Shown: positions 1-64,000, counted from the stretch's first letter. The stretch: 64,000 bases of DNA from Gammaproteobacteria bacterium (GCA_029882975.1 JAOUJW010000002.1:124001-188000), one strand, 5' to 3'. A program made the numbers and translations. The notes: generated by a model not told the origin, from the letters alone.

Positions 1-84
1 TTTTTTCAAAATAACAATTACTACAAACCGCTCTGGTCCAGACTTGAGTGTACTTGAACCGGCTTACCCGTTTGAGTAAGCGTA

Positions 85-113
85 TTGACTTAGTGTATAT
101 ATTACACTATTAT
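85..113 (+). promoter_or_regulatory. Sigma-70 promoter of the nrtR-nadA operon
   Basis: A -35 box TTGACT (85-90) and a -10 box TATTAT (108-113) are separated by exactly 17 bases; each differs from consensus at one base. The start codon of the NrtR-type gene is at 143. The spacer is filled by an inverted repeat (separate entry), so a bound repressor would directly block RNA polymerase. Confidence 0.7.
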
Positions 114-129
114 TAAAATAGTGACACTA
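91..129. promoter_or_regulatory. Putative NrtR operator pair
   Basis: Positions 91-97 (TAGTGTA) and 103-109 (TACACTA) form a perfect 7-base inverted repeat around a 5-base A/T spacer. A second perfect palindrome, TAGTG-A-CACTA, lies at 119-129 at the expected transcription start. Both share the half-sites TAGTG/CACTA. The first fits inside the -35/-10 spacer. NrtR regulators are known to repress NAD synthesis genes, and the adjacent gene encodes an NrtR-like protein, so autoregulation of nrtR-nadA is the natural inference. The binding itself is not shown by sequence. Confidence 0.6.
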
Positions 130-142
130 CCGATTAAACGCG

Positions 143-811
143 ATGCCATACAGTTATCAGTACCCTCATCCTGCCGTAACAACGGACATTGTTGTATTCA
201 CCATTCGTGAATCCCAACTGAAATTGTTGTTGATAAAGCGCAAAACCACTCCCTTTAAAGGCAAATGGGCACTACCCGGCGGTTTTGTCGCTATCGACGA
301 GGATATTGCCGAGTGCGCAAAGCGGGAGTTAGCCGAAGAAACCGGTGTCAGCGGCGTATATCTGGAGCAACTGTATACCTTTGGTAAACCCAAACGCGAT
401 CCCCGAGAACGAGTTATCAGCATCGCTTATTTCGCCCTGATACCATCGGATCGCATTGAGCTCAAGGCGGCCACGGACGCAGAAGCGGCCGAGTGGTTTG
501 CACTGCAAGAGATCCCGGATTTGGCCTTCGACCACAAAGATATTGTGCGAAAAGCAAAAAAACGTCTGGTAGCCAAGCTGGACTATTCCACCATCGCCTT
601 TCAGTTCATGCCCCCCAGTTTCACCCTTAGTGAACTGCAAAAAGTGTATGAAATCATACTGCAGGAAGACCTGGATAAAAGAAATTTTCGTAAATGGGTT
701 TTGGCCATGGAAAATATCGAGGAAACGGGCGAAGAACGCCGCGATGGGGCCCATCGACCGGCACGATTGTATCGCATCAAGAACCCGGAAATTGTAGAAT
801 TCATCAAGTAG
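143..811 (+). CDS. nrtR: NrtR-type Nudix/winged-helix regulator of NAD synthesis (or ADP-ribose Nudix hydrolase)
   Basis: A 222-residue protein with an N-terminal Nudix fold (about 10-140) and a C-terminal winged-helix-like segment (about 150-222) typical of NrtR, the ADP-ribose-sensing repressor of NAD metabolism. The Nudix box at residues 47-69 is complete: G47, E53, R61, E62, E65, E66 and G68 occupy the canonical positions, so hydrolase activity cannot be excluded. Many NrtR proteins have a degenerate box; this one does not. nadA begins 29 bases downstream in the same direction, and the promoter carries palindromes that fit an autoregulatory operator. The ATG at 143 has no strong ribosome binding site. 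The regulator call rests on the C-terminal domain and the nadA neighbour; a plain ADP-ribose pyrophosphatase is the alternative. Confidence 0.8.
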   Translation: MPYSYQYPHPAVTTDIVVFTIRESQLKLLLIKRKTTPFKGKWALPGGFVAIDEDIAECAKRELAEETGVSGVYLEQLYTFGKPKRDPRERVISIAYFALIPSDRIELKAATDAEAAEWFALQEIPDLAFDHKDIVRKAKKRLVAKLDYSTIAFQFMPPSFTLSELQKVYEIILQEDLDKRNFRKWVLAMENIEETGEERRDGAHRPARLYRIKNPEIVEFIK

Positions 812-840
812 GCAGTTTACTGTATAAAAGGCTCTAATCA

Positions 841-1911
841 ATGAACACCAGAATTAATGAAGCACAAATTTGGGAAAAGGTCCGCAGCGCCATGGAATAC
901 GTATCCGGTGATGACAGCCTTGCCGAGGCTAAAAAAGCGGAGCTTCAAACGCGGATAATCACGCTATTAAAAGAAAAGGATGCCGTTCTGGTTGCCCATT
1001 ATTACACCTCGCCGGAGCTGCAAACCCTGGCGGACGCCAGTGGTGGTTTTGTTTCCGACTCTCTGGAGATGGCTCGCTTTGGCACCCAACACCCAGCGAA
1101 AACCCTGGTGGTAGCCGGGGTACGTTTCATGGGAGAAACCGCGAAAATCTTAAACCCGGAAAAACGCATACTGATGCCTGATCTGGATGCTGAATGCTCC
1201 CTGGATTTGGGGTGTCCCGACAAGGAGTTCATCGAATTTTGCGATGCCAACCCAGGCCGTACGGTAGTGGTGTACGCCAATACCAGCGCCAAAGTCAAAG
1301 CTCGCGCTGACTGGGTAGTCACCTCCAGTATCGCGGTGGACGTGGTAAGACACTTACACCGGCAGGGTGAAAAAGTTCTTTGGGCACCGGATAAACATTT
1401 GGGCTCCTATGTACAGCAACAAACAGGAGCGGATATGTTGATTTGGGACGGCTCCTGCGTAGTCCATGACGCGTTTAGATCAACTGCTATAAAAGACCTT
1501 ATTAAAGCCAACCCAGACGCCGGGGTCCTGGTTCACCCGGAATCACCGGCAGATGTCACCGCCTTGGCGGATGTGGTGGGCTCTACCACCGGTATGATTG
1601 ACGCCGCCGTGCGCCTGCCCAACAAAACCTTTATAGTTGCGACAGACCGCGCCTTAATTCATAAAATGAAACAAGCGGCACCGGACAAAACCTTCTTGGA
1701 AGTGCCCACCGCCGGAGTCGGGGCAACCTGCATCAGTTGCGCCCACTGCCCCTGGATGGCCTTAAACTCCCTGGAGAAACTGGCACAGGTCCTGGAAACC
1801 GGTAAAAACGAAATCCATGTGGCTGAAACCGTGCGAGTACAAGCCGTAAGATCACTGGAACGCATGGTGAACTTTAGAAATACCTTGTTGGCGCAAGCTG
1901 TTAACAACTAG
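841..1911 (+). CDS. nadA: Quinolinate synthase NadA
   Basis: Condenses iminoaspartate with dihydroxyacetone phosphate to quinolinate, the second step of de novo NAD synthesis, using a [4Fe-4S] cluster in the cytoplasm. The protein is 356 residues, close to the 347 of E. coli. The cluster-ligand cysteines are placed as C119, C206 and C303: their spacing (87 and 97 residues) equals that of the three E. coli ligands C113, C200 and C297. The third lies in a C-I-S-C-A-H-C motif (297-303). The substrate-binding segment [11 protein letters not shown] (51-61) and the repeated three-domain architecture are evident. It is second in an operon with the NrtR-like regulator, which fits control by NAD status. 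No nadB or nadC is present in the window. Confidence 0.96.
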
Positions 1912-1917
1912 TTCAAA

Positions 1918-2038
1918 GCGCCCGTAGCTCAGCTGCCACGTCCTGGCGGGCCACCGCTCGGGCATCGTTTCCTCCCGTTCGCCTCTCGCGAAGCGGTGCT
2001 TCGCACAAAACGCTCGGCTCACCCTCTCGGGCGCGCCA
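1918..2038 (+). pseudogene. Disrupted tRNA-Arg gene: intact ends, unrelated core
   Basis: Bases 1918-1935 match the 5' end of a bacterial tRNA-Arg (acceptor strand GCGCCCG, then TAGCTCAGCTG of the D-arm). Bases 2023-2038 match its 3' end (CGGGCGC at 2028-2034 pairs perfectly with the acceptor strand, followed by discriminator G and encoded CCA). The 87 bases between (1936-2022) lack an anticodon arm and a T-loop TTCGAAT motif, and instead contain GC-rich inverted repeats, including a perfect 7-bp hairpin with a GGT loop at 1988-2004. The total is 121 bases against about 77 for a tRNA. This cannot fold into a working tRNA, so it is either a tRNA gene disrupted by a small element or a mobile repeat that carries tRNA ends. 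Confidence 0.7.
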
Positions 2039-2089
2039 TTTTATTTTGCATTTACCCACTTATGTATAAATCTGCGCTAACTCACAGCG

Positions 2090-3760
2090 ATGGTACGGAT
2101 TTTGCTCAACCGTATGGATAGCCAAGCGATTGAAGCAAAAACTCTTTTCCAACAAAGCACCGAAGTGAGCATCGATAATCTAATCAATTTCCACTTACAA
2201 ACCAGCCAGATCCTAACCACTCCGGTTTGGAAACCTTTGCGCTATCTGAACTTCTACCGAATTTTCTTAGCGGCGCTATTTGCCATTCCCATATATTTCG
2301 AAAAAGACCTGCCTATATTGGGTTCGCACAATATTATGTTGTTTTTGTTGGTGAGCCACAGTTACCTTCTTATCAGCATGTTCAGCGGTTTCGCTATCCA
2401 CTGGAAGAAACCCAACTATAAAACCCTGGCCTACGGTCTGTCGTTTCTGGATATCACGGTTTTAACCTTGCTCATGCACGCCAGCGGCGGAATTCAATCG
2501 GGACTGGGGCTACTAATAGTCGTAGCCGTTGCCGGCGGCAGCTTGCTCACCGAAGGACGAACGGCACGATTGTTCGCTGCCATGGGAGCCATCGCCATTC
2601 TCACCGAACAGGTGTATTCTCAGTTTGAAGATATTCTGCCCACCAATTACACCCACGCCGGTACCCTCGGCATCACCCTGTTCGCCATGGCAACGCTGGC
2701 TCATGTATTGTCCCGAAGAATACATGAAACCGAAGCCATTGCGGCACAACGTGGCATTGATCTGGCCAATATGGCTCAGGTCAATGAATTCGTCATAAAG
2801 CGGTTACAGTCGGGAATCCTGGTGGTAGACCCTCAGGAAAATATTCGTCTCATCAATGATGCTGCGATACAAATGTTGGGCTTGAAAATACACCAGGCTA
2901 GTGGGGAGCTAAAATTCGCGTCCAAGGAAATCTCCCAACTTTTGCATTCGTGGAAAAAAAACAAAACTCCTACCGACAAAATTGTCAGATCCCATAAGGT
3001 GGATATCTTACCCAATTTTACCCGCCTGGGTACCGACAATAACTCCGGCACCTTGATTTTCCTGGAAGACAGCACGCGGATGTCGCACCAGGCTCAACAA
3101 ATGAAACTGGCTTCTTTGGGACGTTTAACCGCAGGAATCGCCCATGAAATTCGCAATCCTCTGGGCGCCATCAGTCATGCGGAACAATTACTGGCCGAAT
3201 CCAATAATTTGGATCAAGCGGAAAAGCGTCTGACTCAGATCATCCACACCCATACCAGTCGTGTAAATGCCATAATAGAAAATGTTTTGCAACTGAGTCG
3301 GCGCGGTAACCGTGTCGCCGAAGATATGGTATTGAAACATTGGCTGGACAAGTTCCTGTTGGAATTTCGACAAAGCGAAAATATTCCGGAACACGAAATT
3401 GGCGTAATCTTTAATCACAACCCCACGGTTAACATTGACCCTTCACAAATGCATCAAGTGCTGTGGAATATCCTGCAAAACAGCTGGCGCTACAGCGCCC
3501 AACACATCGGCAGCCCCAAATTGGAAATCTTTGGTGGTGTCGTGGATGGACATCCTTACCTGGACATTGTGGACCACGGACCGGGCATTGACCCCGAAAC
3601 CGCGCAAAGCATTTTCGAACCCTTTTTTACTACGGACGCCAAAGGCTCCGGGCTGGGCCTGTATATTGCAAGAGAGCTATGCGAAATCAACAAAGCCCGC
3701 TTAAGTTATTTACCCATGCGTACAGGCGGTAGTTGTTTTCGCATTGAATTCAGCAACTAA
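2090..3760 (+). CDS. pilS: Type IV pilus sensor histidine kinase PilS
   Basis: A membrane sensor kinase that phosphorylates PilR and controls pilin expression. The N-terminal half (about residues 45-205) has around six hydrophobic segments, then a PAS-like region (about 225-330). A HisKA H-box with phospho-acceptor H352 lies in A-H-E-I-R-N-P, followed by a HATPase_c domain with an N-box (VLWNILQNSWRYS), a DHGPGID G1 box and a GSGLGLYIA G2 box. The polytopic N-terminus is characteristic of PilS. The ATG at 2090 is used; an in-frame ATG at 2114 is an alternative, and neither has a good ribosome binding site. pilR follows after 3-9 bases and pilA lies about 5.5 kb downstream, confirming the pathway. 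Confidence 0.93.
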   Translation: MVRILLNRMDSQAIEAKTLFQQSTEVSIDNLINFHLQTSQILTTPVWKPLRYLNFYRIFLAALFAIPIYFEKDLPILGSHNIMLFLLVSHSYLLISMFSGFAIHWKKPNYKTLAYGLSFLDITVLTLLMHASGGIQSGLGLLIVVAVAGGSLLTEGRTARLFAAMGAIAILTEQVYSQFEDILPTNYTHAGTLGITLFAMATLAHVLSRRIHETEAIAAQRGIDLANMAQVNEFVIKRLQSGILVVDPQENIRLINDAAIQMLGLKIHQASGELKFASKEISQLLHSWKKNKTPTDKIVRSHKVDILPNFTRLGTDNNSGTLIFLEDSTRMSHQAQQMKLASLGRLTAGIAHEIRNPLGAISHAEQLLAESNNLDQAEKRLTQIIHTHTSRVNAIIENVLQLSRRGNRVAEDMVLKHWLDKFLLEFRQSENIPEHEIGVIFNHNPTVNIDPSQMHQVLWNILQNSWRYSAQHIGSPKLEIFGGVVDGHPYLDIVDHGPGIDPETAQSIFEPFFTTDAKGSGLGLYIARELCEINKARLSYLPMRTGGSCFRIEFSN

Positions 3761-3763
3761 GCC

Positions 3764-5155
3764 GTGACCATGAACCATCAGGCACTGATAATAGATGATG
3801 AACCCGATATTCGGGAACTACTGGAACTGACGCTGGGCCGTATGGATGTAGGTAGTCACAGCGCGGCCAATGTTGCCCAGGCCAAAAGTCTGCTCGAAGC
3901 CTATCCCTTTGATATGTGCTTGACGGATATGAAACTTCCAGACGGTAATGGTTTGGAAATTGTGCAACACATTCAAAAAGCCTACCCTCACATACCGGTT
4001 GCGGTAATTACGGCCCATGGAAACATGGAAATGGCGATCCAAGCGCTTAAAGCGGGCGCCTTTGATTTTGTTTCCAAACCCGTGGATTTGCAGATTCTGC
4101 GCAAACTGGTTAATACCGCATTAAAAGTCTCACACGATTACCCCTCTACGGATCGGCGCTCCCGCGACACTCTACTTGGAGAATCGGAAGCCATGCGCCA
4201 GACCCGTGCCACCATCACCAAGGTGGCACGTAGCCAAGCCCCCATCTATATCAGTGGCGAATCGGGAACCGGAAAAGAAATGGTGGCACGACTCATACAC
4301 AAACAGGGACCGCGTCGTGATGCCCCTTTTGTACCGGTAAACTGTGGTGCCATTCCCACAGAACTGATGGAAAGCGAGTTTTTCGGTCACAAAAAAGGAA
4401 GTTTTACCGGCGCCTCCGTGGATAAAGAAGGCTTGTTCCAAGCTGCTGACGGAGGAACCCTGTTTCTGGATGAAGTCGCCGATCTGCCAATAACCATGCA
4501 AGTAAAACTTTTGCGTGCCATACAAGAAAAATCCATACGCCCTATCGGCGCCACCCAGGAAGTGGCAATCGACGTGCGCCTGCTCAGCGCCACACACAAA
4601 CCGCTGACCGAACTGGTAGCGAAAGGCCAGTTTCGCCAAGACCTTTTTTACCGAATCAACGTCATTGAAGTAGCAGTCCCTCCGTTGCGCGGACGCCAAG
4701 AAGATATCGCTCTACTGACACGCTACACGCTGGAAAGGTTACAAGAGGAATGGCGACTGGAACAAACTCCGCAGTTGGAATCTCCAGCGCTCCAAGCACT
4801 GCAAAACTACTCATTCCCCGGCAATGTTCGAGAACTGGAAAACATTTTGGAGCGGGCTGTTACACTTTGCGAACAGGGACTAATAAAAACTCAGGACCTG
4901 CGGTTACCTGGTGAAAACACAGAGACTTCTGTGAAACAAAATCTCCACGTCATACAAACCCAAGCCCCAATCAAATCGGATAGCGCAGACAGCTTAGAGC
5001 CTTACTCACTGGAACACAAACTGGAAGAAATTGAAAAAGCGTCTATATTAGCCGCGCTGGAGAAAACCAAATACAACAAAACCGCAGCTGCAAAGCAACT
5101 AGGCATGAGCTTTCGATCATTTCGATATCGCCTGAAAAAACTGGGATTGGAATAG
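3764..5155 (+). CDS. pilR: Type IV pilus response regulator PilR (NtrC family)
   Basis: A sigma-54-dependent activator. The receiver domain (1-120) has phospho-acceptor D55 in C-L-T-D-M-K and acidic residues D11-D12. The AAA+ domain has Walker A GESGTGKE (165-172), the sigma-54 contact loop GSFTGA (212-217) and a Walker B GGTLFLDE (230-237). A Fis-type helix-turn-helix occupies the last 25 residues. Length 463 is usual for PilR. Start is GTG 3764, or ATG 3770 two codons later. Partner of the upstream PilS. Two strong sigma-54 promoters lie downstream, at 5281 and 9149, and are its probable targets. Confidence 0.95.
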   Translation: MTMNHQALIIDDEPDIRELLELTLGRMDVGSHSAANVAQAKSLLEAYPFDMCLTDMKLPDGNGLEIVQHIQKAYPHIPVAVITAHGNMEMAIQALKAGAFDFVSKPVDLQILRKLVNTALKVSHDYPSTDRRSRDTLLGESEAMRQTRATITKVARSQAPIYISGESGTGKEMVARLIHKQGPRRDAPFVPVNCGAIPTELMESEFFGHKKGSFTGASVDKEGLFQAADGGTLFLDEVADLPITMQVKLLRAIQEKSIRPIGATQEVAIDVRLLSATHKPLTELVAKGQFRQDLFYRINVIEVAVPPLRGRQEDIALLTRYTLERLQEEWRLEQTPQLESPALQALQNYSFPGNVRELENILERAVTLCEQGLIKTQDLRLPGENTETSVKQNLHVIQTQAPIKSDSADSLEPYSLEHKLEEIEKASILAALEKTKYNKTAAAKQLGMSFRSFRYRLKKLGLE

Positions 5156-5280
5156 TTTCTCATTATCTCAGTATCCGAATAACAAATATCTACACTCTAC
5201 TTAGTTACCCCCACAAGCGAATCACACAAGCAAAATCATATAGTTAGGCTGTGTTTCGCGTAGTTTCCACCTAAAGCTCG

Positions 5281-5296
5281 TGGCACAATGTTTGCT
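5281..5296 (+). promoter_or_regulatory. Sigma-54 promoter before the glycosyltransferase operon
   Basis: The sequence TGGCACAATGTTTGCT matches the -24/-12 consensus TGGCAC-N5-TTGC at all ten fixed bases. Transcription would begin near 5307, giving a leader of about 22 bases before the ATG at 5329. It lies about 125 bases downstream of pilR, whose product is a sigma-54 activator. Confidence 0.8.
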
Positions 5297-5328
5297 TAGA
5301 TTTCTGTATTTCTGCGAAATACGATATT

Positions 5329-6114
5329 ATGATTAACGATAAAAAAGTTGTAGTCGTGATGCCTGCATATAATGCGGCTCTCACATTGGAACGAACTTAT
5401 AAGGAACTGCCTCGGGACGTAGTGGATGAAGTGATTTTGGTAGATGATTGCAGCCGGGATAATACCGCTGAAATCGCTCATCGCATCGGCATCCGCCACA
5501 TAATCATACACGATAACAATAAAGGCTACGGCGGTAATCAGAAAACCTGTTATCAATACGCCTTAGACTTGGGGGCCGACATTGTAATCATGGTACACCC
5601 CGACTACCAATACACCCCTAAGCTGTGCACAGCTATGGCATCGCTTATTGCTGAAGGTGTTTATGATTGCGTGTTAGGTTCGCGTATTTTAGGTACTGGA
5701 GCCCTCAAAGGAGGCATGCCTCTCTATAAATATATAGCTAACCGGTTTCTCACTTTTTTTCAAAATGTTATGGTGTCGCATAAATTATCTGAGTACCACA
5801 CCGGATATCGCGCTTTTTCTAAGCGCTTATTGGAAACCATCCCCCTACACCTCAATGATGATGATTTTATTTTTGATAATCAAATGCTGGCACAAATCAT
5901 TTTCCAGGATTACGACATCGGTGAAATCACGTGTCCGACCAAATACATGGACGAAGCCTCCTCTATCAGTTTGCGACGATCCATTGTTTACGGTTTAGGT
6001 GTATTAAAAACTTCACTGGAATTTCGTCTGAGCAAAATTCGGCTGTATCGATCCAAGAGATTCTACGGAATTGAAACCACGACGAATCAACAACATTCCA
6101 ATCCCGGAGCGTAA
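5329..6114 (+). CDS. Family 2 glycosyltransferase, polyprenyl-phosphate sugar synthase-like
   Basis: A 261-residue GT-A fold glycosyltransferase resembling dolichyl-phosphate mannose synthase. The opening [18 protein letters not shown] and the D39-D40 pair in [12 protein letters not shown] form the nucleotide-sugar binding region, and a D-Q-Y segment follows around residue 90. No membrane segment is evident, so the enzyme would act at the inner face of the membrane. Family members commonly load a sugar onto a polyprenyl phosphate that a membrane transferase then uses. The next gene is such a membrane protein, and the pair lies between pilSR and pilA, directly behind a sigma-54 promoter. The donor and acceptor cannot be read from sequence; a role in pilin glycosylation is inferred. 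Confidence 0.8.
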
Positions 6115-6118
6115 CTAC

Positions 6119-7987
6119 ATGAACGCATATAAAGAAAGATGGCCGATATACGCCATCTTGTTAATTATAGGTATCGTTACTTATGTATCCTATATCGACA
6201 TCATACATCACTCGTTTATTGATTGGGATGACAACATGATGATCGTAGGAAACCAGCATCTACGCTCATTTACTCCGGAGAACCTGCAATGGATGTTTAC
6301 CAGCGCGTATGCTGCGAATTGGCATCCCCTCACATGGTTGAGCCTGACGGCAAATTTTGTTACCACTGGTGAAAATCCACTATTTTTTAAGATGACCAAT
6401 ATCTTAATCCATATTTTCTCGGCTTTTGTCCTATTTTTAATAAGCGTAACTGTGCTGCGTTTGGTTAATAAAAATTTTGTCACGCAAAATTCCGCAGCAC
6501 TTCTAAACGAAACACAAATCACCGGCGCTGGTCTTCTTGCCTGCCTGCTGTTTGCCTTACACCCGCAACATGTAGAATCCGTCGTCTGGATTTCGGAACG
6601 AAAAGATGTGCTGTGTGCCCTGTTTTATTTTCTAACAATTTTATTTTATCTAAGACACAGTGATGGTGGAAAACAATCCGACTACAACATGACCGTATTA
6701 TGTTTCGTACTGGCGATTATGTCCAAGTCCATGGCACTAACCTTACCTGCCGTGCTCATACTGTTAGACCTATATCCCTTAAAACGCTATAACAGCAATA
6801 TTCCGCTCAAACAAAATATAGTCAACATACTACGCAACAAGTGGTTTTTTATAACCACGGCCGCTATTGTTGCTATCATTACCGTCACGACTCAGAGACG
6901 AGAAATTAACCTCGAGACCTTTAGCCTTTTTCAAGGAGCGGGCAACACATCGATCGCCTTACTCAAATACGCTTGGAACGTGCCGTCCCCCATTGATATA
7001 GCGGGTTTCCACCCCTATCAAGACATTGTATTGAACTCATCATGGCAGTTATGGCTCCCGATTTTTGCGCTATTCGCTATATTTTTATTCACTTACCTGC
7101 TCTACAAGAAAGGGGTTTACGCACCGGCAGCAACATGGATGTTTTATATTATCACAGTACTACCCGTATCCGGTGTCGTACCCATTGGGCAAGCTGCTAT
7201 GGCGGATCGATACAGTTATATCCCCACCAGTGGATTTTATATTCTACTGGCCATGAGCGCCGTCTTACTTTGGAAAAAATGCAGTACCATCTCATTGAAA
7301 GCAACATGGTTCACAGTGATGTTTGTTTGCGTTGCATCGCTCAGCAAACTGACAACGGAAAACACTTTACATTGGCGCAACGAAGAAGATTTATGGAAAA
7401 GTGTCATCGCCATGTATCCCGACAGCGCAGATCTGGCATACTCCAATATTGGCGCAATATACGGCAACCGAGGAGATAAGCAACGCGGCGAAATGAATTT
7501 TTTGAAAGCCGTGCAAATCAATCCCAAAAACACTGACGCTCTTAAAAATCTCGGTATATTTTATGAGCGCAATCAACCCATAATTGCAGAAGAATATTAC
7601 AAGAGATTGGCCGTAGCCAAACCCTACAGTTCGAGAGGCTACATTACCCTAGGCGACTTCTATGTTTATCAGAAGCGGCACACCGAGGCCTATGAACAAT
7701 ACCTCATGGCCGCAAAAACCGGCGAAGTAAACCCCGAGTTGCTCATGAAAATGGCCTATCTGAACTACCGCGGCAACCAATACCGCCAAGCGATACAATT
7801 ACTCGAACAACTATTCGTGTACGATAGCAAGCATATCCACGGCTTGGAACTCTTCGCACTGGTACAAAAATTACAAAACAATGCCGGTGTGGCGAGAAAA
7901 ACCGCTGAAACGCTTTTATCTCTGCAACCGGAAAATCAATTGGCAAAAGACGTGTTGGCAAGTTGCGATATTGATAAATGCAAGTAA
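6119..7987 (+). CDS. Multi-span membrane glycosyltransferase-like protein with C-terminal TPRs
   Basis: About 620 residues. The N-terminal two thirds have around ten or more membrane segments with the features of bacterial TMTC/O-mannosyltransferase-like proteins: an early D-W-D-D motif, WHPLTWLSL, an HPQHVESVVWISERKD loop and a conserved ADRYSYIP segment. The last 175 residues form about five tetratricopeptide repeats expected in the periplasm. I start at ATG 6119 rather than the longer frame from 6071, because 6119 follows the stop of the upstream gene (6114) by four bases and has a GGAG 10-13 bases upstream. In this family polyprenyl-linked sugar is transferred to protein. Its position between a polyprenyl-sugar synthase-like gene and pilA makes it a candidate pilin oligosaccharyl or glycosyl transferase. 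This is not a recognised PilO/TfpO. Confidence 0.72.
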   Translation: MNAYKERWPIYAILLIIGIVTYVSYIDIIHHSFIDWDDNMMIVGNQHLRSFTPENLQWMFTSAYAANWHPLTWLSLTANFVTTGENPLFFKMTNILIHIFSAFVLFLISVTVLRLVNKNFVTQNSAALLNETQITGAGLLACLLFALHPQHVESVVWISERKDVLCALFYFLTILFYLRHSDGGKQSDYNMTVLCFVLAIMSKSMALTLPAVLILLDLYPLKRYNSNIPLKQNIVNILRNKWFFITTAAIVAIITVTTQRREINLETFSLFQGAGNTSIALLKYAWNVPSPIDIAGFHPYQDIVLNSSWQLWLPIFALFAIFLFTYLLYKKGVYAPAATWMFYIITVLPVSGVVPIGQAAMADRYSYIPTSGFYILLAMSAVLLWKKCSTISLKATWFTVMFVCVASLSKLTTENTLHWRNEEDLWKSVIAMYPDSADLAYSNIGAIYGNRGDKQRGEMNFLKAVQINPKNTDALKNLGIFYERNQPIIAEEYYKRLAVAKPYSSRGYITLGDFYVYQKRHTEAYEQYLMAAKTGEVNPELLMKMAYLNYRGNQYRQAIQLLEQLFVYDSKHIHGLELFALVQKLQNNAGVARKTAETLLSLQPENQLAKDVLASCDIDKCK

Positions 7988-8053
7988 TCGAAAAAACTCT
8001 ATTATGAAACATAAACGCTCTTTGACGGGCTCAATATTTTTTCTGGTGACCCA

Positions 8054-9049
8054 TTGACCACGCTTGGCTCTCAACAAAAAAGAAAACCCTCCACAGCCTG
8101 GCTGGTAGTCTTAAAACTCCTTATTACAACCGGCTTGTTGATATGGATATTTCACAAATTTGACCTGAAAAATTTTCAGCATACCTTGGAAACAATAAAT
8201 CACAATTATGTATTACTGGCTTTTGTACTACACACTATCGCCTATGTGATTTTCGCTTTACGTTGGTGGACCTTATTGCGAATCACCAAAGACTGCCCGT
8301 TTTCCCGAATAGTCCCAGCGTACTACCTGGGACTGTTTTGGAATAACTTTTTACCCACGGCGGTGGGTGGTGATGTGGTGAGAATCATTAAGTTACGCAA
8401 TAGCGGCTTCAATACCGGCGAACTCATATTATCGAGCATGGCTGATCGGGCTATAGGCTTGTACAGTATTTTAGTACTGGGGGCTGTTGCTTTTGTCGCC
8501 AATACGCAACTACACATACCGGAATTAAATTTTACCTGGACTCTCTTAACCATTGTTTTAATCATTGGCGGCTCCGTAGCGTTACTGTCAACCCGCTGCC
8601 TACGTTTTTTTTCCCGGTTGTTTTCCAGCTTTGAGAACTTTCGACCGGCAAAATTTGCCCTAAGCGCATTGGACACGGTTAAGCTATATGTAAAAAACAA
8701 GAGTATCCTGATTTATGTTTTCTTTTATTCATTCAGCGCCCAATTTTTAATTATACTGAGTTACATGCTATTAGGGGCAGCACTGAACCTCAATGTCCCA
8801 TATGGCGTTTTTTTTGCCGTCATTCCGGTGGTATTTGTGGCTTCCAGCATCCCTATTTCAATCGGCGGACTGGGAGTTAGGGAAAGCGTTCTTATCAGCC
8901 TGCTAAGCCTATACGCGGTAAACCCGCAAGCTTCCATGGCTTTATCCATTGTTTATTTCTCCATGCTTATTCTTATTACCCTGCCAGGAGCTGTTTTCAT
9001 TTTCAACCTCCAACGCCATTCTCAGCCCTATGACAAAATTTGTCAGTAA
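8054..9049 (+). CDS. LPG_synthase_TM / UPF0104 (YbhN-like) membrane protein
   Basis: A 331-residue integral membrane protein with about eight hydrophobic spans and the hallmarks of the YbhN/AglD group: N-N-F-L-P-T-A-V-G-G-D around residue 97 and S-I-G-G-L-G-V-R-E near residue 277. It corresponds to the membrane half of lysylphosphatidylglycerol synthases without the catalytic domain. Such proteins are often found with polyprenyl-sugar pathways and are proposed lipid or lipid-sugar transporters. The start is TTG at 8054, preceded by GGTGA; a better start is not evident. It ends the three-gene group that lies between pilR and pilA. A role in lipid-linked sugar handling is inference. Confidence 0.75.
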   Translation: MTTLGSQQKRKPSTAWLVVLKLLITTGLLIWIFHKFDLKNFQHTLETINHNYVLLAFVLHTIAYVIFALRWWTLLRITKDCPFSRIVPAYYLGLFWNNFLPTAVGGDVVRIIKLRNSGFNTGELILSSMADRAIGLYSILVLGAVAFVANTQLHIPELNFTWTLLTIVLIIGGSVALLSTRCLRFFSRLFSSFENFRPAKFALSALDTVKLYVKNKSILIYVFFYSFSAQFLIILSYMLLGAALNLNVPYGVFFAVIPVVFVASSIPISIGGLGVRESVLISLLSLYAVNPQASMALSIVYFSMLILITLPGAVFIFNLQRHSQPYDKICQ

Positions 9050-9148
9050 GCGCCCCTCTGAAAACTCAACAGATACATTTTTTAACCACAGTTTTACAGA
9101 CCGTATTGGAACACTTAAATAATCAACAAGTTAAATGGCTTTTCATTC

Positions 9149-9164
9149 TGGCACGCAGTCTGCA
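9149..9164 (+). promoter_or_regulatory. Sigma-54 promoter of pilA
   Basis: The sequence TGGCACGCAGTCTGCA matches the -24/-12 consensus TGGCACG-N4-TTGCA except for C instead of T at 9160, with the GG and GC doublets at the right spacing. The expected start is near 9175, giving an 87-base leader before the pilA ATG. PilR activation of a sigma-54 pilA promoter is established in Pseudomonas, and pilSR lie upstream here. Confidence 0.82.
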
Positions 9165-9261
9165 TATTGTGAATCACGCGCTAAATCAGCCGTAACAATC
9201 CGGAAGCCGCGGTTGAAGTGCGCGCTACCGAACACGACTAAAGAGAAAATCTGGAGGCAAT

Positions 9262-9729
9262 ATGAAACGAGTACAACAGGGTTTTACCCTTATCGAACTG
9301 ATGATCGTGGTAGCCATTATTGGTATTTTGGCCGCGATCGCTATTCCGGCGTATCAAGACTACACGGTACGCGCCAAAGTATCCGAAGTAATCGGTTTAG
9401 CATCTGCTGCTAAAACGACCTTGTATGAATCCTACTCTACAAATGGCACTATGCCTGCTACGAACGCTCAATTGGTTACCGACTCAACTGCCGTATTTGT
9501 GGCATCAAAATTTGTAAATGCTGGCACATATGCACTTGACGCCACCAGTGGCACGGCAGCCACATTCACTTTGACACTGACAGGTTTGAGCGGTGATGCA
9601 AATTCTAAAACCATGCAGTTCGCCTACACAGCTCAAGCTACCGGTATGCAAATGACTTGCAGCGGCGGTACTTTACCAGACAAATTCAGACCTTCTACCT
9701 GTAAAGCTACTACTCCTGCTGGTACCTAA
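9262..9729 (+). CDS. pilA: Type IVa major pilin PilA
   Basis: A 155-residue prepilin with a short positively charged leader, MKRVQQG, cleaved before F (G7/F8), then the canonical [20 protein letters not shown] helix with Glu5 of the mature protein. Two C-terminal cysteines (M-T-C and S-T-C-K) form the expected disulfide loop. The mature protein is rich in Ser and Thr, including a TTPAGT tail. A clear ribosome binding site (GGAGG) lies 5 bases before the ATG. It is followed by a strong terminator and preceded by a sigma-54 promoter, so it is transcribed alone at high level. The cytoplasmic leader would be removed by the downstream pilD product. The Ser/Thr-rich tail makes O-glycosylation plausible. 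Confidence 0.95.
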
Positions 9730-9751
9730 AATAGAAGCTGTAGTTCTCTAC

Positions 9752-9786
9752 AAACCGTCTCTCTTCACAGAGAGGCGGTTTTTTTA
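9752..9786 (+). terminator. Rho-independent terminator after pilA
   Basis: An 11-bp stem (9753-9763 with 9770-9780, one G-U pair) with a 6-base loop is followed by seven T residues (9779-9785). It begins about 23 bases after the pilA stop and isolates pilA from pilB. Confidence 0.9.
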
Positions 9787-10031
9787 TGCCTGTTGATTAT
9801 TTTGTGATCCAACGCACACTACACCCTTGCAACCAGGGACGTTCAGGATTTAATGTTCTAGTGTGATATTTTTGAACTAAAAATTGCTATAGAATTGCCG
9901 ATAGTATTTCAGTTAGGGGTTTTCGGCATCATATCCGAGTAAGCCTATTGATTTAAGGAGCCATTTTCTATAGCTTGCTCTAACACGCCACGAAAACACA
10001 ATTGGTTAAGATTAAATCAAGATAGGCAGAT
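9787..10031 (+). other. pilA-pilB intergenic region
   Basis: 245 bases between the pilA terminator and pilB. It is A/T-rich and must hold the promoter for pilBCD, since the terminator isolates pilA. I see no convincing -35/-10 pair, sigma-54 site, RNA gene or repeat. Confidence 0.4.
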
Positions 10032-11741
10032 ATGGCTACACCTCGCACACAAATGAATCTCAGCGGCCTGGCCCGCAAATTAGTCATGGATGGAGTCCTT
10101 GCCGAAGCCGCGGCCATAAAAGCCCAGGAAGATGCCAATCGGAAAAAGATCCCTATTGTCTCCTACTTGGTTGAGCAGAAACTGGTCAACAGCAAATTGC
10201 TGGCCATCGTAGCTTCGCAAGAATTCGGGGTTCCATTAATGGACATAGATGCCATTGAGCTGGACCCGGAAGTTACCAAACTGGTAGATGAAAAGTTGGT
10301 ACGGCGCCACAATGGCTTACCTTTGTTTAAACGCGGTAATCGCCTGTTTATCGCCGTTTCCGATCCCACAAACCTCATGGCCCTGGACGAAATCAAGTTC
10401 CACGCGGGTTGTAACACCGATGCAGTCCTGGTTGAAGAAGATAAACTTAAACGGGTGATTGAATCCGCCATGTCTGATGCCGACACTTCGCTAGCGGATT
10501 TGGACGGGGATCTGGATGATCTGGATATCGGCGTTGACGATGACGCGGATAGAGATAACGACTCGGGCGGCGGAGATGCGGATGACGCTCCGGTTGTACG
10601 TTTTGTCAACAAAGTACTGTTGGATGCCATTAACAGTGGTGCCTCGGATATTCATTTTGAACCCTATGAAAAATACTACCGCGTGCGCTTGCGCCGTGAC
10701 GGCGTTCTGAACGAGATCGCCACACCCCCGGTAAGTTTGGCGAAACGCCTGTCTGCCCGTATTAAGGTTTTATCACGACTGGACATTTCCGAACGCCGCA
10801 TTCCACAGGACGGTCGTATGAAAATGAAATTGTCCAAGAATCGCGCCATCGACTTTCGTGTGAGCACCTGTCCCACCTTGTTTGGCGAAAAAATCGTAAT
10901 GCGTATTCTCGATCCCAGCAGTGCCAGTCTGGGCATTGACGCTCTGGGATACGAACCTATACAAAAACAACGTTATATGGATGCTCTGTCCCAGCCACAA
11001 GGCATGATATTGGTGACCGGCCCCACCGGTAGCGGTAAAACCGTATCCCTGTATACGGGGCTGAATATACTCAATACCGAAGACCGCAATATTTCCACTG
11101 CGGAAGACCCGGCGGAAATTAACTTACCGGGGATTAACCAGGTCAATGTGGACCCCAAAGTGGGGCTCACCTTCTCCGCGGCTCTGAAAGCCTTCTTACG
11201 TCAGGACCCGGATGTGATCATGGTGGGTGAGATTCGAGACCTGGATACAGCAGAGATAGCGATCAAAGCGGCACAAACCGGTCACTTGGTGTTATCGACC
11301 CTGCATACCAATGACGCGCCACAAACCCTGTCCCGTATGATGAATATGGGCGTAGCAGCCTACAATATCGCCTCGTCCGTATCACTTATTATTGCGCAGC
11401 GCTTGGCCAGACGCCTGTGCTCTTGTAAAAAGCCGCTGAACATCCCCAAAGAAGCCCTGATTGAAGAAGGCTTTAAACCGGAGGAAGTGGGCTCCTTGAA
11501 AATCTTTGCACCCAACGGCTGCGATCAATGCAACAGCGGTTATAAAGGTCGAGTGGGTATTTATCAAGTCATGCCTTTATCCGAGGAAATGGCACGCATT
11601 ATCATGGAAAGCGGAAATGTGATGCACTTGGCAGAACAAGCCCAGAAAGAAGGTATTAATGATTTACGTCAGTCCGGATTGCTCAAAGTGAAGCAGGGCG
11701 TGACCTCGCTGGAAGAAGTTAACCGAGTCACTAAGGAATAA
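10032..11741 (+). CDS. pilB: Type IV pilus extension ATPase PilB
   Basis: A cytoplasmic hexameric ATPase that powers pilin polymerisation. The N-terminal MshEN-like domain (about 1-150) is followed by an acidic linker (DLDGDLDDLDIGVDDDAD). The secretion ATPase core has Walker A GPTGSGKT (about 328-336), a Walker B/Asp-box region VIMVGEIRD (about 393-401) and the His box LSTLHTND. A C-terminal tetracysteine zinc site has C-S-C near 462 and C-D-Q-C near 496. Length 569 is normal. pilC starts 3 bases after the stop. No pilT or pilMNOPQ genes are in the window. Confidence 0.96.
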   Translation: MATPRTQMNLSGLARKLVMDGVLAEAAAIKAQEDANRKKIPIVSYLVEQKLVNSKLLAIVASQEFGVPLMDIDAIELDPEVTKLVDEKLVRRHNGLPLFKRGNRLFIAVSDPTNLMALDEIKFHAGCNTDAVLVEEDKLKRVIESAMSDADTSLADLDGDLDDLDIGVDDDADRDNDSGGGDADDAPVVRFVNKVLLDAINSGASDIHFEPYEKYYRVRLRRDGVLNEIATPPVSLAKRLSARIKVLSRLDISERRIPQDGRMKMKLSKNRAIDFRVSTCPTLFGEKIVMRILDPSSASLGIDALGYEPIQKQRYMDALSQPQGMILVTGPTGSGKTVSLYTGLNILNTEDRNISTAEDPAEINLPGINQVNVDPKVGLTFSAALKAFLRQDPDVIMVGEIRDLDTAEIAIKAAQTGHLVLSTLHTNDAPQTLSRMMNMGVAAYNIASSVSLIIAQRLARRLCSCKKPLNIPKEALIEEGFKPEEVGSLKIFAPNGCDQCNSGYKGRVGIYQVMPLSEEMARIIMESGNVMHLAEQAQKEGINDLRQSGLLKVKQGVTSLEEVNRVTKE

Positions 11742-11744
11742 TTT

Positions 11745-12977
11745 ATGGCCAAAGCAGCTCAAGCGAAAACTGCGGATACATTTGTCTGGGAGGGAACCAA
11801 TAAACAAGGCAAGCGCGTCAAAGGTGAAACGACCGGCGCCAGTATCGCTCTGGTTAAAGCGGATTTACGACGTCAGGGCTTAACGCCGCTGAAAGTAAAG
11901 AAAAAACCTAAAGCATTGTTCGGCGGTGGACAAAAGAGTAAAAAAATCACATCCAAAGACATTGCTGTTTTTGCGCGCCAATTGGCCACCATGATGGCGG
12001 CAGGGGTACCGCTGGTACAGGCATTTGAAATCGTTGGCCGGGGCCATGAAAACCCCAGTATGCAGAACCTGATTATGGCCGTCAAAGCAGACGTAGAAGC
12101 CGGTAACTCCCTGGCGGAAGCCATGGCCAAACACCCACTGCAATTTGATGATTTGTTTTGCAACCTGGTCCATGCAGGTGAACAAGCCGGTATCCTGGAA
12201 ACCTTGTTGGACAAGATCGCCACTTACAAAGAAAAAGTGGAGGCCATCAAGAGCAAAATCAAAAAAGCCTTGTTTTACCCGGTGGCTATTGTGGTGGTGG
12301 CCTTTGTCATTACCGCAATTCTGTTGATTTTTGTAATCCCCCAGTTTGAGAGCATGTTCGCCAACTTCGGGGCGGATTTGCCGGCGCTAACCCAAATGGT
12401 TATTGTCGCGTCCAAGATATTTCAAGATTGGTGGTGGGCGATCTTCGGCGGCCTGGGAGCCGGCGTCTATGCGATGATACAAATGAAACAACGTTCTACA
12501 GCATTTAATGTTGCCATGGACAAACTGATATTAAAACTGCCGGTCGTAGGCGAAATCATTACCAAAGCCACCATCGCCCGCTTTGCCCGAACCCTATCCA
12601 CCATGTTTGCCGCCGGTATGCCCCTGGTGGAAGCCATGGATACGGTGGCGGATGCGGCAGGAAATATTGTATACACTAATGCCATTCGCATCATGAAAGA
12701 TGAGGTGTCCACCGGCACCCAGATCAACGTATGTATGAAAGCCAGCGGCCTGTTCCCCAATATGGTGGTACAAATGGTTGCCATCGGTGAAGAAACCGGC
12801 TCTATTGACAGTATGTTGGCAAAAGTGGCGGACTTCTATGAAGAGGAAGTGGACGACCTGGTAGATGGTCTCAGCTCCCTGTTGGAGCCATTTATTATGG
12901 CAATCCTTGGGGTTTTAATTGGTGGCCTGGTTATCGCCATGTACCTACCCATCTTCAAAATGGGTGAAGTGGTTTAA
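11745..12977 (+). CDS. pilC: Type IV pilus inner-membrane platform protein PilC
   Basis: A 410-residue GspF-family protein with two repeated cytoplasmic T2SF domains. The first (about 75-200) contains F-A-R-Q-L-A-T-M-M-A-A-G, and the second contains the matching F-A-R-T-L-S-T-M-F-A-A-G. Three hydrophobic spans lie near 180-200, 225-245 and at the C-terminus (FIMAILGVLIGGLVIAMYLP). It couples PilB motion to pilin assembly. It lies 3 bases after pilB and 45 bases before pilD, within a pilBCD operon. Confidence 0.96.
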   Translation: MAKAAQAKTADTFVWEGTNKQGKRVKGETTGASIALVKADLRRQGLTPLKVKKKPKALFGGGQKSKKITSKDIAVFARQLATMMAAGVPLVQAFEIVGRGHENPSMQNLIMAVKADVEAGNSLAEAMAKHPLQFDDLFCNLVHAGEQAGILETLLDKIATYKEKVEAIKSKIKKALFYPVAIVVVAFVITAILLIFVIPQFESMFANFGADLPALTQMVIVASKIFQDWWWAIFGGLGAGVYAMIQMKQRSTAFNVAMDKLILKLPVVGEIITKATIARFARTLSTMFAAGMPLVEAMDTVADAAGNIVYTNAIRIMKDEVSTGTQINVCMKASGLFPNMVVQMVAIGEETGSIDSMLAKVADFYEEEVDDLVDGLSSLLEPFIMAILGVLIGGLVIAMYLPIFKMGEVV

Positions 12978-13022
12978 ACCCTACCGGTCAAAACCTAGCA
13001 CTGGTTTAACTCAAAGGACCCC

Positions 13023-13931
13023 ATGGACGACCTGCTAACCCTGCTACAATCCAGCAGCGCTTTTTTGATCGGTGTCACGACGGTCGCCGGCTTGATTGTG
13101 GGAAGTTTTCTCAACGTCGTCATCCATCGACTACCCATTATGCTGAAACGGGACTGGAAACAACAGTGCGAGGAATTTCTGCAAGAAGATGAAACGGTAA
13201 CGCTAAAGTCCAACACCAGCGCCTCACACGAAGCCAGTCCCAGGTACAATTTGATCACGCCCGCTTCCACCTGCCCCCAATGCGGTCACAAGATTAAAGC
13301 CGTGGAAAATATCCCGGTGATCAGCTACCTCATACTCAAAGGCAAATGCGCCCATTGTAAAACAGCGATTTCCTTACGTTACCCAATCATCGAGACGGTT
13401 ACAGCGCTGTTGTCAGCCACGGTAGCCTGGCATTTTGGCTACGGACTACCCTTGTTGGCTGCTTTGTTCCTAACTTGGGCTTTAATCAGTTTGACCATGA
13501 TAGACTTTGATCACCAACTGTTACCGGATGATATTACTTTGCCCTATTTATGGCTGGGATTACTTCTGGCCTTATCCGGGGTATTCACTGATATTCATTC
13601 CAGTGTTATTGGTGCCATTGCCGGCTACCTTAGCCTGTGGCTCTTTTATTGGGCTTTTAAGCTATTAACCGGCAAGGAGGGTATGGGCTTTGGTGATTTT
13701 AAATTATTCGCCCTATTCGGAGCTTGGTTGGGTTGGCAAATGTTGCCCCTGATCATTCTCTTATCCTCTCTGGTAGGCGCTCTGGTAGGCATCAGCCTGG
13801 TGGCATTGCGGGGACGTGACAAAAACATCCCTATACCCTTCGGCCCTTATCTCGCCGCTGCAGGTTGGATCGCTTTGCTTTGGGGTCAAGAAATCAGTAA
13901 TGCGTATTTGAAAATCTCCGGTATAAGCTAA
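13023..13931 (+). CDS. pilD: Prepilin leader peptidase / N-methyltransferase PilD
   Basis: An inner-membrane aspartic protease that removes the prepilin leader and N-methylates the new Phe1. An N-terminal membrane segment is followed by a cytoplasmic loop with the zinc tetracysteine motif C-P-Q-C ... C-A-H-C (about residues 82-112), as in bifunctional PilD. The catalytic aspartates lie in MIDFDHQLLPDD (about 160) and G-M-G-F-G-D-F-K (about 220). Length 302 with about eight spans is normal. coaE follows after 4 bases, the arrangement seen in Pseudomonas and relatives. Confidence 0.96.
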   Translation: MDDLLTLLQSSSAFLIGVTTVAGLIVGSFLNVVIHRLPIMLKRDWKQQCEEFLQEDETVTLKSNTSASHEASPRYNLITPASTCPQCGHKIKAVENIPVISYLILKGKCAHCKTAISLRYPIIETVTALLSATVAWHFGYGLPLLAALFLTWALISLTMIDFDHQLLPDDITLPYLWLGLLLALSGVFTDIHSSVIGAIAGYLSLWLFYWAFKLLTGKEGMGFGDFKLFALFGAWLGWQMLPLIILLSSLVGALVGISLVALRGRDKNIPIPFGPYLAAAGWIALLWGQEISNAYLKISGIS

Positions 13932-13935
13932 ATCA

Positions 13936-14526
13936 ATGCTGATAATCGGTCTCACTGGTGGAATTGGCAGCGGCAAAACCACAGTTTCAGATCTATTCCA
14001 TCAATTGGGCGTTGATATCATCGACACTGACGTAATAGCGCGCCAATTGGTTCAGCCCGGACAGGAAGCACTGCAGCAGATTGTTGCCCATTTCGGAGTT
14101 GGTATGCTGGATCACAAGGGCCGGTTACAGCGAGAGAAATTGCGCGAATTGGTTCACAGTGACAAACTAGCCAGGGAACAACTCGAAGCCATATTGCACC
14201 CACGCATTAAACAGCAAACCCTGGATAAAATCTGTCAATTACAAGCCCCTTACTGCCTGGTGGTGGTTCCCCTGTTGTTTGAAAGCGGCTGGCAAGACTT
14301 ATTTGACCGCATATTAGTGATAGACAGTTCACAGGAACAACAAATGCAACGGATACAACAGCGGGATCAGTTGTCACAAGAGCAGGCCAGTCGCATAATG
14401 CACAATCAGATAGACCGCCGGCACCGTTTGGCGGGTGCGGATGATGTTATGGAGAACCGGGGGGATATTAGCGAACTCAAAGCCAAAGTGGAACAATTGC
14501 ACAAATTTTACCTATCGCTGTCGTAA
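13936..14526 (+). CDS. coaE: Dephospho-CoA kinase CoaE
   Basis: Phosphorylates the ribose 3'-hydroxyl of dephospho-CoA, the last step of coenzyme A synthesis. The P-loop GGIGSGKT occupies residues 8-15, followed by the conserved D-T-D near 31-33, and V-V-P-L-L-F-E-S-G (about 109-117), typical of CoaE. Length 196 matches the family (about 200). It starts 4 bases after pilD, so it is probably in the same transcript. Confidence 0.95.
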   Translation: MLIIGLTGGIGSGKTTVSDLFHQLGVDIIDTDVIARQLVQPGQEALQQIVAHFGVGMLDHKGRLQREKLRELVHSDKLAREQLEAILHPRIKQQTLDKICQLQAPYCLVVVPLLFESGWQDLFDRILVIDSSQEQQMQRIQQRDQLSQEQASRIMHNQIDRRHRLAGADDVMENRGDISELKAKVEQLHKFYLSLS

Positions 14527-14641
14527 CAGCTGATTGTTTTTCACTCAGGCATAATTATTGCGTTACTATTTTACAAGCAATTTCGTTATTTTTATTTCAC
14601 TTTTATTTACTCAAAGATTTTATATTCAGCAGCAGCCGAGA

Positions 14642-15412
14642 ATGATGGAAAACTTAATTACCTATGTACAACCGCTTAATGAACGCTTGCGTTTCTTTAT
14701 GCGCCTGGAATATTTATTTACTCAAGCCAACCATGCCGCAGCCAGTGATTGCCTCCACGACTCCCATGTGGCCGTTAACACATTGCTCGACATTATGGGA
14801 ATTATCAATCAGCAGGACCTGAAAAAAGAAGTCATCAAGGAATTGGAGCGAATCAACCAAACCCTGACCCCGCTACAAAATACCCCTGATATCCAGCATG
14901 GTCGACTTAACGATATTCTCCATTCGCTGCATCAGTATCGTGGCGAATTGCACAGCATATCCGGCCCCATCGCTCAGGAACTGCGCGATAACGAGTTTTT
15001 GAAGCATCTGCAACAACGCAAAAACATCCCCGGCGGTCTTACCGAGTGTGATCCGCCGATTTATAACCACTGGTTACACCAAGCTCCGGAAAAGAGAAAA
15101 GCCGATCTACAACAGTGGCTAAAGTGCTATGAACCGTTACACAAATCCATTGAGCTTATCATTGATTTGATCAAACAAAGCACGAATGGCATTCAAAAAA
15201 CTGCAGAAAATGGTGTCTATCAACAAAACCTGGACAGCAATACTCCTTATAAAATGGTGATGGTAGCCGTACCCCCGGACATGCCTTATTTTGCGGAAAT
15301 CAGCGGTGGAAAGCATCGCTTTACGGTTCGCTTTATGGACAGCACCAGTAAACCTCGCCCAGCCCAAACCAACAATACGGTGGTATTTGACCTTTATTGT
15401 TGCGCCCTATAA
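14642..15412 (+). CDS. zapD: Cell division protein ZapD
   Basis: A cytoplasmic FtsZ-bundling protein (DUF1342/YacF). The segment Y-V-Q-P-L-N-E-R-L-R-F-F-M-R-L-E-Y-L-F at the N-terminus is the family signature. I start at ATG 14642 (256 residues) rather than 14558, because the shorter form begins a few residues before the conserved NERLR motif, as in the 247-residue E. coli protein, while the extra 28 residues are hydrophobic and not expected. coaE-zapD-yacG is the conserved gammaproteobacterial order. Confidence 0.92.
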   Translation: MMENLITYVQPLNERLRFFMRLEYLFTQANHAAASDCLHDSHVAVNTLLDIMGIINQQDLKKEVIKELERINQTLTPLQNTPDIQHGRLNDILHSLHQYRGELHSISGPIAQELRDNEFLKHLQQRKNIPGGLTECDPPIYNHWLHQAPEKRKADLQQWLKCYEPLHKSIELIIDLIKQSTNGIQKTAENGVYQQNLDSNTPYKMVMVAVPPDMPYFAEISGGKHRFTVRFMDSTSKPRPAQTNNTVVFDLYCCAL

Positions 15413-15459
15413 GCTGCCATGGATGACGTAGCGGCTAAATTAGATTTTCGGAATAGCTT

Positions 15460-15648
15460 ATGCAAAAAACCGTTAAATGCCCCACTTGCAACAAACCCGT
15501 GATCTGGGACAAAAACTTTCCTGAACGGCCCTTTTGCAGCAGTCGCTGCCGCTTAATAGACCTAGGAGAATGGGCTTCTGAATCCCATCGAATTGTCACT
15601 GAACCAGATGATTTCACTGAAATCACGGATTCGGATTCGGATTGGTAG
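15460..15648 (+). CDS. yacG: DNA gyrase inhibitor YacG
   Basis: A 62-residue zinc protein that binds GyrB and blocks DNA binding by gyrase in E. coli. The ligands C7, C10, C26 and C30 (C-P-T-C and F-C-S-S-R-C) are all present, followed by the family motif R-L-I-D-L-G-E-W. The acidic C-terminus is encoded by three hexanucleotide repeats that overlap the end of the convergent MutT-ThiE gene by 26 bases. Confidence 0.93.
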
Positions 15649-16597
15649 GCCCCCAAAAACCTCGAATTCCCGCCACACCCTGTCCGCCTCGTTGCCTGAT
15701 TTGCTGCAGATCTGAAGGTTTTATTCCGCCCAAGGCATACACAGGCACCCTGGCTTGATTTACCAGGTTTTCGAATCCATCCCATCCCAAAGGATGCGCC
15801 CAAGGGTGGCTTTGTGTGGCTTGCACCGGTGAGGCTAAAACACAGTTAACGCCCAGCGTTTGAGCTTTGTTCAACTCTTCCGCATTGTGGCAAGCGGCGC
15901 TTACCCAGCGCACATCCGGTCTGCTGCGCAATTGTTGTAACCAAAAAGAGGACAGATGCAGACCATCGGCGGATACTTGCGACAGCAAGTCCGGATCGCC
16001 GTTGAGAAACAACAAAACCCCCTGGTCGCGGCATTGCTCGGCAACTTGAACTGCCAGATCAAGATACTGTTTTCGGGACAAAGTTTTACAGCGTAGTTGC
16101 AGCATCTTGATGCCACTGCGCAACACCTGAGACAGCTGCTCCAAAAAGGACTGCTGATCCTCCGGTTCGGGAGTGATGACGTACTCCCGCGGTAATAAAA
16201 GACTGTCTATGATGCCTTGATTGGCCGCCGGAAATTCATAATCTTCCAATTGGGACAGAGGCAACCAACGCCAGGGTTGTCCCTCGCGAGACTCCACCGC
16301 TCCGCTGTAGCCTTTTGATACCCACACATCCAGAAAAACCTTCTTGTCGTCATAGGCATAGGGAATTTGAACCAAAGGATCGGCACGCTGCAGCCCCACA
16401 CCCAGCTCTTCCAACAACTCCCGCTGCAAAGCTTGAAACGCGGTTTCACCGGGTTCCACTTTGCCGCCGGGAAACTCCCATTTACCACCTTGGTGCAAAT
16501 ACTCTGCGCGGCGGGAGATCAGCACGTCCCCCTGCGGATTGAAAACCACAGCTACCGCCACATGGACTGCGCTGTTGTCAACGAATGTTGTCACCAA
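15623..16597 (-). CDS. mutT: MutT (8-oxo-dGTP hydrolase) - ThiE-like fusion protein
   Basis: 324 residues. The N-terminal domain (1-130) is a MutT Nudix hydrolase that cleanses 8-oxo-dGTP; its Nudix box at residues 45-67 is complete (G45, E51, R59, E60, E63, E64, G66). The C-terminal domain (about 135-315) is a TIM barrel of the thiamine phosphate synthase/TenI type, with [13 protein letters not shown] and an ending G-V-A-G-I-R-G-F. This fusion is known in many gammaproteobacteria, where the second domain's activity is unclear. The last residues are an N-P repeat from three copies of a hexanucleotide and overlap the 3' end of yacG (convergent). argJ lies 12 bases upstream on the same strand. 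Confidence 0.9.
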
Positions 16598-16609
16598 AAG
16601 CTGGAACGA

Positions 16610-17809
16610 CTAAGTGCGATATTCGGCATTAATTCGGACATAGTCATAGGAGAAATCGCAGGTCCACACCTGAGTGCTGTGTTCGCCGCGATTCAGCGCC
16701 ACACGCACGGTGATTTCGTTTTGCTCCATCACGGCCTGCCCTGCCGCTTCGGTGTAATCCGGTGACCGGCCACCGTCGCGAACAATACAAACTTGGTCCA
16801 GATAGATTTCCACCGCATTAATATCCAAGGTCACACCGGAACGGCCCACTGCGGCCAGGATACGGCCCCAATTGGGATCAGAAGCAAACATGGCCGTTTT
16901 CACTAAGGGGGAATGGGCGATGGTGTAAGCCACATCGTGGCACTCCTGCATTGATGCGCCACCATTCACCTCGACCGTGATCAGCTTGGTCGCACCTTCA
17001 CCGTCACGCACTATATCCTTAGCCAACTCCTGAGCCAACCGGCACAAAGCATCGCAGAATAATCGATAAGCTGCAGAATCAGCGGTAATTTCCACTCCTG
17101 AACGACCGGTGGCCATGAGTACGCAGGCATCGTTGGTGGAAGTGTCACCGTCTACCGTAATGCGATTAAAGGACTGCGTCACGGCCTCGTTCAAACATTG
17201 TTGCAGCAAGGTCGGCTCTATTTGAGCGTCGGTTCCGATAAAAGCCAACATGGTCGCCATGTTCGGCCGTATCATGCCTGACCCTTTGGCAATGCCGGTT
17301 AAGGTGATGCTTTGATCTGCCACCGGAATTTGGTAGGAATGGGCCTTGGTCACCGTATCCGTGGTCAATATGCCATGGGATGCCTGTTCCCAACCATCAA
17401 CCGTCAAGTTCTCGACTAACGCCGGTAAAGCAGCGACAATTTTTTGTACTGGAAGATTCTCACCAATGACACCGGTGGAGAAAGGCAACACCTGCTGTTC
17501 ATCACATTGAAGCAATTGAGCCAGTTGGCGACAACTCTCTTGGGCATCTGCCATGCCCTGCTGCCCCGTACCGGCATTGGCATTTCCCGTATTTATCAAT
17601 AAACAAACGGGTTTATGAGTTTGCAGGTGGTTTTGGGCCAGCAATACCGGTGCGGCGCGAAATTCATTGCGGGTAAAGACCGCCGCCACAGCCGTCTGCG
17701 GTACCATCTTAATGGCCACCAAATCACGACGATCGGCTTTTTTGATCCCGGCACAAACCGTAGCCAGCTCGATACCGGCAACAGGATGTAACTTAGCTGA
17801 GTTTGCCAT
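16610..17809 (-). CDS. argJ: Bifunctional glutamate N-acetyltransferase / amino-acid acetyltransferase ArgJ
   Basis: Transfers acetyl from N-acetylornithine to glutamate (and can use acetyl-CoA) in cyclic arginine synthesis. The proenzyme cleaves itself before a Thr in the motif [14 protein letters not shown], which is intact. I start at ATG 17809 (399 residues, the family norm) instead of the longer open frame from 17926, because the extra 39 residues lie inside secA and do not resemble ArgJ. The gene overlaps the 3' end of secA by 17 bases. secA-argJ-mutT is a common gammaproteobacterial order. Confidence 0.94.
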
Positions 17810-20492
17810 GGCACTGCTTAAACTTTTTACCCGAACCACAGGGACAGGGCTCATTGCGCCCGACTTTTCGCTCCTGCCGCACAAAAGGCTGGTGTTGCCC
17901 TGCCTCCTCTTCCTCTTCCCCACCACCCCCTCCTCCAGCGGTCATGGACTGCATTTGTTCGTGCTGAAAGGACATGGGTGCACTGGAGCGACGTTGCTCT
18001 TCAACCGCTTCCACATCCGATTCGGCGCGGACCTGAACCCGGGAAACTATGGTGATGACCTCAGTCTTGATACGTTCCAACATGGCACTGAACAGTTCAA
18101 AAGCCTCTCGTTTGTATTCCTGCTTGGGATTTTTCTGCGCATATCCCCGCAAATGGATCCCTTGACGTAAATGATCCATGGTGCTCAGGTGATCTTTCCA
18201 TTGATCATCCACCACTTTTAACGTCACAGCTTTTTCGAAATGGCGTAAAACTTCACTACCGGCCATGGCTTCCTTGTCTTTGTAGGCATCCACCATTTCC
18301 TGCTCAATTTTGTCACGCAAAGTCTCTTCGTGTAAGTTGTGATCTTTGTCCAGCCACTGGCGCAGCGGCATGCGCATGCCAAATTCGGCTTCCAATGCTT
18401 TTTCCAATCCTGGCACATCCCACATCTCGTCCATGCTGCCGGGAGGGATATAAGTACTAATCACATCATTGATGACATCATGACGAATGGCCCGAACGGT
18501 TTCAGAAACATCGTCTGTTGACATCAACTCATTGCGCTGTTCATACACAACTTTACGCTGATCATTGGCCACATCGTCATATTCCAATAACTGTTTGCGT
18601 ATATCGAAGTTGTGTCCTTCCACTTTGCGTTGAGCATTTTCGATTGCCCGGCTCACCAAGGTATGTTCTATGGCCTCGCCTTTTTCCATACCCAGCTTAC
18701 GCATCATATTACCGATACGGTCGGAGGCGAAAATACGCATTAAATTGTCCTGCAGCGACAAATAGAAACGACTGGAACCGGGATCTCCCTGACGACCGGA
18801 ACGTCCTCGCAGCTGATTATCAATACGCCGCGACTCGTGCCGTTCCGTACCTATGACATGCAAACCGCCTGCATCCAGAACTTGCTGATGCAATTTTTGC
18901 CATTGCTCCGAATCCATCGGCGTATCCCCGGCTTGAGGATTGCCACCCAACACAATATCCGTACCTCGACCCGCCATGTTGGTAGCAATGGTCACAGCAC
19001 CCGGGCTGCCCGCCTGAGCCACGATTTGTGCCTCGCGCTGATGCTGTTTGGCGTTAAGCACTTCGTGGGGAATATTTTCTTTTTTCAGTAAGTTGGATAA
19101 ATACTCGGAGGTTTCAATGGAAGCGGTACCAACCAATACAGGCTGTTGGCGTTTACGGCAGTCTTTGATATCTTCCTTAATCGCTTCAAACTTTTCTTCG
19201 AAGCTCAAATACACCAAATCTGCATGATCCTTGCGACGTACCTGCTCATTCGTGGGAATCACCACCACTTCCAAGCCATATATCTGTTGAAATTCGAAAG
19301 CTTCCGTATCCGCAGTACCGGTCATACCTGCTAACTTATTGTATAGACGAAAATAATTCTGAAAAGTAATTGAAGCCAGAGTCTGGTTTTCCTGTTGCAC
19401 CGGCACCCCTTCTTTGGCTTCCACCGCCTGGTGTAATCCATCAGACCAGCGGCGCCCTTCCATGGTACGTCCTGTGAACTCATCCACAATCACGATTTCG
19501 TTATTTGCCGAAACGATATAATCCACATCCTTATGAAACAGGGAATGGGCCCTGAGAGCGGCATTTAAATGGTGCATTAATCGAATATTGGCCGCATCGT
19601 AGAGGCTTTCACCTTCTGCAATCAAACCTGCCCGGGCCAGCAAGTCCTCCACGTTTTGATGACCGCGCTCGGTAAAGTAGGCCTGCTTGGATTTCTCGTC
19701 AATGTAGAAATCACCACCTTGACCTTCCTCCACCTCCTCACCTTCCTGACGCTCCAATTTTGGTATTAACTTATTGATTTTTAAATAGAGATCAGAACTA
19801 TCTTCTGCCGGCCCGGAAATAATCAAAGGCGTCCTGGCTTCGTCAATCAAGATGGAATCCACCTCGTCCACGATGGCAAAGTTCAGTTCACGTTGAACTT
19901 TCTCATCCACGCTAAATGCCATGTTGTCACGCAGATAATCAAAGCCGTATTCATTATTGGTTCCGTAGGTGATATCCGCTTGGTACGCCGCCCGTTTTTC
20001 TTCGTGGTTTTGGCCGGATAAAATGACGCCCACGCTCAGTCCGAGGAAGTTATACAAGGTTCCCATCCATTGGGCATCGCGCTTGGCCAGGTAGTCGTTT
20101 ACGGTCACCACATGCACCCCTTTACCACTGAGGGCATTCAAATATACCGCCAGGGTAGCCACCAGGGTTTTACCCTCCCCGGTACGCATTTCCGCAATTT
20201 TGCCGTCATTGAGCACCATAGCGCCAATGAGCTGCACATCAAAATGACGCATATTCATACTGCGACGTCCTGCCTCCCGAACGGTGGCGAAGGCTTCCGG
20301 TAACAAGCCGTCTATTTTTTCCCCCGCCGCCACGCGATCTTTGAATTCCTGAGTTTTGGCTTTGAGTTGCTCGTCCGTCAGGGCTTCAATCTGGGGTTCA
20401 AGAGCGGAAATTTGCGTCACGACTTTGTTTAATCGTTTAACTACCCGGTCATTCCGACTACCAAAGATTTTATTCAGTACCTTGCTTACCAT
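17793..20492 (-). CDS. secA: Preprotein translocase ATPase SecA
   Basis: The motor of the Sec pathway, cycling between cytoplasm and the SecYEG channel. It has 899 residues, as expected. It starts [16 protein letters not shown] and has Walker A M-R-T-G-E-G-K-T near residue 107, a DEAD-like [14 protein letters not shown], and helicase-type [10 protein letters not shown] and R-G-R-S-G-R-Q-G-D motifs. A C-terminal zinc tail [13 protein letters not shown] that binds SecB and phospholipid follows a glycine/glutamate linker. Transcribed after the M23 peptidase but separated from it by a hairpin terminator. Confidence 0.98.
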
Positions 20493-20549
20493 TTTGATTC
20501 TTTATATTTGTGTGTGGATTTTAGGACTGCCTTTTATAAAGGCGATATA

Positions 20550-20588
20550 TGGCAAAATCCTCAACTTTCAAGGAAAGTTGAGGATTAT
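20550..20588 (-). terminator. Hairpin terminator between the M23 peptidase gene and secA
   Basis: A perfect 14-bp inverted repeat (20556-20569 with 20573-20586) encloses a 3-base loop. Read on the minus strand it is followed by a short run of four T residues. It lies about 48 bases after the M23 stop and before the secA start, so it should at least partly separate the two transcripts. Confidence 0.65.
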
Positions 20589-20634
20589 AGCGAGGATCAG
20601 TAGATTAGAGAATTATTATTACGAATAATTTAGC

Positions 20635-21564
20635 TTATTGGACCGATTTAATGTATTTCATCGGATCCACGGCCTTGCCGTTGTGTAACACTTCAAAATG
20701 CACATGAGGCCCGGTGGAACGGCCGGTGGAGCCCATAAGAGCCAGTTTATGGCCTTTCTTCACAGCATCACCCACTTTCACTAATACGTCTGAGTTGTGC
20801 CCGTAGCGAGTGGCATAACCGTTACCGTGGTTCACTTCCACCAAATTTCCGTACCCATACCGTTTGCCGGCCCAAGTCACCACACCGGAGGCTACGGAAA
20901 TAACATCACTACCCGCTTTTCCAGCAAAATCCACACCCTTATGCCGCTCCTGGCGCCCCGTGAAGGGATCGGTTCGCATACCGAAGTAGGAAGACAACCA
21001 TCCGGAACGTATGGGACGACCGGCGGGTGACACTTGCTCCTGTAAACTTTGATTCATCAACATTGCCTCAAGCAGAGCCAGTTGTTGACCGCGATTATCA
21101 ATCTGGTGCGACAGTGATTCCAGGGCCGCAGCAAAATCCGCGACTTTGATAGAATTCGAACTTTCCGTACTCTCAGGCCCACCCTGGGCGGGTTGAGTGC
21201 TAAAATCAAACTCCCCTTTATCCAGTTCTGCCATCTTGGTCAGGCGCTCACCCAGCGCATCCAGGCGAATCACATGTGACTGCAACCGTCCCAAACGTAC
21301 TGCCAGGGCATCAATATTTTCCTTTGAACTGCGACGGGTCTCGTTTACCACAGTACGCTGTTTGGTTATCTCGTTTTTCCAGTTGGCCAGCATGGCATCC
21401 GTACCCACATTGGCTTCACCCGTGAGTTTGCCCAGATAGAAACCGCCCCAAGCGATGGAGCCCACCAATAAACTTAAAAATGTCAGCGAGAAGAAAATCG
21501 ACCATGAATTCAGCCGGAAGGTATTTGAACAACTGCCTTTCTTGGGAACAAATATGATATTCAT
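20635..21564 (-). CDS. Membrane-anchored M23 (LytM) metallopeptidase
   Basis: A 309-residue protein with one N-terminal membrane segment (about 25-45), a coiled-coil-like region (about 55-165) and a C-terminal peptidase M23 domain (about 195-305). The zinc and catalytic residues are present: H in H-K-G-V-D-F-A, H in Y-A-T-R-Y-G-H, and the H-x-H of G-P-H-V-H-F-E. It is therefore probably an active endopeptidase on peptidoglycan cross-links in the periplasm, not a degenerate EnvC-type activator. Its position between secA and dciA near lpxC is conserved in gammaproteobacteria. No established gene name can be given. Confidence 0.88.
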   Translation of the reverse strand: MNIIFVPKKGSCSNTFRLNSWSIFFSLTFLSLLVGSIAWGGFYLGKLTGEANVGTDAMLANWKNEITKQRTVVNETRRSSKENIDALAVRLGRLQSHVIRLDALGERLTKMAELDKGEFDFSTQPAQGGPESTESSNSIKVADFAAALESLSHQIDNRGQQLALLEAMLMNQSLQEQVSPAGRPIRSGWLSSYFGMRTDPFTGRQERHKGVDFAGKAGSDVISVASGVVTWAGKRYGYGNLVEVNHGNGYATRYGHNSDVLVKVGDAVKKGHKLALMGSTGRSTGPHVHFEVLHNGKAVDPMKYIKSVQ

Positions 21565-21709
21565 GCCAAGTAGTTTCCTTTTAATGCGTTTAATCCTGAG
21601 ATTGCTTTAAAACCGGTCCTCTGCTAAATCTTTGTACAATCGATTGTTTTGACAGACTTTCGCAAATTCCCAATTTCTTGATTTAAGTATCTCGATTATT
21701 TAACATCCA

Positions 21710-22165
21710 ATGAATATGCCAACTTATCTAAAATCCGTCAGCAACATTCTCCACTCGCCGTCCACCGGCCTTCAGGCCATATTGGAAAAAGCTTCCGTGC
21801 TACAACAAATCAACCAAAATCTTTGCCTATTCCTGTCGGAACCCCTAAATCAGCACATTGTGCTTGCCAATGTGCGGGATGACACAGCGGTGATTATGGC
21901 TGATTCCTCAGTGTGGCTAACTAAGGCGCGATATCAGGGGGCGAGTATCTTACGCTTCCTGACTCATGATGTTGGCCTGACCAAACTTAAAAAAGTTCAG
22001 TTTAAAGTCCAGCCACACACTGGAAACACTGCTCTTCAAGCACCAAACCCGGATGTATCGGTAAAAGCCGCACAGTGGCTTAATCAAGCTGCCGATGACA
22101 TCCAAGATCCTGGTCTAAAAGCGGCTATTAAGCAGCTTTCGAACAACTTTCAACCAAAAGTGTAA
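21710..22165 (+). CDS. dciA: DciA-like DUF721 protein
   Basis: A 151-residue protein of the DUF721 family. The central block has the family features: V-W-L-T-K-A-R-Y-Q-G preceded by an alternating hydrophobic strand. DciA is the DnaB helicase operator in bacteria that lack DnaC, interacting with the replicative helicase. It is divergent from the M23 peptidase and convergent with lpxC, the usual neighbourhood. Start ATG 21710; an ATG two codons later is possible. The short C-terminal region is typical of gammaproteobacterial forms. Confidence 0.82.
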   Translation: MNMPTYLKSVSNILHSPSTGLQAILEKASVLQQINQNLCLFLSEPLNQHIVLANVRDDTAVIMADSSVWLTKARYQGASILRFLTHDVGLTKLKKVQFKVQPHTGNTALQAPNPDVSVKAAQWLNQAADDIQDPGLKAAIKQLSNNFQPKV

Positions 22166-22292
22166 TCGATTATCGACATAATTGATAACGATTCTTTGAG
22201 ATATCGTTCACAATTATATAAGAGCTGCGTAGCATTACTGAATTTATCGCCCAAACCCACGAAAACTTTAGGTTTTTCTTAGAACGCAGAAT

Positions 22293-22330
22293 AGCCCAAC
22301 AACCATTACGTTACGTATGGTTATTGGGTT
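22293..22330. terminator. Inverted repeat between dciA and lpxC, possible bidirectional terminator
   Basis: Twelve bases at 22295-22306 pair with 22317-22328 with one G-U/A-C position, around a 10-base loop that is itself a direct TACGT repeat. It lies between two convergent genes, where a terminator is expected, but neither side has a good T-run. The rest of the 198-base gap shows only an imperfect repeat near 22163-22193. Confidence 0.45.
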
Positions 22331-22363
22331 AGTAGAAGAAACCGGGATTGCGGTAAACCTGAA

Positions 22364-23278
22364 TTAGCTGGTGGTAACCAGAGGCTGAGTAAAAGAAATG
22401 GGGGCTTGATTTACATCTTCGAAGGTAACCGACTCCCAAGCCGACTCTTGCGCCATCAGAGCTCGCAATAGACGATTATTAAGTTCGTGACCGGATTTAT
22501 AGCCGCTGAACTCACCAATCAAGCTGCAACCCAATAAATACAGATCACCAATGGCGTCCAAAACTTTGTGCCGTACGAACTCGTCCTCATAACGCAAACC
22601 GTCTTCGTTGAGAATGCGATAGTCATCCAAAACAATGGCATTATCCAGGCTACCGCCCAGAGCCAAGTCATTTTGGCGCAAATGTTCAATGTCCCGCATA
22701 AATCCAAAAGTCCGCGCTCGACTCACTTCTTTCACGAAGGAAGTACTGGAGAAATCCACGGTGGTGGTCTGAGAGCGATTACGAAAAACAGGGTGCTCAA
22801 AATCAATATTAAAGGAAACTTTAAAACCTTCAAATGGATCAAAACGAGCCCATTTGTCACCATCTTCAACTACCACAGGTTTTTTGATGCGGATGAAACG
22901 CTTGGGTGCATTCTGTTCTTCAATCCCAGCGGATTGCACCAGAAACACGAAAGGCCCGGCACTGCCATCCATAATGGGAACTTCAGCCGCGCTCAATTCA
23001 ATAACGGCATTATCGATACCCAGGCCCGCAAAAGCTGATAACAAATGTTCTACCGTTGAAACGCGAACATCACCATTCATTAAGGTGGTGGACAGGCGTG
23101 TATCACCAACGTTCTCCGGTTTGGCTTCAATATCCACAGGCGTACTCAAATCCACCCGCCGGAAAACAATCCCCGAATCGATCGCGGCAGGACGCAAGGT
23201 TAAATAGATTTTCTGTCCTGTGTGCAGACCAATACCTGTGGCACGAATAATATTTTTAAGCGTTCTTTGTCGAATCAT
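22364..23278 (-). CDS. lpxC: UDP-3-O-acyl-N-acetylglucosamine deacetylase LpxC
   Basis: The zinc-dependent committed step of lipid A synthesis in the cytoplasm. 304 residues with zinc ligands in [10 protein letters not shown] and H-K-V-L-D-A-I-G-D, and a catalytic His in [10 protein letters not shown]. The typical IIRQRTLKN-like start and G-I-G-L-H-T-G motif are present. It ends the dcw cluster, after a 270-base gap from ftsZ. That gap probably contains its own promoter: an extended -10 element TGATATGAT reads toward lpxC at 23414-23422, without a clear -35. Presence of lpxC shows a lipopolysaccharide outer membrane. Confidence 0.97.
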
Positions 23279-23548
23279 TTCACATTTCTTTGTTTAACAA
23301 CAGGCTAAAAAACCGGAGCTTTTATAAACCAGAACCTACATATACCAGGATAATAACCAAAAGATCAGCTCAAATAACAACCAAGACCAACCCTGCCATA
23401 GAATGGCCGGGCGATCATATCACAGCAACCCAGCAGATGCCTACATTATTGTGTGATACGGTTCAAATATTAGCCTACGCTACACCTCCGCGAAATAACC
23501 CTTTTATCCTACACATCACGCCGCATTTATAGCGACGCCAAACAGACC

Positions 23549-24691
23549 TCAATCTGCCTGGCGTCTCAAAAATGCAGGAATGTCCAGATAATCCATATCG
23601 GCACTCGAAGCGGATGCGAAACCTTCGTTGGCTACTTGCTTACGTATTACAGTAGGACGATCCAATTTACCGTAATCTACACCACCCAACGGTGTCTTAT
23701 CGACCAGTTTCACCGGTTTGTCTGCTTGTTTAACGTGGTTACCCAATCCGGTAGCCACTACAGTAACACGCAGTTCTTCGCTCATTTCCGGATCAATTAC
23801 TGTTCCTACCACCACAGTGGCATTTTCTGAAGCAAAACCCTTAATGGTATTACCTACCTCTTCAAACTCACCAATGGCCATATCCATACCTGCTGTGATA
23901 TTAACCAATATACCTCGAGCACCGGCCAGATCCACATTTTCCAGCAAGGGACTGGCAATGGCAGCTTCAGCCGCTTGATGCGCCCGACCTTCACCCACCG
24001 CAGTACCCGAACCCATCATGGCCATACCCATTTCTGACATCACGGTACGAACATCAGCGAAATCCACGTTAATCAAACCAGGGCGGGTAATCAGTTCGGC
24101 AATTCCTTGGACAGCCCCCAACAACACGTCATTCGCCGCTTTAAAAGCATCCAGCAAACTAATGTTCTTGCCCAGCACCGTCAACAAACGCTCGTTCGGA
24201 ATGGTAATCAAGGAATCGACGTATTCACTTAGACCACGAATCCCTTCTTCAGCCACTTGCAGACGTTTGCGTCCTTCGAAAGGAAAGGGTTTGGTAATAA
24301 CAGCAACCGTTAAAATTCCCATTTCCTTGGCAATTTGTGCAACTACCGGTGCAGCTCCCGTGCCAGTCCCCCCCCCCATACCGGCAGTGATGAACACCAT
24401 GTCCGCGCCCTGAATCACTTCAACAATACGCTCGCGATCCTCCAAGGCGGCTTGGCGCCCAAGATCCGGATTGGCGCCGGCACCCAAACCTTTGGTAATG
24501 GAGGAACCCAATTGAATTGAAGTTTGGGCCGAAGAAATTTTTAAAGCCTGGGCATCCGTGTTGGCACAAATGAAATCCACGCCTTCAATTTTTTGTGTCA
24601 CCATATGCTCCACGGCATTACCGCCGCCACCACCCACACCGATGACCTTAATCACGGCACCCTGAGTATATACATCCATTAGTTCAAACAT
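23549..24691 (-). CDS. ftsZ: Cell division GTPase FtsZ
   Basis: A tubulin homologue that forms the division ring. 380 residues. The G-G-G-T-G-T-G-A-A-P signature is present, followed by the T7-loop-like N-V-D-F-A-D-V. A variable linker leads to the conserved C-terminal peptide D-Y-L-D-I-P-A-F-L-R-R-Q that binds FtsA and ZipA. It lies 34 bases downstream of ftsA in the canonical order. Confidence 0.98.
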   Translation of the reverse strand: MFELMDVYTQGAVIKVIGVGGGGGNAVEHMVTQKIEGVDFICANTDAQALKISSAQTSIQLGSSITKGLGAGANPDLGRQAALEDRERIVEVIQGADMVFITAGMGGGTGTGAAPVVAQIAKEMGILTVAVITKPFPFEGRKRLQVAEEGIRGLSEYVDSLITIPNERLLTVLGKNISLLDAFKAANDVLLGAVQGIAELITRPGLINVDFADVRTVMSEMGMAMMGSGTAVGEGRAHQAAEAAIASPLLENVDLAGARGILVNITAGMDMAIGEFEEVGNTIKGFASENATVVVGTVIDPEMSEELRVTVVATGLGNHVKQADKPVKLVDKTPLGGVDYGKLDRPTVIRKQVANEGFASASSADMDYLDIPAFLRRQAD

Positions 24692-24725
24692 GTCTAAGCT
24701 CCTCTGTGCTTAACCAATCTGTATT

Positions 24726-25964
24726 TTAAAAATTACCTTGAAACCAGCTTCTCATTCGCTGCCAAAGAGTTTTCATCCCCCATTCGGACTGCCGGTCCCA
24801 TCGACCGCTGTCCTGTTGATGCCGGTACCCGTATAACAACAACCCAACACCGGTTGAATAAATCGGGTTTCTTACCACATCCACTAGCCCGCTCACCTGT
24901 GTCGGCAAACCTATACGTACGGGCACATGAAACACCTCCTCCGCTAACTCAATAACACCTTCCATTTTTGAGCAACCACCGGTCAGCACAACTCCGGCAG
25001 CGCAAATATCTTCAAAGCCACTACGGCGCAACTCGTTTTGCACCAAGGTCAACAACTCTTCAAAGCGGGGCTCAACCACCTCCGCCAGCGTTTGTCGCGC
25101 CAAACGCCGGGGGGCACGATCACCCACACTAGGCACCTCAATGCTTTCGTCAGGACTGGCCAGCTGCGTTAAGGCGCAAGCATACTTTTTCTTTAACTCT
25201 TCCGCATATTGTGTTGGTGTACGTAAGGCTACGGCGATGTCATTGGTAATCTGGTCGCCGGCAATGGGGATCACTGCGGTGTGCCGTATAGCACCCTCGG
25301 CAAATACGGCAATGTCAGTAGTGCCTCCACCAATATCCACCAAACATACTCCCAATTCCTTTTCATCATCCGTCAAAACCGCCTGACTGGAGGCCAGTTG
25401 TTCCAAAATCACATCCGCAACTTCCAAACCACACCGACGCACGCATTTAATTATGTTTTGCGCAGCACTTACGGCCCCGGTCACAATGTGTACTTTGGCT
25501 TCCAAACGCACCCCCGACATTCCTACCGGTTCGCGTATTCCATCCTGATCGTCGATGAGAAACTCTTGCGGCAGCACATGCAACATTTTCTGATCTGCCG
25601 GTATCGCCACTGCCTTGGCAGCATCGATCACCCGATCCAAATCCGCCTGTCCCACTTCCTTGTCGCGGATGGCAACAATACCGTGTGAGTTCAGGCTTTT
25701 AATGTGACTACCGGCAATTCCCGCATAGACTGATTCAATTTGACAACCGGCCATTAACTCCGCTTCTTCGATCGCCCGTTGTATGGATTGCACCGTAGAT
25801 TCTATATTGACCACTACTCCTTTTTTTAAACCCCGCGACGAGTGAGAACCAATACCGATAATCTCCACTGTCCCTTCTTCGCTCACCGTTGCCACAATCG
25901 CTGCGACTTTCGATGTACCGATATCTAAACCTACTAGTAAATTCTGATCTGACCGCTTCGCCAT
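24726..25964 (-). CDS. ftsA: Cell division protein FtsA
   Basis: An actin-like ATPase that tethers FtsZ to the membrane and recruits late division proteins. 412 residues. The phosphate-binding L-D-I-G-T-S-K-V near residue 14 and V-D-I-G-G-G-T-T-D-I near 210 are evident. The C-terminal amphipathic membrane-targeting helix, M-K-T-L-W-Q-R-M-R-S-W-F, ends the protein. Between ftsQ and ftsZ. Confidence 0.98.
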   Translation of the reverse strand: MAKRSDQNLLVGLDIGTSKVAAIVATVSEEGTVEIIGIGSHSSRGLKKGVVVNIESTVQSIQRAIEEAELMAGCQIESVYAGIAGSHIKSLNSHGIVAIRDKEVGQADLDRVIDAAKAVAIPADQKMLHVLPQEFLIDDQDGIREPVGMSGVRLEAKVHIVTGAVSAAQNIIKCVRRCGLEVADVILEQLASSQAVLTDDEKELGVCLVDIGGGTTDIAVFAEGAIRHTAVIPIAGDQITNDIAVALRTPTQYAEELKKKYACALTQLASPDESIEVPSVGDRAPRRLARQTLAEVVEPRFEELLTLVQNELRRSGFEDICAAGVVLTGGCSKMEGVIELAEEVFHVPVRIGLPTQVSGLVDVVRNPIYSTGVGLLLYGYRHQQDSGRWDRQSEWGMKTLWQRMRSWFQGNF

Positions 25965-25985
25965 TTTCTGTTCCCAGGCCCCGAC

Positions 25986-26729
25986 TTAACCCGATATAGA
26001 GTGATTCTGATTATTATTTCTCTGCTCTTTTCGCCACCGAACAGAAAACCCATTGGTATAACGCATATCAACCGTACGGATCCGATCCATTTTCGCTTTC
26101 AAACCATGTTGATAGGCCAATAAAAACTTGGATATAACCGATCCGCTTTCATTAATGCCATGGACCCGACCAAACACAAACTTCACACCATTGGCCAGAC
26201 GCATTTCCAACGCTCTACGCTCGTTCAATGTTAGATGGGTCAGTTCCAAACCGTGTTTTCCAAATTGCACTTGTAAATCCTGACATTGATCCAACATATA
26301 ACGGTGCATACCTTCCGGGCCTCGGATTTGGACCACCGCTCCCTCCAACATATCTTCTGACTCGAACAACTCTCCATGATTACTAATCAAATATTGACCA
26401 TTCCAACTGGCCACTGCTTGCCGTTCCTCTACATTTATCTGAATCGTATCCGGCCACAAACGGCGCACCGATGCAGATTCCACCCATGCAAGCCCCTGAA
26501 CGGATTCCTGCAGAGATTCAACATCAGTGGTAAAAAAACCATTATTCAAATATTCGCCCACCGTTTGCTCCAGGGTTTTCTCACCCACATGACTGACATC
26601 ACCGACGATCTTAATCTTGGTAACCGGCCAAAAAACGGGAACCCAGTCTTTCGTTGCCGCTGTCCAATTCAAAATCACAGCCGTAACGACAATTCCAATT
26701 CCCAGATACCACGTGTAACGCAAAACCAT
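25986..26729 (-). CDS. ftsQ: Cell division protein FtsQ
   Basis: A bitopic inner-membrane protein of the FtsQBL complex. A short N-terminus and membrane segment (about 8-25) are followed by a periplasmic POTRA domain beginning near I-K-I-V-G-D-V-S-H-V and an FtsQ-type beta domain. 247 residues, somewhat shorter than E. coli FtsQ (276). Position between ddl and ftsA is canonical. The sequence is poorly conserved between species, so identification leans on domain order and location. Confidence 0.93.
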   Translation of the reverse strand: MVLRYTWYLGIGIVVTAVILNWTAATKDWVPVFWPVTKIKIVGDVSHVGEKTLEQTVGEYLNNGFFTTDVESLQESVQGLAWVESASVRRLWPDTIQINVEERQAVASWNGQYLISNHGELFESEDMLEGAVVQIRGPEGMHRYMLDQCQDLQVQFGKHGLELTHLTLNERRALEMRLANGVKFVFGRVHGINESGSVISKFLLAYQHGLKAKMDRIRTVDMRYTNGFSVRWRKEQRNNNQNHSISG

Positions 26730-26756
26730 AATCTGTTCTCTATATACATCACGCTG

Positions 26757-27680
26757 CTATAAAGTATCTTGCAGTATTCTTAACATTAATTCGTCAAACT
26801 CTATGCCCGCAGCTCTGGCTGCCATGGGCACCAGACTGTGGTCGGTTAGGCCAGGCACCGTATTGGCTTCGATCAACCACGGATTTCCTGCCTCGTCAAC
26901 AAACAAATCAATCCGTCCCCATCCGCGTGCGCCGACGGCACGAAATGCCTGCAAAGCTAATTGTTGCATTTTCGCTTCAATCTCAGGCGCCAAACCGCAG
27001 GGACAGTGGTATTGCGTGGTATCCAACAAATACTTGGCTTCGTAGTCATAAATCTCCTTGGGCGTCTCCAGCCGTATCATAGGCAATGTCTGCTCACCTA
27101 AGATTGCCGCGGTGTACTCTTTACCGGTTACCCAAGCCTCGGCAATCACCTCATTGTCATACTTGGCGGCTTCTTCCCAGGCAGGCAGCAACTGATCTTG
27201 CGTGCTGACCTTGGCAATACCGATACTGGAACCTTCGTGCGACGGCTTAATCATCATGGGCAAACCCAGTTCCTGAACCAGATGTGCCGCATCTGGTTTT
27301 TGTTCCAAAATGCGATATTCCGGTGTAGGCAACCCTCGCGCCTGCCAAATTTGCTTGGTGCGCAGTTTGTCCATAGCCAGCGCGGATGCCATTACACCAC
27401 TACCGGTATAGGGCAAGTCCATTATTTCTAAAGCTCCCTGTAAGGTCCCGTCCTCGCCACCACGTCCATGTAATGCAATAAATACCCGGTCATATCGACC
27501 CTGCTGCAGTTGCGACAAAACATCCGCCCCTACGTCCATCCCGTGAGCATCCACTCCTCGGGACTGCAAAGCAGACAAGACGGCCGCTCCGCTTTTGAGT
27601 GACACTTCCCGCTCGGCAGAAGTGCCACCCATTAATACGGCGACTTTACCTAAGCGAGCAATATCGGTTTGAGCATTCAC
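26757..27680 (-). CDS. ddl: D-alanine--D-alanine ligase
   Basis: An ATP-grasp enzyme that makes the D-Ala-D-Ala dipeptide for the peptidoglycan stem. 307 residues. Recognisable parts are G-G-T-S-A-E-R-E-V-S-L near the start, the K-P-S-H-E-G-S-S-I-G ATP-binding loop, and the metal-binding R-I-D-L-F-V-D ... W-L-I-E-A-N-T-V-P-G-L-T near the end. It overlaps murB by 4 bases (ATGA). It corresponds to the DdlB position in E. coli. Confidence 0.97.
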   Translation of the reverse strand: MNAQTDIARLGKVAVLMGGTSAEREVSLKSGAAVLSALQSRGVDAHGMDVGADVLSQLQQGRYDRVFIALHGRGGEDGTLQGALEIMDLPYTGSGVMASALAMDKLRTKQIWQARGLPTPEYRILEQKPDAAHLVQELGLPMMIKPSHEGSSIGIAKVSTQDQLLPAWEEAAKYDNEVIAEAWVTGKEYTAAILGEQTLPMIRLETPKEIYDYEAKYLLDTTQYHCPCGLAPEIEAKMQQLALQAFRAVGARGWGRIDLFVDEAGNPWLIEANTVPGLTDHSLVPMAARAAGIEFDELMLRILQDTL

Positions 27681-28579
27681 TTCAATTCCTCTCCAATAAT
27701 TCGCACTTCCCGTTCCAGGCTTACACCTTGTTTGGATTCCACTGTTTGTCGCACCTTATTGATCAATGCCTCAATGTCGGCGGCCGTGGCGTTACCCAGG
27801 TTTACAATAAAGTTCGAGTGTTTCTCGGAAACACAAGCATCCCCAATCCGAGCCCCTTTTAGGCCGCTCGCCTCAATCAAGCGCGCAGCATGATCACCAA
27901 CCGGGTTCTTAAATACTGAGCCGGCATTTGGCATTTGTGTCGGCTGCGATTCGCTGCGCCGTGCCAACAACTCTTTTATCCGAGCTTGCCCTGCCTCTAC
28001 ATTTCCCGGTTTCAATTCCAGTTCAGCAGCAACAAACCATTCGTTGTCCGGCCCTTTTAAAGTTCGATAACCCACCACATATTCATCGGGCAACCGTACA
28101 AATCGTTGTCCGCCGCGATGCAGCGTTTCCACAGCAGAAACCACTTCCCATGTTTCGCCGCCAAAAGCCCCCGCATTCATGGCAAGAGCCCCTCCCATGG
28201 TTCCGGGTATGCCCGCCAAAAACTCCGCACCGGTGAGTCCTTGACGGGCACAAAAACGCGCCACCTTGGCGCATGACACACCCGCCTCTGCTCTAACCCT
28301 TAATCCTTCCAAACGTTGCAGACCATTAAGCACTCCGCTGGTGGCAATCACTGCACCTCGAATCCCTCCGTCCCGAACCAAGAGATTACTTCCCAAGCCA
28401 ACCCAAGTCAGAGACTCGTCGGGGCCAAGCTGGGACAAGAACAAAGCCAGGTCATCAATATCCGCAGGCTGGAAATACTGATCCGCCTCTCCGCCGACAC
28501 GCCAGGATGTATGCTTGGACATGGGCTCATTGAAACTTAAAACGCCGCGCAATGGTTGTTCTCGTTTTGCCACCATCAT
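27677..28579 (-). CDS. murB: UDP-N-acetylenolpyruvoylglucosamine reductase MurB
   Basis: An FAD enzyme that reduces UDP-GlcNAc-enolpyruvate to UDP-MurNAc. 300 residues, the shorter type II form that lacks the extra insertion of E. coli MurB (342 residues). H-T-S-W-R-V-G-G, the FAD-binding V-G-L-G-S-N-L-L-V and the G-I-P-G-T-M-G-G-A block are present. The active-site serine lies in N-A-G-S-V-F-K-N-P. Embedded between murC and ddl with 4-base overlaps at both ends. Its presence inside the dcw cluster differs from E. coli, where murB is elsewhere, but is common in other lineages. Confidence 0.97.
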
Positions 28580-30027
28580 GTATCACTTTTCCTCAATTTT
28601 TCTGGAAGCTTTGCCGCCAGAGCACCAATACTACCGGCACCGCAAGTCAGCAATACATCCCCTTCGTTTAGCACATCGTTTAATGCGTCAGGCACATTTT
28701 CCACATCTTCCACAAAAATGGGTTCCACCTGACCCCTGGAACGAATTGAACGACATAAGGTCCGGCCATCCGCGCCGCTGATCACATCCTCACCGGCGGC
28801 AAAAACTTCAGTAACCAACAACACATCAACTTTGGACAATGCTTCAGTAAAGTCTTCAAACAAGTCCCGAGTACGACTGAATCGATGCGGTTGAAACACC
28901 AGCACCAAGCGGCGTTGCGGCCAGGAATCCCTGGCCGCTTGAATCGTTGCCGCCACTTCTCGCGGGTGATGGCCATAATCATCCACCAACACAATGGAGC
29001 CGGCTTTAGTCGCAACATCCCCATACACTTGGAATCGACGTCCTATGCCTTGAAACTCCGCCATCACCTTGGCAATATCCTGGGAGCTAACCCCCAGTTC
29101 CTTAGCCACAGCGATGGCAGCTAAGGCATTCAATACATTGTGTTGACCCGGCATATTCAATTTCACATCGATAGCCTCACCATCCGGCATACATGCCTTA
29201 AATTCACATTGCACATCCCGGCATTGCCATTGTTGCGCCCGTATATCTGCGTCTTCAGAAAATCCGTAGGTCACCACCGGTTTGCTAATCTCCGGCAAAA
29301 GCTCCCGAACCACCGGATCGTCCACGCAGGCCACCACTAAACCGTAAAAAGGAACATGATGTAAGAATTCTAAAAACGCCTGTTTCAACCGAGCGAAATC
29401 ACCGCCGTAGGTTTGCATATGATCCGCGTCAACATTGGTAACAACCGCAATCATAGGCTGCAAATACAAAAACGAGGCATCACTTTCATCTGCCTCAGCC
29501 ACAATATACTTTCCTGCGCCCAGTTTCGCATGAGAACCCGCACTGTTGAGCTTACCCCCGATAACGAATGTCGGGTCCAAGCCAGCTCCGGCCAACACAC
29601 TGGATACCAAACTGGTAGTCGTTGTCTTGCCATGGGTGCCGGCAATGGCAATTCCAAACCGAAACCGCATCAACTCCGCCAGCATTTCCGCTCGGCGAAT
29701 TATGGGCACACGCTGGTCGCGAGCCGCCTGTACTTCCGGGTTTTCTGTATCAATGGCTGTAGACACAACTACCACATCACTCCCGTCAATATTTTCTGCG
29801 GTATGTCCCACCGCTACTCGGGCTCCCAAGTCAGTCAATCGTTTCACTGCGGCGCTCTGTTTCATATCCGAACCACTGACTTCATAACCCAAATTCAACA
29901 ACACCTCAGCGATTCCACTCATACCCACGCCGCCGATACCCACAAAGTGTATTCGCTGCACCGTTCCCATCTTGGCCACATTAGCTTCGGCAAAGCCACC
30001 ACTCATGCGTTGACCGGTTTTAACCAC
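28576..30027 (-). CDS. murC: UDP-N-acetylmuramate--L-alanine ligase MurC
   Basis: Adds L-Ala to UDP-MurNAc. 483 residues. It has the Rossmann start [12 protein letters not shown], the P-loop G-T-H-G-K-T-T-T and the Mur ligase C-terminal domain. The start is GTG 30027, chosen because a GGAGG lies six bases upstream and the start overlaps the murG stop by 8 bases; ATG 30006 is the alternative. It overlaps murB by 4 bases. Confidence 0.97.
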
Positions 30028-31102
30028 GGGCTACCTCCAAACAAAGATCTGCAACTTTGACAGTAGCCTGTGGTAAGGCACAAGCCCTGGCGGCTTTAGC
30101 CATGGATGCCAATTTTTGCTTATCGGCAAATTGCATTAACAACTCGTGTAACTTTGTTTGCGTCAGATCCTTTTGTTGCACCATGAGCGCCGCTCCTCGA
30201 TCCACCAGATAATGGGCATTACTGGTTTGATGGTCATCCACGGCAAATGGATACGGTACCAAAACCGACGGCAACCCCGCCAAAGCCAATTCCGCCACCG
30301 TCAGGGCTCCGGCCCTGCATAACACCGCATCTGCCCACGCGTAAGCTTGCGCCATGTCATCAATAAAAGGTTCAACTCGAGCAGTAACATTGTGTTGGGC
30401 GTATGCCTGCCTGGCATCCTCTATCAATTTTTTTCCGGTCTGATGCCAAACTTGAGGACGCTGATCCGGTTTAAATTGGGCCAAGGTTGCAGGAACCACG
30501 TCGTTCAAGGCTTTGGCCCCCAGGCTACCGCCGACAACCAGCAGATGATAATTACCGTGCTGCCCGTCGGCCTCCTTACCCTGAGTTTTTCCAATATCGG
30601 CGCGCACCGGATTGCCGGTGTGTATCGCTTTTCCGCTTGCAAAAGTTCCGGGAAACGCTTCTAAAACCCGTCGCGCAAACGGTACCAGCAATTTGTTGGT
30701 CAAACCTGCCACTGCATTTTGCTCATGAATCACTAAAGGCGTACGGGTACACCAAGCTGCCACACCGCCTGGACCGGTAACGAATCCTCCCATCCCCAAT
30801 ACAGCAACGGGCTTTACCCGGCGCATAACACTGATACCCTGAATCAAAGCCAACAGTAGCTTCACCGGTGCCTGTAGCCACCCTAACAAGCCATTGCCCC
30901 GCAGACCGGAAACGTTAAGGAAAGAAATCTCAATACCTGCTTTAGGCACCACCTCCGCCTCCAAACCTCTGCGCGTACCCAGCCAAGCCACAGCAATTCC
31001 ACGGGAGCGCAACTCATCAGCAACAGCCAGGGCAGGAAACACATGCCCGCCGGTACCGCCAGCCATAAGCAGAATGGTTTGCTTGTGATTCGCCTCTGAC
31101 AC
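30020..31102 (-). CDS. murG: Lipid II synthase glycosyltransferase MurG
   Basis: Transfers GlcNAc to lipid I at the inner face of the membrane, giving lipid II. 360 residues with the G-loop [10 protein letters not shown] near the start, a second G-rich loop V-V-G-G-S-L-G-A, and [10 protein letters not shown] in the donor site. The GTG start at 31102 shares one base with the ftsW stop (TAGTG). Confidence 0.97.
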
Positions 31103-32391
31103 TACCGCCTCCCTCCATTGTGGGCACTTCCGCGCCCGCTGTGGGCACTTCCCCGCCCGCTGTGGGCACTTCTTCGTCCGCTGTGGGCACCTCCACCATT
31201 GCTGCTGCCCGCATATTGGTTGTTTTCTGCCAGTATTCTTAACAAAATGGCGCAGGACATACAGGTCACCACAATACTACTGCCGCCGTAACTCATCAGC
31301 GGTAAGGTAAGACCTTTGGTCGGCAAGAGCCCCATGTTCACACCAATATTAATCAAGGCCTGAAATCCAATCAGCAATCCCAAACCGAAAGCCAAAAATC
31401 CGGCATAGATATTACCCGCAGCAAAAGCCACACGCCCTATGTATAATGCACGAAAACTGATCACGCCAAATAATACGATGACGACCAAACCACCCACCAA
31501 ACCCAACTCTTCGGCCAATACAGCAAATAAAAAGTCCGTATGCGCTTCGGGCAAATAGAATAGCTTTTGAATGCTACCGCCCAAACCCACTCCTAACCAT
31601 TCACCTCTGCCAAAAGCTATTAGCGATTGGGTCAACTGAAACCCGCAGTTAAACGGATCAGCCCATGGATTAAGAAAACAAGTCAACCGTTCCACCCGAT
31701 AAGGCGCCGAATAGGCCACAACGGAAAAAGCGGCTCCTAACATGAGTAACAAAGCAGCGAATTGGCGCAGACGTACACCACCAATAAACATCATCCCCAA
31801 TGCGGTTATGGCAATAACAAATGCCGCCCCAAAATCCGGTTCCAATAACAACAGGATCGCAATAAGAGACAATAACATCATGGGCTTCAAAAACCCCTTC
31901 ACGGATGTACGCACCTCTTCACCACGACGCTCCAGATATCCCGCCAAAAACATCACCACAAACAATTTCATTAATTCCGACGGCTGTAGATTCACCGGCC
32001 CCAGGGAAATCCAACGTGTACTACCATTGATTTCTCGACCCAAGACCAGCACCAGTATTAATAAAACAGAACCCAACATCAGCAAGGCCGGGTTGATTTT
32101 TTCCCATACAGCAATAGGCACATGAAACACCAACCAGGCCAAAATCAAACCTGCACACACATAGGCGCTTTGCCGCCAAAAAAAATAGAACGGTTCACCC
32201 ATTTGCTTTTCCGACAATGATACAGAGGCAGAACCCACCATAACCAAACCCAAAATCAACAACACCAAGGTCGCGCCTGCCAACCAATGATCCACAGACA
32301 AGCGACGCTTTCGCGGCCACTCTCCGCTTAACTTCGGCTCCAGTAACCTGGGCTCTCTCAACCTTGGTTCTTTGAGTTCTGCCACACTCAC
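31102..32391 (-). CDS. ftsW: Peptidoglycan glycosyltransferase FtsW (with repeat tail)
   Basis: A SEDS-family polymerase of septal peptidoglycan, partner of FtsI. 429 residues with about ten membrane spans. The conserved catalytic Asp region and the ending L-P-L-M-S-Y-G-G-S-S-I-V are present. Unusually, the protein ends with about 30 residues rich in Gly, Ser, His and Arg, made of four heptad copies of the type AHSGRGS, encoded by a 21-bp tandem repeat. The normal C-terminus is short and charged. The tail would lie in the cytoplasm. It overlaps murD by 4 bases and murG by 1. Confidence 0.96.
   Translation of the reverse strand: MSVAELKEPRLREPRLLEPKLSGEWPRKRRLSVDHWLAGATLVLLILGLVMVGSASVSLSEKQMGEPFYFFWRQSAYVCAGLILAWLVFHVPIAVWEKINPALLMLGSVLLILVLVLGREINGSTRWISLGPVNLQPSELMKLFVVMFLAGYLERRGEEVRTSVKGFLKPMMLLSLIAILLLLEPDFGAAFVIAITALGMMFIGGVRLRQFAALLLMLGAAFSVVAYSAPYRVERLTCFLNPWADPFNCGFQLTQSLIAFGRGEWLGVGLGGSIQKLFYLPEAHTDFLFAVLAEELGLVGGLVVIVLFGVISFRALYIGRVAFAAGNIYAGFLAFGLGLLIGFQALINIGVNMGLLPTKGLTLPLMSYGGSSIVVTCMSCAILLRILAENNQYAGSSNGGGAHSGRRSAHSGRGSAHSGRGSAHNGGRR
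31115..31200 (-). repeat. 21-bp tandem repeat at the 3' end of ftsW
   Basis: The core TGTGGGCAC (plus-strand reading) recurs at 31119, 31140, 31161 and 31182, exactly 21 bases apart, with substitutions in the remaining positions. It encodes four seven-residue units at the FtsW C-terminus and ends just before the murG start. The unit length keeps the frame, so copy number can vary without breaking the gene. Confidence 0.9.
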
Positions 32392-33764
32392 GACAACGTC
32401 TCCACTGCCGTTACAAACGCGTTACCCCGGTCCTCAAATCCGTTAAACATATCGAAGCTGGCACAAGCCGGTGACAACAGCACCGTATCTCCGGGGCGTG
32501 CTTCGGCATATGCCAACGCCACAGCCTGTTCCATACTGCCGGCATGACGCACTGGAACCACGCCGCTCAACGCTGCCTCTATCAATGGAGCATCACAGCC
32601 TAACAACACCACCGCATTAACTTCATTTTGGCGAACGACATCCTTTAGCGAGGAGAAATCGGCACCTTTTCCCTGCCCCCCGGCGATCAACACTTTTCCA
32701 CCACTCATACCCATAATCGCAGAGATCGTGGCGCCCACATTTGTACCCTTGGAATCGTTATAAAAGTTCACCCCATTGATTTCCCGTACCCATTGGGTCC
32801 GGTGAGGCAAGCCGGCAAACTGTGTCAGTTGTTCCAGCATGACGGCCATGGACAAACCCATGACTTCACCTAACGCCAATGCAGCAAGAGCATTGGCCCA
32901 ATTATGTTTGCCTTGCATACGCATACGACTTACCGGCAACAGCCGTTCTTTACCCCGGGCTAAATAGAACTCACCGTCCTGCTCCAAAATCCCATAGTGG
33001 TGCTGCTGTGGTGACTGCGAAGGTGTATTTAATGAAAAGCACCGAAACTGCCGCTGCGGTTGTTTTTCTCTAATACTCTGCATCATAGCCATGACCGCCG
33101 CATCATCGGCATTTACCACCATAACACCATCACCCCGGTATATACGTTGCTTCGCAGCAGCGTAATCCGACAGATCCACATAGCGATCCATATGGTCAGC
33201 ACTAAGGTTCAGCACCACCGCTGCTACCGCGTTGAGGCTCTGCGTGGTTTCCAGTTGAAAACTGGACAGTTCTAACACATAAACATCAACCACCTTGCCA
33301 GTATCCGGGCTCTCCAAAAGATCCAACGCCGGCACACCAATATTACCGCCCACCTTGGCATTCAAACCCGCGGCTATCGCCATTTCTCCCAGCAATGCCG
33401 TGACCGTACTCTTACCGTTAGAACCGGTAACGGCCACCACCGGGCAATTCACATGACGAGCAAACAATTCAATGTCGCCAATGATTTCGGCGCCGTCCGC
33501 CTGTGCTGCAACTATGGCTGGAGTCTTAATCGACACGCCCGGACTCACAATGAGCTGTGAGGCGTGTTCAAAGCAAAGCTCATCGAATGCACCCAAGTGC
33601 ATTTGAACTCCGGGTTGCTCTTCTGTCAGCTGCGCCACACCCGGCGGCGAGCTGCGACTGTCCACCACAGAAAATGGCTGTCCGTTTCTATGTAAATAAC
33701 GGGCACAGGACAATCCGGTTTTACCCAAACCGACGATAACTGTTTTTTGTTCCGCTGCCTGCAT
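32388..33764 (-). CDS. murD: UDP-N-acetylmuramoylalanine--D-glutamate ligase MurD
   Basis: Adds D-Glu to UDP-MurNAc-L-Ala. 458 residues. It starts with a Rossmann-like V-I-V-G-L-G-K-T-G-L-S, has the P-loop V-T-G-S-N-G-K-S-T-V and the C-terminal segment L-S-P-A-C-A-S-F-D-M-F, which is diagnostic of MurD. It lies 13 bases after mraY and overlaps ftsW by 4. Confidence 0.97.
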   Translation of the reverse strand: MQAAEQKTVIVGLGKTGLSCARYLHRNGQPFSVVDSRSSPPGVAQLTEEQPGVQMHLGAFDELCFEHASQLIVSPGVSIKTPAIVAAQADGAEIIGDIELFARHVNCPVVAVTGSNGKSTVTALLGEMAIAAGLNAKVGGNIGVPALDLLESPDTGKVVDVYVLELSSFQLETTQSLNAVAAVVLNLSADHMDRYVDLSDYAAAKQRIYRGDGVMVVNADDAAVMAMMQSIREKQPQRQFRCFSLNTPSQSPQQHHYGILEQDGEFYLARGKERLLPVSRMRMQGKHNWANALAALALGEVMGLSMAVMLEQLTQFAGLPHRTQWVREINGVNFYNDSKGTNVGATISAIMGMSGGKVLIAGGQGKGADFSSLKDVVRQNEVNAVVLLGCDAPLIEAALSGVVPVRHAGSMEQAVALAYAEARPGDTVLLSPACASFDMFNGFEDRGNAFVTAVETLS

Positions 33765-33777
33765 TCGTTTGTGTCTA

Positions 33778-34860
33778 TTAACGTATTTTCAAACTTGCCA
33801 ATCCGATCAAAACCAGAATGACGGTAATAATCCAAAATCTCACAATAACCCGCGGTTCCGGCCAACCTTGTAATTCAAAATGGTGATGTAAAGGTGCCAT
33901 TCTAAAAATTCGCTTACCGGTTAGCTTGAAAGACGCCACCTGCATAATGACCGACACGGTTTCCACCACAAACACCCCTCCCATGATGACCAGCACCAGT
34001 TCTTGGCGTACAACTACCGCAACAACACCAATAGCCGCACCCAGCGCCAGCGCGCCCACATCCCCCATAAAAACCTGGGCGGGAAAAGTGTTAAACCAAA
34101 GAAACCCCAAACCGGCGCCGACAATAGCACCACAAAAAACCGCTGCCTCACCGGCACCAATGACGTAGGGAATACCCAAATATTCGGCAAATTTAATATG
34201 ACCGGTAAGGTAGGCAAACAAGCCCAATGCACCGCACACCATCACAGTAGGCATAATGGCCAAACCGTCCAAGCCATCGGTCATATTCACGGCATTACTG
34301 GTTCCCACAATCACAAAATATGTAAACACCACATAGAACCATCCCATAGGAATCGCCACATCCTTAACGAAAGGCACAATCAACGTCGTTTCCGCCGGAG
34401 TGGTTGCAGTTTTGTATAAAACAATAGCCGCCGCCAAACCGAACACCGATTGCCAGAAATATTTATATTTCCCCCGCAATCCTTCCGGATCGTTTTTAAC
34501 TAATTTTTTGTAGTCATCCACCCAACCCACCACACCGAACATCAGCGTCACACCTAGAATGATCCAGACGTAACGATTGGATAAATCGCTCCACAGCAGG
34601 GTACTAATAGCCACGGCCACAATAATAAGCGCACCCCCCATAGTTGGCGTACCTGCTTTACTAAAATGGCTCTGCGGTCCATCATCCCGTACCGGTTGAC
34701 CTATTTGATATTGACTTAACTTTCGAATCATTACCGGTCCAACCACAAAGGAGATCACCAAAGCCGTTAACACACCCAGTATGGTTCTCAAGGTAATGTA
34801 CTGGAAAACATTAAACCCACTGTGATATTGACTTAGATAATCTGCTAAATAAAGTAACAT
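33778..34860 (-). CDS. mraY: Phospho-N-acetylmuramoyl-pentapeptide transferase MraY
   Basis: A membrane enzyme that joins the UDP-MurNAc pentapeptide to undecaprenyl phosphate (lipid I). 360 residues with ten spans. Motifs present are [25 protein letters not shown] and the ending [13 protein letters not shown]. Two bases after murF. Confidence 0.98.
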
Positions 34861-34862
34861 TG

Positions 34863-36227
34863 TTATGCACCTACACTATTTTTCTTGTCTACGAGCGCCT
34901 CAACCACCCTCTCCATACGCATGGAGCGAGACCCCTTCACCAGTACGGTCGCTTTTGCTGACAATACGGTTTGCATCGCCTCCAGCAACGCATCCAAGCT
35001 GGAAAAATGTTGCCCTCCCACTCCAAAGGCCTCCACCGCTTTGCCGCTTAACTCACCGATAGCGAACAAACGCGTGACTCCGCTGCGCTTGGCATCTTCA
35101 CCGGCCGCAAAATGCAGTTGTGCCGAATCCGGCCCCAACTCTCCCATATCACCTAACACCAGGAAGCGGTCCCCTTCACTTTTCCCCAGCACCTCCAAAC
35201 CTGCATGCAGTGAATTGGGGTTGGCGTTATAAGTATCGTTGATGACGGTGGCATTTCTCACACCTTTGAGCACTTGTAAGCGTCCGGATACCGGTTTTAG
35301 TGCCTCCAAACCTTTCTTTACATCCTCCAGAGAAATACCCGAAGCAACCGCTGCTGCCGTAGCTGCCAGCGCATTCATCACATTGTGTTCGCCGGCCAGG
35401 AGCAACCGACACTGCACTGCTCCAACGGGAGTCTGAATGCTCAAATCACTTCCCCGCAGATCACCAGACCATGTGCAGGACACATCAGCGGGCTGTTTCA
35501 AACCAAAAGTCATTTGTTGCACCTGGCCGGTTAAAGACCGCCAAACGTCAACATAAACATCATCGGCATTAAATACGGCCACTCCGCCGGTAGTTAAGCC
35601 CTGAAAGATCTCTCCCTTAGCGTGGGCCACACCCTCCACAGAGCCAAAACCTTCCAGATGTGCCGGTCCCGCGTTATTAACCAACGCCACATCCGGTTTA
35701 ACCAAATGCGTTAAATAGGCGATCTCCTGGTGATGGTTCGCCCCCATTTCCACAACGGCGCGCTGATGCGACTCATCCATACTGAGTAGCGTCAATGGTA
35801 CGCCAATGTCGTTGTTTAAATTTCCCCGAGTGGCAAAGACCGTATGGGATTGCGCCATGATAGACGCAGACATTTCTTTCACCGTGGTTTTACCATTGCT
35901 GCCGGTAATAGCCAGAGTGGGTATTTGCAGTTGTTTGTGCCAATAGCTGCCTAATTGCCCTAAAGCAGCAAGGCAATCCTTTACTACAACCTGCGGTAAA
36001 GACAAGGGCAGTTGTCGCTCCACCAACATAGCGGCTGCTGCGGCCGCCTGTGCTTGCTCAGCAAAGTCGTGCGCATCAAAATTTGGACCTTTCAAGGCCA
36101 CAAACAACTGTCCGGCCTGCACCTTTCGGGTATCGGTACTGACGCCCACAAAGGATCCGTCACCACCCAGTCGGTTCCCATTGACCGCTGTACTGAGCTG
36201 TTGCAAAGTCATATGACAGCCGCTCAT
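34863..36227 (-). CDS. murF: UDP-MurNAc-tripeptide--D-alanyl-D-alanine ligase MurF
   Basis: Adds the D-Ala-D-Ala dipeptide. 454 residues. The N-terminal domain has V-S-T-D-T-R-K-V and [14 protein letters not shown], followed by the P-loop [12 protein letters not shown] and, near the middle, N-D-T-Y-N-A-N-P, diagnostic of MurF. It overlaps the murE stop by 4 bases; an in-frame ATG five codons in is possible. Confidence 0.97.
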
Positions 36228-37843
36228 AAAACTTCACCGCCGCGTCTTTGCTTTAAAGCACTTTGCGCCTGTGCCACATCACCGATATACGGGATTTTTG
36301 TATCGCCTACAATTTGGTAGTCCTCATGCCCCTTACCGGCGATAAGGACGACGTCATCTGCTCCCGCCTCAATGATGGCGCCGGCAATAGCAGTAACTCG
36401 GTCTGCAATCACCTGAACTGTGGGATCTCCATCCAGTCCTTTTTGAATATCTGCAATAATGTCTATTGACGCCTCTGAGCGCGGATTGTCATCGGTAATC
36501 ACTACGCGATCGGCATAACGTTGTGCCACCGCCCCCATCTGCGGGCGTTTACCCTTATCCCGATCACCACCGCACCCAAACACACACACCAGTTTTCCCC
36601 GGGCGCAGTCCTTGACTGTTTCTTTACGAGCCTCAACGCCATCTATAACACCAAGATGATCACGCAGTGATTTGAGTACATTTTCCAAAGCATCGGGGGT
36701 ATGGGCATAATCAACCACCACTAATGGAGCACCGTCCACACCACCCAAACGCTGCATCCGACCGCTTATAGTTCGCAGGGTATGCAGACGCTTAACCGCC
36801 ACATCAAACGCCACGCCCATAACCATTAATACACCAAACACAGCCAGCATATTGCCAACATTAAATCGCCCCAATAGGGAAGAATGCACTACCGAACTAC
36901 CCCAAGGCGTAGAAAGTTGAAATTGCAAACCCTGCGGCGATTGCCGAATTTGGGAAGCCCGTATCAAAGCCACCGAATCCGGTAGTGTATTTTGCAATTG
37001 GTTTTCATCAGCCAATGTGTACGCGATTTTGTTCAAGCCGGCAGGCAACTCTGTTAAAAACCGCATTCCCACAGCATCGTCTGCGTTTATTACCGCATGT
37101 TTTAATGAGGGCAAAAGAAATAAAAGTCGCTTGGCCTCGGCATATTGATCCATGTCACCGTGATAGTCCAAATGATCCCTGCTGATATTAGTAAACACAC
37201 CAACATCAAAAGCCACTCCGGCCACGCGCCCTTGGTGCAGCCCGTGCGAGGAGACTTCCATCACGGTTGCCGTAGCGCCCCGCTCATGGAAACCCGCCAA
37301 TAATGCGTGCAGACTAATCGCATCAGGTGTGGTATGGGTACTCTGTTGCAATTGACCGTAAATCCCATTACCTATGGTACCCAACACAGCACAAAGCCGG
37401 TCTTCACTGAGCATCTGCGCCAAAAATTGAGCGCAGGACGTTTTGCCATTGGTACCGGTAATCCCGACCATACTCATAGCAGCAGAAGGCTGTCCAAAAA
37501 ACCGCTCTGCAATGGCTCCCACACAGTGTTTCAAATTGTCCACGGCAATAATAGGAACACCCGACTTTTCCAAACGACGGAATATCAGTGTCTCTTGTTC
37601 CAGATCCTGAGCAGTTTCATACAACACGGCAGTAGCTCCGGCCCTCAGAGCTTGGTCCGCATAGTGTATGCCGTGAGTTTGGTGACCGCGCAAGGCAATA
37701 AACACGTCCCCAGCTCCGCACTGCGAGCTGTTCAAGCGAATACCACTAACAGCTCGATCTTGCGCCGCGCTTATGTCAACATAATCGCGGAGCAGCTGTG
37801 ACAGCATAAGTTCATTACTGCGCTTGTTTTGCATTGTCACCAT
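36224..37843 (-). CDS. murE: UDP-MurNAc-dipeptide--meso-diaminopimelate ligase MurE
   Basis: Adds the third residue of the stem peptide. 539 residues. The P-loop G-T-N-G-K-T-S is present, and the substrate-determining motif is D-N-P-R-S-E, the form that selects meso-diaminopimelate rather than lysine. This supports Gram-negative type peptidoglycan. Length is slightly above E. coli MurE (495), due in part to a longer N-terminus; an ATG three codons in is an alternative start. ftsI lies 119 bases upstream in transcription. Confidence 0.97.
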   Translation of the reverse strand: MVTMQNKRSNELMLSQLLRDYVDISAAQDRAVSGIRLNSSQCGAGDVFIALRGHQTHGIHYADQALRAGATAVLYETAQDLEQETLIFRRLEKSGVPIIAVDNLKHCVGAIAERFFGQPSAAMSMVGITGTNGKTSCAQFLAQMLSEDRLCAVLGTIGNGIYGQLQQSTHTTPDAISLHALLAGFHERGATATVMEVSSHGLHQGRVAGVAFDVGVFTNISRDHLDYHGDMDQYAEAKRLLFLLPSLKHAVINADDAVGMRFLTELPAGLNKIAYTLADENQLQNTLPDSVALIRASQIRQSPQGLQFQLSTPWGSSVVHSSLLGRFNVGNMLAVFGVLMVMGVAFDVAVKRLHTLRTISGRMQRLGGVDGAPLVVVDYAHTPDALENVLKSLRDHLGVIDGVEARKETVKDCARGKLVCVFGCGGDRDKGKRPQMGAVAQRYADRVVITDDNPRSEASIDIIADIQKGLDGDPTVQVIADRVTAIAGAIIEAGADDVVLIAGKGHEDYQIVGDTKIPYIGDVAQAQSALKQRRGGEVL

Positions 37844-37962
37844 TTACCTTAACTGCCCGATACAAAAAACTTCATATGACATAGAAATCTGCAATCCAGT
37901 ACCCGATACCTGCCTAGTGCAATTCGCTGTGGGAGGCACTGACAAACCCTCTACGGTAACCA

Positions 37963-39684
37963 TCACTGCCCGGCCCAGGCATAGTGCGCGCCGGATAGTG
38001 CGGGAACATCGTCCGGGGGAATATCCAGCATTCGCAGGGCTCCGGACATTACTTTTGAAAAAATAGGTGCAGCCACCGCCCCACCATAGTACTGTTTACC
38101 GCGCGGCTCGTTGATCATAACCACCATAATCAGACGCGGATCACTGGCCGGAGCCATTCCGGCAAAGATCGACATATAACTGCCGTCTTCATAGCCATGC
38201 TCGCCGATTTTCTTCACGGTACCGGTTTTTCCTGCCACGCGATATCCGGTCACGCGGGCCTTGGTTCCTGTGCCTCCTCGATGGGTTACGGATTCCAACA
38301 TTCCACGCACCTGAGTCAACACGACAGGATTCAGTACCGGTTCGTCGTAGCTTGCCTCCATGGTTCCGTATACGGTTCGCAACAGGGAGACCCTGGGCAA
38401 ATAGCCGTTATTAGCAAACACGGTATAGGCACGAGCCAATTGTAACGGTGTCACCGATAAACCATAACCGTATGACATGGTAGCCCGTTCCAGATCGTGC
38501 CAACCACTATAGTCCGGCAATGACCCGGATGACTCACCGGGAAAACCGCTACCGGTGGTTACGCCAAAACCAGAGCCGGCCAGTGCTTCCCAGAGCTGAC
38601 GCGGCTCAATGGCCAAAGCCATTTTACTGGCCCCTACATTACTGGACTTTTTCAACACCGTGGAAACATCAATACGACCGTAATTATGGGAATCGCGAAT
38701 CAGTTTACGCCCCACCTTAAGTAAACCCGGCGCAGTATCAATGACGGTTTGCGGTTCAAACATACCGGTTTGCAATCCGGCGGCAACAGTAAACGGTTTA
38801 ATGGTGGATCCGGGCTCGAATACATCGGTCATGGCGCGATTACGAATACTGGCACTGCGCAACTCATCCCGGTTATTGGGATTAAATGCAGGCTGGTTCA
38901 CCATCGCCAGCACTTCACCGGTTTTTGCGTCCAGAATAACAGCCGAACCGGCGTCAGCATTATGTTGTTTGACTGCCGCTTTTAATTCCCGGTAGGCCAA
39001 ATACTGCACACGACGATCTATACTGAGAATAACATCCTTACCGGGACGCGGTTCGCGAATTCGTTCCACAGTCTCCACCACCCGGCCCAACCGGTCTTTT
39101 ATAACTCTATGACTCCCGGGAGTACCTGAAAGTTCGTGATTGAACGCCAGTTCCACGCCCTCCTGGCCGGAATCATCCACATCGGTAAAACCCACCAAAT
39201 GCGCGACTACCTCGCCGGCAGGATAAAAACGTTTGTATTCTTTTTTAAAGGCAACACCGGGGACTTCCAGAGCCGCAATCCGTTTAACGGTTTCCGGATT
39301 CAGGTGGCGCCTCAAATACATAAATTCCTTGTCTTGTCGCGCCAATAGCTGAGCCCGAAGTTCGGCAACATCCAGCTCCAGCTCAGCGGCCAACGCGGCC
39401 CAATGTCCCTGTTGTTGCAATAAGGCGCGCGGATTCACCCATACCGACTCCACCGGCGTACTGATTGCCAACGGCTCACCATGGCGGTCGGTAATCATGC
39501 CGCGGTGCGCCGGCACCGGTACATCACGTAAATAGCGGGCATCGCCCTGTTCCTGGAGAAAGTCTTTATTAAACACATGCAGATCCACAGCGCGCCACAT
39601 CAGTGCCACTGTAAAAAACCCCAGTAGCAGACTCATAAGAGCCAGCCGCCCTTTTTTTACGACATAAGGTTCATTTGCTATCAC
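37963..39684 (-). CDS. ftsI: Septal transpeptidase FtsI (PBP3)
   Basis: A class B penicillin-binding protein that cross-links septal peptidoglycan. An N-terminal membrane segment (about 15-35) precedes a PBP dimer domain and a transpeptidase domain with catalytic S293 in S-T-I-K, the S-S-N triad and K-T-G-T. I choose GTG 39684 (573 residues, the family norm), which overlaps the ftsL stop as GTGA; the open frame extends to 39801 but the added 39 residues lie inside ftsL and do not resemble FtsI. Confidence 0.96.
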   Translation of the reverse strand: MIANEPYVVKKGRLALMSLLLGFFTVALMWRAVDLHVFNKDFLQEQGDARYLRDVPVPAHRGMITDRHGEPLAISTPVESVWVNPRALLQQQGHWAALAAELELDVAELRAQLLARQDKEFMYLRRHLNPETVKRIAALEVPGVAFKKEYKRFYPAGEVVAHLVGFTDVDDSGQEGVELAFNHELSGTPGSHRVIKDRLGRVVETVERIREPRPGKDVILSIDRRVQYLAYRELKAAVKQHNADAGSAVILDAKTGEVLAMVNQPAFNPNNRDELRSASIRNRAMTDVFEPGSTIKPFTVAAGLQTGMFEPQTVIDTAPGLLKVGRKLIRDSHNYGRIDVSTVLKKSSNVGASKMALAIEPRQLWEALAGSGFGVTTGSGFPGESSGSLPDYSGWHDLERATMSYGYGLSVTPLQLARAYTVFANNGYLPRVSLLRTVYGTMEASYDEPVLNPVVLTQVRGMLESVTHRGGTGTKARVTGYRVAGKTGTVKKIGEHGYEDGSYMSIFAGMAPASDPRLIMVVMINEPRGKQYYGGAVAAPIFSKVMSGALRMLDIPPDDVPALSGAHYAWAGQ

Positions 39685-39947
39685 GGTTGCACAATTTCCA
39701 CACGGCTGCCAGGCATCTGCATTTCCAATTTGGACGTAGCGATATGTTCCACTCTCCCATGGGTAGACCAAGCCGCCTGCTCCAACTGCAATCGCCCCCA
39801 ATTCACCTGCATTTCGTCACGAACCGCCTGCAAGGCTCGCAACTCAACAAACGCTTTGCGACTTTGGTGTTTGGAGTTCACCACACTCATTGCACTGCTG
39901 GTAACGGCAAAAACCAAAACAGCCATACTTAACCATTTAAAATTCAT
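39681..39947 (-). CDS. ftsL: Cell division protein FtsL
   Basis: A short bitopic protein of the FtsQBL complex: a small cytoplasmic end, a membrane helix (about residues 4-22) and a periplasmic leucine-zipper-like coiled coil. 88 residues from ATG 39947, chosen because AGGAGG lies 6 bases upstream. A longer frame from 39986 would overlap the rsmH stop by 4 bases and is the alternative (101 residues). Sequence is weakly conserved; the position between rsmH and ftsI decides the call. Confidence 0.92.
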   Translation of the reverse strand: MNFKWLSMAVLVFAVTSSAMSVVNSKHQSRKAFVELRALQAVRDEMQVNWGRLQLEQAAWSTHGRVEHIATSKLEMQMPGSRVEIVQP

Positions 39948-39982
39948 GCCTGCCTCCTGCATATTGCCAGTCCCGTGGCGAT

Positions 39983-40915
39983 TCACAGCTTTTCCGCAAC
40001 ACGTAATACGGAACTGCGAGCCCTGGGGTTTTCATCAATTTCCTGCGCATCGGGGACGATGGCTTTGCCCACCACTTTCAATACCGGTTGCAATTGGTCG
40101 GCGGTCACAGGAAGATCCGCGGGAAACCGATCTCCTCGTGATTGTTCCCGCATAAACCGCTTCACAATCCGGTCTTCCAGAGAGTGGAAACTGATCACCA
40201 AGACACGACCACCGGGCGCCAGCACATCCACTACCTGAGACAAACACGTTTGCAAATCTTCCAGTTCCTTGTTAATAAAGATGCGAATAGCCTGAAAACA
40301 CCGGGTTGCTGGATCTTTGCCGGCTTGCCAGGCTGGATGCGCATCTGCAATAACAGCAGCCAGATGTCCCGTAGTGGTGATGGGGGACACCTGGCGTTCT
40401 TTGACGATTGCTCGCGCTATACGCTTGGCATAACGCTCTTCTCCATACTCCCGAAACACACGACTCAGCTCATGTTCACTTGCTTCCTTTATCCAATGCG
40501 CAGCGCTTTGTCCCACATCCGGGTCCATGCGCATATCCAGAGCACCATCCCGCTTAAAACTGAAACCCCGGTCCGGGTCATCCAATTGCGGTGAAGACAC
40601 CCCCAAATCCAATAAAATTCCATTCACTTTCCCCAGCCAGCCGCGCTCCTGTGCCAACTCGAAAATACGGGTGAACGACGCACGCACCACGGTAAACCGG
40701 CTATCCTGCGCCAACTCCTGTTGCGCTACCGCAACGGCTTGGGGGTCTTTATCGATGGCCAGCAACTGCCCCTTGGCGCCAAGCTCTTGCAAAATTGCCA
40801 GGGAATGCCCTCCGCGACCAAAGGTACCGTCAATATAAATGCCGCCTTCACGAAACGGCATCGCTTCAATTACCTGCCTCAGCAAAACAGGTTGGTGCGT
40901 ATATTCAAGTTTCAT
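39983..40915 (-). CDS. rsmH: 16S rRNA m4C1402 methyltransferase RsmH
   Basis: Methylates N4 of C1402 in 16S rRNA; RsmI, encoded about 1.2 kb upstream, adds the 2'-O-methyl group to the same nucleotide. 310 residues. The start H-Q-P-V-L-L-R-Q-V, the SAM-binding D-G-T-F-G-R-G-G-H-S and L-D-L-G-V-S-S-P-Q-L-D are diagnostic. It follows mraZ by 8 bases. Confidence 0.97.
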   Translation of the reverse strand: MKLEYTHQPVLLRQVIEAMPFREGGIYIDGTFGRGGHSLAILQELGAKGQLLAIDKDPQAVAVAQQELAQDSRFTVVRASFTRIFELAQERGWLGKVNGILLDLGVSSPQLDDPDRGFSFKRDGALDMRMDPDVGQSAAHWIKEASEHELSRVFREYGEERYAKRIARAIVKERQVSPITTTGHLAAVIADAHPAWQAGKDPATRCFQAIRIFINKELEDLQTCLSQVVDVLAPGGRVLVISFHSLEDRIVKRFMREQSRGDRFPADLPVTADQLQPVLKVVGKAIVPDAQEIDENPRARSSVLRVAEKL

Positions 40916-40923
40916 GCGGCACT

Positions 40924-41370
40924 TTATATGGACAAGGATTCCAGGTCCTGCGATAAACTGCCGTCTTCAGTTTCCAGCCATTTCTGGCGACTTTCGTTCC
41001 AGTGCTGCCCGTCCCAAAGTTCGAACTTATTACCTTGCCCTAACAGCACCACTTTCTTGTCCAATTTGGCATAATCCCTTAAGGGTGGAGGCACCAGCAC
41101 TCGACCACTGCCATCCATCTCCACCTCAGTGGCATGCCCTATCAGCAACCGCTGTAAATTTCGTGTACGGGCATCGAAGGTAGGTAATTTGACCAATTTT
41201 TGCTCAACTTCTTCCCATTCCGGCAGAGGATAAATTAATAAACAAAAATCGCGATCAACTGTAACCACCAATTGACCGTTGCAACTGTCTATTAATTCCT
41301 GACGATACCGGGTAGGCACCGCCATGCGGCCCTTGGCATCCAGGTTCAGTTCGTTTAACCCACGTAACAA
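40924..41370 (-). CDS. mraZ: Transcriptional regulator MraZ
   Basis: A SpoVT/AbrB-type DNA-binding protein that forms a ring and controls the dcw operon, repressing in E. coli. 148 residues with two tandem AbrB folds. The first opens G-L-N-E-L-N-L-D-A-K-G-R-M-A-V-P, and the second has E-M-D-G-S-G-R-V-L-V-P. Three cognate TGGGN boxes lie just upstream. It is the first gene of the dcw transcript. Confidence 0.96.
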   Translation of the reverse strand: MLRGLNELNLDAKGRMAVPTRYRQELIDSCNGQLVVTVDRDFCLLIYPLPEWEEVEQKLVKLPTFDARTRNLQRLLIGHATEVEMDGSGRVLVPPPLRDYAKLDKKVVLLGQGNKFELWDGQHWNESRQKWLETEDGSLSQDLESLSI

Positions 41371-41408
41371 CTACGGTTCTCCGATGCATCAAAAAAGAGG
41401 GGCAATTG

Positions 41409-41433
41409 TCCCATTTTTTCCCACTTTGCCCCA
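41409..41433 (-). promoter_or_regulatory. MraZ operator: three TGGGN boxes
   Basis: On the minus strand the boxes TGGGG (41433-41429), TGGGA (41423-41419) and TGGGA (41413-41409) are each separated by exactly 5 bases. E. coli MraZ is known to bind three such TGGG repeats with 5-base spacers ahead of mraZ. Here they lie just after the predicted transcription start, between promoter and mraZ. Confidence 0.85.
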
Positions 41434-41442
41434 CATTAGTAC

Positions 41443-41472
41443 ACTATAGGAATGAAATAGAGGTAGTGTCAA
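41443..41472 (-). promoter_or_regulatory. Promoter of the dcw operon (Pmra)
   Basis: On the minus strand a perfect -35 box TTGACA (41472-41467) and a -10 box TATAGT (41448-41443, one mismatch) are separated by 18 bases. Transcription would start near 41436, immediately before the MraZ boxes and about 65 bases ahead of the mraZ start. Confidence 0.8.
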
Positions 41473-41676
41473 GGGAAATCCCCACTGTAAATGCTTATTT
41501 CACAACGACCATCAATGGGAAACGAAACAAACAAAATGAAGGAGGATCAGCTCCAATGAAATGATTTCTTTGCAATTGAACAGCTTAGGAAATAAGCCGA
41601 TGCGCTGGGACACGCCATAAGCCAAAACCGGCTTCGAAATGGCGAAAAGGGGAATATTAACCACCAACATGTAAAG
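41473..41676. other. Spacer between the dcw promoter and rnpB
   Basis: About 200 bases downstream of the rnpB 3' end and upstream of the dcw promoter. I see no gene, RNA motif or strong terminator; a few very short frames have no coding signature. Confidence 0.4.
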
Positions 41677-42066
41677 AGGGAGTCGGCCTGTAAGCCGGGT
41701 TCTGTCAAGAACAGCCATTCATCTGGATACACGTCACCGTATATCTCAAGCGACCTACCCGGGAACGGCGCGGACCACGCCTATTGTTCCCCTATTTGGT
41801 CTTGCTCCGAGTGGGGTTTACCCTGCCACCGATGTTGCCACCGGCGCGGTGCGCTCTTACCGCACCTTTTCACCCTTACCGGCATTCAGGCGAACCCAAA
41901 CACTTAGGCGGTGTATTTTCTGTGGCACTTTCCGTAGGCTCACGCCCCCCAGGTGTTACCTGGCACCCTGCCCTATGGAGCCCGGACTTTCCTCCCCATC
42001 AGCACTCAACGGTTCGCTCAAAGAGAACCGAGGTGCCCAATGGCGCGACTGTTCAGCCAACTCCCG
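41677..42066 (-). ncRNA. rnpB: RNase P RNA (A-type)
   Basis: The catalytic RNA that trims 5' leaders from tRNA precursors. Read on the minus strand it contains the universal core GAGGAAAGTCCGGGCTCC (about 41995-41977), AGGGTGAAAAGGTGCGGTAAGAGC further on, and ACAGAACCCGGCTTA (41705-41691) near the 3' end, matching the order in E. coli M1 RNA. The total is about 390 bases; both ends are approximate. It lies between rsmI and mraZ, a placement seen in other gammaproteobacteria. Its promoter must lie at the end of rsmI. Confidence 0.95.
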
Positions 42067-42098
42067 CCACTAGTTTACACCAGCCGGAATCAGCCGGA

Positions 42099-42956
42099 CT
42101 ACTTAAATTTCAGCGCCATGTCATACAAAGTATTTTTCTTGAGGCCAGTCAACTTCACCGCCAGAGACACGGCCTGCTTATGCGGAAGTTCACTCAACAG
42201 TATTCTTAAGATCCGCTCGGCCTGCTCAGATTCCCGCACCTGCTGCTCAGGGTCTGTGTACGCCGGTAACAACAACACCATTTCACCTTTTTGCTGATTC
42301 GGATCCTGCTGTACCCATTGACGCAGGTTGGCAATAGAATCCTGACGCAGAGTTTCGAAAGTTTTGGTTAATTCTCGCGCAAATACCAGTGGCCTGTCTT
42401 CACCCAGGACTCGCTCCATGTCCTCAAGACACGCCAAAATCCGATGCGGGGATTCAAAAAAAATCAAAGTCCGGCTGTCCCGCGCTAATGTTTCCAACAA
42501 CTTGCGCCGCGCCTGTTGCTTAGCCGGCAGGAATCCTTCAAAGGCAAATCGATCTGTAGGCAACCCCGATACGCTTAAGGCGGCAATCACCGCACTGGGA
42601 CCGGGTACAGGTACAACACGTACCCCCTGCTCTCGAGCCAATTTGATCAAATGATAACCAGGATCACTCACCAATGGCGTGCCCGCATCGGAAATTAGCG
42701 CCCAAACCTCACCCGCGCTAATTTTATCTATAATATGTTGGGCCACAAGGCGTTCGTTGTGTTCATGCAATGCATGTGTAGGAGTGTTGATCGCAAAATG
42801 TTTCAGCAACTTTCCACTTTGGCGAGTGTCTTCTACAGCAATACAATCCACCGTTTGCAATACCTCAAGAGCCCGAAAGGTTATATCCTTGAGATTACCG
42901 ATAGGTGTAGCCACAACGTATAAAGTGTTTTTTTCGATTAAATTTTTCATAAACAA
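42099..42956 (-). CDS. rsmI: 16S rRNA 2'-O-methyltransferase RsmI
   Basis: Methylates the 2'-O of C1402 in 16S rRNA. 285 residues of the tetrapyrrole-methylase fold; Y-V-V-A-T-P-I-G-N-L-K-D-I-T opens the protein, followed by A-V-E-D-T-R-Q-S-G and S-D-A-G-T-P-L-V-S-D-P-G. ATG 42956 is used; ATG 42950 is two codons later. Divergent from lpoA with 47 bases between, the same arrangement as in E. coli. Confidence 0.96.
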   Translation of the reverse strand: MFMKNLIEKNTLYVVATPIGNLKDITFRALEVLQTVDCIAVEDTRQSGKLLKHFAINTPTHALHEHNERLVAQHIIDKISAGEVWALISDAGTPLVSDPGYHLIKLAREQGVRVVPVPGPSAVIAALSVSGLPTDRFAFEGFLPAKQQARRKLLETLARDSRTLIFFESPHRILACLEDMERVLGEDRPLVFARELTKTFETLRQDSIANLRQWVQQDPNQQKGEMVLLLPAYTDPEQQVRESEQAERILRILLSELPHKQAVSLAVKLTGLKKNTLYDMALKFK

Positions 42957-43003
42957 TCACGTATAATCCGGAAAATCAGGACATAAAGCAAACTAGGTAA
43001 ATC

Positions 43004-44992
43004 ATGAACCAGACAAAACGCTCCTATTATTTTTTCCAGCGTCCACTTGGGCATTTATTAACCATATTGATGATTTTGCAGCTTGCTGCCTGCGGAACCG
43101 TGGCACCACCGCAATCCATCCCAGCCCCACCAACCATTCCGGACGCCCGCGTGCTTACCACCCCCACTGAAGAAGAAGCAGAAGTGGTCGTGGAAATGCA
43201 ACCGGAAGAACTGCAACGCCGCGAACAACCGGCACAAGGGCTTATTAACAGCGGTCGATACCTGGATGCTGCTTTATTGTTAACAGAGTTAGCAGCCTCC
43301 TTGCCCACACCACAAAAACAGGATTATCAGCTTCGAGTCAGTTCCTTACTGTTGCTGGGCAACTATATCCTGCAAGCTGAACAGGTACTGAAGGAAACTG
43401 ACGTAAGGCCGTTGGGTCTGGAAATGCGATTGCGCAAAGACCTGCTGGATGCTCAACTGGCTTTAGCCAAACAACAACCTAATGTCGCTTTGAAAAAATT
43501 ACGCCAACTCACTGACGAAATCCGGACCGCAGCGCCACCACAACAAAAAGAATTTTATCAGATTCAAATTGATATATATTCTGCTATTGGCGATTTCGCC
43601 AATGCCGCCCACGCCCGCTCCATAGTGGAAGTATTGCTGGACGACCCAATGGAAGCCCTGGAAAACCAGGAAATTCTTCTCCGGGATTTACAAAAGCTAA
43701 CAGCCCGGGAACTGTCCGCCTTAGCTGCACAAACCAAAGATCCAATATTTACCGGCTGGCTGGAATTGGCCAAAGTCGCTAAAACCGCGGCTGACCTGCA
43801 ACAGGCAGAACAAGGAATTACTGACTGGCAAAGTCGTTACCCGCAACACCCGGTGCAAAACTCCATTATCAATGCCATCATGGCGAAACAACCCGAAGCT
43901 CTGGGACGCCCCACCCGCATTGCTGTCATGCTTCCCATGAGCGGCCGCTACGAAAAAGCCGCTACAGCCATTCGCAACGGATTCCTTACCGCATACTTTG
44001 CCGAACAAAAAGGGCAACCTCGGCCGGAAATACGCTTTTATGATGAAGGTGACGACCCCGACAACATTACCGATATTTACCAAAAGGCCGTTGATGAGGG
44101 TGCCGATTTTGTAGTTGGCCCACTGAATAAACAGGCCGTTACCAATCTCACTCGATATAACCACCTACAAGGGGGCGTTCTCAGTCTGAATTACGGTGAT
44201 ATAGAAGAAATAGGTAATCCACCGTTCAACTTTTTCCAAATGAGCCTGTCTCCGGAGCAAGAAGCTATTCACGTAGCCGAACACGCTTGGTTGGATGGCC
44301 ATATGCAAGCCGCTGCCATTTATCCCGACTCGGACTGGGGCACACGAATATTCAACGCTTTCAAATCGCGTTGGGAAGAACTCGGTGGTGTGATTGTGGA
44401 ACACCAAACTTATGACATGAAAAAAAGTGACTATGCAGCCCCCATCAAACAACTGCTTAACATTGATGAAAGTGAAAACCGGCATCAAAACATAAGACGG
44501 TTTATTGGTGAAAAATTCTTTTATGAGCCTCGACGCCGGGATGATGTGGATTTCATTTTCATGGCAGCCTACTCTCGACAAGGCAGATTGTTGCGACCGC
44601 AATTAAAATTCCACCGCGCCGCCAACATCCCTGTGTACTCCACTTCACATGTGTATAGCGGCAGCTTGAAAGCTAATATGGACAGAGACATGAATGGGGT
44701 GCGTTTTAGTGATATGCCGTGGACATTAACCCATGATAAGAACAATGAGCTTTTGAAAGAACAAATCAAGACCGTATGGCCCAACACCAGCAATCGCTAT
44801 ATGCGTCTATTTGCCCTGGGTATCGATGCCTATCGAATCATTCCTGAATTAAACCGACTGCGCCGTAATCGATTCACCTCTATTCAAGGAACAACCGGCA
44901 TCCTCTACCTGGATGTGAGTAACCGAATTCAAAGACGCTTACTGTGGGCCCAATTCCGGAAAGGTGAACCCAAAGTACTGGCGGAATACTAA
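43004..44992 (+). CDS. lpoA: Penicillin-binding protein activator LpoA
   Basis: An outer-membrane lipoprotein that reaches through the periplasm to activate PBP1A. The lipoprotein signal ends at C30 (L-Q-L-A-A-C). The N-terminal half is helical, TPR-like (about 55-300), and the C-terminal half is a periplasmic-binding-protein fold (about 305-650) starting R-I-A-V-M-L-P-M-S-G-R-Y. 662 residues agrees with E. coli LpoA (678). Neighbours rsmI and yraN match the conserved locus. The partner PBP1A gene is not in the window. Confidence 0.93.
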   Translation: MNQTKRSYYFFQRPLGHLLTILMILQLAACGTVAPPQSIPAPPTIPDARVLTTPTEEEAEVVVEMQPEELQRREQPAQGLINSGRYLDAALLLTELAASLPTPQKQDYQLRVSSLLLLGNYILQAEQVLKETDVRPLGLEMRLRKDLLDAQLALAKQQPNVALKKLRQLTDEIRTAAPPQQKEFYQIQIDIYSAIGDFANAAHARSIVEVLLDDPMEALENQEILLRDLQKLTARELSALAAQTKDPIFTGWLELAKVAKTAADLQQAEQGITDWQSRYPQHPVQNSIINAIMAKQPEALGRPTRIAVMLPMSGRYEKAATAIRNGFLTAYFAEQKGQPRPEIRFYDEGDDPDNITDIYQKAVDEGADFVVGPLNKQAVTNLTRYNHLQGGVLSLNYGDIEEIGNPPFNFFQMSLSPEQEAIHVAEHAWLDGHMQAAAIYPDSDWGTRIFNAFKSRWEELGGVIVEHQTYDMKKSDYAAPIKQLLNIDESENRHQNIRRFIGEKFFYEPRRRDDVDFIFMAAYSRQGRLLRPQLKFHRAANIPVYSTSHVYSGSLKANMDRDMNGVRFSDMPWTLTHDKNNELLKEQIKTVWPNTSNRYMRLFALGIDAYRIIPELNRLRRNRFTSIQGTTGILYLDVSNRIQRRLLWAQFRKGEPKVLAEY

Positions 44993-45012
44993 GAGCACAG
45001 CAAGAATAGTCC

Positions 45013-45384
45013 GTGCGTACAAAGCAGACCAGCGTCACCATTGGCCAGAACGCCGAAAAAAGAGCTTGCGACTATCTGAAACGGCAGGGACTGCAGCTAA
45101 TAGAGCAAAACTATCGCTGCAAGCAAGGGGAAATCGACCTCGTGATGCGTCAGAACCATACGATTGTCTTTGTGGAGGTGCGTTATCGAAAAAATGCCCT
45201 TCACGGCAGTGGCGCCGAAACCGTTACTTTCTCCAAGCAAAAAAAACTTTTGAGTAGCGCCACCCAATATTTATTGGAGCGCTACAATTCCGTAGACCTA
45301 CCCTGTCGTATCGATGTATTGTCGCTGGGCACCAACAACCATGACACTCAATGGATTCAAAACGCAATCGAAAAGCGATACTAG
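45013..45384 (+). CDS. yraN: YraN family (UPF0102) endonuclease-like protein
   Basis: 123 residues with the PD-(D/E)XK-like core G-E-I-D-L-V-M and F-V-E-V-R-Y-R-K characteristic of UPF0102. The function is not established; a Holliday-junction resolvase-like fold is known for the family. It starts at GTG 45013, 20 bases after lpoA, and converges with sfsA. Confidence 0.92.
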   Translation: MRTKQTSVTIGQNAEKRACDYLKRQGLQLIEQNYRCKQGEIDLVMRQNHTIVFVEVRYRKNALHGSGAETVTFSKQKKLLSSATQYLLERYNSVDLPCRIDVLSLGTNNHDTQWIQNAIEKRY

Positions 45385-45418
45385 GGGAGAAACACGAGTC
45401 AGCCGACGACTAGCAGGA

Positions 45419-46126
45419 TCAAACCTCCACCGGCAATTCCTGACACAAAACCACTTGGGACACACTCACTTGCGCTGAGTAGGCCAAAGCTTCCACGCCG
45501 CATTGTACCGCTGTTCGTAACTTCCTCGCATAATCCGGATCCACAAAATCCGCAGGCCGTACTGTATCCACATCATCTCTTTGCACGCAAAAGAACAATA
45601 CCCCCCTACCCCCCTGCCGTACCAGATTTGAAAGTTCGTCCAGATGCTTCACGGCACGCTTACTCACCGCATCGGGAAAATAGGCGGTTCGCCCTTGCAC
45701 TAATGTTACGTTCTTCACTTCGACATAACAGGAATCAACCGGACCGTGTAACAACAAGTCAATGCGACTGTTGCTTCCGTAGGGGACTTCCGTTTGAATG
45801 GATTTATAACCTTGTAAACTGTTGACTCGACCGGACGCGATGGCTTCCTTCACCAACACATTGCTTTTCATTGTATTAATACCCACCAACACTTTTGCGT
45901 TGGCACCACTGACTTCCACCAGTTCCCAGGTATGGGCATACTTTCTATTGGGATTAGAGGAACAACTCAACCAAACCCGGCTCCCCGGTTCAGCACAACC
46001 GGACATGGCTCCGGTGTTGGCTGTATGCGCCGTTATTACCTGCCCGTCAGTTAACTCTACATCCGCCAAAAATCGTTTATAACGACGCAGCAAGATCCCC
46101 TCTATTAGTCTGGACTCAAACTTCAT
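45419..46126 (-). CDS. sfsA: SfsA family DNA-binding protein
   Basis: 235 residues of the sugar fermentation stimulation protein family, with H-T-A-N-T-G-A-M-S-G, P-Y-G-S-N-S-R-I-D and Y-V-E-V-K-N-V-T-L motifs. The latter resembles a nuclease-like core. In E. coli it was linked to maltose metabolism; its molecular role is unclear. The ATG follows the stop of the 18-heme cytochrome gene without a single spacer base (TAAATG), so it is probably the last cistron of the cytochrome operon, though it may have no functional link. Confidence 0.93.
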   Translation of the reverse strand: MKFESRLIEGILLRRYKRFLADVELTDGQVITAHTANTGAMSGCAEPGSRVWLSCSSNPNRKYAHTWELVEVSGANAKVLVGINTMKSNVLVKEAIASGRVNSLQGYKSIQTEVPYGSNSRIDLLLHGPVDSCYVEVKNVTLVQGRTAYFPDAVSKRAVKHLDELSNLVRQGGRGVLFFCVQRDDVDTVRPADFVDPDYARKLRTAVQCGVEALAYSAQVSVSQVVLCQELPVEV

Positions 46127-48487
46127 TTACCGTGACCGTATTGACTCGACCATATTCCTTGCGTCCTTCCCGGGGGCATCCAGATACAACGGATGTTTTT
46201 TGGTATTGGTATGGGAATGAAAATACTGATACCGGAATATGGCATCCAGCCCATGGCAATCCGCGCAAACCATTTCTTCTACTGAATGGTTTCTTAGAAA
46301 ACTATCAGAGCTACCCCCTTCCCTCTCTATTCCGGGAGCTGCATTTAACTTTGCCCCACTCCATTGGTGTGGGTCATGACAACTGGGACAACTAATAATA
46401 CCTACGCTGACTTCTTTTCCTGCCTCTGAGAACACCGGTGTAACCGGCATTAGATCCACATCGGCAGACAGAGGTAAGTTTCGCTTGGGTTGATTCCAGG
46501 ATAAGACGTGATCCGGATGTTTACCGTAGTTCACGACCTTATTGCTGATGCGGTTCATGCTCGAATGACAACTTCGGCAAAAAGAAGCTTGAATATTTTT
46601 CGCCTTACCCGGTGACCTACCCCAAATTGCAGTCTTGGACACGGCATTGTGACTGGCATGGCATTGATTGCAGACACCTGCCTTGAGACTTTTTTGTTTG
46701 CTATTGTAATCGAGCCAGCTATCTACCACGCGATAATCGTGTTCGGTATTTATCACTCCGGCTTCGTGTTCATGGCACCCGGTACACAAGGGTGAATCCC
46801 CGGCGGCGGTTACTCGCAAAAAACTGTTACCCGTATGCGCCTTAATAGTCATCGCATCTTTTATTTTCAAGGCTGGATTGGCCGCATCCCACACATGAAC
46901 GTTGTGGCAGGTTGTACAATCAATTTTCCCTCGTCCAGGCTCATCAACTCGCTTCCCGGTCAAGCTAAATAACGGCAATTTCCCCCGCTGCTTTTTTACC
47001 TCAATCAAATTTGGATGGTTGAAGGAGTCAGGAGCAAAATGTTTAGCCGCACCCTTTTCTATATGACAGGCTTCACATTGAGCCTGTATCAAGGACACGG
47101 ATTCTCCCACTGCCCCCAACTGCAACATCTGTGGCGCATCGCCTTTGTGCGCTCGATGGCAGGCGGAACAAACCCCTTGACCTGTTACAGTATGTTTGGG
47201 TAATTTTCCTTTCCTACCTGCGTCATACAAATTCACATTGTGTTTACTGTTTATAACGGCCGCGTTACGTGTATGACAATTTACGCATAGCGTACTGTTC
47301 TTCCCCAATTCCATCCTTAGGAAATTCGATTTACCAACGGATGATGTAGCATGGGGATCATGACAAGTTGAACACTGTACATTGCCACCATTACGAACCG
47401 CTTTTCCTGTGGAATCGAATAGGGGTAATGAAACCAGGTTTGCATCGCCTCCGCCTTTTTTTACCCACTGACCCGCTGTAACGTCAATACCCAAGCTTTC
47501 TACCGGCACATCCACGGGATGAGAAAAATGCCCTAAATCGGTTTTTGAAGCCAAGCCATCTTTGTTATGACACACAACACAGCGCGAACTGGATTCAACT
47601 GCAGCCACTCCGAAGCCGGCTCCTATATTCGCCAGCAGTGGGGTATCAACTGCCCCGTGACTGACGTGACAACTTGCGCAAGGCCCTCTTGCCGCCATTT
47701 CCTTACCCTTAGCGGTTTTCAAAAATGCTTCATTCTTTACCAGATTGTGCTCACCCTTGAGCAGAGCCTTTTTGTCGTCATGGCACACTGTACATAACTC
47801 GGACCTCTGACTGTCTTCCACCAAAAGCTTCTTGCCCTTGGCGTTGTGCGCCCCGTGACATGACTGACAAACCATCTGCCCACCGGTTCCCAATTCCATA
47901 TCCACACCTATCAGCTTCTCAGATAGAGTTTTATTGATACGCTTCAGGGGATGATTAATTTTTGCTGATTTTTTTTCCCGGTGACAATCCATACACATGC
48001 TGGAGTTAATATTCTTATTTCGCATAAAAATAGCCCCTTGGCTATCCCAAGCATCTCCATGCGCGGTATGACAGGTACCGCAATAGAGTTTTCCTTCTTC
48101 ATTCAGTGGGTAAGTATACCCTGCACCAGAGAGACTCCCTTTGACTTTATCCGACGGTTTCACCCCTACCGGGTGATTGTGGGTATCATCTCCAAATTGA
48201 AACCGTGAATCATTAACAAAACCATCATGGCAAGAAAAACACATCCTTTTCGTGCTCACCACTTTTTGCTTGCCGGAATCCGCCATCACATACTCATATA
48301 CCGGCATCAAGGGAGCACCTTGATCAGCCCCAACCATCCAATCAATGTGACAAACTGCACACGCCCCTGACTTTTTAATTCCCGGTAAATCCATTGCAAC
48401 CGCCAACGACGGTATACTAACCACAATTAGCAATACCACCTTTATAAGGTCTATTAAGCATTCTGTACTGACCACAGTTTTCATCAA
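46127..48487 (-). CDS. 18-heme c-type cytochrome
   Basis: 786 residues with a signal peptide (cleavage near A-V-A, about residue 31) and 18 CXXCH heme motifs spread through the chain, the first at C43-H47. Many motifs are followed by D/N-P-H or A-H, giving the repeated H-x-H seen in doubled-CXXCH modules. There is no membrane anchor or lipobox, so it is exported to the periplasm or beyond. The heme number and length suit a long electron wire. It starts with a 4-base overlap with an NHL-repeat gene and is followed directly by sfsA. I do not recognise a named homologue; the count is from the sequence, the location is inferred. Confidence 0.88.
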   Translation of the reverse strand: MMKTVVSTECLIDLIKVVLLIVVSIPSLAVAMDLPGIKKSGACAVCHIDWMVGADQGAPLMPVYEYVMADSGKQKVVSTKRMCFSCHDGFVNDSRFQFGDDTHNHPVGVKPSDKVKGSLSGAGYTYPLNEEGKLYCGTCHTAHGDAWDSQGAIFMRNKNINSSMCMDCHREKKSAKINHPLKRINKTLSEKLIGVDMELGTGGQMVCQSCHGAHNAKGKKLLVEDSQRSELCTVCHDDKKALLKGEHNLVKNEAFLKTAKGKEMAARGPCASCHVSHGAVDTPLLANIGAGFGVAAVESSSRCVVCHNKDGLASKTDLGHFSHPVDVPVESLGIDVTAGQWVKKGGGDANLVSLPLFDSTGKAVRNGGNVQCSTCHDPHATSSVGKSNFLRMELGKNSTLCVNCHTRNAAVINSKHNVNLYDAGRKGKLPKHTVTGQGVCSACHRAHKGDAPQMLQLGAVGESVSLIQAQCEACHIEKGAAKHFAPDSFNHPNLIEVKKQRGKLPLFSLTGKRVDEPGRGKIDCTTCHNVHVWDAANPALKIKDAMTIKAHTGNSFLRVTAAGDSPLCTGCHEHEAGVINTEHDYRVVDSWLDYNSKQKSLKAGVCNQCHASHNAVSKTAIWGRSPGKAKNIQASFCRSCHSSMNRISNKVVNYGKHPDHVLSWNQPKRNLPLSADVDLMPVTPVFSEAGKEVSVGIISCPSCHDPHQWSGAKLNAAPGIEREGGSSDSFLRNHSVEEMVCADCHGLDAIFRYQYFHSHTNTKKHPLYLDAPGKDARNMVESIRSR

Positions 48488-49377
48488 GGTAAACCATATA
48501 CCGATACTTTGTTTGCCAGCACCTCTACCACATACAAATTCTGATTGTGCACTGCAAGCCCGGCAGGAGCTGAAAAACGCAATATTGCACCACTATTACC
48601 CAACACATGATTAAACGATCCTTGGCTATCAAACACTTGAACCACATCCATATAGCTGTCCGAGATATAGATACGGCCCCTGGCGTCCACGGCCACGCCT
48701 TTGGGACGAAATAATTTTCCTTGCACTACTCCCAAGCTACCCACACTTTTCAGGAACTTCCCTCCATTAGTGAAAATCTGCGCTCTTGCATTCAACACAT
48801 CCACAATAATGTTTTTACCCGCTTCCATGCTACTGACAGTTGCCGGGTAGCGAAACTTTCCCTCCCCTTCTCCCTTTCCACCCCAAGATCGCAGCAACTT
48901 TCCTTGAAAAGAATAAACTTGAATTTTTTGACTGTTATTGCAACTCACCAGGATGCCCTTACCACTATCCACCAATGCCACATCAATGGGCCTGTCTGGT
49001 TTACCATCAACCATGATGGGAATGTTTTTCTTAAAATCTCCGTGTATTCCCATAATTTTTACGGCATGATTGCCCGTGTCCGCCACAATAAGATCACCTT
49101 TGCTCAAGGCCACACCTACCGGATAGTTAAACAGATCCTTCTTGCCAATTGCGTACAAGTAGGTACCGCGCTTATCAAACATTAATATGCGATGCTTGTT
49201 ACCATCGGCTACCGCGATATAGTTATCATTGACCGCCACATCGGTAGGAAGACTCATGGAATCGCCAGGCTTTCCCACGATATCAAATAGATGTTTTGCA
49301 TCGGCTAGCGCATAGTCGTCCGCAGCATAAACCAGCGGTAACACTGCCCACAAAACCACTACAATGAACACCCTCAC
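48484..49377 (-). CDS. Secreted NHL-repeat beta-propeller protein
   Basis: 297 residues with a cleavable signal (V-L-P-L-V-Y-A, about residue 18) and about six NHL repeats forming a beta-propeller, for example V-D-A-R-G-R-I-Y-I-S-D-S and V-F-D-S-Q-G-S-F. No heme motif and no lipobox, so a soluble periplasmic or exported protein. NHL proteins near multiheme cytochromes are seen in metal-reducing bacteria, with unknown role; scaffolding of the cytochromes is a guess. It overlaps the genes on both sides by 4 bases. Confidence 0.85.
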   Translation of the reverse strand: MRVFIVVVLWAVLPLVYAADDYALADAKHLFDIVGKPGDSMSLPTDVAVNDNYIAVADGNKHRILMFDKRGTYLYAIGKKDLFNYPVGVALSKGDLIVADTGNHAVKIMGIHGDFKKNIPIMVDGKPDRPIDVALVDSGKGILVSCNNSQKIQVYSFQGKLLRSWGGKGEGEGKFRYPATVSSMEAGKNIIVDVLNARAQIFTNGGKFLKSVGSLGVVQGKLFRPKGVAVDARGRIYISDSYMDVVQVFDSQGSFNHVLGNSGAILRFSAPAGLAVHNQNLYVVEVLANKVSVYGLP

Positions 49378-50261
49378 GGATTTTTACTCCGCTTACGCTC
49401 ATCTTTTCTGATAAACAAATCCGGAAAATGAAATTTATTATATTCACTAACCAGGGCAGCAATGGCAATATCCATCAACCTCTTGGAGTCTTGCGCGGAA
49501 TAACCCAATCGAGCGTAGGAAATAGCGGACTTCTTCTTTGAATGACAATCATCGCACTTAAACGGCTTCCTGGTCAGCCCTCTGTGCATGTGAGATAGTT
49601 GCGCCCTGAGTTCAACATCTCCCATTTCCTGGTAACTGTTCAAAAGCTTTTTCGCTTCTTCGATTTTAGAGTCATCGATAATAGACCCCCGATCTTGCTT
49701 GCGCTTTAACCACGGTATAATTTTTACACTTTGCAAGCGCCCCATTCCATTGTCGAACTCTATCTTGGGTTTTGACAAATCCAGTTTCACCGGTCTAATA
49801 GTCGCCTCCCGGGAGTACACGTCCATCCAACCGTGTTCCACATCCTCCGGTTTAAACTGGTTTATAAAATGACAAGTTTCACAGGCCACAAAGTAGCTGT
49901 GCATATTTCTAAAAGCCCTGACTTCCTCCCCTTTTTTGTGCGCCATATTTGTGTGGCAATAATCGCATCCATTCAATGCAGCCCCCTTCAACATACCGCC
50001 TACATGATGAAAATGCCCCGTTTCATAGTGCTCCTTAATCGAAATATCCCCCAAATGATATTCCTTCGTCGGCTCTGTGCTCAATCTACCTCGGAGCTTT
50101 TTCAACAACGCCATTTCCGACGGCACCCCTTTGAGCACTTCGGCAGTATTTGTTTGCTTTACTTCAAAGTCCCAATAAATCAAAGAATAGAACAATTGGC
50201 CGGCCCAGAACACAAGGCACAGCAACAACAGCACGTAAAACTTATAAGCCAGCTTTTTCAC
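49374..50261 (-). CDS. Membrane-anchored triheme cytochrome c
   Basis: 295 residues. One N-terminal membrane helix (about 8-28) without an obvious cleavage site is followed by a periplasmic domain with three CXXCH motifs: C99-H103, C127-H131 and C236-H240. It contains several additional His residues (G-H-F-H-H-V-G) that could serve as distal ligands. It lies 19 bases after the cytochrome b gene in the operon, so it probably takes electrons from that quinone-reactive subunit. I do not recognise a named family. Confidence 0.85.
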   Translation of the reverse strand: MKKLAYKFYVLLLLCLVFWAGQLFYSLIYWDFEVKQTNTAEVLKGVPSEMALLKKLRGRLSTEPTKEYHLGDISIKEHYETGHFHHVGGMLKGAALNGCDYCHTNMAHKKGEEVRAFRNMHSYFVACETCHFINQFKPEDVEHGWMDVYSREATIRPVKLDLSKPKIEFDNGMGRLQSVKIIPWLKRKQDRGSIIDDSKIEEAKKLLNSYQEMGDVELRAQLSHMHRGLTRKPFKCDDCHSKKKSAISYARLGYSAQDSKRLMDIAIAALVSEYNKFHFPDLFIRKDERKRSKNP

Positions 50262-50280
50262 ACCAGGATCCTTACACTAC

Positions 50281-51072
50281 TTAATGATGAGGCTTAATCT
50301 CATTTTCCAACCCCACAGACTTCATGAGCTGTACGTAGCGATCATAGTGCTCATGTATCATTTGTTTCTCGGACAGGTACCCGGAAAAAAAACCGGTGGG
50401 GTAAGGCAGCTTCTCCGGACAATAGTATTCGTGATACCAGTGAATAAACAACAAAAACAAAACCGCCATTAGTGCCTCGTAAGAGTGAAATATGTAAGCC
50501 ACATTCAACACTATCCCCGGCAGCAACAAACTCACTTCGTCCCGCCACCATAAAGCCAACCCTGCCAAACCAATGACCGTTATTCCCCAGTACTGTGCGT
50601 AGTATTCAAATTTTTCTTTCCACATTATGCGATCATACTTTGCCGGCTTTCTGGACAAATAAGTTATATATTTAAAGTGATCCAAAATATCCTTAAAATC
50701 TTTCTTGTTCATAATCATTGCTTGAGACAGAAATGCCGATAACACATTTTTTCCGCTGATGCTGTTGTACATTGCCAATCGACACAAGTGATGGCGGTAA
50801 AACAAGTTTAGCCAGTACAACGTGTGATATATAAAAACAGACAACAATACCACACCCGCAGCTCGATGAATGTTGGGAGCAATATCCGGCCCTCCAAAAA
50901 GAATGTATAAGGGCTTGGCCCAGGCCTGATCAGCATAGCGAAGGGGCAGGCCGGTCATAGCCAAAACCACAACCGAACTCAATTGAATGATGGATTGGAC
51001 TCTTTGTGTCGTAGTATATTTTTGAAAATACAACACCCTATTTATTCGCATTACGCTTGGTCGCCGATACAT
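50281..51072 (-). CDS. Integral membrane b-type cytochrome
   Basis: 263 residues with about four membrane spans. Candidate heme b ligands are H69, H83, H196, H211 and H214, placed in or at the ends of spans, as in cytochrome b561/formate dehydrogenase gamma-like proteins. It would exchange electrons between quinol and the periplasmic cytochromes. ATG 51072 is chosen because an AGGAGGG lies 3-9 bases upstream; this makes a genuine 35-base overlap with the preceding octaheme gene. The family assignment is by general pattern and is not secure at subfamily level. Confidence 0.8.
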   Translation of the reverse strand: MYRRPSVMRINRVLYFQKYTTTQRVQSIIQLSSVVVLAMTGLPLRYADQAWAKPLYILFGGPDIAPNIHRAAGVVLLSVFIYHTLYWLNLFYRHHLCRLAMYNSISGKNVLSAFLSQAMIMNKKDFKDILDHFKYITYLSRKPAKYDRIMWKEKFEYYAQYWGITVIGLAGLALWWRDEVSLLLPGIVLNVAYIFHSYEALMAVLFLLFIHWYHEYYCPEKLPYPTGFFSGYLSEKQMIHEHYDRYVQLMKSVGLENEIKPHH

Positions 51073-52156
51073 ACACCCTCCTTATTGCGTCATTTACCAT
51101 CTCGATAACCGAATCAGGCAATTGGTACAGGGGAAACAGCCGCCTGAAAAGCTCTAACGCCACAACAATGAGAAATCCGTACAGCACCACTGTCATGACT
51201 ATTCTGAAAAATATCAACAATATAAACTGCAATGGATATTTGTCCGCCTCATACGTCACGTGGGTTTTAAATCCCGCCAAACGTACCGACGCTTTCTCGT
51301 GGCAACCTGCCTGCTTACAGGTGTCACCAACTCGTGCGGGATGAGTTGAAGATTCCTGGTCTTTTTGCGACTTAACCAAGTGACCATTAGCACCGCTGAC
51401 CACATGGCAACCAATGCAATCGGGAGTTTTCTCCGACCCCAATCGCAGCATTTTGTAATGAAATGTTTCCTTAAACGAAGCAACCACATTATCCAACTTA
51501 TGGCGTTCCATTATCCCTACGTCGGAATGACACTGGGAACACATGTCAATCCTACCCATCGGCCCGGTTTGGCGCTGCATTCTTGATGCAACATGGCGAA
51601 AATATTTTTCTACAAACTCTATTTTCTCATGACAATTTTTGCACCGTGATAAACTTTTTTCTGCAAAGGCTTCGGGATCCTTAGTCACACCCAGCAATGA
51701 GCGATACAGTGGCTGCTCATGACACTGGCGACATCCGGGATAATCCTCTTTATACTTTTTTTCTTTACCGGTTTCATCCACACTGGAATGCGCACTGGCG
51801 CGCAAGAGTTTTTGTACTCCCTTGTGAGAAAACCGCCGCTTTGCCGCCGGTTCTTCAATATGGCACTCCACAGTGCAATCCACTTGTTTTACATCCTTAT
51901 GTGGAACTTCATCTATGCCTTCATGACAATCAGTACACTCCACGCTTGCGTGGGGACTGCGACTAATTAAGTCTTCATTAATGTAATAAACATGAATACT
52001 GCCATTTTTTTCTACTGCGCTTAGACCAAAGTATTTGTGACACAGCATACAATTAAGATCTTCGGCCACCACGACATCGGCAAAAAAAGCACAGATCAAG
52101 ACCAAACCGCCAAGCGGAATGCAGCAGAGCCTCGTTATAGTGTCTTTAATATTCAT
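51038..52156 (-). CDS. Membrane-anchored octaheme cytochrome c with two unusual heme motifs
   Basis: 372 residues. Signal sequence at the N-terminus (about 12-31), eight heme motifs, and one C-terminal membrane helix (about 309-336) with a short cytoplasmic tail. Six motifs are CXXCH (first cysteines at 36, 74, 142, 172, 206 and 247). One is CX3CH (C94-H99) and one CX4CH (C280-H286). The unusual motifs sit in regular positions relative to neighbours, so heme attachment is likely. The C-terminal anchor, rather than the N-terminal one of NapC/NrfH, is notable. It lies directly before the cytochrome b gene and may form a complex with it. No homologue is recognised. Confidence 0.85.
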   Translation of the reverse strand: MNIKDTITRLCCIPLGGLVLICAFFADVVVAEDLNCMLCHKYFGLSAVEKNGSIHVYYINEDLISRSPHASVECTDCHEGIDEVPHKDVKQVDCTVECHIEEPAAKRRFSHKGVQKLLRASAHSSVDETGKEKKYKEDYPGCRQCHEQPLYRSLLGVTKDPEAFAEKSLSRCKNCHEKIEFVEKYFRHVASRMQRQTGPMGRIDMCSQCHSDVGIMERHKLDNVVASFKETFHYKMLRLGSEKTPDCIGCHVVSGANGHLVKSQKDQESSTHPARVGDTCKQAGCHEKASVRLAGFKTHVTYEADKYPLQFILLIFFRIVMTVVLYGFLIVVALELFRRLFPLYQLPDSVIEMVNDAIRRVYVSATKRNANK

Positions 52157-53129
52157 GACAAAAATTACAGGTTTTCTTCATCCGTAACCGATGTTTTATA
52201 TCTGCACCCGTATCGGCTGCCTTGTAGGCAACAACGCCTTTTTCGTGAGGATTGTGACAAGTAGCGCAATGCATTTTGCCGGTTCCCGGCGTTACCGGAA
52301 ACTCCACATCGATTGTTGTGCGCATTTGGTCCATAAACCTGCGGGTCTCCGCCTTGGGCACTACCAGATGGTCCGCCTCCTTCTTTTTGGTTATACCCGT
52401 TTCACCTCCCGGATGAGGTTTGTAGGGATGGCAATTCACACACAATTGGGACAAATCTCTTTTGGCCGCCAATTTCACATCAGCAAACTTAGTCTCCGGC
52501 GTTAAGTTTTCTACATCGAGGTGGCAAGACTTACAACTGGCTTTAATGATTTTTCCGTTGCTGATTTGTTTGTGCGGGTTAAAACGTTGAAACATACTGC
52601 TTTCGTGACAAAAAAAGCATTGTTCGACACGGCTATTGTAAGGACCACCCCGGAGAAACAGAGGATTGGACATTCGTACCGTAGAACCTCTGTTCAGACA
52701 TTGAAGCTTCAAATCATGACAAGAAAGGCAGTTCATCAATCGACTGGCCCTCCCGCCTAAGGAAGCCAGTGACTGACGAAACCCCGATGGTATATTGTTC
52801 CACATATTGTCATTCAGGCTTACGCCCGTGGGGTGCATAAATATTTCTTTAGAAAATTCATTGTGGCAATAGCCACACATGATTTCGATGTTCGTGGTTC
52901 GCAGGTTGGTTCGCCCCATCTGCCCTCCTGCCTCATGGCACGACAAACACATATCTTGCTTCCAATGGGGATTGGGCACATCCACCGCATACAGTTTGCC
53001 TTGTTTTAACAGAGGCCTTATTAACGCTGGATTAGTTACAATTTCATTGCGTAAGTCTGCCGCATTCACCGCCGACACCAAAATCGACATCACAGAAATC
53101 AAAATCCAATATTTGCTATTGACTGTCAT
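52146..53129 (-). CDS. Periplasmic octaheme cytochrome c
   Basis: 327 residues with a cleavable signal (V-N-A/A-D, about residue 23) and eight CXXCH motifs, ending with C-N-F-C-H-E-Y at the very C-terminus. There is no anchor, so the protein is soluble in the periplasm. The heme count recalls the eight-heme periplasmic member (OmaB-type) of Geobacter porin-cytochrome conduits; sequence homology is not claimed. It overlaps the next gene by 11 bases and follows the 12-heme gene by 6. Confidence 0.86.
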   Translation of the reverse strand: MTVNSKYWILISVMSILVSAVNAADLRNEIVTNPALIRPLLKQGKLYAVDVPNPHWKQDMCLSCHEAGGQMGRTNLRTTNIEIMCGYCHNEFSKEIFMHPTGVSLNDNMWNNIPSGFRQSLASLGGRASRLMNCLSCHDLKLQCLNRGSTVRMSNPLFLRGGPYNSRVEQCFFCHESSMFQRFNPHKQISNGKIIKASCKSCHLDVENLTPETKFADVKLAAKRDLSQLCVNCHPYKPHPGGETGITKKKEADHLVVPKAETRRFMDQMRTTIDVEFPVTPGTGKMHCATCHNPHEKGVVAYKAADTGADIKHRLRMKKTCNFCHEY

Positions 53130-53135
53130 AGTGAT

Positions 53136-54812
53136 TCAATAGATCTCCGGCGGGTGATCCGTTCCATGACAAACCAGCTGACAGCTACCACTAAAAACCC
53201 CGGTGGAGGTAAAGTTAATCACACCACCGCTGGGCGACACTACATTAGTGTCAAAGTTAATCAAAGCTATACTTCCCACCCCGCCCGCCGCCGCGCTGAC
53301 GCCGTGAGCATCATGGCACACGCTGCACGGTGCATTTTCACCCACAATGTGCATTTGATGCTCCGGAAAACTGGTATTACCCAAAATGGCAGTCCGGTCG
53401 TGACACTTGTAACACAAGGCATAGGCAGCAGCGCTTTCGGCAGCATTACCAGTCGCGGTATACTGTAGTTTCAGGATGGGGGAATACACCGAGCCGTGGG
53501 GCGCGTTTGTTAAACCGGAATCACTACCATGACAGTCTATACAAGTGATGGTGCTGTTTACTGTGAGCGGCGGAATTAAACTGGGAACATTAAGATTTTT
53601 CCCGGTTCCGGCGACGGGATGATAGGTACTGTTAGTGGTGTCAAACAGACTTTTAATGTTGTTTTGCGGGAATTGTCGTACGGTACGCGGTGCCGGGAGG
53701 TTGGGACTGTCGCCATGGCAACGAAAACACAATTGATAAACATTAGTGATGGGACTGACCACTGTGTTTTGAAACGTGACTCCACTCAAACCTGCCACGC
53801 CTACTGTGACTCCGGAAGCATGAGGATTGTGGCAATCCACACACTCCACATGCCTACCCCCCGTAATCACCACCGGCTCATTGGGATCATGCACGCCGTT
53901 GCTGGACATCACCGGATGGACTGAGAGTTTGGAGAAGTCTGTCAGAACATCCGGGGACACGGAACCGTTATGACAAATAGTACAAGCGTCTTCTTCATTG
54001 CTATAGGTCAGCAATCTTTGCGAGTGCAGGGCAGAGTGAGTGTCATGGCAATTTCTACAGCCGTTATCCGCCACAGTCGTAAACGTACTGTTTGGCCACG
54101 GATTCACCCCTACGCCATTCCATCCCGCCGTTGAATTGCGATGGGGCGACAAATTCCAATCCGGCTTTTTATGGCAGGTTTCACACAGCATGGAACCTCG
54201 ATCATCCATTACCAGAAATTTCCCAAACGTATTGTCATGAGGATTATGGCAGGAAGTACATTGCAACATGCCCGCCGCATCCAGCTTCACAGGACCGGTC
54301 AACGTCGCCGGATCCACCAACTCATTGCGTAAAGATGACACAGAAGAACTGTACAAAAACGAGACCGGATGATCGTCAGACAAATCGGTTCCTAACAAGC
54401 CTCCGGTTACCGGCATCACAGTCGTACCCCCTGCCATTTGGATATTACCGGACGTGGTACTGCCTAACGCAACCGTTCCATCGTGACAACTCAGACACAA
54501 AAGACTGGCCCCGGTGGGCTGTCCGGGGTTACTGACAATGGTGCTGCTGCTGTAAGGAGTATAAATCGCACCGGAACTGGCTCTATTCCACAAGGGGGCA
54601 ATAGGTGAAGCATGGTGTGCCGTGTGGCAAAACACGCATATTCTGTCTTCGCTGGCCGCTTTCAGAGTTCCAGGCCCGGAAATAGACAAGTTGTGCTTGG
54701 TATTGGCAACACCCGCTTGAACCTCAATCCCACTACAAATCAGTAAGACGAATACAATTACCTTTGAGTATTGCCCCAAACCTCCACTCCGCTTACTCTG
54801 GACTGACATCAT
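53136..54812 (-). CDS. 12-heme c-type cytochrome
   Basis: 558 residues with a signal peptide (cleavage near V-Q-A/G-V, residue 33). Eleven CXXCH motifs start at C59, C106, C185, C210, C252, C277, C324, C362, C424, C467 and C496, and a twelfth is CX3CH (C544-H549). Long Gly/Ser/Thr-rich stretches separate the hemes, as in outer-surface cytochromes. The first 215 residues match the whole tetraheme protein encoded at 59265-59927 (same order of C-H-T-x-H, L-W-N, L-C-L-S-C-H-D-G-T-V, L-S-D-D-H-P). No lipobox is present, so surface attachment would need another partner. It overlaps the NHL lipoprotein gene by 4 bases. Confidence 0.87.
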   Translation of the reverse strand: MMSVQSKRSGGLGQYSKVIVFVLLICSGIEVQAGVANTKHNLSISGPGTLKAASEDRICVFCHTAHHASPIAPLWNRASSGAIYTPYSSSTIVSNPGQPTGASLLCLSCHDGTVALGSTTSGNIQMAGGTTVMPVTGGLLGTDLSDDHPVSFLYSSSVSSLRNELVDPATLTGPVKLDAAGMLQCTSCHNPHDNTFGKFLVMDDRGSMLCETCHKKPDWNLSPHRNSTAGWNGVGVNPWPNSTFTTVADNGCRNCHDTHSALHSQRLLTYSNEEDACTICHNGSVSPDVLTDFSKLSVHPVMSSNGVHDPNEPVVITGGRHVECVDCHNPHASGVTVGVAGLSGVTFQNTVVSPITNVYQLCFRCHGDSPNLPAPRTVRQFPQNNIKSLFDTTNSTYHPVAGTGKNLNVPSLIPPLTVNSTITCIDCHGSDSGLTNAPHGSVYSPILKLQYTATGNAAESAAAYALCYKCHDRTAILGNTSFPEHQMHIVGENAPCSVCHDAHGVSAAAGGVGSIALINFDTNVVSPSGGVINFTSTGVFSGSCQLVCHGTDHPPEIY

Positions 54813-55837
54813 GACTCACCACCAACATAACGAAAAACCTGCACACGCTTGTTATAGGAGTCTGCTATGTAAATTGCATTACTTATGGTGTCTATGAAGA
54901 TCCCCGTCGGCAACCAAAACTCACCAAAATCCGAACCTTGAGTGCCAAAATTGAGTAAAAACCGCCCCCCCGCATCAAACACCTGAACCACATGGAACAA
55001 CGAGTCAACGACATAAATATGCCCCAGGCGATCCACCGCTATGCCCTTTGGACGTGCCTGATAACCAGTGGCATTGCCTGCTTGACCGAATTTGTACTTA
55101 AACTCCCCGTTACTGGAAAATACTTGCACTCTAAAATTAAGGGAATCGCTGACATAAAGATTTTCCTGCTGATCCAACCATAAATAAGTAGGAAAATTAA
55201 ATTGGCCATCGGCGTCTCCTCGCCGCCCCAAGACGCGCATCAGTTTGCCTGATTCATCATAAACTTTTATGTGATGCTCAGCGGTATCAGACACAAACAA
55301 AACTTTAGTCCTCCGGTTGTACGCCAAACCGGTGGCTTGTTTGGGTTTCTCACTCAATGGGTACAGACGTGCAACCTGCGACTTTTCGGAAAAGTGGAGT
55401 ACGCCTAATGTAGGGTCTGACACATAGATACGATCATCTCCCAACGCTAAAGCCACCGGACTGGGGAGTGCTTGATCATTTTCCATGCGAACCACCTCAT
55501 GACCGGCACCCGCTTCATCAAAATGATGAACCCCACCCACGCCCGGATCCGCCACATACACCGACTGCCCTGTCACCAGCACATCCATGGGCTTCACTAC
55601 AGTTAAGGTAGACTCACCAAACAACAAACCTTTTACGCGTTCCAACAGGGAACGTGTAATACCCAAGTCCTCTTTGCGGTGTATGTACCCGCGATAAACG
55701 ATACGCGCCGGGGAAGGCGATTCAGGCCATACCAGGTTCACGGTTCCAAAGTTGGTAGCACCACCGGCACTGGCACAGGACACCAGAATGGATACTAAAC
55801 TAACTACGCCAGTTACTCGAAGTGCTATGATCGCCAT
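54809..55837 (-). CDS. NHL-repeat beta-propeller lipoprotein
   Basis: 342 residues. A lipoprotein signal ends at C21 (I-L-V-S-C). About six NHL repeats follow, such as R-P-K-G-I-A-V-D-R-L-G-H-I-Y-V-V-D-S. I start at ATG 55837 because it lies one base after the beta-barrel stop and has a GAAGG upstream; the longer frame from 55894 would run inside the barrel gene. It is expected to be anchored at the outer membrane, probably next to the barrel encoded directly upstream. Role unknown. Confidence 0.85.
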   Translation of the reverse strand: MAIIALRVTGVVSLVSILVSCASAGGATNFGTVNLVWPESPSPARIVYRGYIHRKEDLGITRSLLERVKGLLFGESTLTVVKPMDVLVTGQSVYVADPGVGGVHHFDEAGAGHEVVRMENDQALPSPVALALGDDRIYVSDPTLGVLHFSEKSQVARLYPLSEKPKQATGLAYNRRTKVLFVSDTAEHHIKVYDESGKLMRVLGRRGDADGQFNFPTYLWLDQQENLYVSDSLNFRVQVFSSNGEFKYKFGQAGNATGYQARPKGIAVDRLGHIYVVDSLFHVVQVFDAGGRFLLNFGTQGSDFGEFWLPTGIFIDTISNAIYIADSYNKRVQVFRYVGGES

Positions 55838-55838
55838 G

Positions 55839-57950
55839 TTAAAACCTTCTTTCCAGTGTAGCCCGCAACAAATTTCTATCCTTTTGCACATCACCGAGAG
55901 CGTTAACCTGGGCCTCGCTACTGCGACGGCCGTTTAAGGAGAAATAAAGACTGCGGAAACGCCACTGCCATTTCACAACAAAATCTGACAAATCTCTGGG
56001 AAACTCACCTCCGTTGTCCGTTTCGCGCACGTAGGACAAGTAAATACTCGACTGTAGGAAAGCTCGGGTGTTTACGGCAAAGTTTTGACGAACCAAATTG
56101 ACATCCGCTCCGGCGGTGTCGTAGTCTACTTTGACAAAGTTATGGGAATAGCGGAAAAAAGTTGTGTCATAAAGCTTATACTGCGCGAACCCTCCCCAAG
56201 CGACACGCTCATGGGGTGCTATACCTTTTCTTTGCAAATCAAACCGGAAGTCACCACCAACCCCAAATTCATTGGATACGGGATAATTGATATTAAACCC
56301 CAGGTTCCTGAGATCGGAAGATCGAATATCGATACCTGGCGTTCCCTCGGTGACATCCACTCGGGTCGCCGACAAACCGGCATACACACTTAACCAGTTT
56401 TGCCAGTCCATACTGGCCTGGATTTGTTGATCCATACTGCTATGGGAAAAAGTCCCACCGGTTTTGTAGGCGTAGTCTACAAGCACGTTTTCCCCATCAG
56501 CAATATTCCCACCCACAATGCGAACCAGGTAGGTTTCGTTGCCTCGCCGTATAGTGGAAAAGTCACTACCCAGGATATATTCTGCCGTACGAGTGATGTT
56601 CCACACATGTACGGTATTCGCATCCACGTTGATGCGGGACAGTCGGGACTCATTTGCGCCCACCAAAGTGTGCTGTTCATTTTGTACGGGAATCAATTGA
56701 CTGGATCCTTGCGCAGCCCGCTCCTCTACCTGATAGCCCCAGGAAGCTTTGAATATAGCCACTCCGTCGTGTTTGGATTTTTTCTTACGATTATTTTGCT
56801 TTTCGTTTATGCCGGGAACAGTATTGGAAAGGCCTAATTTTCTACTAGTATGAGAAGAAGCGGTAATTCCGTAAGAATCCATGGTGTGGCCGCTGGTAAA
56901 GTTGTCATAGATTTGAAATTCTGCTGACTTTCCGCCGTCGTTCTCATCAACTTGTTTATATCCGACACGGAAATTCTTATTATCCGTATCCGTAGATCCT
57001 TGGCTGCTTTTGAACAAATCCAATTGATAGAACATTCGTGCCACGTCGGATTTCGCCCAATGTAACACCGGTGAAAAATGAAACTGCTTTAGCGTTACAT
57101 CAGATATTCCACGTTTATACCGACGTCCCATATAGTTAAACATGTTTTTCAGAGAATACTCCCCTTTCGCCCCATACGTAGAGTACTCATCATAGCTGAT
57201 TGTTTGTGCGTCAATAGCGGTTCCAACAATGGTGTTGGCACCGGGGGCCACGCTGCCGCTATGAGAATTTTGCTGACTCAATTGTACAAACACCTGCCTG
57301 CTTCCATTACGCTTGTTGGTTTGATATACACGTAAGTTCATATTGCTGATATCATCATCCACCAACAATCGTTGTCCTGAAGCTTTTGAAGTTAAATTGT
57401 AGGCTTCAAAGTTAACGAATAACGGATACTTCCATTCTTTCACAACCGCATTAACACCAAATTTGGTATTTCTTTGCAAAAAGTGTTCGTCCACGCCAGA
57501 TACAATCAGAGGATTGCGGCGCTCGAAGAAAACAGAAAAGGGGTAGGGTTTTTTCTCAAGAAAATGAAATCGGGTTGTTAGATTGTACGTTAACTCATCA
57601 ACATCTTGACCGGAAGACTGCGAATCCAAACTACTAACATACGATGAGCCTTGTTTATTGGTAATGAATACCGGCCCACCACTAACATCCAATTTGAGAA
57701 AGTTTGGATGATAGACGTAAGCCTTCGCATCCACTTCTATTTCGATTTCTCGAATATCACTACTCAAATTTCGTTTGGAATTGGCGTCGGAGTAATGCTG
57801 TTCGTCGCTAAAATCGCGCACAGCCACAACTCCAGCCAGGTCGGTAAGCTGGAATTGCCTAATATCCTCCGCCGAGGTGACTGTCGGAATTGTACTTACC
57901 CCCACCATCACATACCTCAACCACTTAACGCTTGCGCGTAAATACTGCAT
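55839..57950 (-). CDS. Outer-membrane beta-barrel protein of the cytochrome cluster
   Basis: 703 residues. Signal peptide with cleavage near T-S-A/E-D (about residue 26), no heme motif, alternating polar and hydrophobic strands throughout with aromatic girdle residues, and a C-terminal Phe (L-E-R-R-F), the outer-membrane insertion signal. Size suits a barrel of 20 or more strands, as in the MtrB or OmbB porins that sheath cytochromes. No N-terminal CXXC pair of MtrB is evident. The gene is followed after one base by an NHL lipoprotein gene and then by 12- and 8-heme genes. The barrel call is sound by pattern; the conduit role is inference. Confidence 0.8.
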   Translation of the reverse strand: MQYLRASVKWLRYVMVGVSTIPTVTSAEDIRQFQLTDLAGVVAVRDFSDEQHYSDANSKRNLSSDIREIEIEVDAKAYVYHPNFLKLDVSGGPVFITNKQGSSYVSSLDSQSSGQDVDELTYNLTTRFHFLEKKPYPFSVFFERRNPLIVSGVDEHFLQRNTKFGVNAVVKEWKYPLFVNFEAYNLTSKASGQRLLVDDDISNMNLRVYQTNKRNGSRQVFVQLSQQNSHSGSVAPGANTIVGTAIDAQTISYDEYSTYGAKGEYSLKNMFNYMGRRYKRGISDVTLKQFHFSPVLHWAKSDVARMFYQLDLFKSSQGSTDTDNKNFRVGYKQVDENDGGKSAEFQIYDNFTSGHTMDSYGITASSHTSRKLGLSNTVPGINEKQNNRKKKSKHDGVAIFKASWGYQVEERAAQGSSQLIPVQNEQHTLVGANESRLSRINVDANTVHVWNITRTAEYILGSDFSTIRRGNETYLVRIVGGNIADGENVLVDYAYKTGGTFSHSSMDQQIQASMDWQNWLSVYAGLSATRVDVTEGTPGIDIRSSDLRNLGFNINYPVSNEFGVGGDFRFDLQRKGIAPHERVAWGGFAQYKLYDTTFFRYSHNFVKVDYDTAGADVNLVRQNFAVNTRAFLQSSIYLSYVRETDNGGEFPRDLSDFVVKWQWRFRSLYFSLNGRRSSEAQVNALGDVQKDRNLLRATLERRF

Positions 57951-58088
57951 TTTTTTCTCTTTATTTATAATCGATACAACTTTTGGAAAGGTGGATAAAC
58001 CCCCTTTGCCTACGCCCTAAATCATTCCTTTAACCGATACCTCCATCATCTTTTAACACGACCCCTAGCGGTAAGATTCCCGCCATCC

Positions 58089-59177
58089 TCACAAATTACG
58101 ACGGTATTCTCCAAAACCATATACTGTGATTTTATTCGGACCATATTGGCTCGTTACAAAAACCAAATACTGTAACCGAAAGTTTGGATCTGCATATTGT
58201 TCAAAGGACTGGACACCATCATAGGAAATACTAATATCCGCCGGTAAATTTATATTGTCGAGTTCATTTCCAGGCTTTCCGAAGAACATGAGCAATTGAC
58301 CGTGACGATCGAACAATTGTATATTTTCAAAAGCAGAATCTATGGCGTATATCAGGCCTTCGTGGTCCACCGCAATTCCTTTTGGCCTGGCGAATTGACC
58401 TAAACCGTTACCGGCCTGACCATAGGAACGAACAAAGCGTCCATCCAGGGTAAACTCCTGTAAACGATAGTTCCCTGTATCGCTAACCAAAATGTTATTG
58501 TTGGGCATCAATGCCATATTGGTCGGAAAAAACAATTCACCGGCACCGGAGCCCCGCGCACCAATGGTTCTGCGCGTTACCCCGCTGTTAAGATCCAATA
58601 CATGGACGATGTGGTGCTCCAAATCAGAGATGTATATTTCTCCATCGACCACCAGGGCATCACTGGGTTTAAACTGCTCCAATTTTCCATAGGCTTGCAA
58701 AAACTCGTCTTGTTGATCGAAAACCATCACTTGACCGCGTCCCGTATCGGATATATAGCGCCTACCCTCACGATCCACGGTTACGTTAATAGGCTTTTGC
58801 ATCCGTCCCGGTCCCATACCCCTTACGGTTTTCAAAACCTTATCATTGGCATCCAAAATCATATACCCCGGCCCCCGGGTATCCACGACAATAACTTGAT
58901 TGGAAAAGTATGCAACGCCATAAGGCTTAGTGAGGCGGCTTTCGACACCGTCCTCTTTACCTAGGACAAAGTCGCTAAAAGCATTCTTGGTTTTCCCTTG
59001 AACCAGGGCGGCATTAATAGTTGTGAGTAACTGTATGCGAGGCTCGTTAGGCAAAGGCGGATAGAAAACAGTTTTGACGCCGCGCTGCCCCGTTTCCGAG
59101 ATTACGCTACAGCCAGACAACACTAAAAAACAAGCAAAGACGTAAACCGTCAGTGCACTTTTTTTAATCCCAAACAT
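58089..59177 (-). CDS. NHL-repeat beta-propeller lipoprotein
   Basis: 362 residues. A lipoprotein signal ends near C23 (V-L-S-G-C). About six NHL repeats follow, including R-P-K-G-I-A-V-D-H-E-G-L-I-Y-A-I-D-S, which matches the repeat at the same place in the other two NHL proteins of the cluster. ATG 59177 is chosen over TTG 59192 because a G-rich ribosome binding site precedes it. It lies 138 bases ahead of the beta-barrel gene and 87 bases after the tetraheme gene. Confidence 0.84.
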   Translation of the reverse strand: MFGIKKSALTVYVFACFLVLSGCSVISETGQRGVKTVFYPPLPNEPRIQLLTTINAALVQGKTKNAFSDFVLGKEDGVESRLTKPYGVAYFSNQVIVVDTRGPGYMILDANDKVLKTVRGMGPGRMQKPINVTVDREGRRYISDTGRGQVMVFDQQDEFLQAYGKLEQFKPSDALVVDGEIYISDLEHHIVHVLDLNSGVTRRTIGARGSGAGELFFPTNMALMPNNNILVSDTGNYRLQEFTLDGRFVRSYGQAGNGLGQFARPKGIAVDHEGLIYAIDSAFENIQLFDRHGQLLMFFGKPGNELDNINLPADISISYDGVQSFEQYADPNFRLQYLVFVTSQYGPNKITVYGFGEYRRNL

Positions 59178-59264
59178 TGACCACACCCCCAACTAATACA
59201 GCTTTACCGCTATTGTTTTTGACACCTTATAAACAACAGTTATTTTCCTATTCTCGGTTTCATT

Positions 59265-59927
59265 TTATTTATCATGACAACTCAGACACAGCTGGCTGCC
59301 CTTTGTAGAAATTCTCAGCAAAGGGTCTCCCGCAGTGAAATTGTTGTGGACGTCGTGACAGCTGGTGCACTGTACTGTACCGTCCACCAACATCAATTGT
59401 TCAATGGTACCGGTTTTTGTTTTAGAACCGGCAACACCTACCGTAACGGTTGTGGTCGTCGGATCATGCAAGGAACCATCAGCCAAGGCTAACGCCGAGT
59501 CAAAGCGAATGGAAATAGGATGATCGTCTGAGAGATTTCCGCCAACTCCAACCACTTTTGTTCCACTCATGAAGGTGGCTCCAGAAGCACCGCCAAAACT
59601 GTCCACACCGACAGTTCCGTCATGGCAAGACAAACACAGCCGGGATATTCCACCGGGTTGCCCAGTGCTGATAGCATCAAGCGCCGGACTGCTATACATA
59701 GTAAAACTGGTGCTTGTCACAGAGTGGTTCCACAACTGCGCCACTTGAGTAGAATCACCACTATGTGGGGTGTGGCAAGCGACGCATATTTCTCCCCCAC
59801 TCCATCCGGAAGTGGTGAAGTCGTGGGCAGACCCAGCGACGCGGCCTGCATGCACTGGCGTTGCATAGTTGAGTATACTTATCAGCACAATAAGGCCGGC
59901 ACTGATATCTGATCTGTTTCTTTTCAT
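59265..59927 (-). CDS. Tetraheme c-type cytochrome
   Basis: 220 residues with a signal peptide (cleavage near V-H-A/G-R, residue 27) and four CXXCH motifs: C-V-A-C-H (C48-H52), C-L-S-C-H, C-T-S-C-H and a final C-L-S-C-H two residues from the end. It is a shortened paralogue of the first third of the 12-heme protein. A good ribosome binding site (GGAGG) stands 5 bases before the ATG. It is the first gene of the cytochrome cluster; the 700-base region upstream must hold the main promoter. Confidence 0.88.
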   Translation of the reverse strand: MKRNRSDISAGLIVLISILNYATPVHAGRVAGSAHDFTTSGWSGGEICVACHTPHSGDSTQVAQLWNHSVTSTSFTMYSSPALDAISTGQPGGISRLCLSCHDGTVGVDSFGGASGATFMSGTKVVGVGGNLSDDHPISIRFDSALALADGSLHDPTTTTVTVGVAGSKTKTGTIEQLMLVDGTVQCTSCHDVHNNFTAGDPLLRISTKGSQLCLSCHDK

Positions 59928-60630
59928 TTAAACCTCCAAACCCGGACCACAGCTACAACCGCGACACACTTCAAACACACGAGTTCCGGCATGTACTCAG
60001 AAGATAGGTATATACATTGAGGCCAATTAGCCGCTGCAGGCTCTTTGCCCGCTGAAGGCTCTTTGCCCGCTGAAGGCTCTTTGCCCGCTGAAGGCTCTGG
60101 TTGTAAGCGGTAAGGAATCGAGTCAGAACAGACCGACAGGAATACGTCAGAATTTTTGCTACACCCACATCTACAGCCATACTAGCCCCCTAGTGTTTGC
60201 ACGGTACCAAATGCAAAACCGTTACCGCGCTTAGAAATTATTTTGTCAGAAACTCCAGGAGTGTTTCGCAACCAGCAAACCCCTGCGCAGTCCCTACTTA
60301 TGGATCAACCTTGTTAGGATTAATTTTTTTATTCTTATTCCGAGGCTGGCTTGAGTATAATCGAAACTGATTTGGAATACATACAACGACATACGTAGAT
60401 CGATTTGCTTCAGTAGGAAAAAATGCATGTAAAAACAAGGCGATTAACGATCGCTTAAGGAACTTTACCTAACGCACTTACATAACATTCAGATTAATCC
60501 TACAGTTCTATGTAGAGACAACTCTAAGTAGCATAGGTGAGTCGACATCAAATAAAAAAGGAAATAGTCTGCACAACTCAGCAAACTGCTAATATAGCTA
60601 TTAAGAGACCAGAAAGAAAACAGCAATAAA
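59928..60630. other. Gene-poor region upstream of the cytochrome cluster
   Basis: About 700 bases between tldE and the tetraheme gene, both on the minus strand. It must hold the cytochrome promoter, but I find no convincing -35/-10 or sigma-54 site. It contains an 18-bp tandem repeat (separate entry), a short palindrome ACTAG-CCCC-CTAGT at 60181-60194 and an inverted repeat TTTGCA/TGCAAA at 60196-60217. A 69-codon frame at 59971-60180 is just the repeat read through and I do not call it a gene. Confidence 0.5.
60033..60098. repeat. 18-bp tandem repeat
   Basis: Three full copies and one partial copy of an 18-base unit (GCTGAAGGCTCTTTGCCC type) run head to tail from 60033. The first copy has C instead of A at its fifth position; the others are identical. 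There is no spacer between units, so it is not a CRISPR array. The near identity suggests recent slippage. Confidence 0.9.
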
Positions 60631-61950
60631 CTATAAAGTCAAATTAAAATCATCCACCAAGACACCCGGTAAACAAGCATTCACTGTGGATCTTCGCTCA
60701 TACGTGCTGTTGTCCAATATCCACTCTTGTTCCTTGGTCAGATCCAGAAGATTTTCCCCCAACAGATTAAAAATGCTTTCGTCAAAACGCATAACACTCA
60801 AGGGAGCCACCACCTTACCCCGCTCCACCCAGAGACAAGCGAACCGTGTCATCCCGGTCATTCTTCCATTATTACGGTCCGAATAATTGCAATACCAAAG
60901 ATTACTAATCCATATCCCCGTATCCAGCGCCTTTAGAACATCTGCCATGGCTAAATTACCGGGAGTAACACCTAAGGACTGAGGCACTTCCTGAGAACAG
61001 TTTACCGTAGCGCCATACTCCTTCGCGCTTCTTGTCCCACTCAAACAATCCTTATACGCACCATTTTCAATAAGTACAACGTTATCGGGTTTCAAAAAAC
61101 CGGTATCGGTAAACCTAGGCGTTAGCCCCTTCGCGTGCTGCTCGACCAAGGTAAATTTTTTATTCAGGCAGACACGATCTTCAATCATTTTTAGTAACGG
61201 AGTTTGTGCGGTACGATGACTTTTCAACCCAAACCCACCCCAACTCAAAAGGCACAATATTTCGTTTATCGCATCAGGAGTCAAGAAAACCCGGTATTTT
61301 CCCGGCTTAATGGTTTTGGGTGGCACACGCAAAACCTCCAGAGTGTTCCGCGCCTGCGTTATCTTTTCTTCAAAACTATTCACCTGCCAGTGGGTTCCGG
61401 CATAACTTTGTTTAACTGCCTTATCGGTTTTCAAATATACACTCCAATCAAAATTGAAGTTCGCCTGACTATGCCAATTAAACTGCCCCAAGGAATTCGC
61501 GAATCCGCGCTGCATTCCACCACTGGCCCATATTCCCACCAGATCCAGGCCATTACATATTTGAATAATTTGATCTACCGCGTCTATGGCATCAACCACA
61601 GATGTGTCCCCTTTCCACTCGGAATTCTGCACCTCGGTATTGAAGTACAGGTAGGGGTCCTCCGGTAGGTATTGTAGCTGCTGCCTTAACCCGTTGAGCT
61701 CTGTAGTCAGCAACTCCATATCTGCATCCATATCGCCTGTTAATTGAATATCGACTGTACATTGCCTTTGATCACGAATGAGATTGAGCGCCAACTCCTG
61801 CTGTTGCACATAACCGGATTGACGAATGCGATTGTTATTGAACCGAGCAAAGTGAGTGTTTTCTCCTTGGTAATTGAGCAGCAAAATTTCCGTGCTACTC
61901 AGCTGAGAACAAAGGCTTTGCCAAAGGTTTTGAAAATATTGTTGTCCCAT
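60631..61950 (-). CDS. tldE: TldE/PmbA family protease subunit
   Basis: 439 residues of the TldD/PmbA family. It lacks the HExxxH zinc motif, as expected for the TldE (PmbA) partner of the heterodimeric metalloprotease. Family features are G-G-F-G-L-K-S-H near the middle and the ending region I-W-I-S-N-L-W-Y-C-N-Y-S-D. TldD/TldE degrades unfolded peptides and trims modified peptides such as microcin B17. It lies 8 bases after its TldD-like neighbour. It may be an additional, not the housekeeping, pair. Confidence 0.87.
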   Translation of the reverse strand: MGQQYFQNLWQSLCSQLSSTEILLLNYQGENTHFARFNNNRIRQSGYVQQQELALNLIRDQRQCTVDIQLTGDMDADMELLTTELNGLRQQLQYLPEDPYLYFNTEVQNSEWKGDTSVVDAIDAVDQIIQICNGLDLVGIWASGGMQRGFANSLGQFNWHSQANFNFDWSVYLKTDKAVKQSYAGTHWQVNSFEEKITQARNTLEVLRVPPKTIKPGKYRVFLTPDAINEILCLLSWGGFGLKSHRTAQTPLLKMIEDRVCLNKKFTLVEQHAKGLTPRFTDTGFLKPDNVVLIENGAYKDCLSGTRSAKEYGATVNCSQEVPQSLGVTPGNLAMADVLKALDTGIWISNLWYCNYSDRNNGRMTGMTRFACLWVERGKVVAPLSVMRFDESIFNLLGENLLDLTKEQEWILDNSTYERRSTVNACLPGVLVDDFNLTL

Positions 61951-61958
61951 TTAAGCCT

Positions 61959-63395
61959 TTATCCCCCGCCAAAAACGTCGACATTATGAAACACACAAGG
62001 TGGAGAAGCATGCCCTACTTGAATAAGTTGATTGGGCTCACCCTTACCACAGTTGGGAGTCCCCCATATTTCCATCAAATCCTGGCTACCAACTGCCGCC
62101 AGATTGCGCCAGAACTTGGCGGAAACGCCCCGATAATTTGGATTACGAACCATCCCTTTCAATTCGCCATCTTGTATTACGCGTCCTAACTCACAACCAA
62201 ATTGAAATTTGTTGCGGCTGTCATCTATAGACCAAGAGCAGTTGCTGTCCATTAAAACCCCATGCTCCACATGGGCGCACAGTTGTTCAAAACTATTTAA
62301 ACCAGGCTCCAGGTTCAAGTTGGCCATACGATCAATCGCCGGTCGATTCCAACCGCCGGCCCGCGCATTGGCCACACCCTGCATACCCGCTCGCATTTGT
62401 GATACGGCACTTCCTAACGGTCTTTGTAACACACCGGCTTTAATGAGGTATTGACGTGTCGCCAAATCACCATCATCGTCATAAGCGTAAGTGGCCAATT
62501 CAGATTCCACGGTGGGATCAAAAGTTACATGCAACAGTTCCGATCCATATTGGTAACTACCAAACATATCCGGTGTTACGAAACTGGTACCCGCATAATT
62601 GCGTTCATCGCCTAAAATTCGATCCAGTTCCAAGGGATGGCCGATGCTTTCATGGATCTGTAGCATCATTTGACTGGGCATGAGTAAAGCAGACATAACC
62701 CCACTGGGACACTCCGGCGCTCGCAATAATGCCTGCGCCTCTTCAGCCACGTGTTGAGCAGAAGCCGGGAAATCAAATTGTTGCAGCAACTCTAAACCGC
62801 CTTGGCGCGCCGTGCCCCAACCCCCACCACTGCGAATCTGGGTCACGGCACCTTCGTTTGCCACCGCCTGATAGCCTGGATACAAATACTGGAAACTCTG
62901 TTCGATTTGCACATTTTCACTACTGAGTATCAGGCTGTTTACTTCCGAGCGACAGAGTTTAGCTGTATAGTCGACTATTGAATTTCCCAGGTTTAAGCTT
63001 TCATTTATGCGCTGCAACCAGGCAATTTTTTCCGCTAACGGTACACTTTCCCAAGGCTCTACTACATCTGTTTTGTATGCTCCCGATTTCTTGGGTCGAA
63101 ACAGTTGCTGCACAGGCACCAAACCCCAACGGGCACTGCTTTGCAAGCATTTGTTTGCCTGTACCAAGCATTCTCGGAAGCCCTCTCGCGTCAATCGGCT
63201 GGTTGCCGCATAGGCAAACCCCTGGCCTTTTATTAGGGTGATGTGAGCCCCCTGGCTGACACTATGGCGCGGAGGTAGTAAAACGCCTTGCCTTACCGTC
63301 AATACCTCATGTCGCTCAGAGACTAAGCGCAAGCTCCAATGGTCCACGACGGGAACTTCATTCCTAAATGCTGAAATCACTTGATCGTGATTCAT
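61959..63395 (-). CDS. tldD: TldD family zinc protease
   Basis: 478 residues. The zinc-binding motif H-E-S-I-G-H-P-L-E is intact near residue 250, and a conserved Cys-containing region lies near the C-terminus (W-G-T-P-N-C-G-K-G). It is the catalytic subunit of a TldD/TldE protease. I start at ATG 63395 because GGAG lies 6-10 bases upstream; ATG 63407 is in frame but has a weaker site. The adjacent pairing with tldE contrasts with E. coli, where the two genes are apart. Confidence 0.88.
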   Translation of the reverse strand: MNHDQVISAFRNEVPVVDHWSLRLVSERHEVLTVRQGVLLPPRHSVSQGAHITLIKGQGFAYAATSRLTREGFRECLVQANKCLQSSARWGLVPVQQLFRPKKSGAYKTDVVEPWESVPLAEKIAWLQRINESLNLGNSIVDYTAKLCRSEVNSLILSSENVQIEQSFQYLYPGYQAVANEGAVTQIRSGGGWGTARQGGLELLQQFDFPASAQHVAEEAQALLRAPECPSGVMSALLMPSQMMLQIHESIGHPLELDRILGDERNYAGTSFVTPDMFGSYQYGSELLHVTFDPTVESELATYAYDDDGDLATRQYLIKAGVLQRPLGSAVSQMRAGMQGVANARAGGWNRPAIDRMANLNLEPGLNSFEQLCAHVEHGVLMDSNCSWSIDDSRNKFQFGCELGRVIQDGELKGMVRNPNYRGVSAKFWRNLAAVGSQDLMEIWGTPNCGKGEPNQLIQVGHASPPCVFHNVDVFGGG

Positions 63396-63527
63396 CTGCC
63401 ACTCCATATTTTCTGACTTTTTTAGTGGGTTTTATGTTGCATTCCCTTAAGAATATTGTAGACAAACCGATATAGTTGTGTATTCAAAATTTGGGTTATT
63501 TACTATTAGCCAACAGGATCTAAGATC

Positions 63528-64000
63528 ATGAAAGCCAACGCTCAATACCAATTCATTTTTATATTCCTAATCAGTGTTTTTTCCACCAACGCCTTTTCGA
63601 CACTGGTACTCACCGCCCCACCACGCGAAACCGCAGAAAAAGGCAAACAAGTTTACGAGCCTATTGCCAAAATGATGTCGGAAGCTTTGGGCGAGGAAGT
63701 GGTATACCGCCATCCCGATGGCTGGCTTGAATACTCATCACACATGCGTTCAGGAAAATACGATATCGTTTTCGACGGCCCCCATTTTGCAGCCTGGCGT
63801 ATAAAACATCTAAAACACACACCGGTGGCTCGCTTACCCGGTGGTCTGGATTTTGTCGTTGTTGCAAAATCCAACAACAAGGCCATGACCGGAAAAAACG
63901 GAATCCTTAAAGGCAGTATATGTGGTTTGGCTTCACCCAATCTGGCTACCGTCAGCATTTTGGCAAAATATCAAGACGCTATTACTGTTCCAAAGATAGT
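63528..64000 (+). CDS. PhnD-like periplasmic substrate-binding protein (partial, runs off the window)
   Basis: An open frame of about 157 codons from ATG 63528, with AGGA upstream, continues past the last base. The N-terminus is a signal peptide (F-I-F-L-I-S-V-F-S-T-N-A-F-S). The mature part has L-V-L-T-A-P-P-R-E-T, Y-E-P-I-A-K-M-M, and Y-D-I-V-F-D-G-P-H-F-A-A-W, the pattern of PhnD/phosphonate-type ABC binding proteins (PF12974). The ligand cannot be read. It is divergent from tldD with 132 bases between. Confidence 0.75.
   Translation, partial: MKANAQYQFIFIFLISVFSTNAFSTLVLTAPPRETAEKGKQVYEPIAKMMSEALGEEVVYRHPDGWLEYSSHMRSGKYDIVFDGPHFAAWRIKHLKHTPVARLPGGLDFVVVAKSNNKAMTGKNGILKGSICGLASPNLATVSILAKYQDAITVPKI

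Follow-up and report, generated by a model that had tools for sequence, protein, structure and literature searches.

Our analyses support the reading of eleven consecutive genes in a gammaproteobacterial genome as one operon for an envelope-spanning electron conduit that ends in an OmcE-type cytochrome filament, with a dodecaheme cytochrome, c2, as the base of the filament at an outer-membrane barrel. We put the probability of this reading at about 0.6. We also advance, tentatively, the broader proposition that c2, in which an OmcE subunit and an eight-heme barrel cytochrome are joined in one chain, is the base of OmcE-type nanowires and links filament and outer-membrane conduit in many phyla; an exchangeable module in the inner membrane would set the quinone or the potential. 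A 2025 review (PMC12307469) treats the anchoring and electron feeding of cytochrome nanowires as an unsolved question. A nanowire fold extended by more hemes, whose gene has a conserved barrel gene as a neighbour in many phyla, offers a concrete and testable candidate for the filament anchor.

Organization of the locus

The window, by which we mean the whole 64-kb stretch of DNA analysed, encodes the eleven proteins listed in Table 1, which are named in transcription order as c1, NHL1, barrel, NHL2, c2, c3, c4, b, c5, NHL3 and c6. A first-pass annotation of the same DNA had described a layered extracellular electron transfer (EET) operon of eleven same-strand genes with three NHL proteins and 53 heme motifs, and this description was borne out: the eleven ORFs are all minus-strand genes (46127-59927), a cytochrome b, anchored cytochromes, periplasmic multihemes, a large barrel and lipoproteins are all present, the three NHL proteins match PF01436 (E 3e-15 to 4e-26), and the motifs of the eleven genes add up to exactly 53 if the 50 CxxCH are joined by two CxxxCH and one CxxxxCH. 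Since 50 of the 57 CxxCH in the six frames of the window fall inside these genes, the clustering of heme motifs is beyond chance. The description of the genes as mostly overlapping was slightly generous, the junctions ranging from short overlaps to gaps of at most 138 bp, with about half of them overlapping.

Table 1. Features of the operon and its leader, in transcription order (coordinates are those of the window).
Feature	Coordinates	Strand	Heme motifs	Remarks
c1, OmcE-family tetraheme cytochrome	59265..59927	-	4	4 CxxCH; Sec signal peptide without lipobox; candidate subunit of a nanowire
NHL1, beta-propeller lipoprotein	58089..59192	-	0	PF01436/PF17170; lipobox LSGC; probably outer membrane
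Outer-membrane beta-barrel	55839..57950	-	0	predicted ~28-30 strands; C-terminal Phe; no Pfam model
NHL2, beta-propeller lipoprotein	54809..55837	-	0	PF01436 E 1e-19; lipobox LVSC
c2, dodecaheme cytochrome	53136..54812	-	12	11 CxxCH + 1 CxxxCH; N-terminal OmcE domain + 8 hemes
c3, periplasmic octaheme cytochrome	52146..53129	-	8	8 CxxCH; Sec signal
c4, octaheme cytochrome, C-terminal membrane anchor	51038..52156	-	8	6 CxxCH + CxxxCH + CxxxxCH; TM 314-332
Cytochrome b	50281..51051 (ORF to 51072)	-	0	TIGR01583 E 1.2e-8; HX13H and HX14H pairs
c5, triheme cytochrome, N-terminal membrane anchor	49374..50261	-	3	3 CxxCH; TM 10-28
NHL3, secreted periplasmic beta-propeller	48484..49377	-	0	PF01436 E 4e-26; no lipobox
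c6, periplasmic 18-heme cytochrome	46127..48487	-	18	18 CxxCH; tetraheme repeats of ~166 aa
Leader before c1, ~700 bp	59928..60630	-		18-bp tandem repeat 60031-60098; strong GGAGGT ribosome site

Translation of NHL2 probably starts at the ATG at 55837 (MAIIALRV...) and not at 55894, and that of the cytochrome b at 51051 (MRINRVLYF...) and not at 51072. An Rfam search of the locus returned no element, promoter scans gave no signal above chance, and base composition gives no sign of a foreign origin of the locus.

Homology of c1 and c2 to the OmcE nanowire subunit

In phmmer searches c1 proved to be a full-length homologue of OmcE, the nanowire subunit of Geobacter sulfurreducens (PDB 7TFS, E 4.8e-24), and it also matched 9yuq_N along its whole length (E 7e-17), a chain of a 16-chain PDB entry annotated simply as a putative multiheme cytochrome. 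As in the OmcE filament, c1 has four CxxCH hemes, and its four distal histidines stand at the OmcE positions; the four heme histidines and four distal histidines are retained in 53-56 of the 56 members of the c1 family. In OmcE, a histidine of one subunit is described as ligating a heme of the next (PMC9473688); the candidate bridging histidines are conserved in the c1 family, whose polymerisation is a prediction. An OmcE homologue need not polymerise.

The locus might instead be an ordinary porin-cytochrome conduit with c1 as a monomeric terminal cytochrome and no filament. We consider this quite unlikely: OmcE-like sequence is no proof of polymerisation and c1 is absent near c2 in 29 of the 80 best loci encoding a c2 relative, several of which are cut by contig ends, but the four distal histidines of OmcE, whichever of them bridges the subunits, are kept in at least 53 of the 56 family members.

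The profile of c2 matched OmcE with an E-value of 3e-40. In the predicted structure of the polypeptide alone, free of heme (pLDDT 85.6), residues 39-215 superpose on 7TFS (Z 12.7, rmsd 2.7), which was also the sole significant Foldseek match of the model, and all 12 heme sites are conserved across 72 sequences. As modelled and aligned, c2 is an OmcE unit followed by eight more conserved hemes, and in our proposal it forms the base of the filament and sits in the barrel. OmcE thus has the same heme sites and distal histidines as c1 and the same fold as the N-terminal domain of c2. OmcE is known as a filament by itself, whereas the operon of c1 adds a barrel, propellers, a quinone module and a 12-heme OmcE fusion.

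The outer-membrane barrel

The AF2 model of the barrel (pLDDT 90.9, pTM 0.81) has about 28-30 strands, as counted from its DSSP string, and the protein carries a conserved insert near residues 430-480. Its top structural match is MtrB of the Mtr complex (6r2q_B, Z 17.6, TM 0.41-0.44); because TonB-dependent receptors score nearly as high (Z 16.x, within about one Z unit), the match indicates a large barrel and not kinship or threading. At the sequence level, hhalign aligned it with UetC-type barrels (probability 96%, E 1.9e-9), which points to a distant homology with UetC, itself a proposed conduit barrel, and found no relation to the host genome's own MtrB (5%) or to the ORF of its PCC3 locus (0.6%). 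A relationship of the barrel with cytochrome-threaded porins, on which the first-pass annotation had made its proposal depend, holds at most in part: in structure MtrB ranks first among the matches, and UetC is distantly related, but the sequence shows no relation to MtrB.

Neither Pfam nor NCBIfam has a family that matches the barrel. A Pfam scan of 71 family members found no family common to more than one of them, and PF11854 (MtrB_PioB) matched neither the window barrel nor any of the 71. As the family lacks a Pfam entry, searches with MtrB, OmbB or PCC3 models would overlook it in Bacteroidota, Verrucomicrobiota, Nitrospirota and others. Single-sequence searches of the other genomes of the host's order gave no match to the barrel; the barrel of a relative found by profile search is a different variant.

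Relationship to Uet and other conduits

The nearest relative is the Uet complex (uetABCDEFGHIJ), described from Ca. Tenderia (Tenderiales) and Gallionella (PMC10734462, PMC12575090). As far as the complex is set out in these accounts, the window has homologous but distant counterparts of its tetraheme cytochrome (UetA), barrel (UetC), NHL proteins (UetH/I) and 11-12-heme protein (UetJ), whereas the UetB peptidyl-prolyl isomerase (PPIase), the TPR protein, the trihemes UetD/E/G and UetF have none among the eleven genes, and c3, c4-b-c5, NHL3 and c6 are additional to the Uet content. Between c2 and the copy assigned as UetJ identity is 28%; c2 carries 12 hemes on 558 aa, whereas UetJ carries 11 on about 890 aa. 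We rejected the identification of the locus as the Uet complex as a whole, since UetB, UetD/E/G and UetF are missing, and it should be read as a variant of the OmcE/Uet type that differs in composition from the known members. The host genome encodes elsewhere (L199) a complete, separate Uet-type operon in the published order, with UetB, UetD/E/G and UetF, its genes being assigned by the match of order and content to the published description.

This comparison bears on the main rival to our reading, in which the barrel, the NHL proteins and c2 would be chiefly a machine for the export and assembly of the c1 filament, c1 passing through the barrel and electrons taking another route. Uet, as described, includes a PPIase; in Geobacter, a block of eight genes that lies downstream of GSU2501, which is OmcS-like, has been connected with the maturation and secretion of OmcS (PMC12977616); and c1, with a Sec signal only and no lipobox, needs an exit route. 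We nevertheless regard such a machine as unlikely, as c2 holds 12 heme sites in 72 sequences, beyond the needs of an assembly factor, the window locus contains no PPIase or chaperone gene, and the operon bears its own quinone-linked module.

Other known systems share single traits with the locus. In CbcBA and CbcL, quinone-linked cytochromes of the Geobacter inner membrane, a b-type cytochrome is paired with a multiheme c-type partner, as here, but CbcL is a single 9-heme fusion whereas the window encodes three separate proteins. PCC3 (PMC5566968) likewise has a porin and multihemes clustered with a b protein of the inner membrane; its signature is an inner-membrane protein of five TM segments that bears SGXXG and two WX3HX13H motifs, whereas the cytochrome b of the window has HX13H and HX14H and no WX3H. 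PCC3 was rejected on this missing motif and on a different barrel. MtrCAB/MtoAB has a barrel of similar size and fold class, but Mtr, Mto and Pio were rejected as identities for lack of any MtrB_PioB or MtrA family match above cut-off, the best score for an MtrA/DmsE decaheme in the window being 62.7 for TIGR03508 (cut-off 192); with the lack of PF11854 matches, this agrees with the earlier view that the gene set is unlike these systems. The 8- and 12-heme likeness to the Geobacter conduits (OmbB/Ext/Oet) rests on heme numbers. As the host also has a separate PCC3-type locus, whose inner-membrane protein carries the full published signature (L047), and a separate MtrA-MtrB locus (L049), in addition to its Uet-type operon, the operon of the window is a fourth system.

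Distribution and gene order

To find relatives, we searched 369 genomes of the class with the cytochrome b and named genomes with the c2 alignment, a scan of the latter with the cytochrome b alone having found nothing. Relatives of c2 are encoded at 548 loci or more. The best 80 of these belong to Gamma- and Betaproteobacteria, Nitrospinota, Nitrospirota, Bacteroidota, Ignavibacteria, Verrucomicrobia, KSB1, Calditrichota, Sumerlaeota, Planctomycetes, Gemmatimonadota, Acidobacteria and a Desulfobacula, and within them c2 is accompanied by NHL2 (72/80), NHL1 (57/80), c1 (51/80) and, in an iterative profile search that returned 73 homologues overall, the barrel family (62/80, several contigs being short). 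NHL2 almost always lies directly upstream of c2, same-strand adjacent pairs being counted 77 times for NHL2-c2, 41 times for barrel-NHL2 and 40 times for c1-NHL1. In most non-proteobacterial loci NHL1 and the barrel are separated by a cytochrome of five to nine hemes, which the window lacks. Within the class, the barrel is present in 14 of the 369 genomes. Aromatoleum tolulyticum (L061) is a cultivated carrier, with the core genes only.

Two gammaproteobacterial loci (L166 and L075) have exactly the eleven-gene order of the window, and a third (L163) has ten of the genes in order, c1 not being seen. In L041 and L044 homologues of the set are rearranged and two copies of the c4-b-c5 triplet occur; the L044 stretch ends inside NHL1, and its c1 was seen on the overlapping L105. 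The original proposal of a new EET pathway is upheld as regards Mtr, Mto and Pio, but has to be qualified because closer relatives exist, neither of them named there: the core is related to the Uet complex, and the tetraheme protein is an OmcE homologue. The type is found in hundreds of genomes of many phyla.

The inner-membrane module

Family matches of the cytochrome b are weak (PF01292, E 2e-4; TIGR01583, E 1e-8) and it has two conserved histidine pairs, HX13H and HX14H. All eight heme sites of c4 are invariant in 12 homologues and those of c5 in 11. Profile searches of the PDB with the cytochrome b and c4 found nothing.

The cytochrome b tree separates a class I, comprising the window and copies from L040-L044 (support 97/97), from a class II formed by the copies at the window's position in L166, L163 and L075 (100/99). 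Concordantly, the c4 of the window is 43-46% identical to class I and 28-30% to class II. As the window has a class I triplet and its syntenic relatives a class II triplet, the inner-membrane module has been swapped, and the replacement of one triplet by a paralogue suggests that these conduits are modular. The branch of the window's cytochrome b is long, its exact place within class I being unsure, and the host genome gave no further match to it. The same tree sets class I apart from 9-heme fusions with the CbcL layout but, with weak support, nearer to them than class II.

One could also suppose that c4-b-c5 serves a periplasmic reductase or oxidase and that the barrel genes are a separate unit, adjacent by chance. 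Related b-type proteins do match formate dehydrogenase gamma, and the triplet is found as a mobile cassette elsewhere. Chance adjacency is nonetheless highly improbable, given that the locus has no catalytic subunit and that the same order, with a class I or class II triplet, recurs in several lineages including Desulfobacula, where a triplet with a class-I-like b directly follows c2, and Sumerlaeota. The most economical reading is that of a single quinone-to-filament operon.

Proposed electron path

We infer a path in which the quinone pool would exchange electrons with the di-heme cytochrome b and the anchored c4 and c5, and these with the periplasmic c3 and the tetraheme-repeat wire c6, NHL3 possibly acting as a scaffold. 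Between c3 and c6 on one side and c2 on the other, electrons would pass in either direction. The eight-heme part of c2 may be seated within the barrel or beneath it, and the N-terminal OmcE domain of c2 would be the first filament subunit, in exchange with the extracellular c1 polymer. NHL1 and NHL2, as probable outer-membrane lipoproteins, might hold barrel and cytochromes together or aid assembly; start sequences show lipoboxes in these two and none in NHL3, and a lipobox-like start occurs in 33 of 60 NHL1 homologues.

The host genome has two RuBisCO genes and DsrAB, the latter probably of the reverse type, and on these genes the host is probably a sulfur-oxidising autotroph. Either direction is consequently possible: the host may draw electrons in, or discharge those from sulfur to the outside.

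The eight heme sites of c3 are invariant in 7 homologues. PDB profile searches with c5, c3 and c6 gave weak matches only, mostly around the heme motifs. In c6, BLAST self-comparison found no repeats, but alignment of segments did, with z of 5-12 over CxxCH-keeping shuffles for five of the six pairs. Related proteins bear 23-24 hemes, as if the length of the putative wire had been varied by the addition of repeats.

Variation among related loci and the operon leader

In most of the non-proteobacterial loci compared (L054-L131), a 5- to 9-heme cytochrome, possibly the periplasmic partner of the barrel there, is encoded between the beta-propeller lipoprotein NHL1 and the barrel; no such cytochrome lies between these two genes in the window operon. 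The relatives of the dodecaheme cytochrome c2 at L041 (6150-7859) and L044 (14569-16302) terminate in glycine-rich tails, unlike c2 itself, which has none. Because the c6 relatives of L163 and L166 carry 23-24 hemes, as against 18 in c6, the number of repeats in this long periplasmic cytochrome appears to differ between loci.

The tandem repeat in the 700-bp operon leader may constitute either a set of regulator sites or a portion of a 69-aa ORF (59971-60180). A separate 21-bp tandem repeat (31119-31194, 3.6 copies) is found within ORF 31102-32391 of the cell-division cluster.

Other multiheme loci in the same genome

Repeat in the operon leader and electron-conduit or multiheme loci of the same genome
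Feature	Location	Details
18-bp tandem repeat	60031-60098	3.8 copies; minus strand TCAGCGGGCAAAGAGCCT
PCC3-type locus (L047)	G000:C1:40000-55000	
MtrA-MtrB pair (L049)	G000:C3:68000-82000	TIGR03508, 293 bits; TIGR03509, 367 bits
Complete UetABCDEFGHIJ-type operon (L199)	G000:C3:200000-219999	
Two adjoining cytochromes, 873-875 aa (L048)	G000:C43:15000-34000	30 or 31 heme motifs each

In addition to a 21-heme and a 24-heme cytochrome, the PCC3-type locus contains an ORF of 722 aa and encodes an inner-membrane protein in which two WX3HX13H motifs and an SGXXG motif are present. A diheme protein accompanies the MtrA-MtrB pair. Downstream of the Uet-type operon are pairs of UetJ and lactonase-propeller genes, another such pair being found at L200, where further genes resemble those of cytochrome c maturation. 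A histidine kinase is encoded close to the two adjoining large cytochromes.
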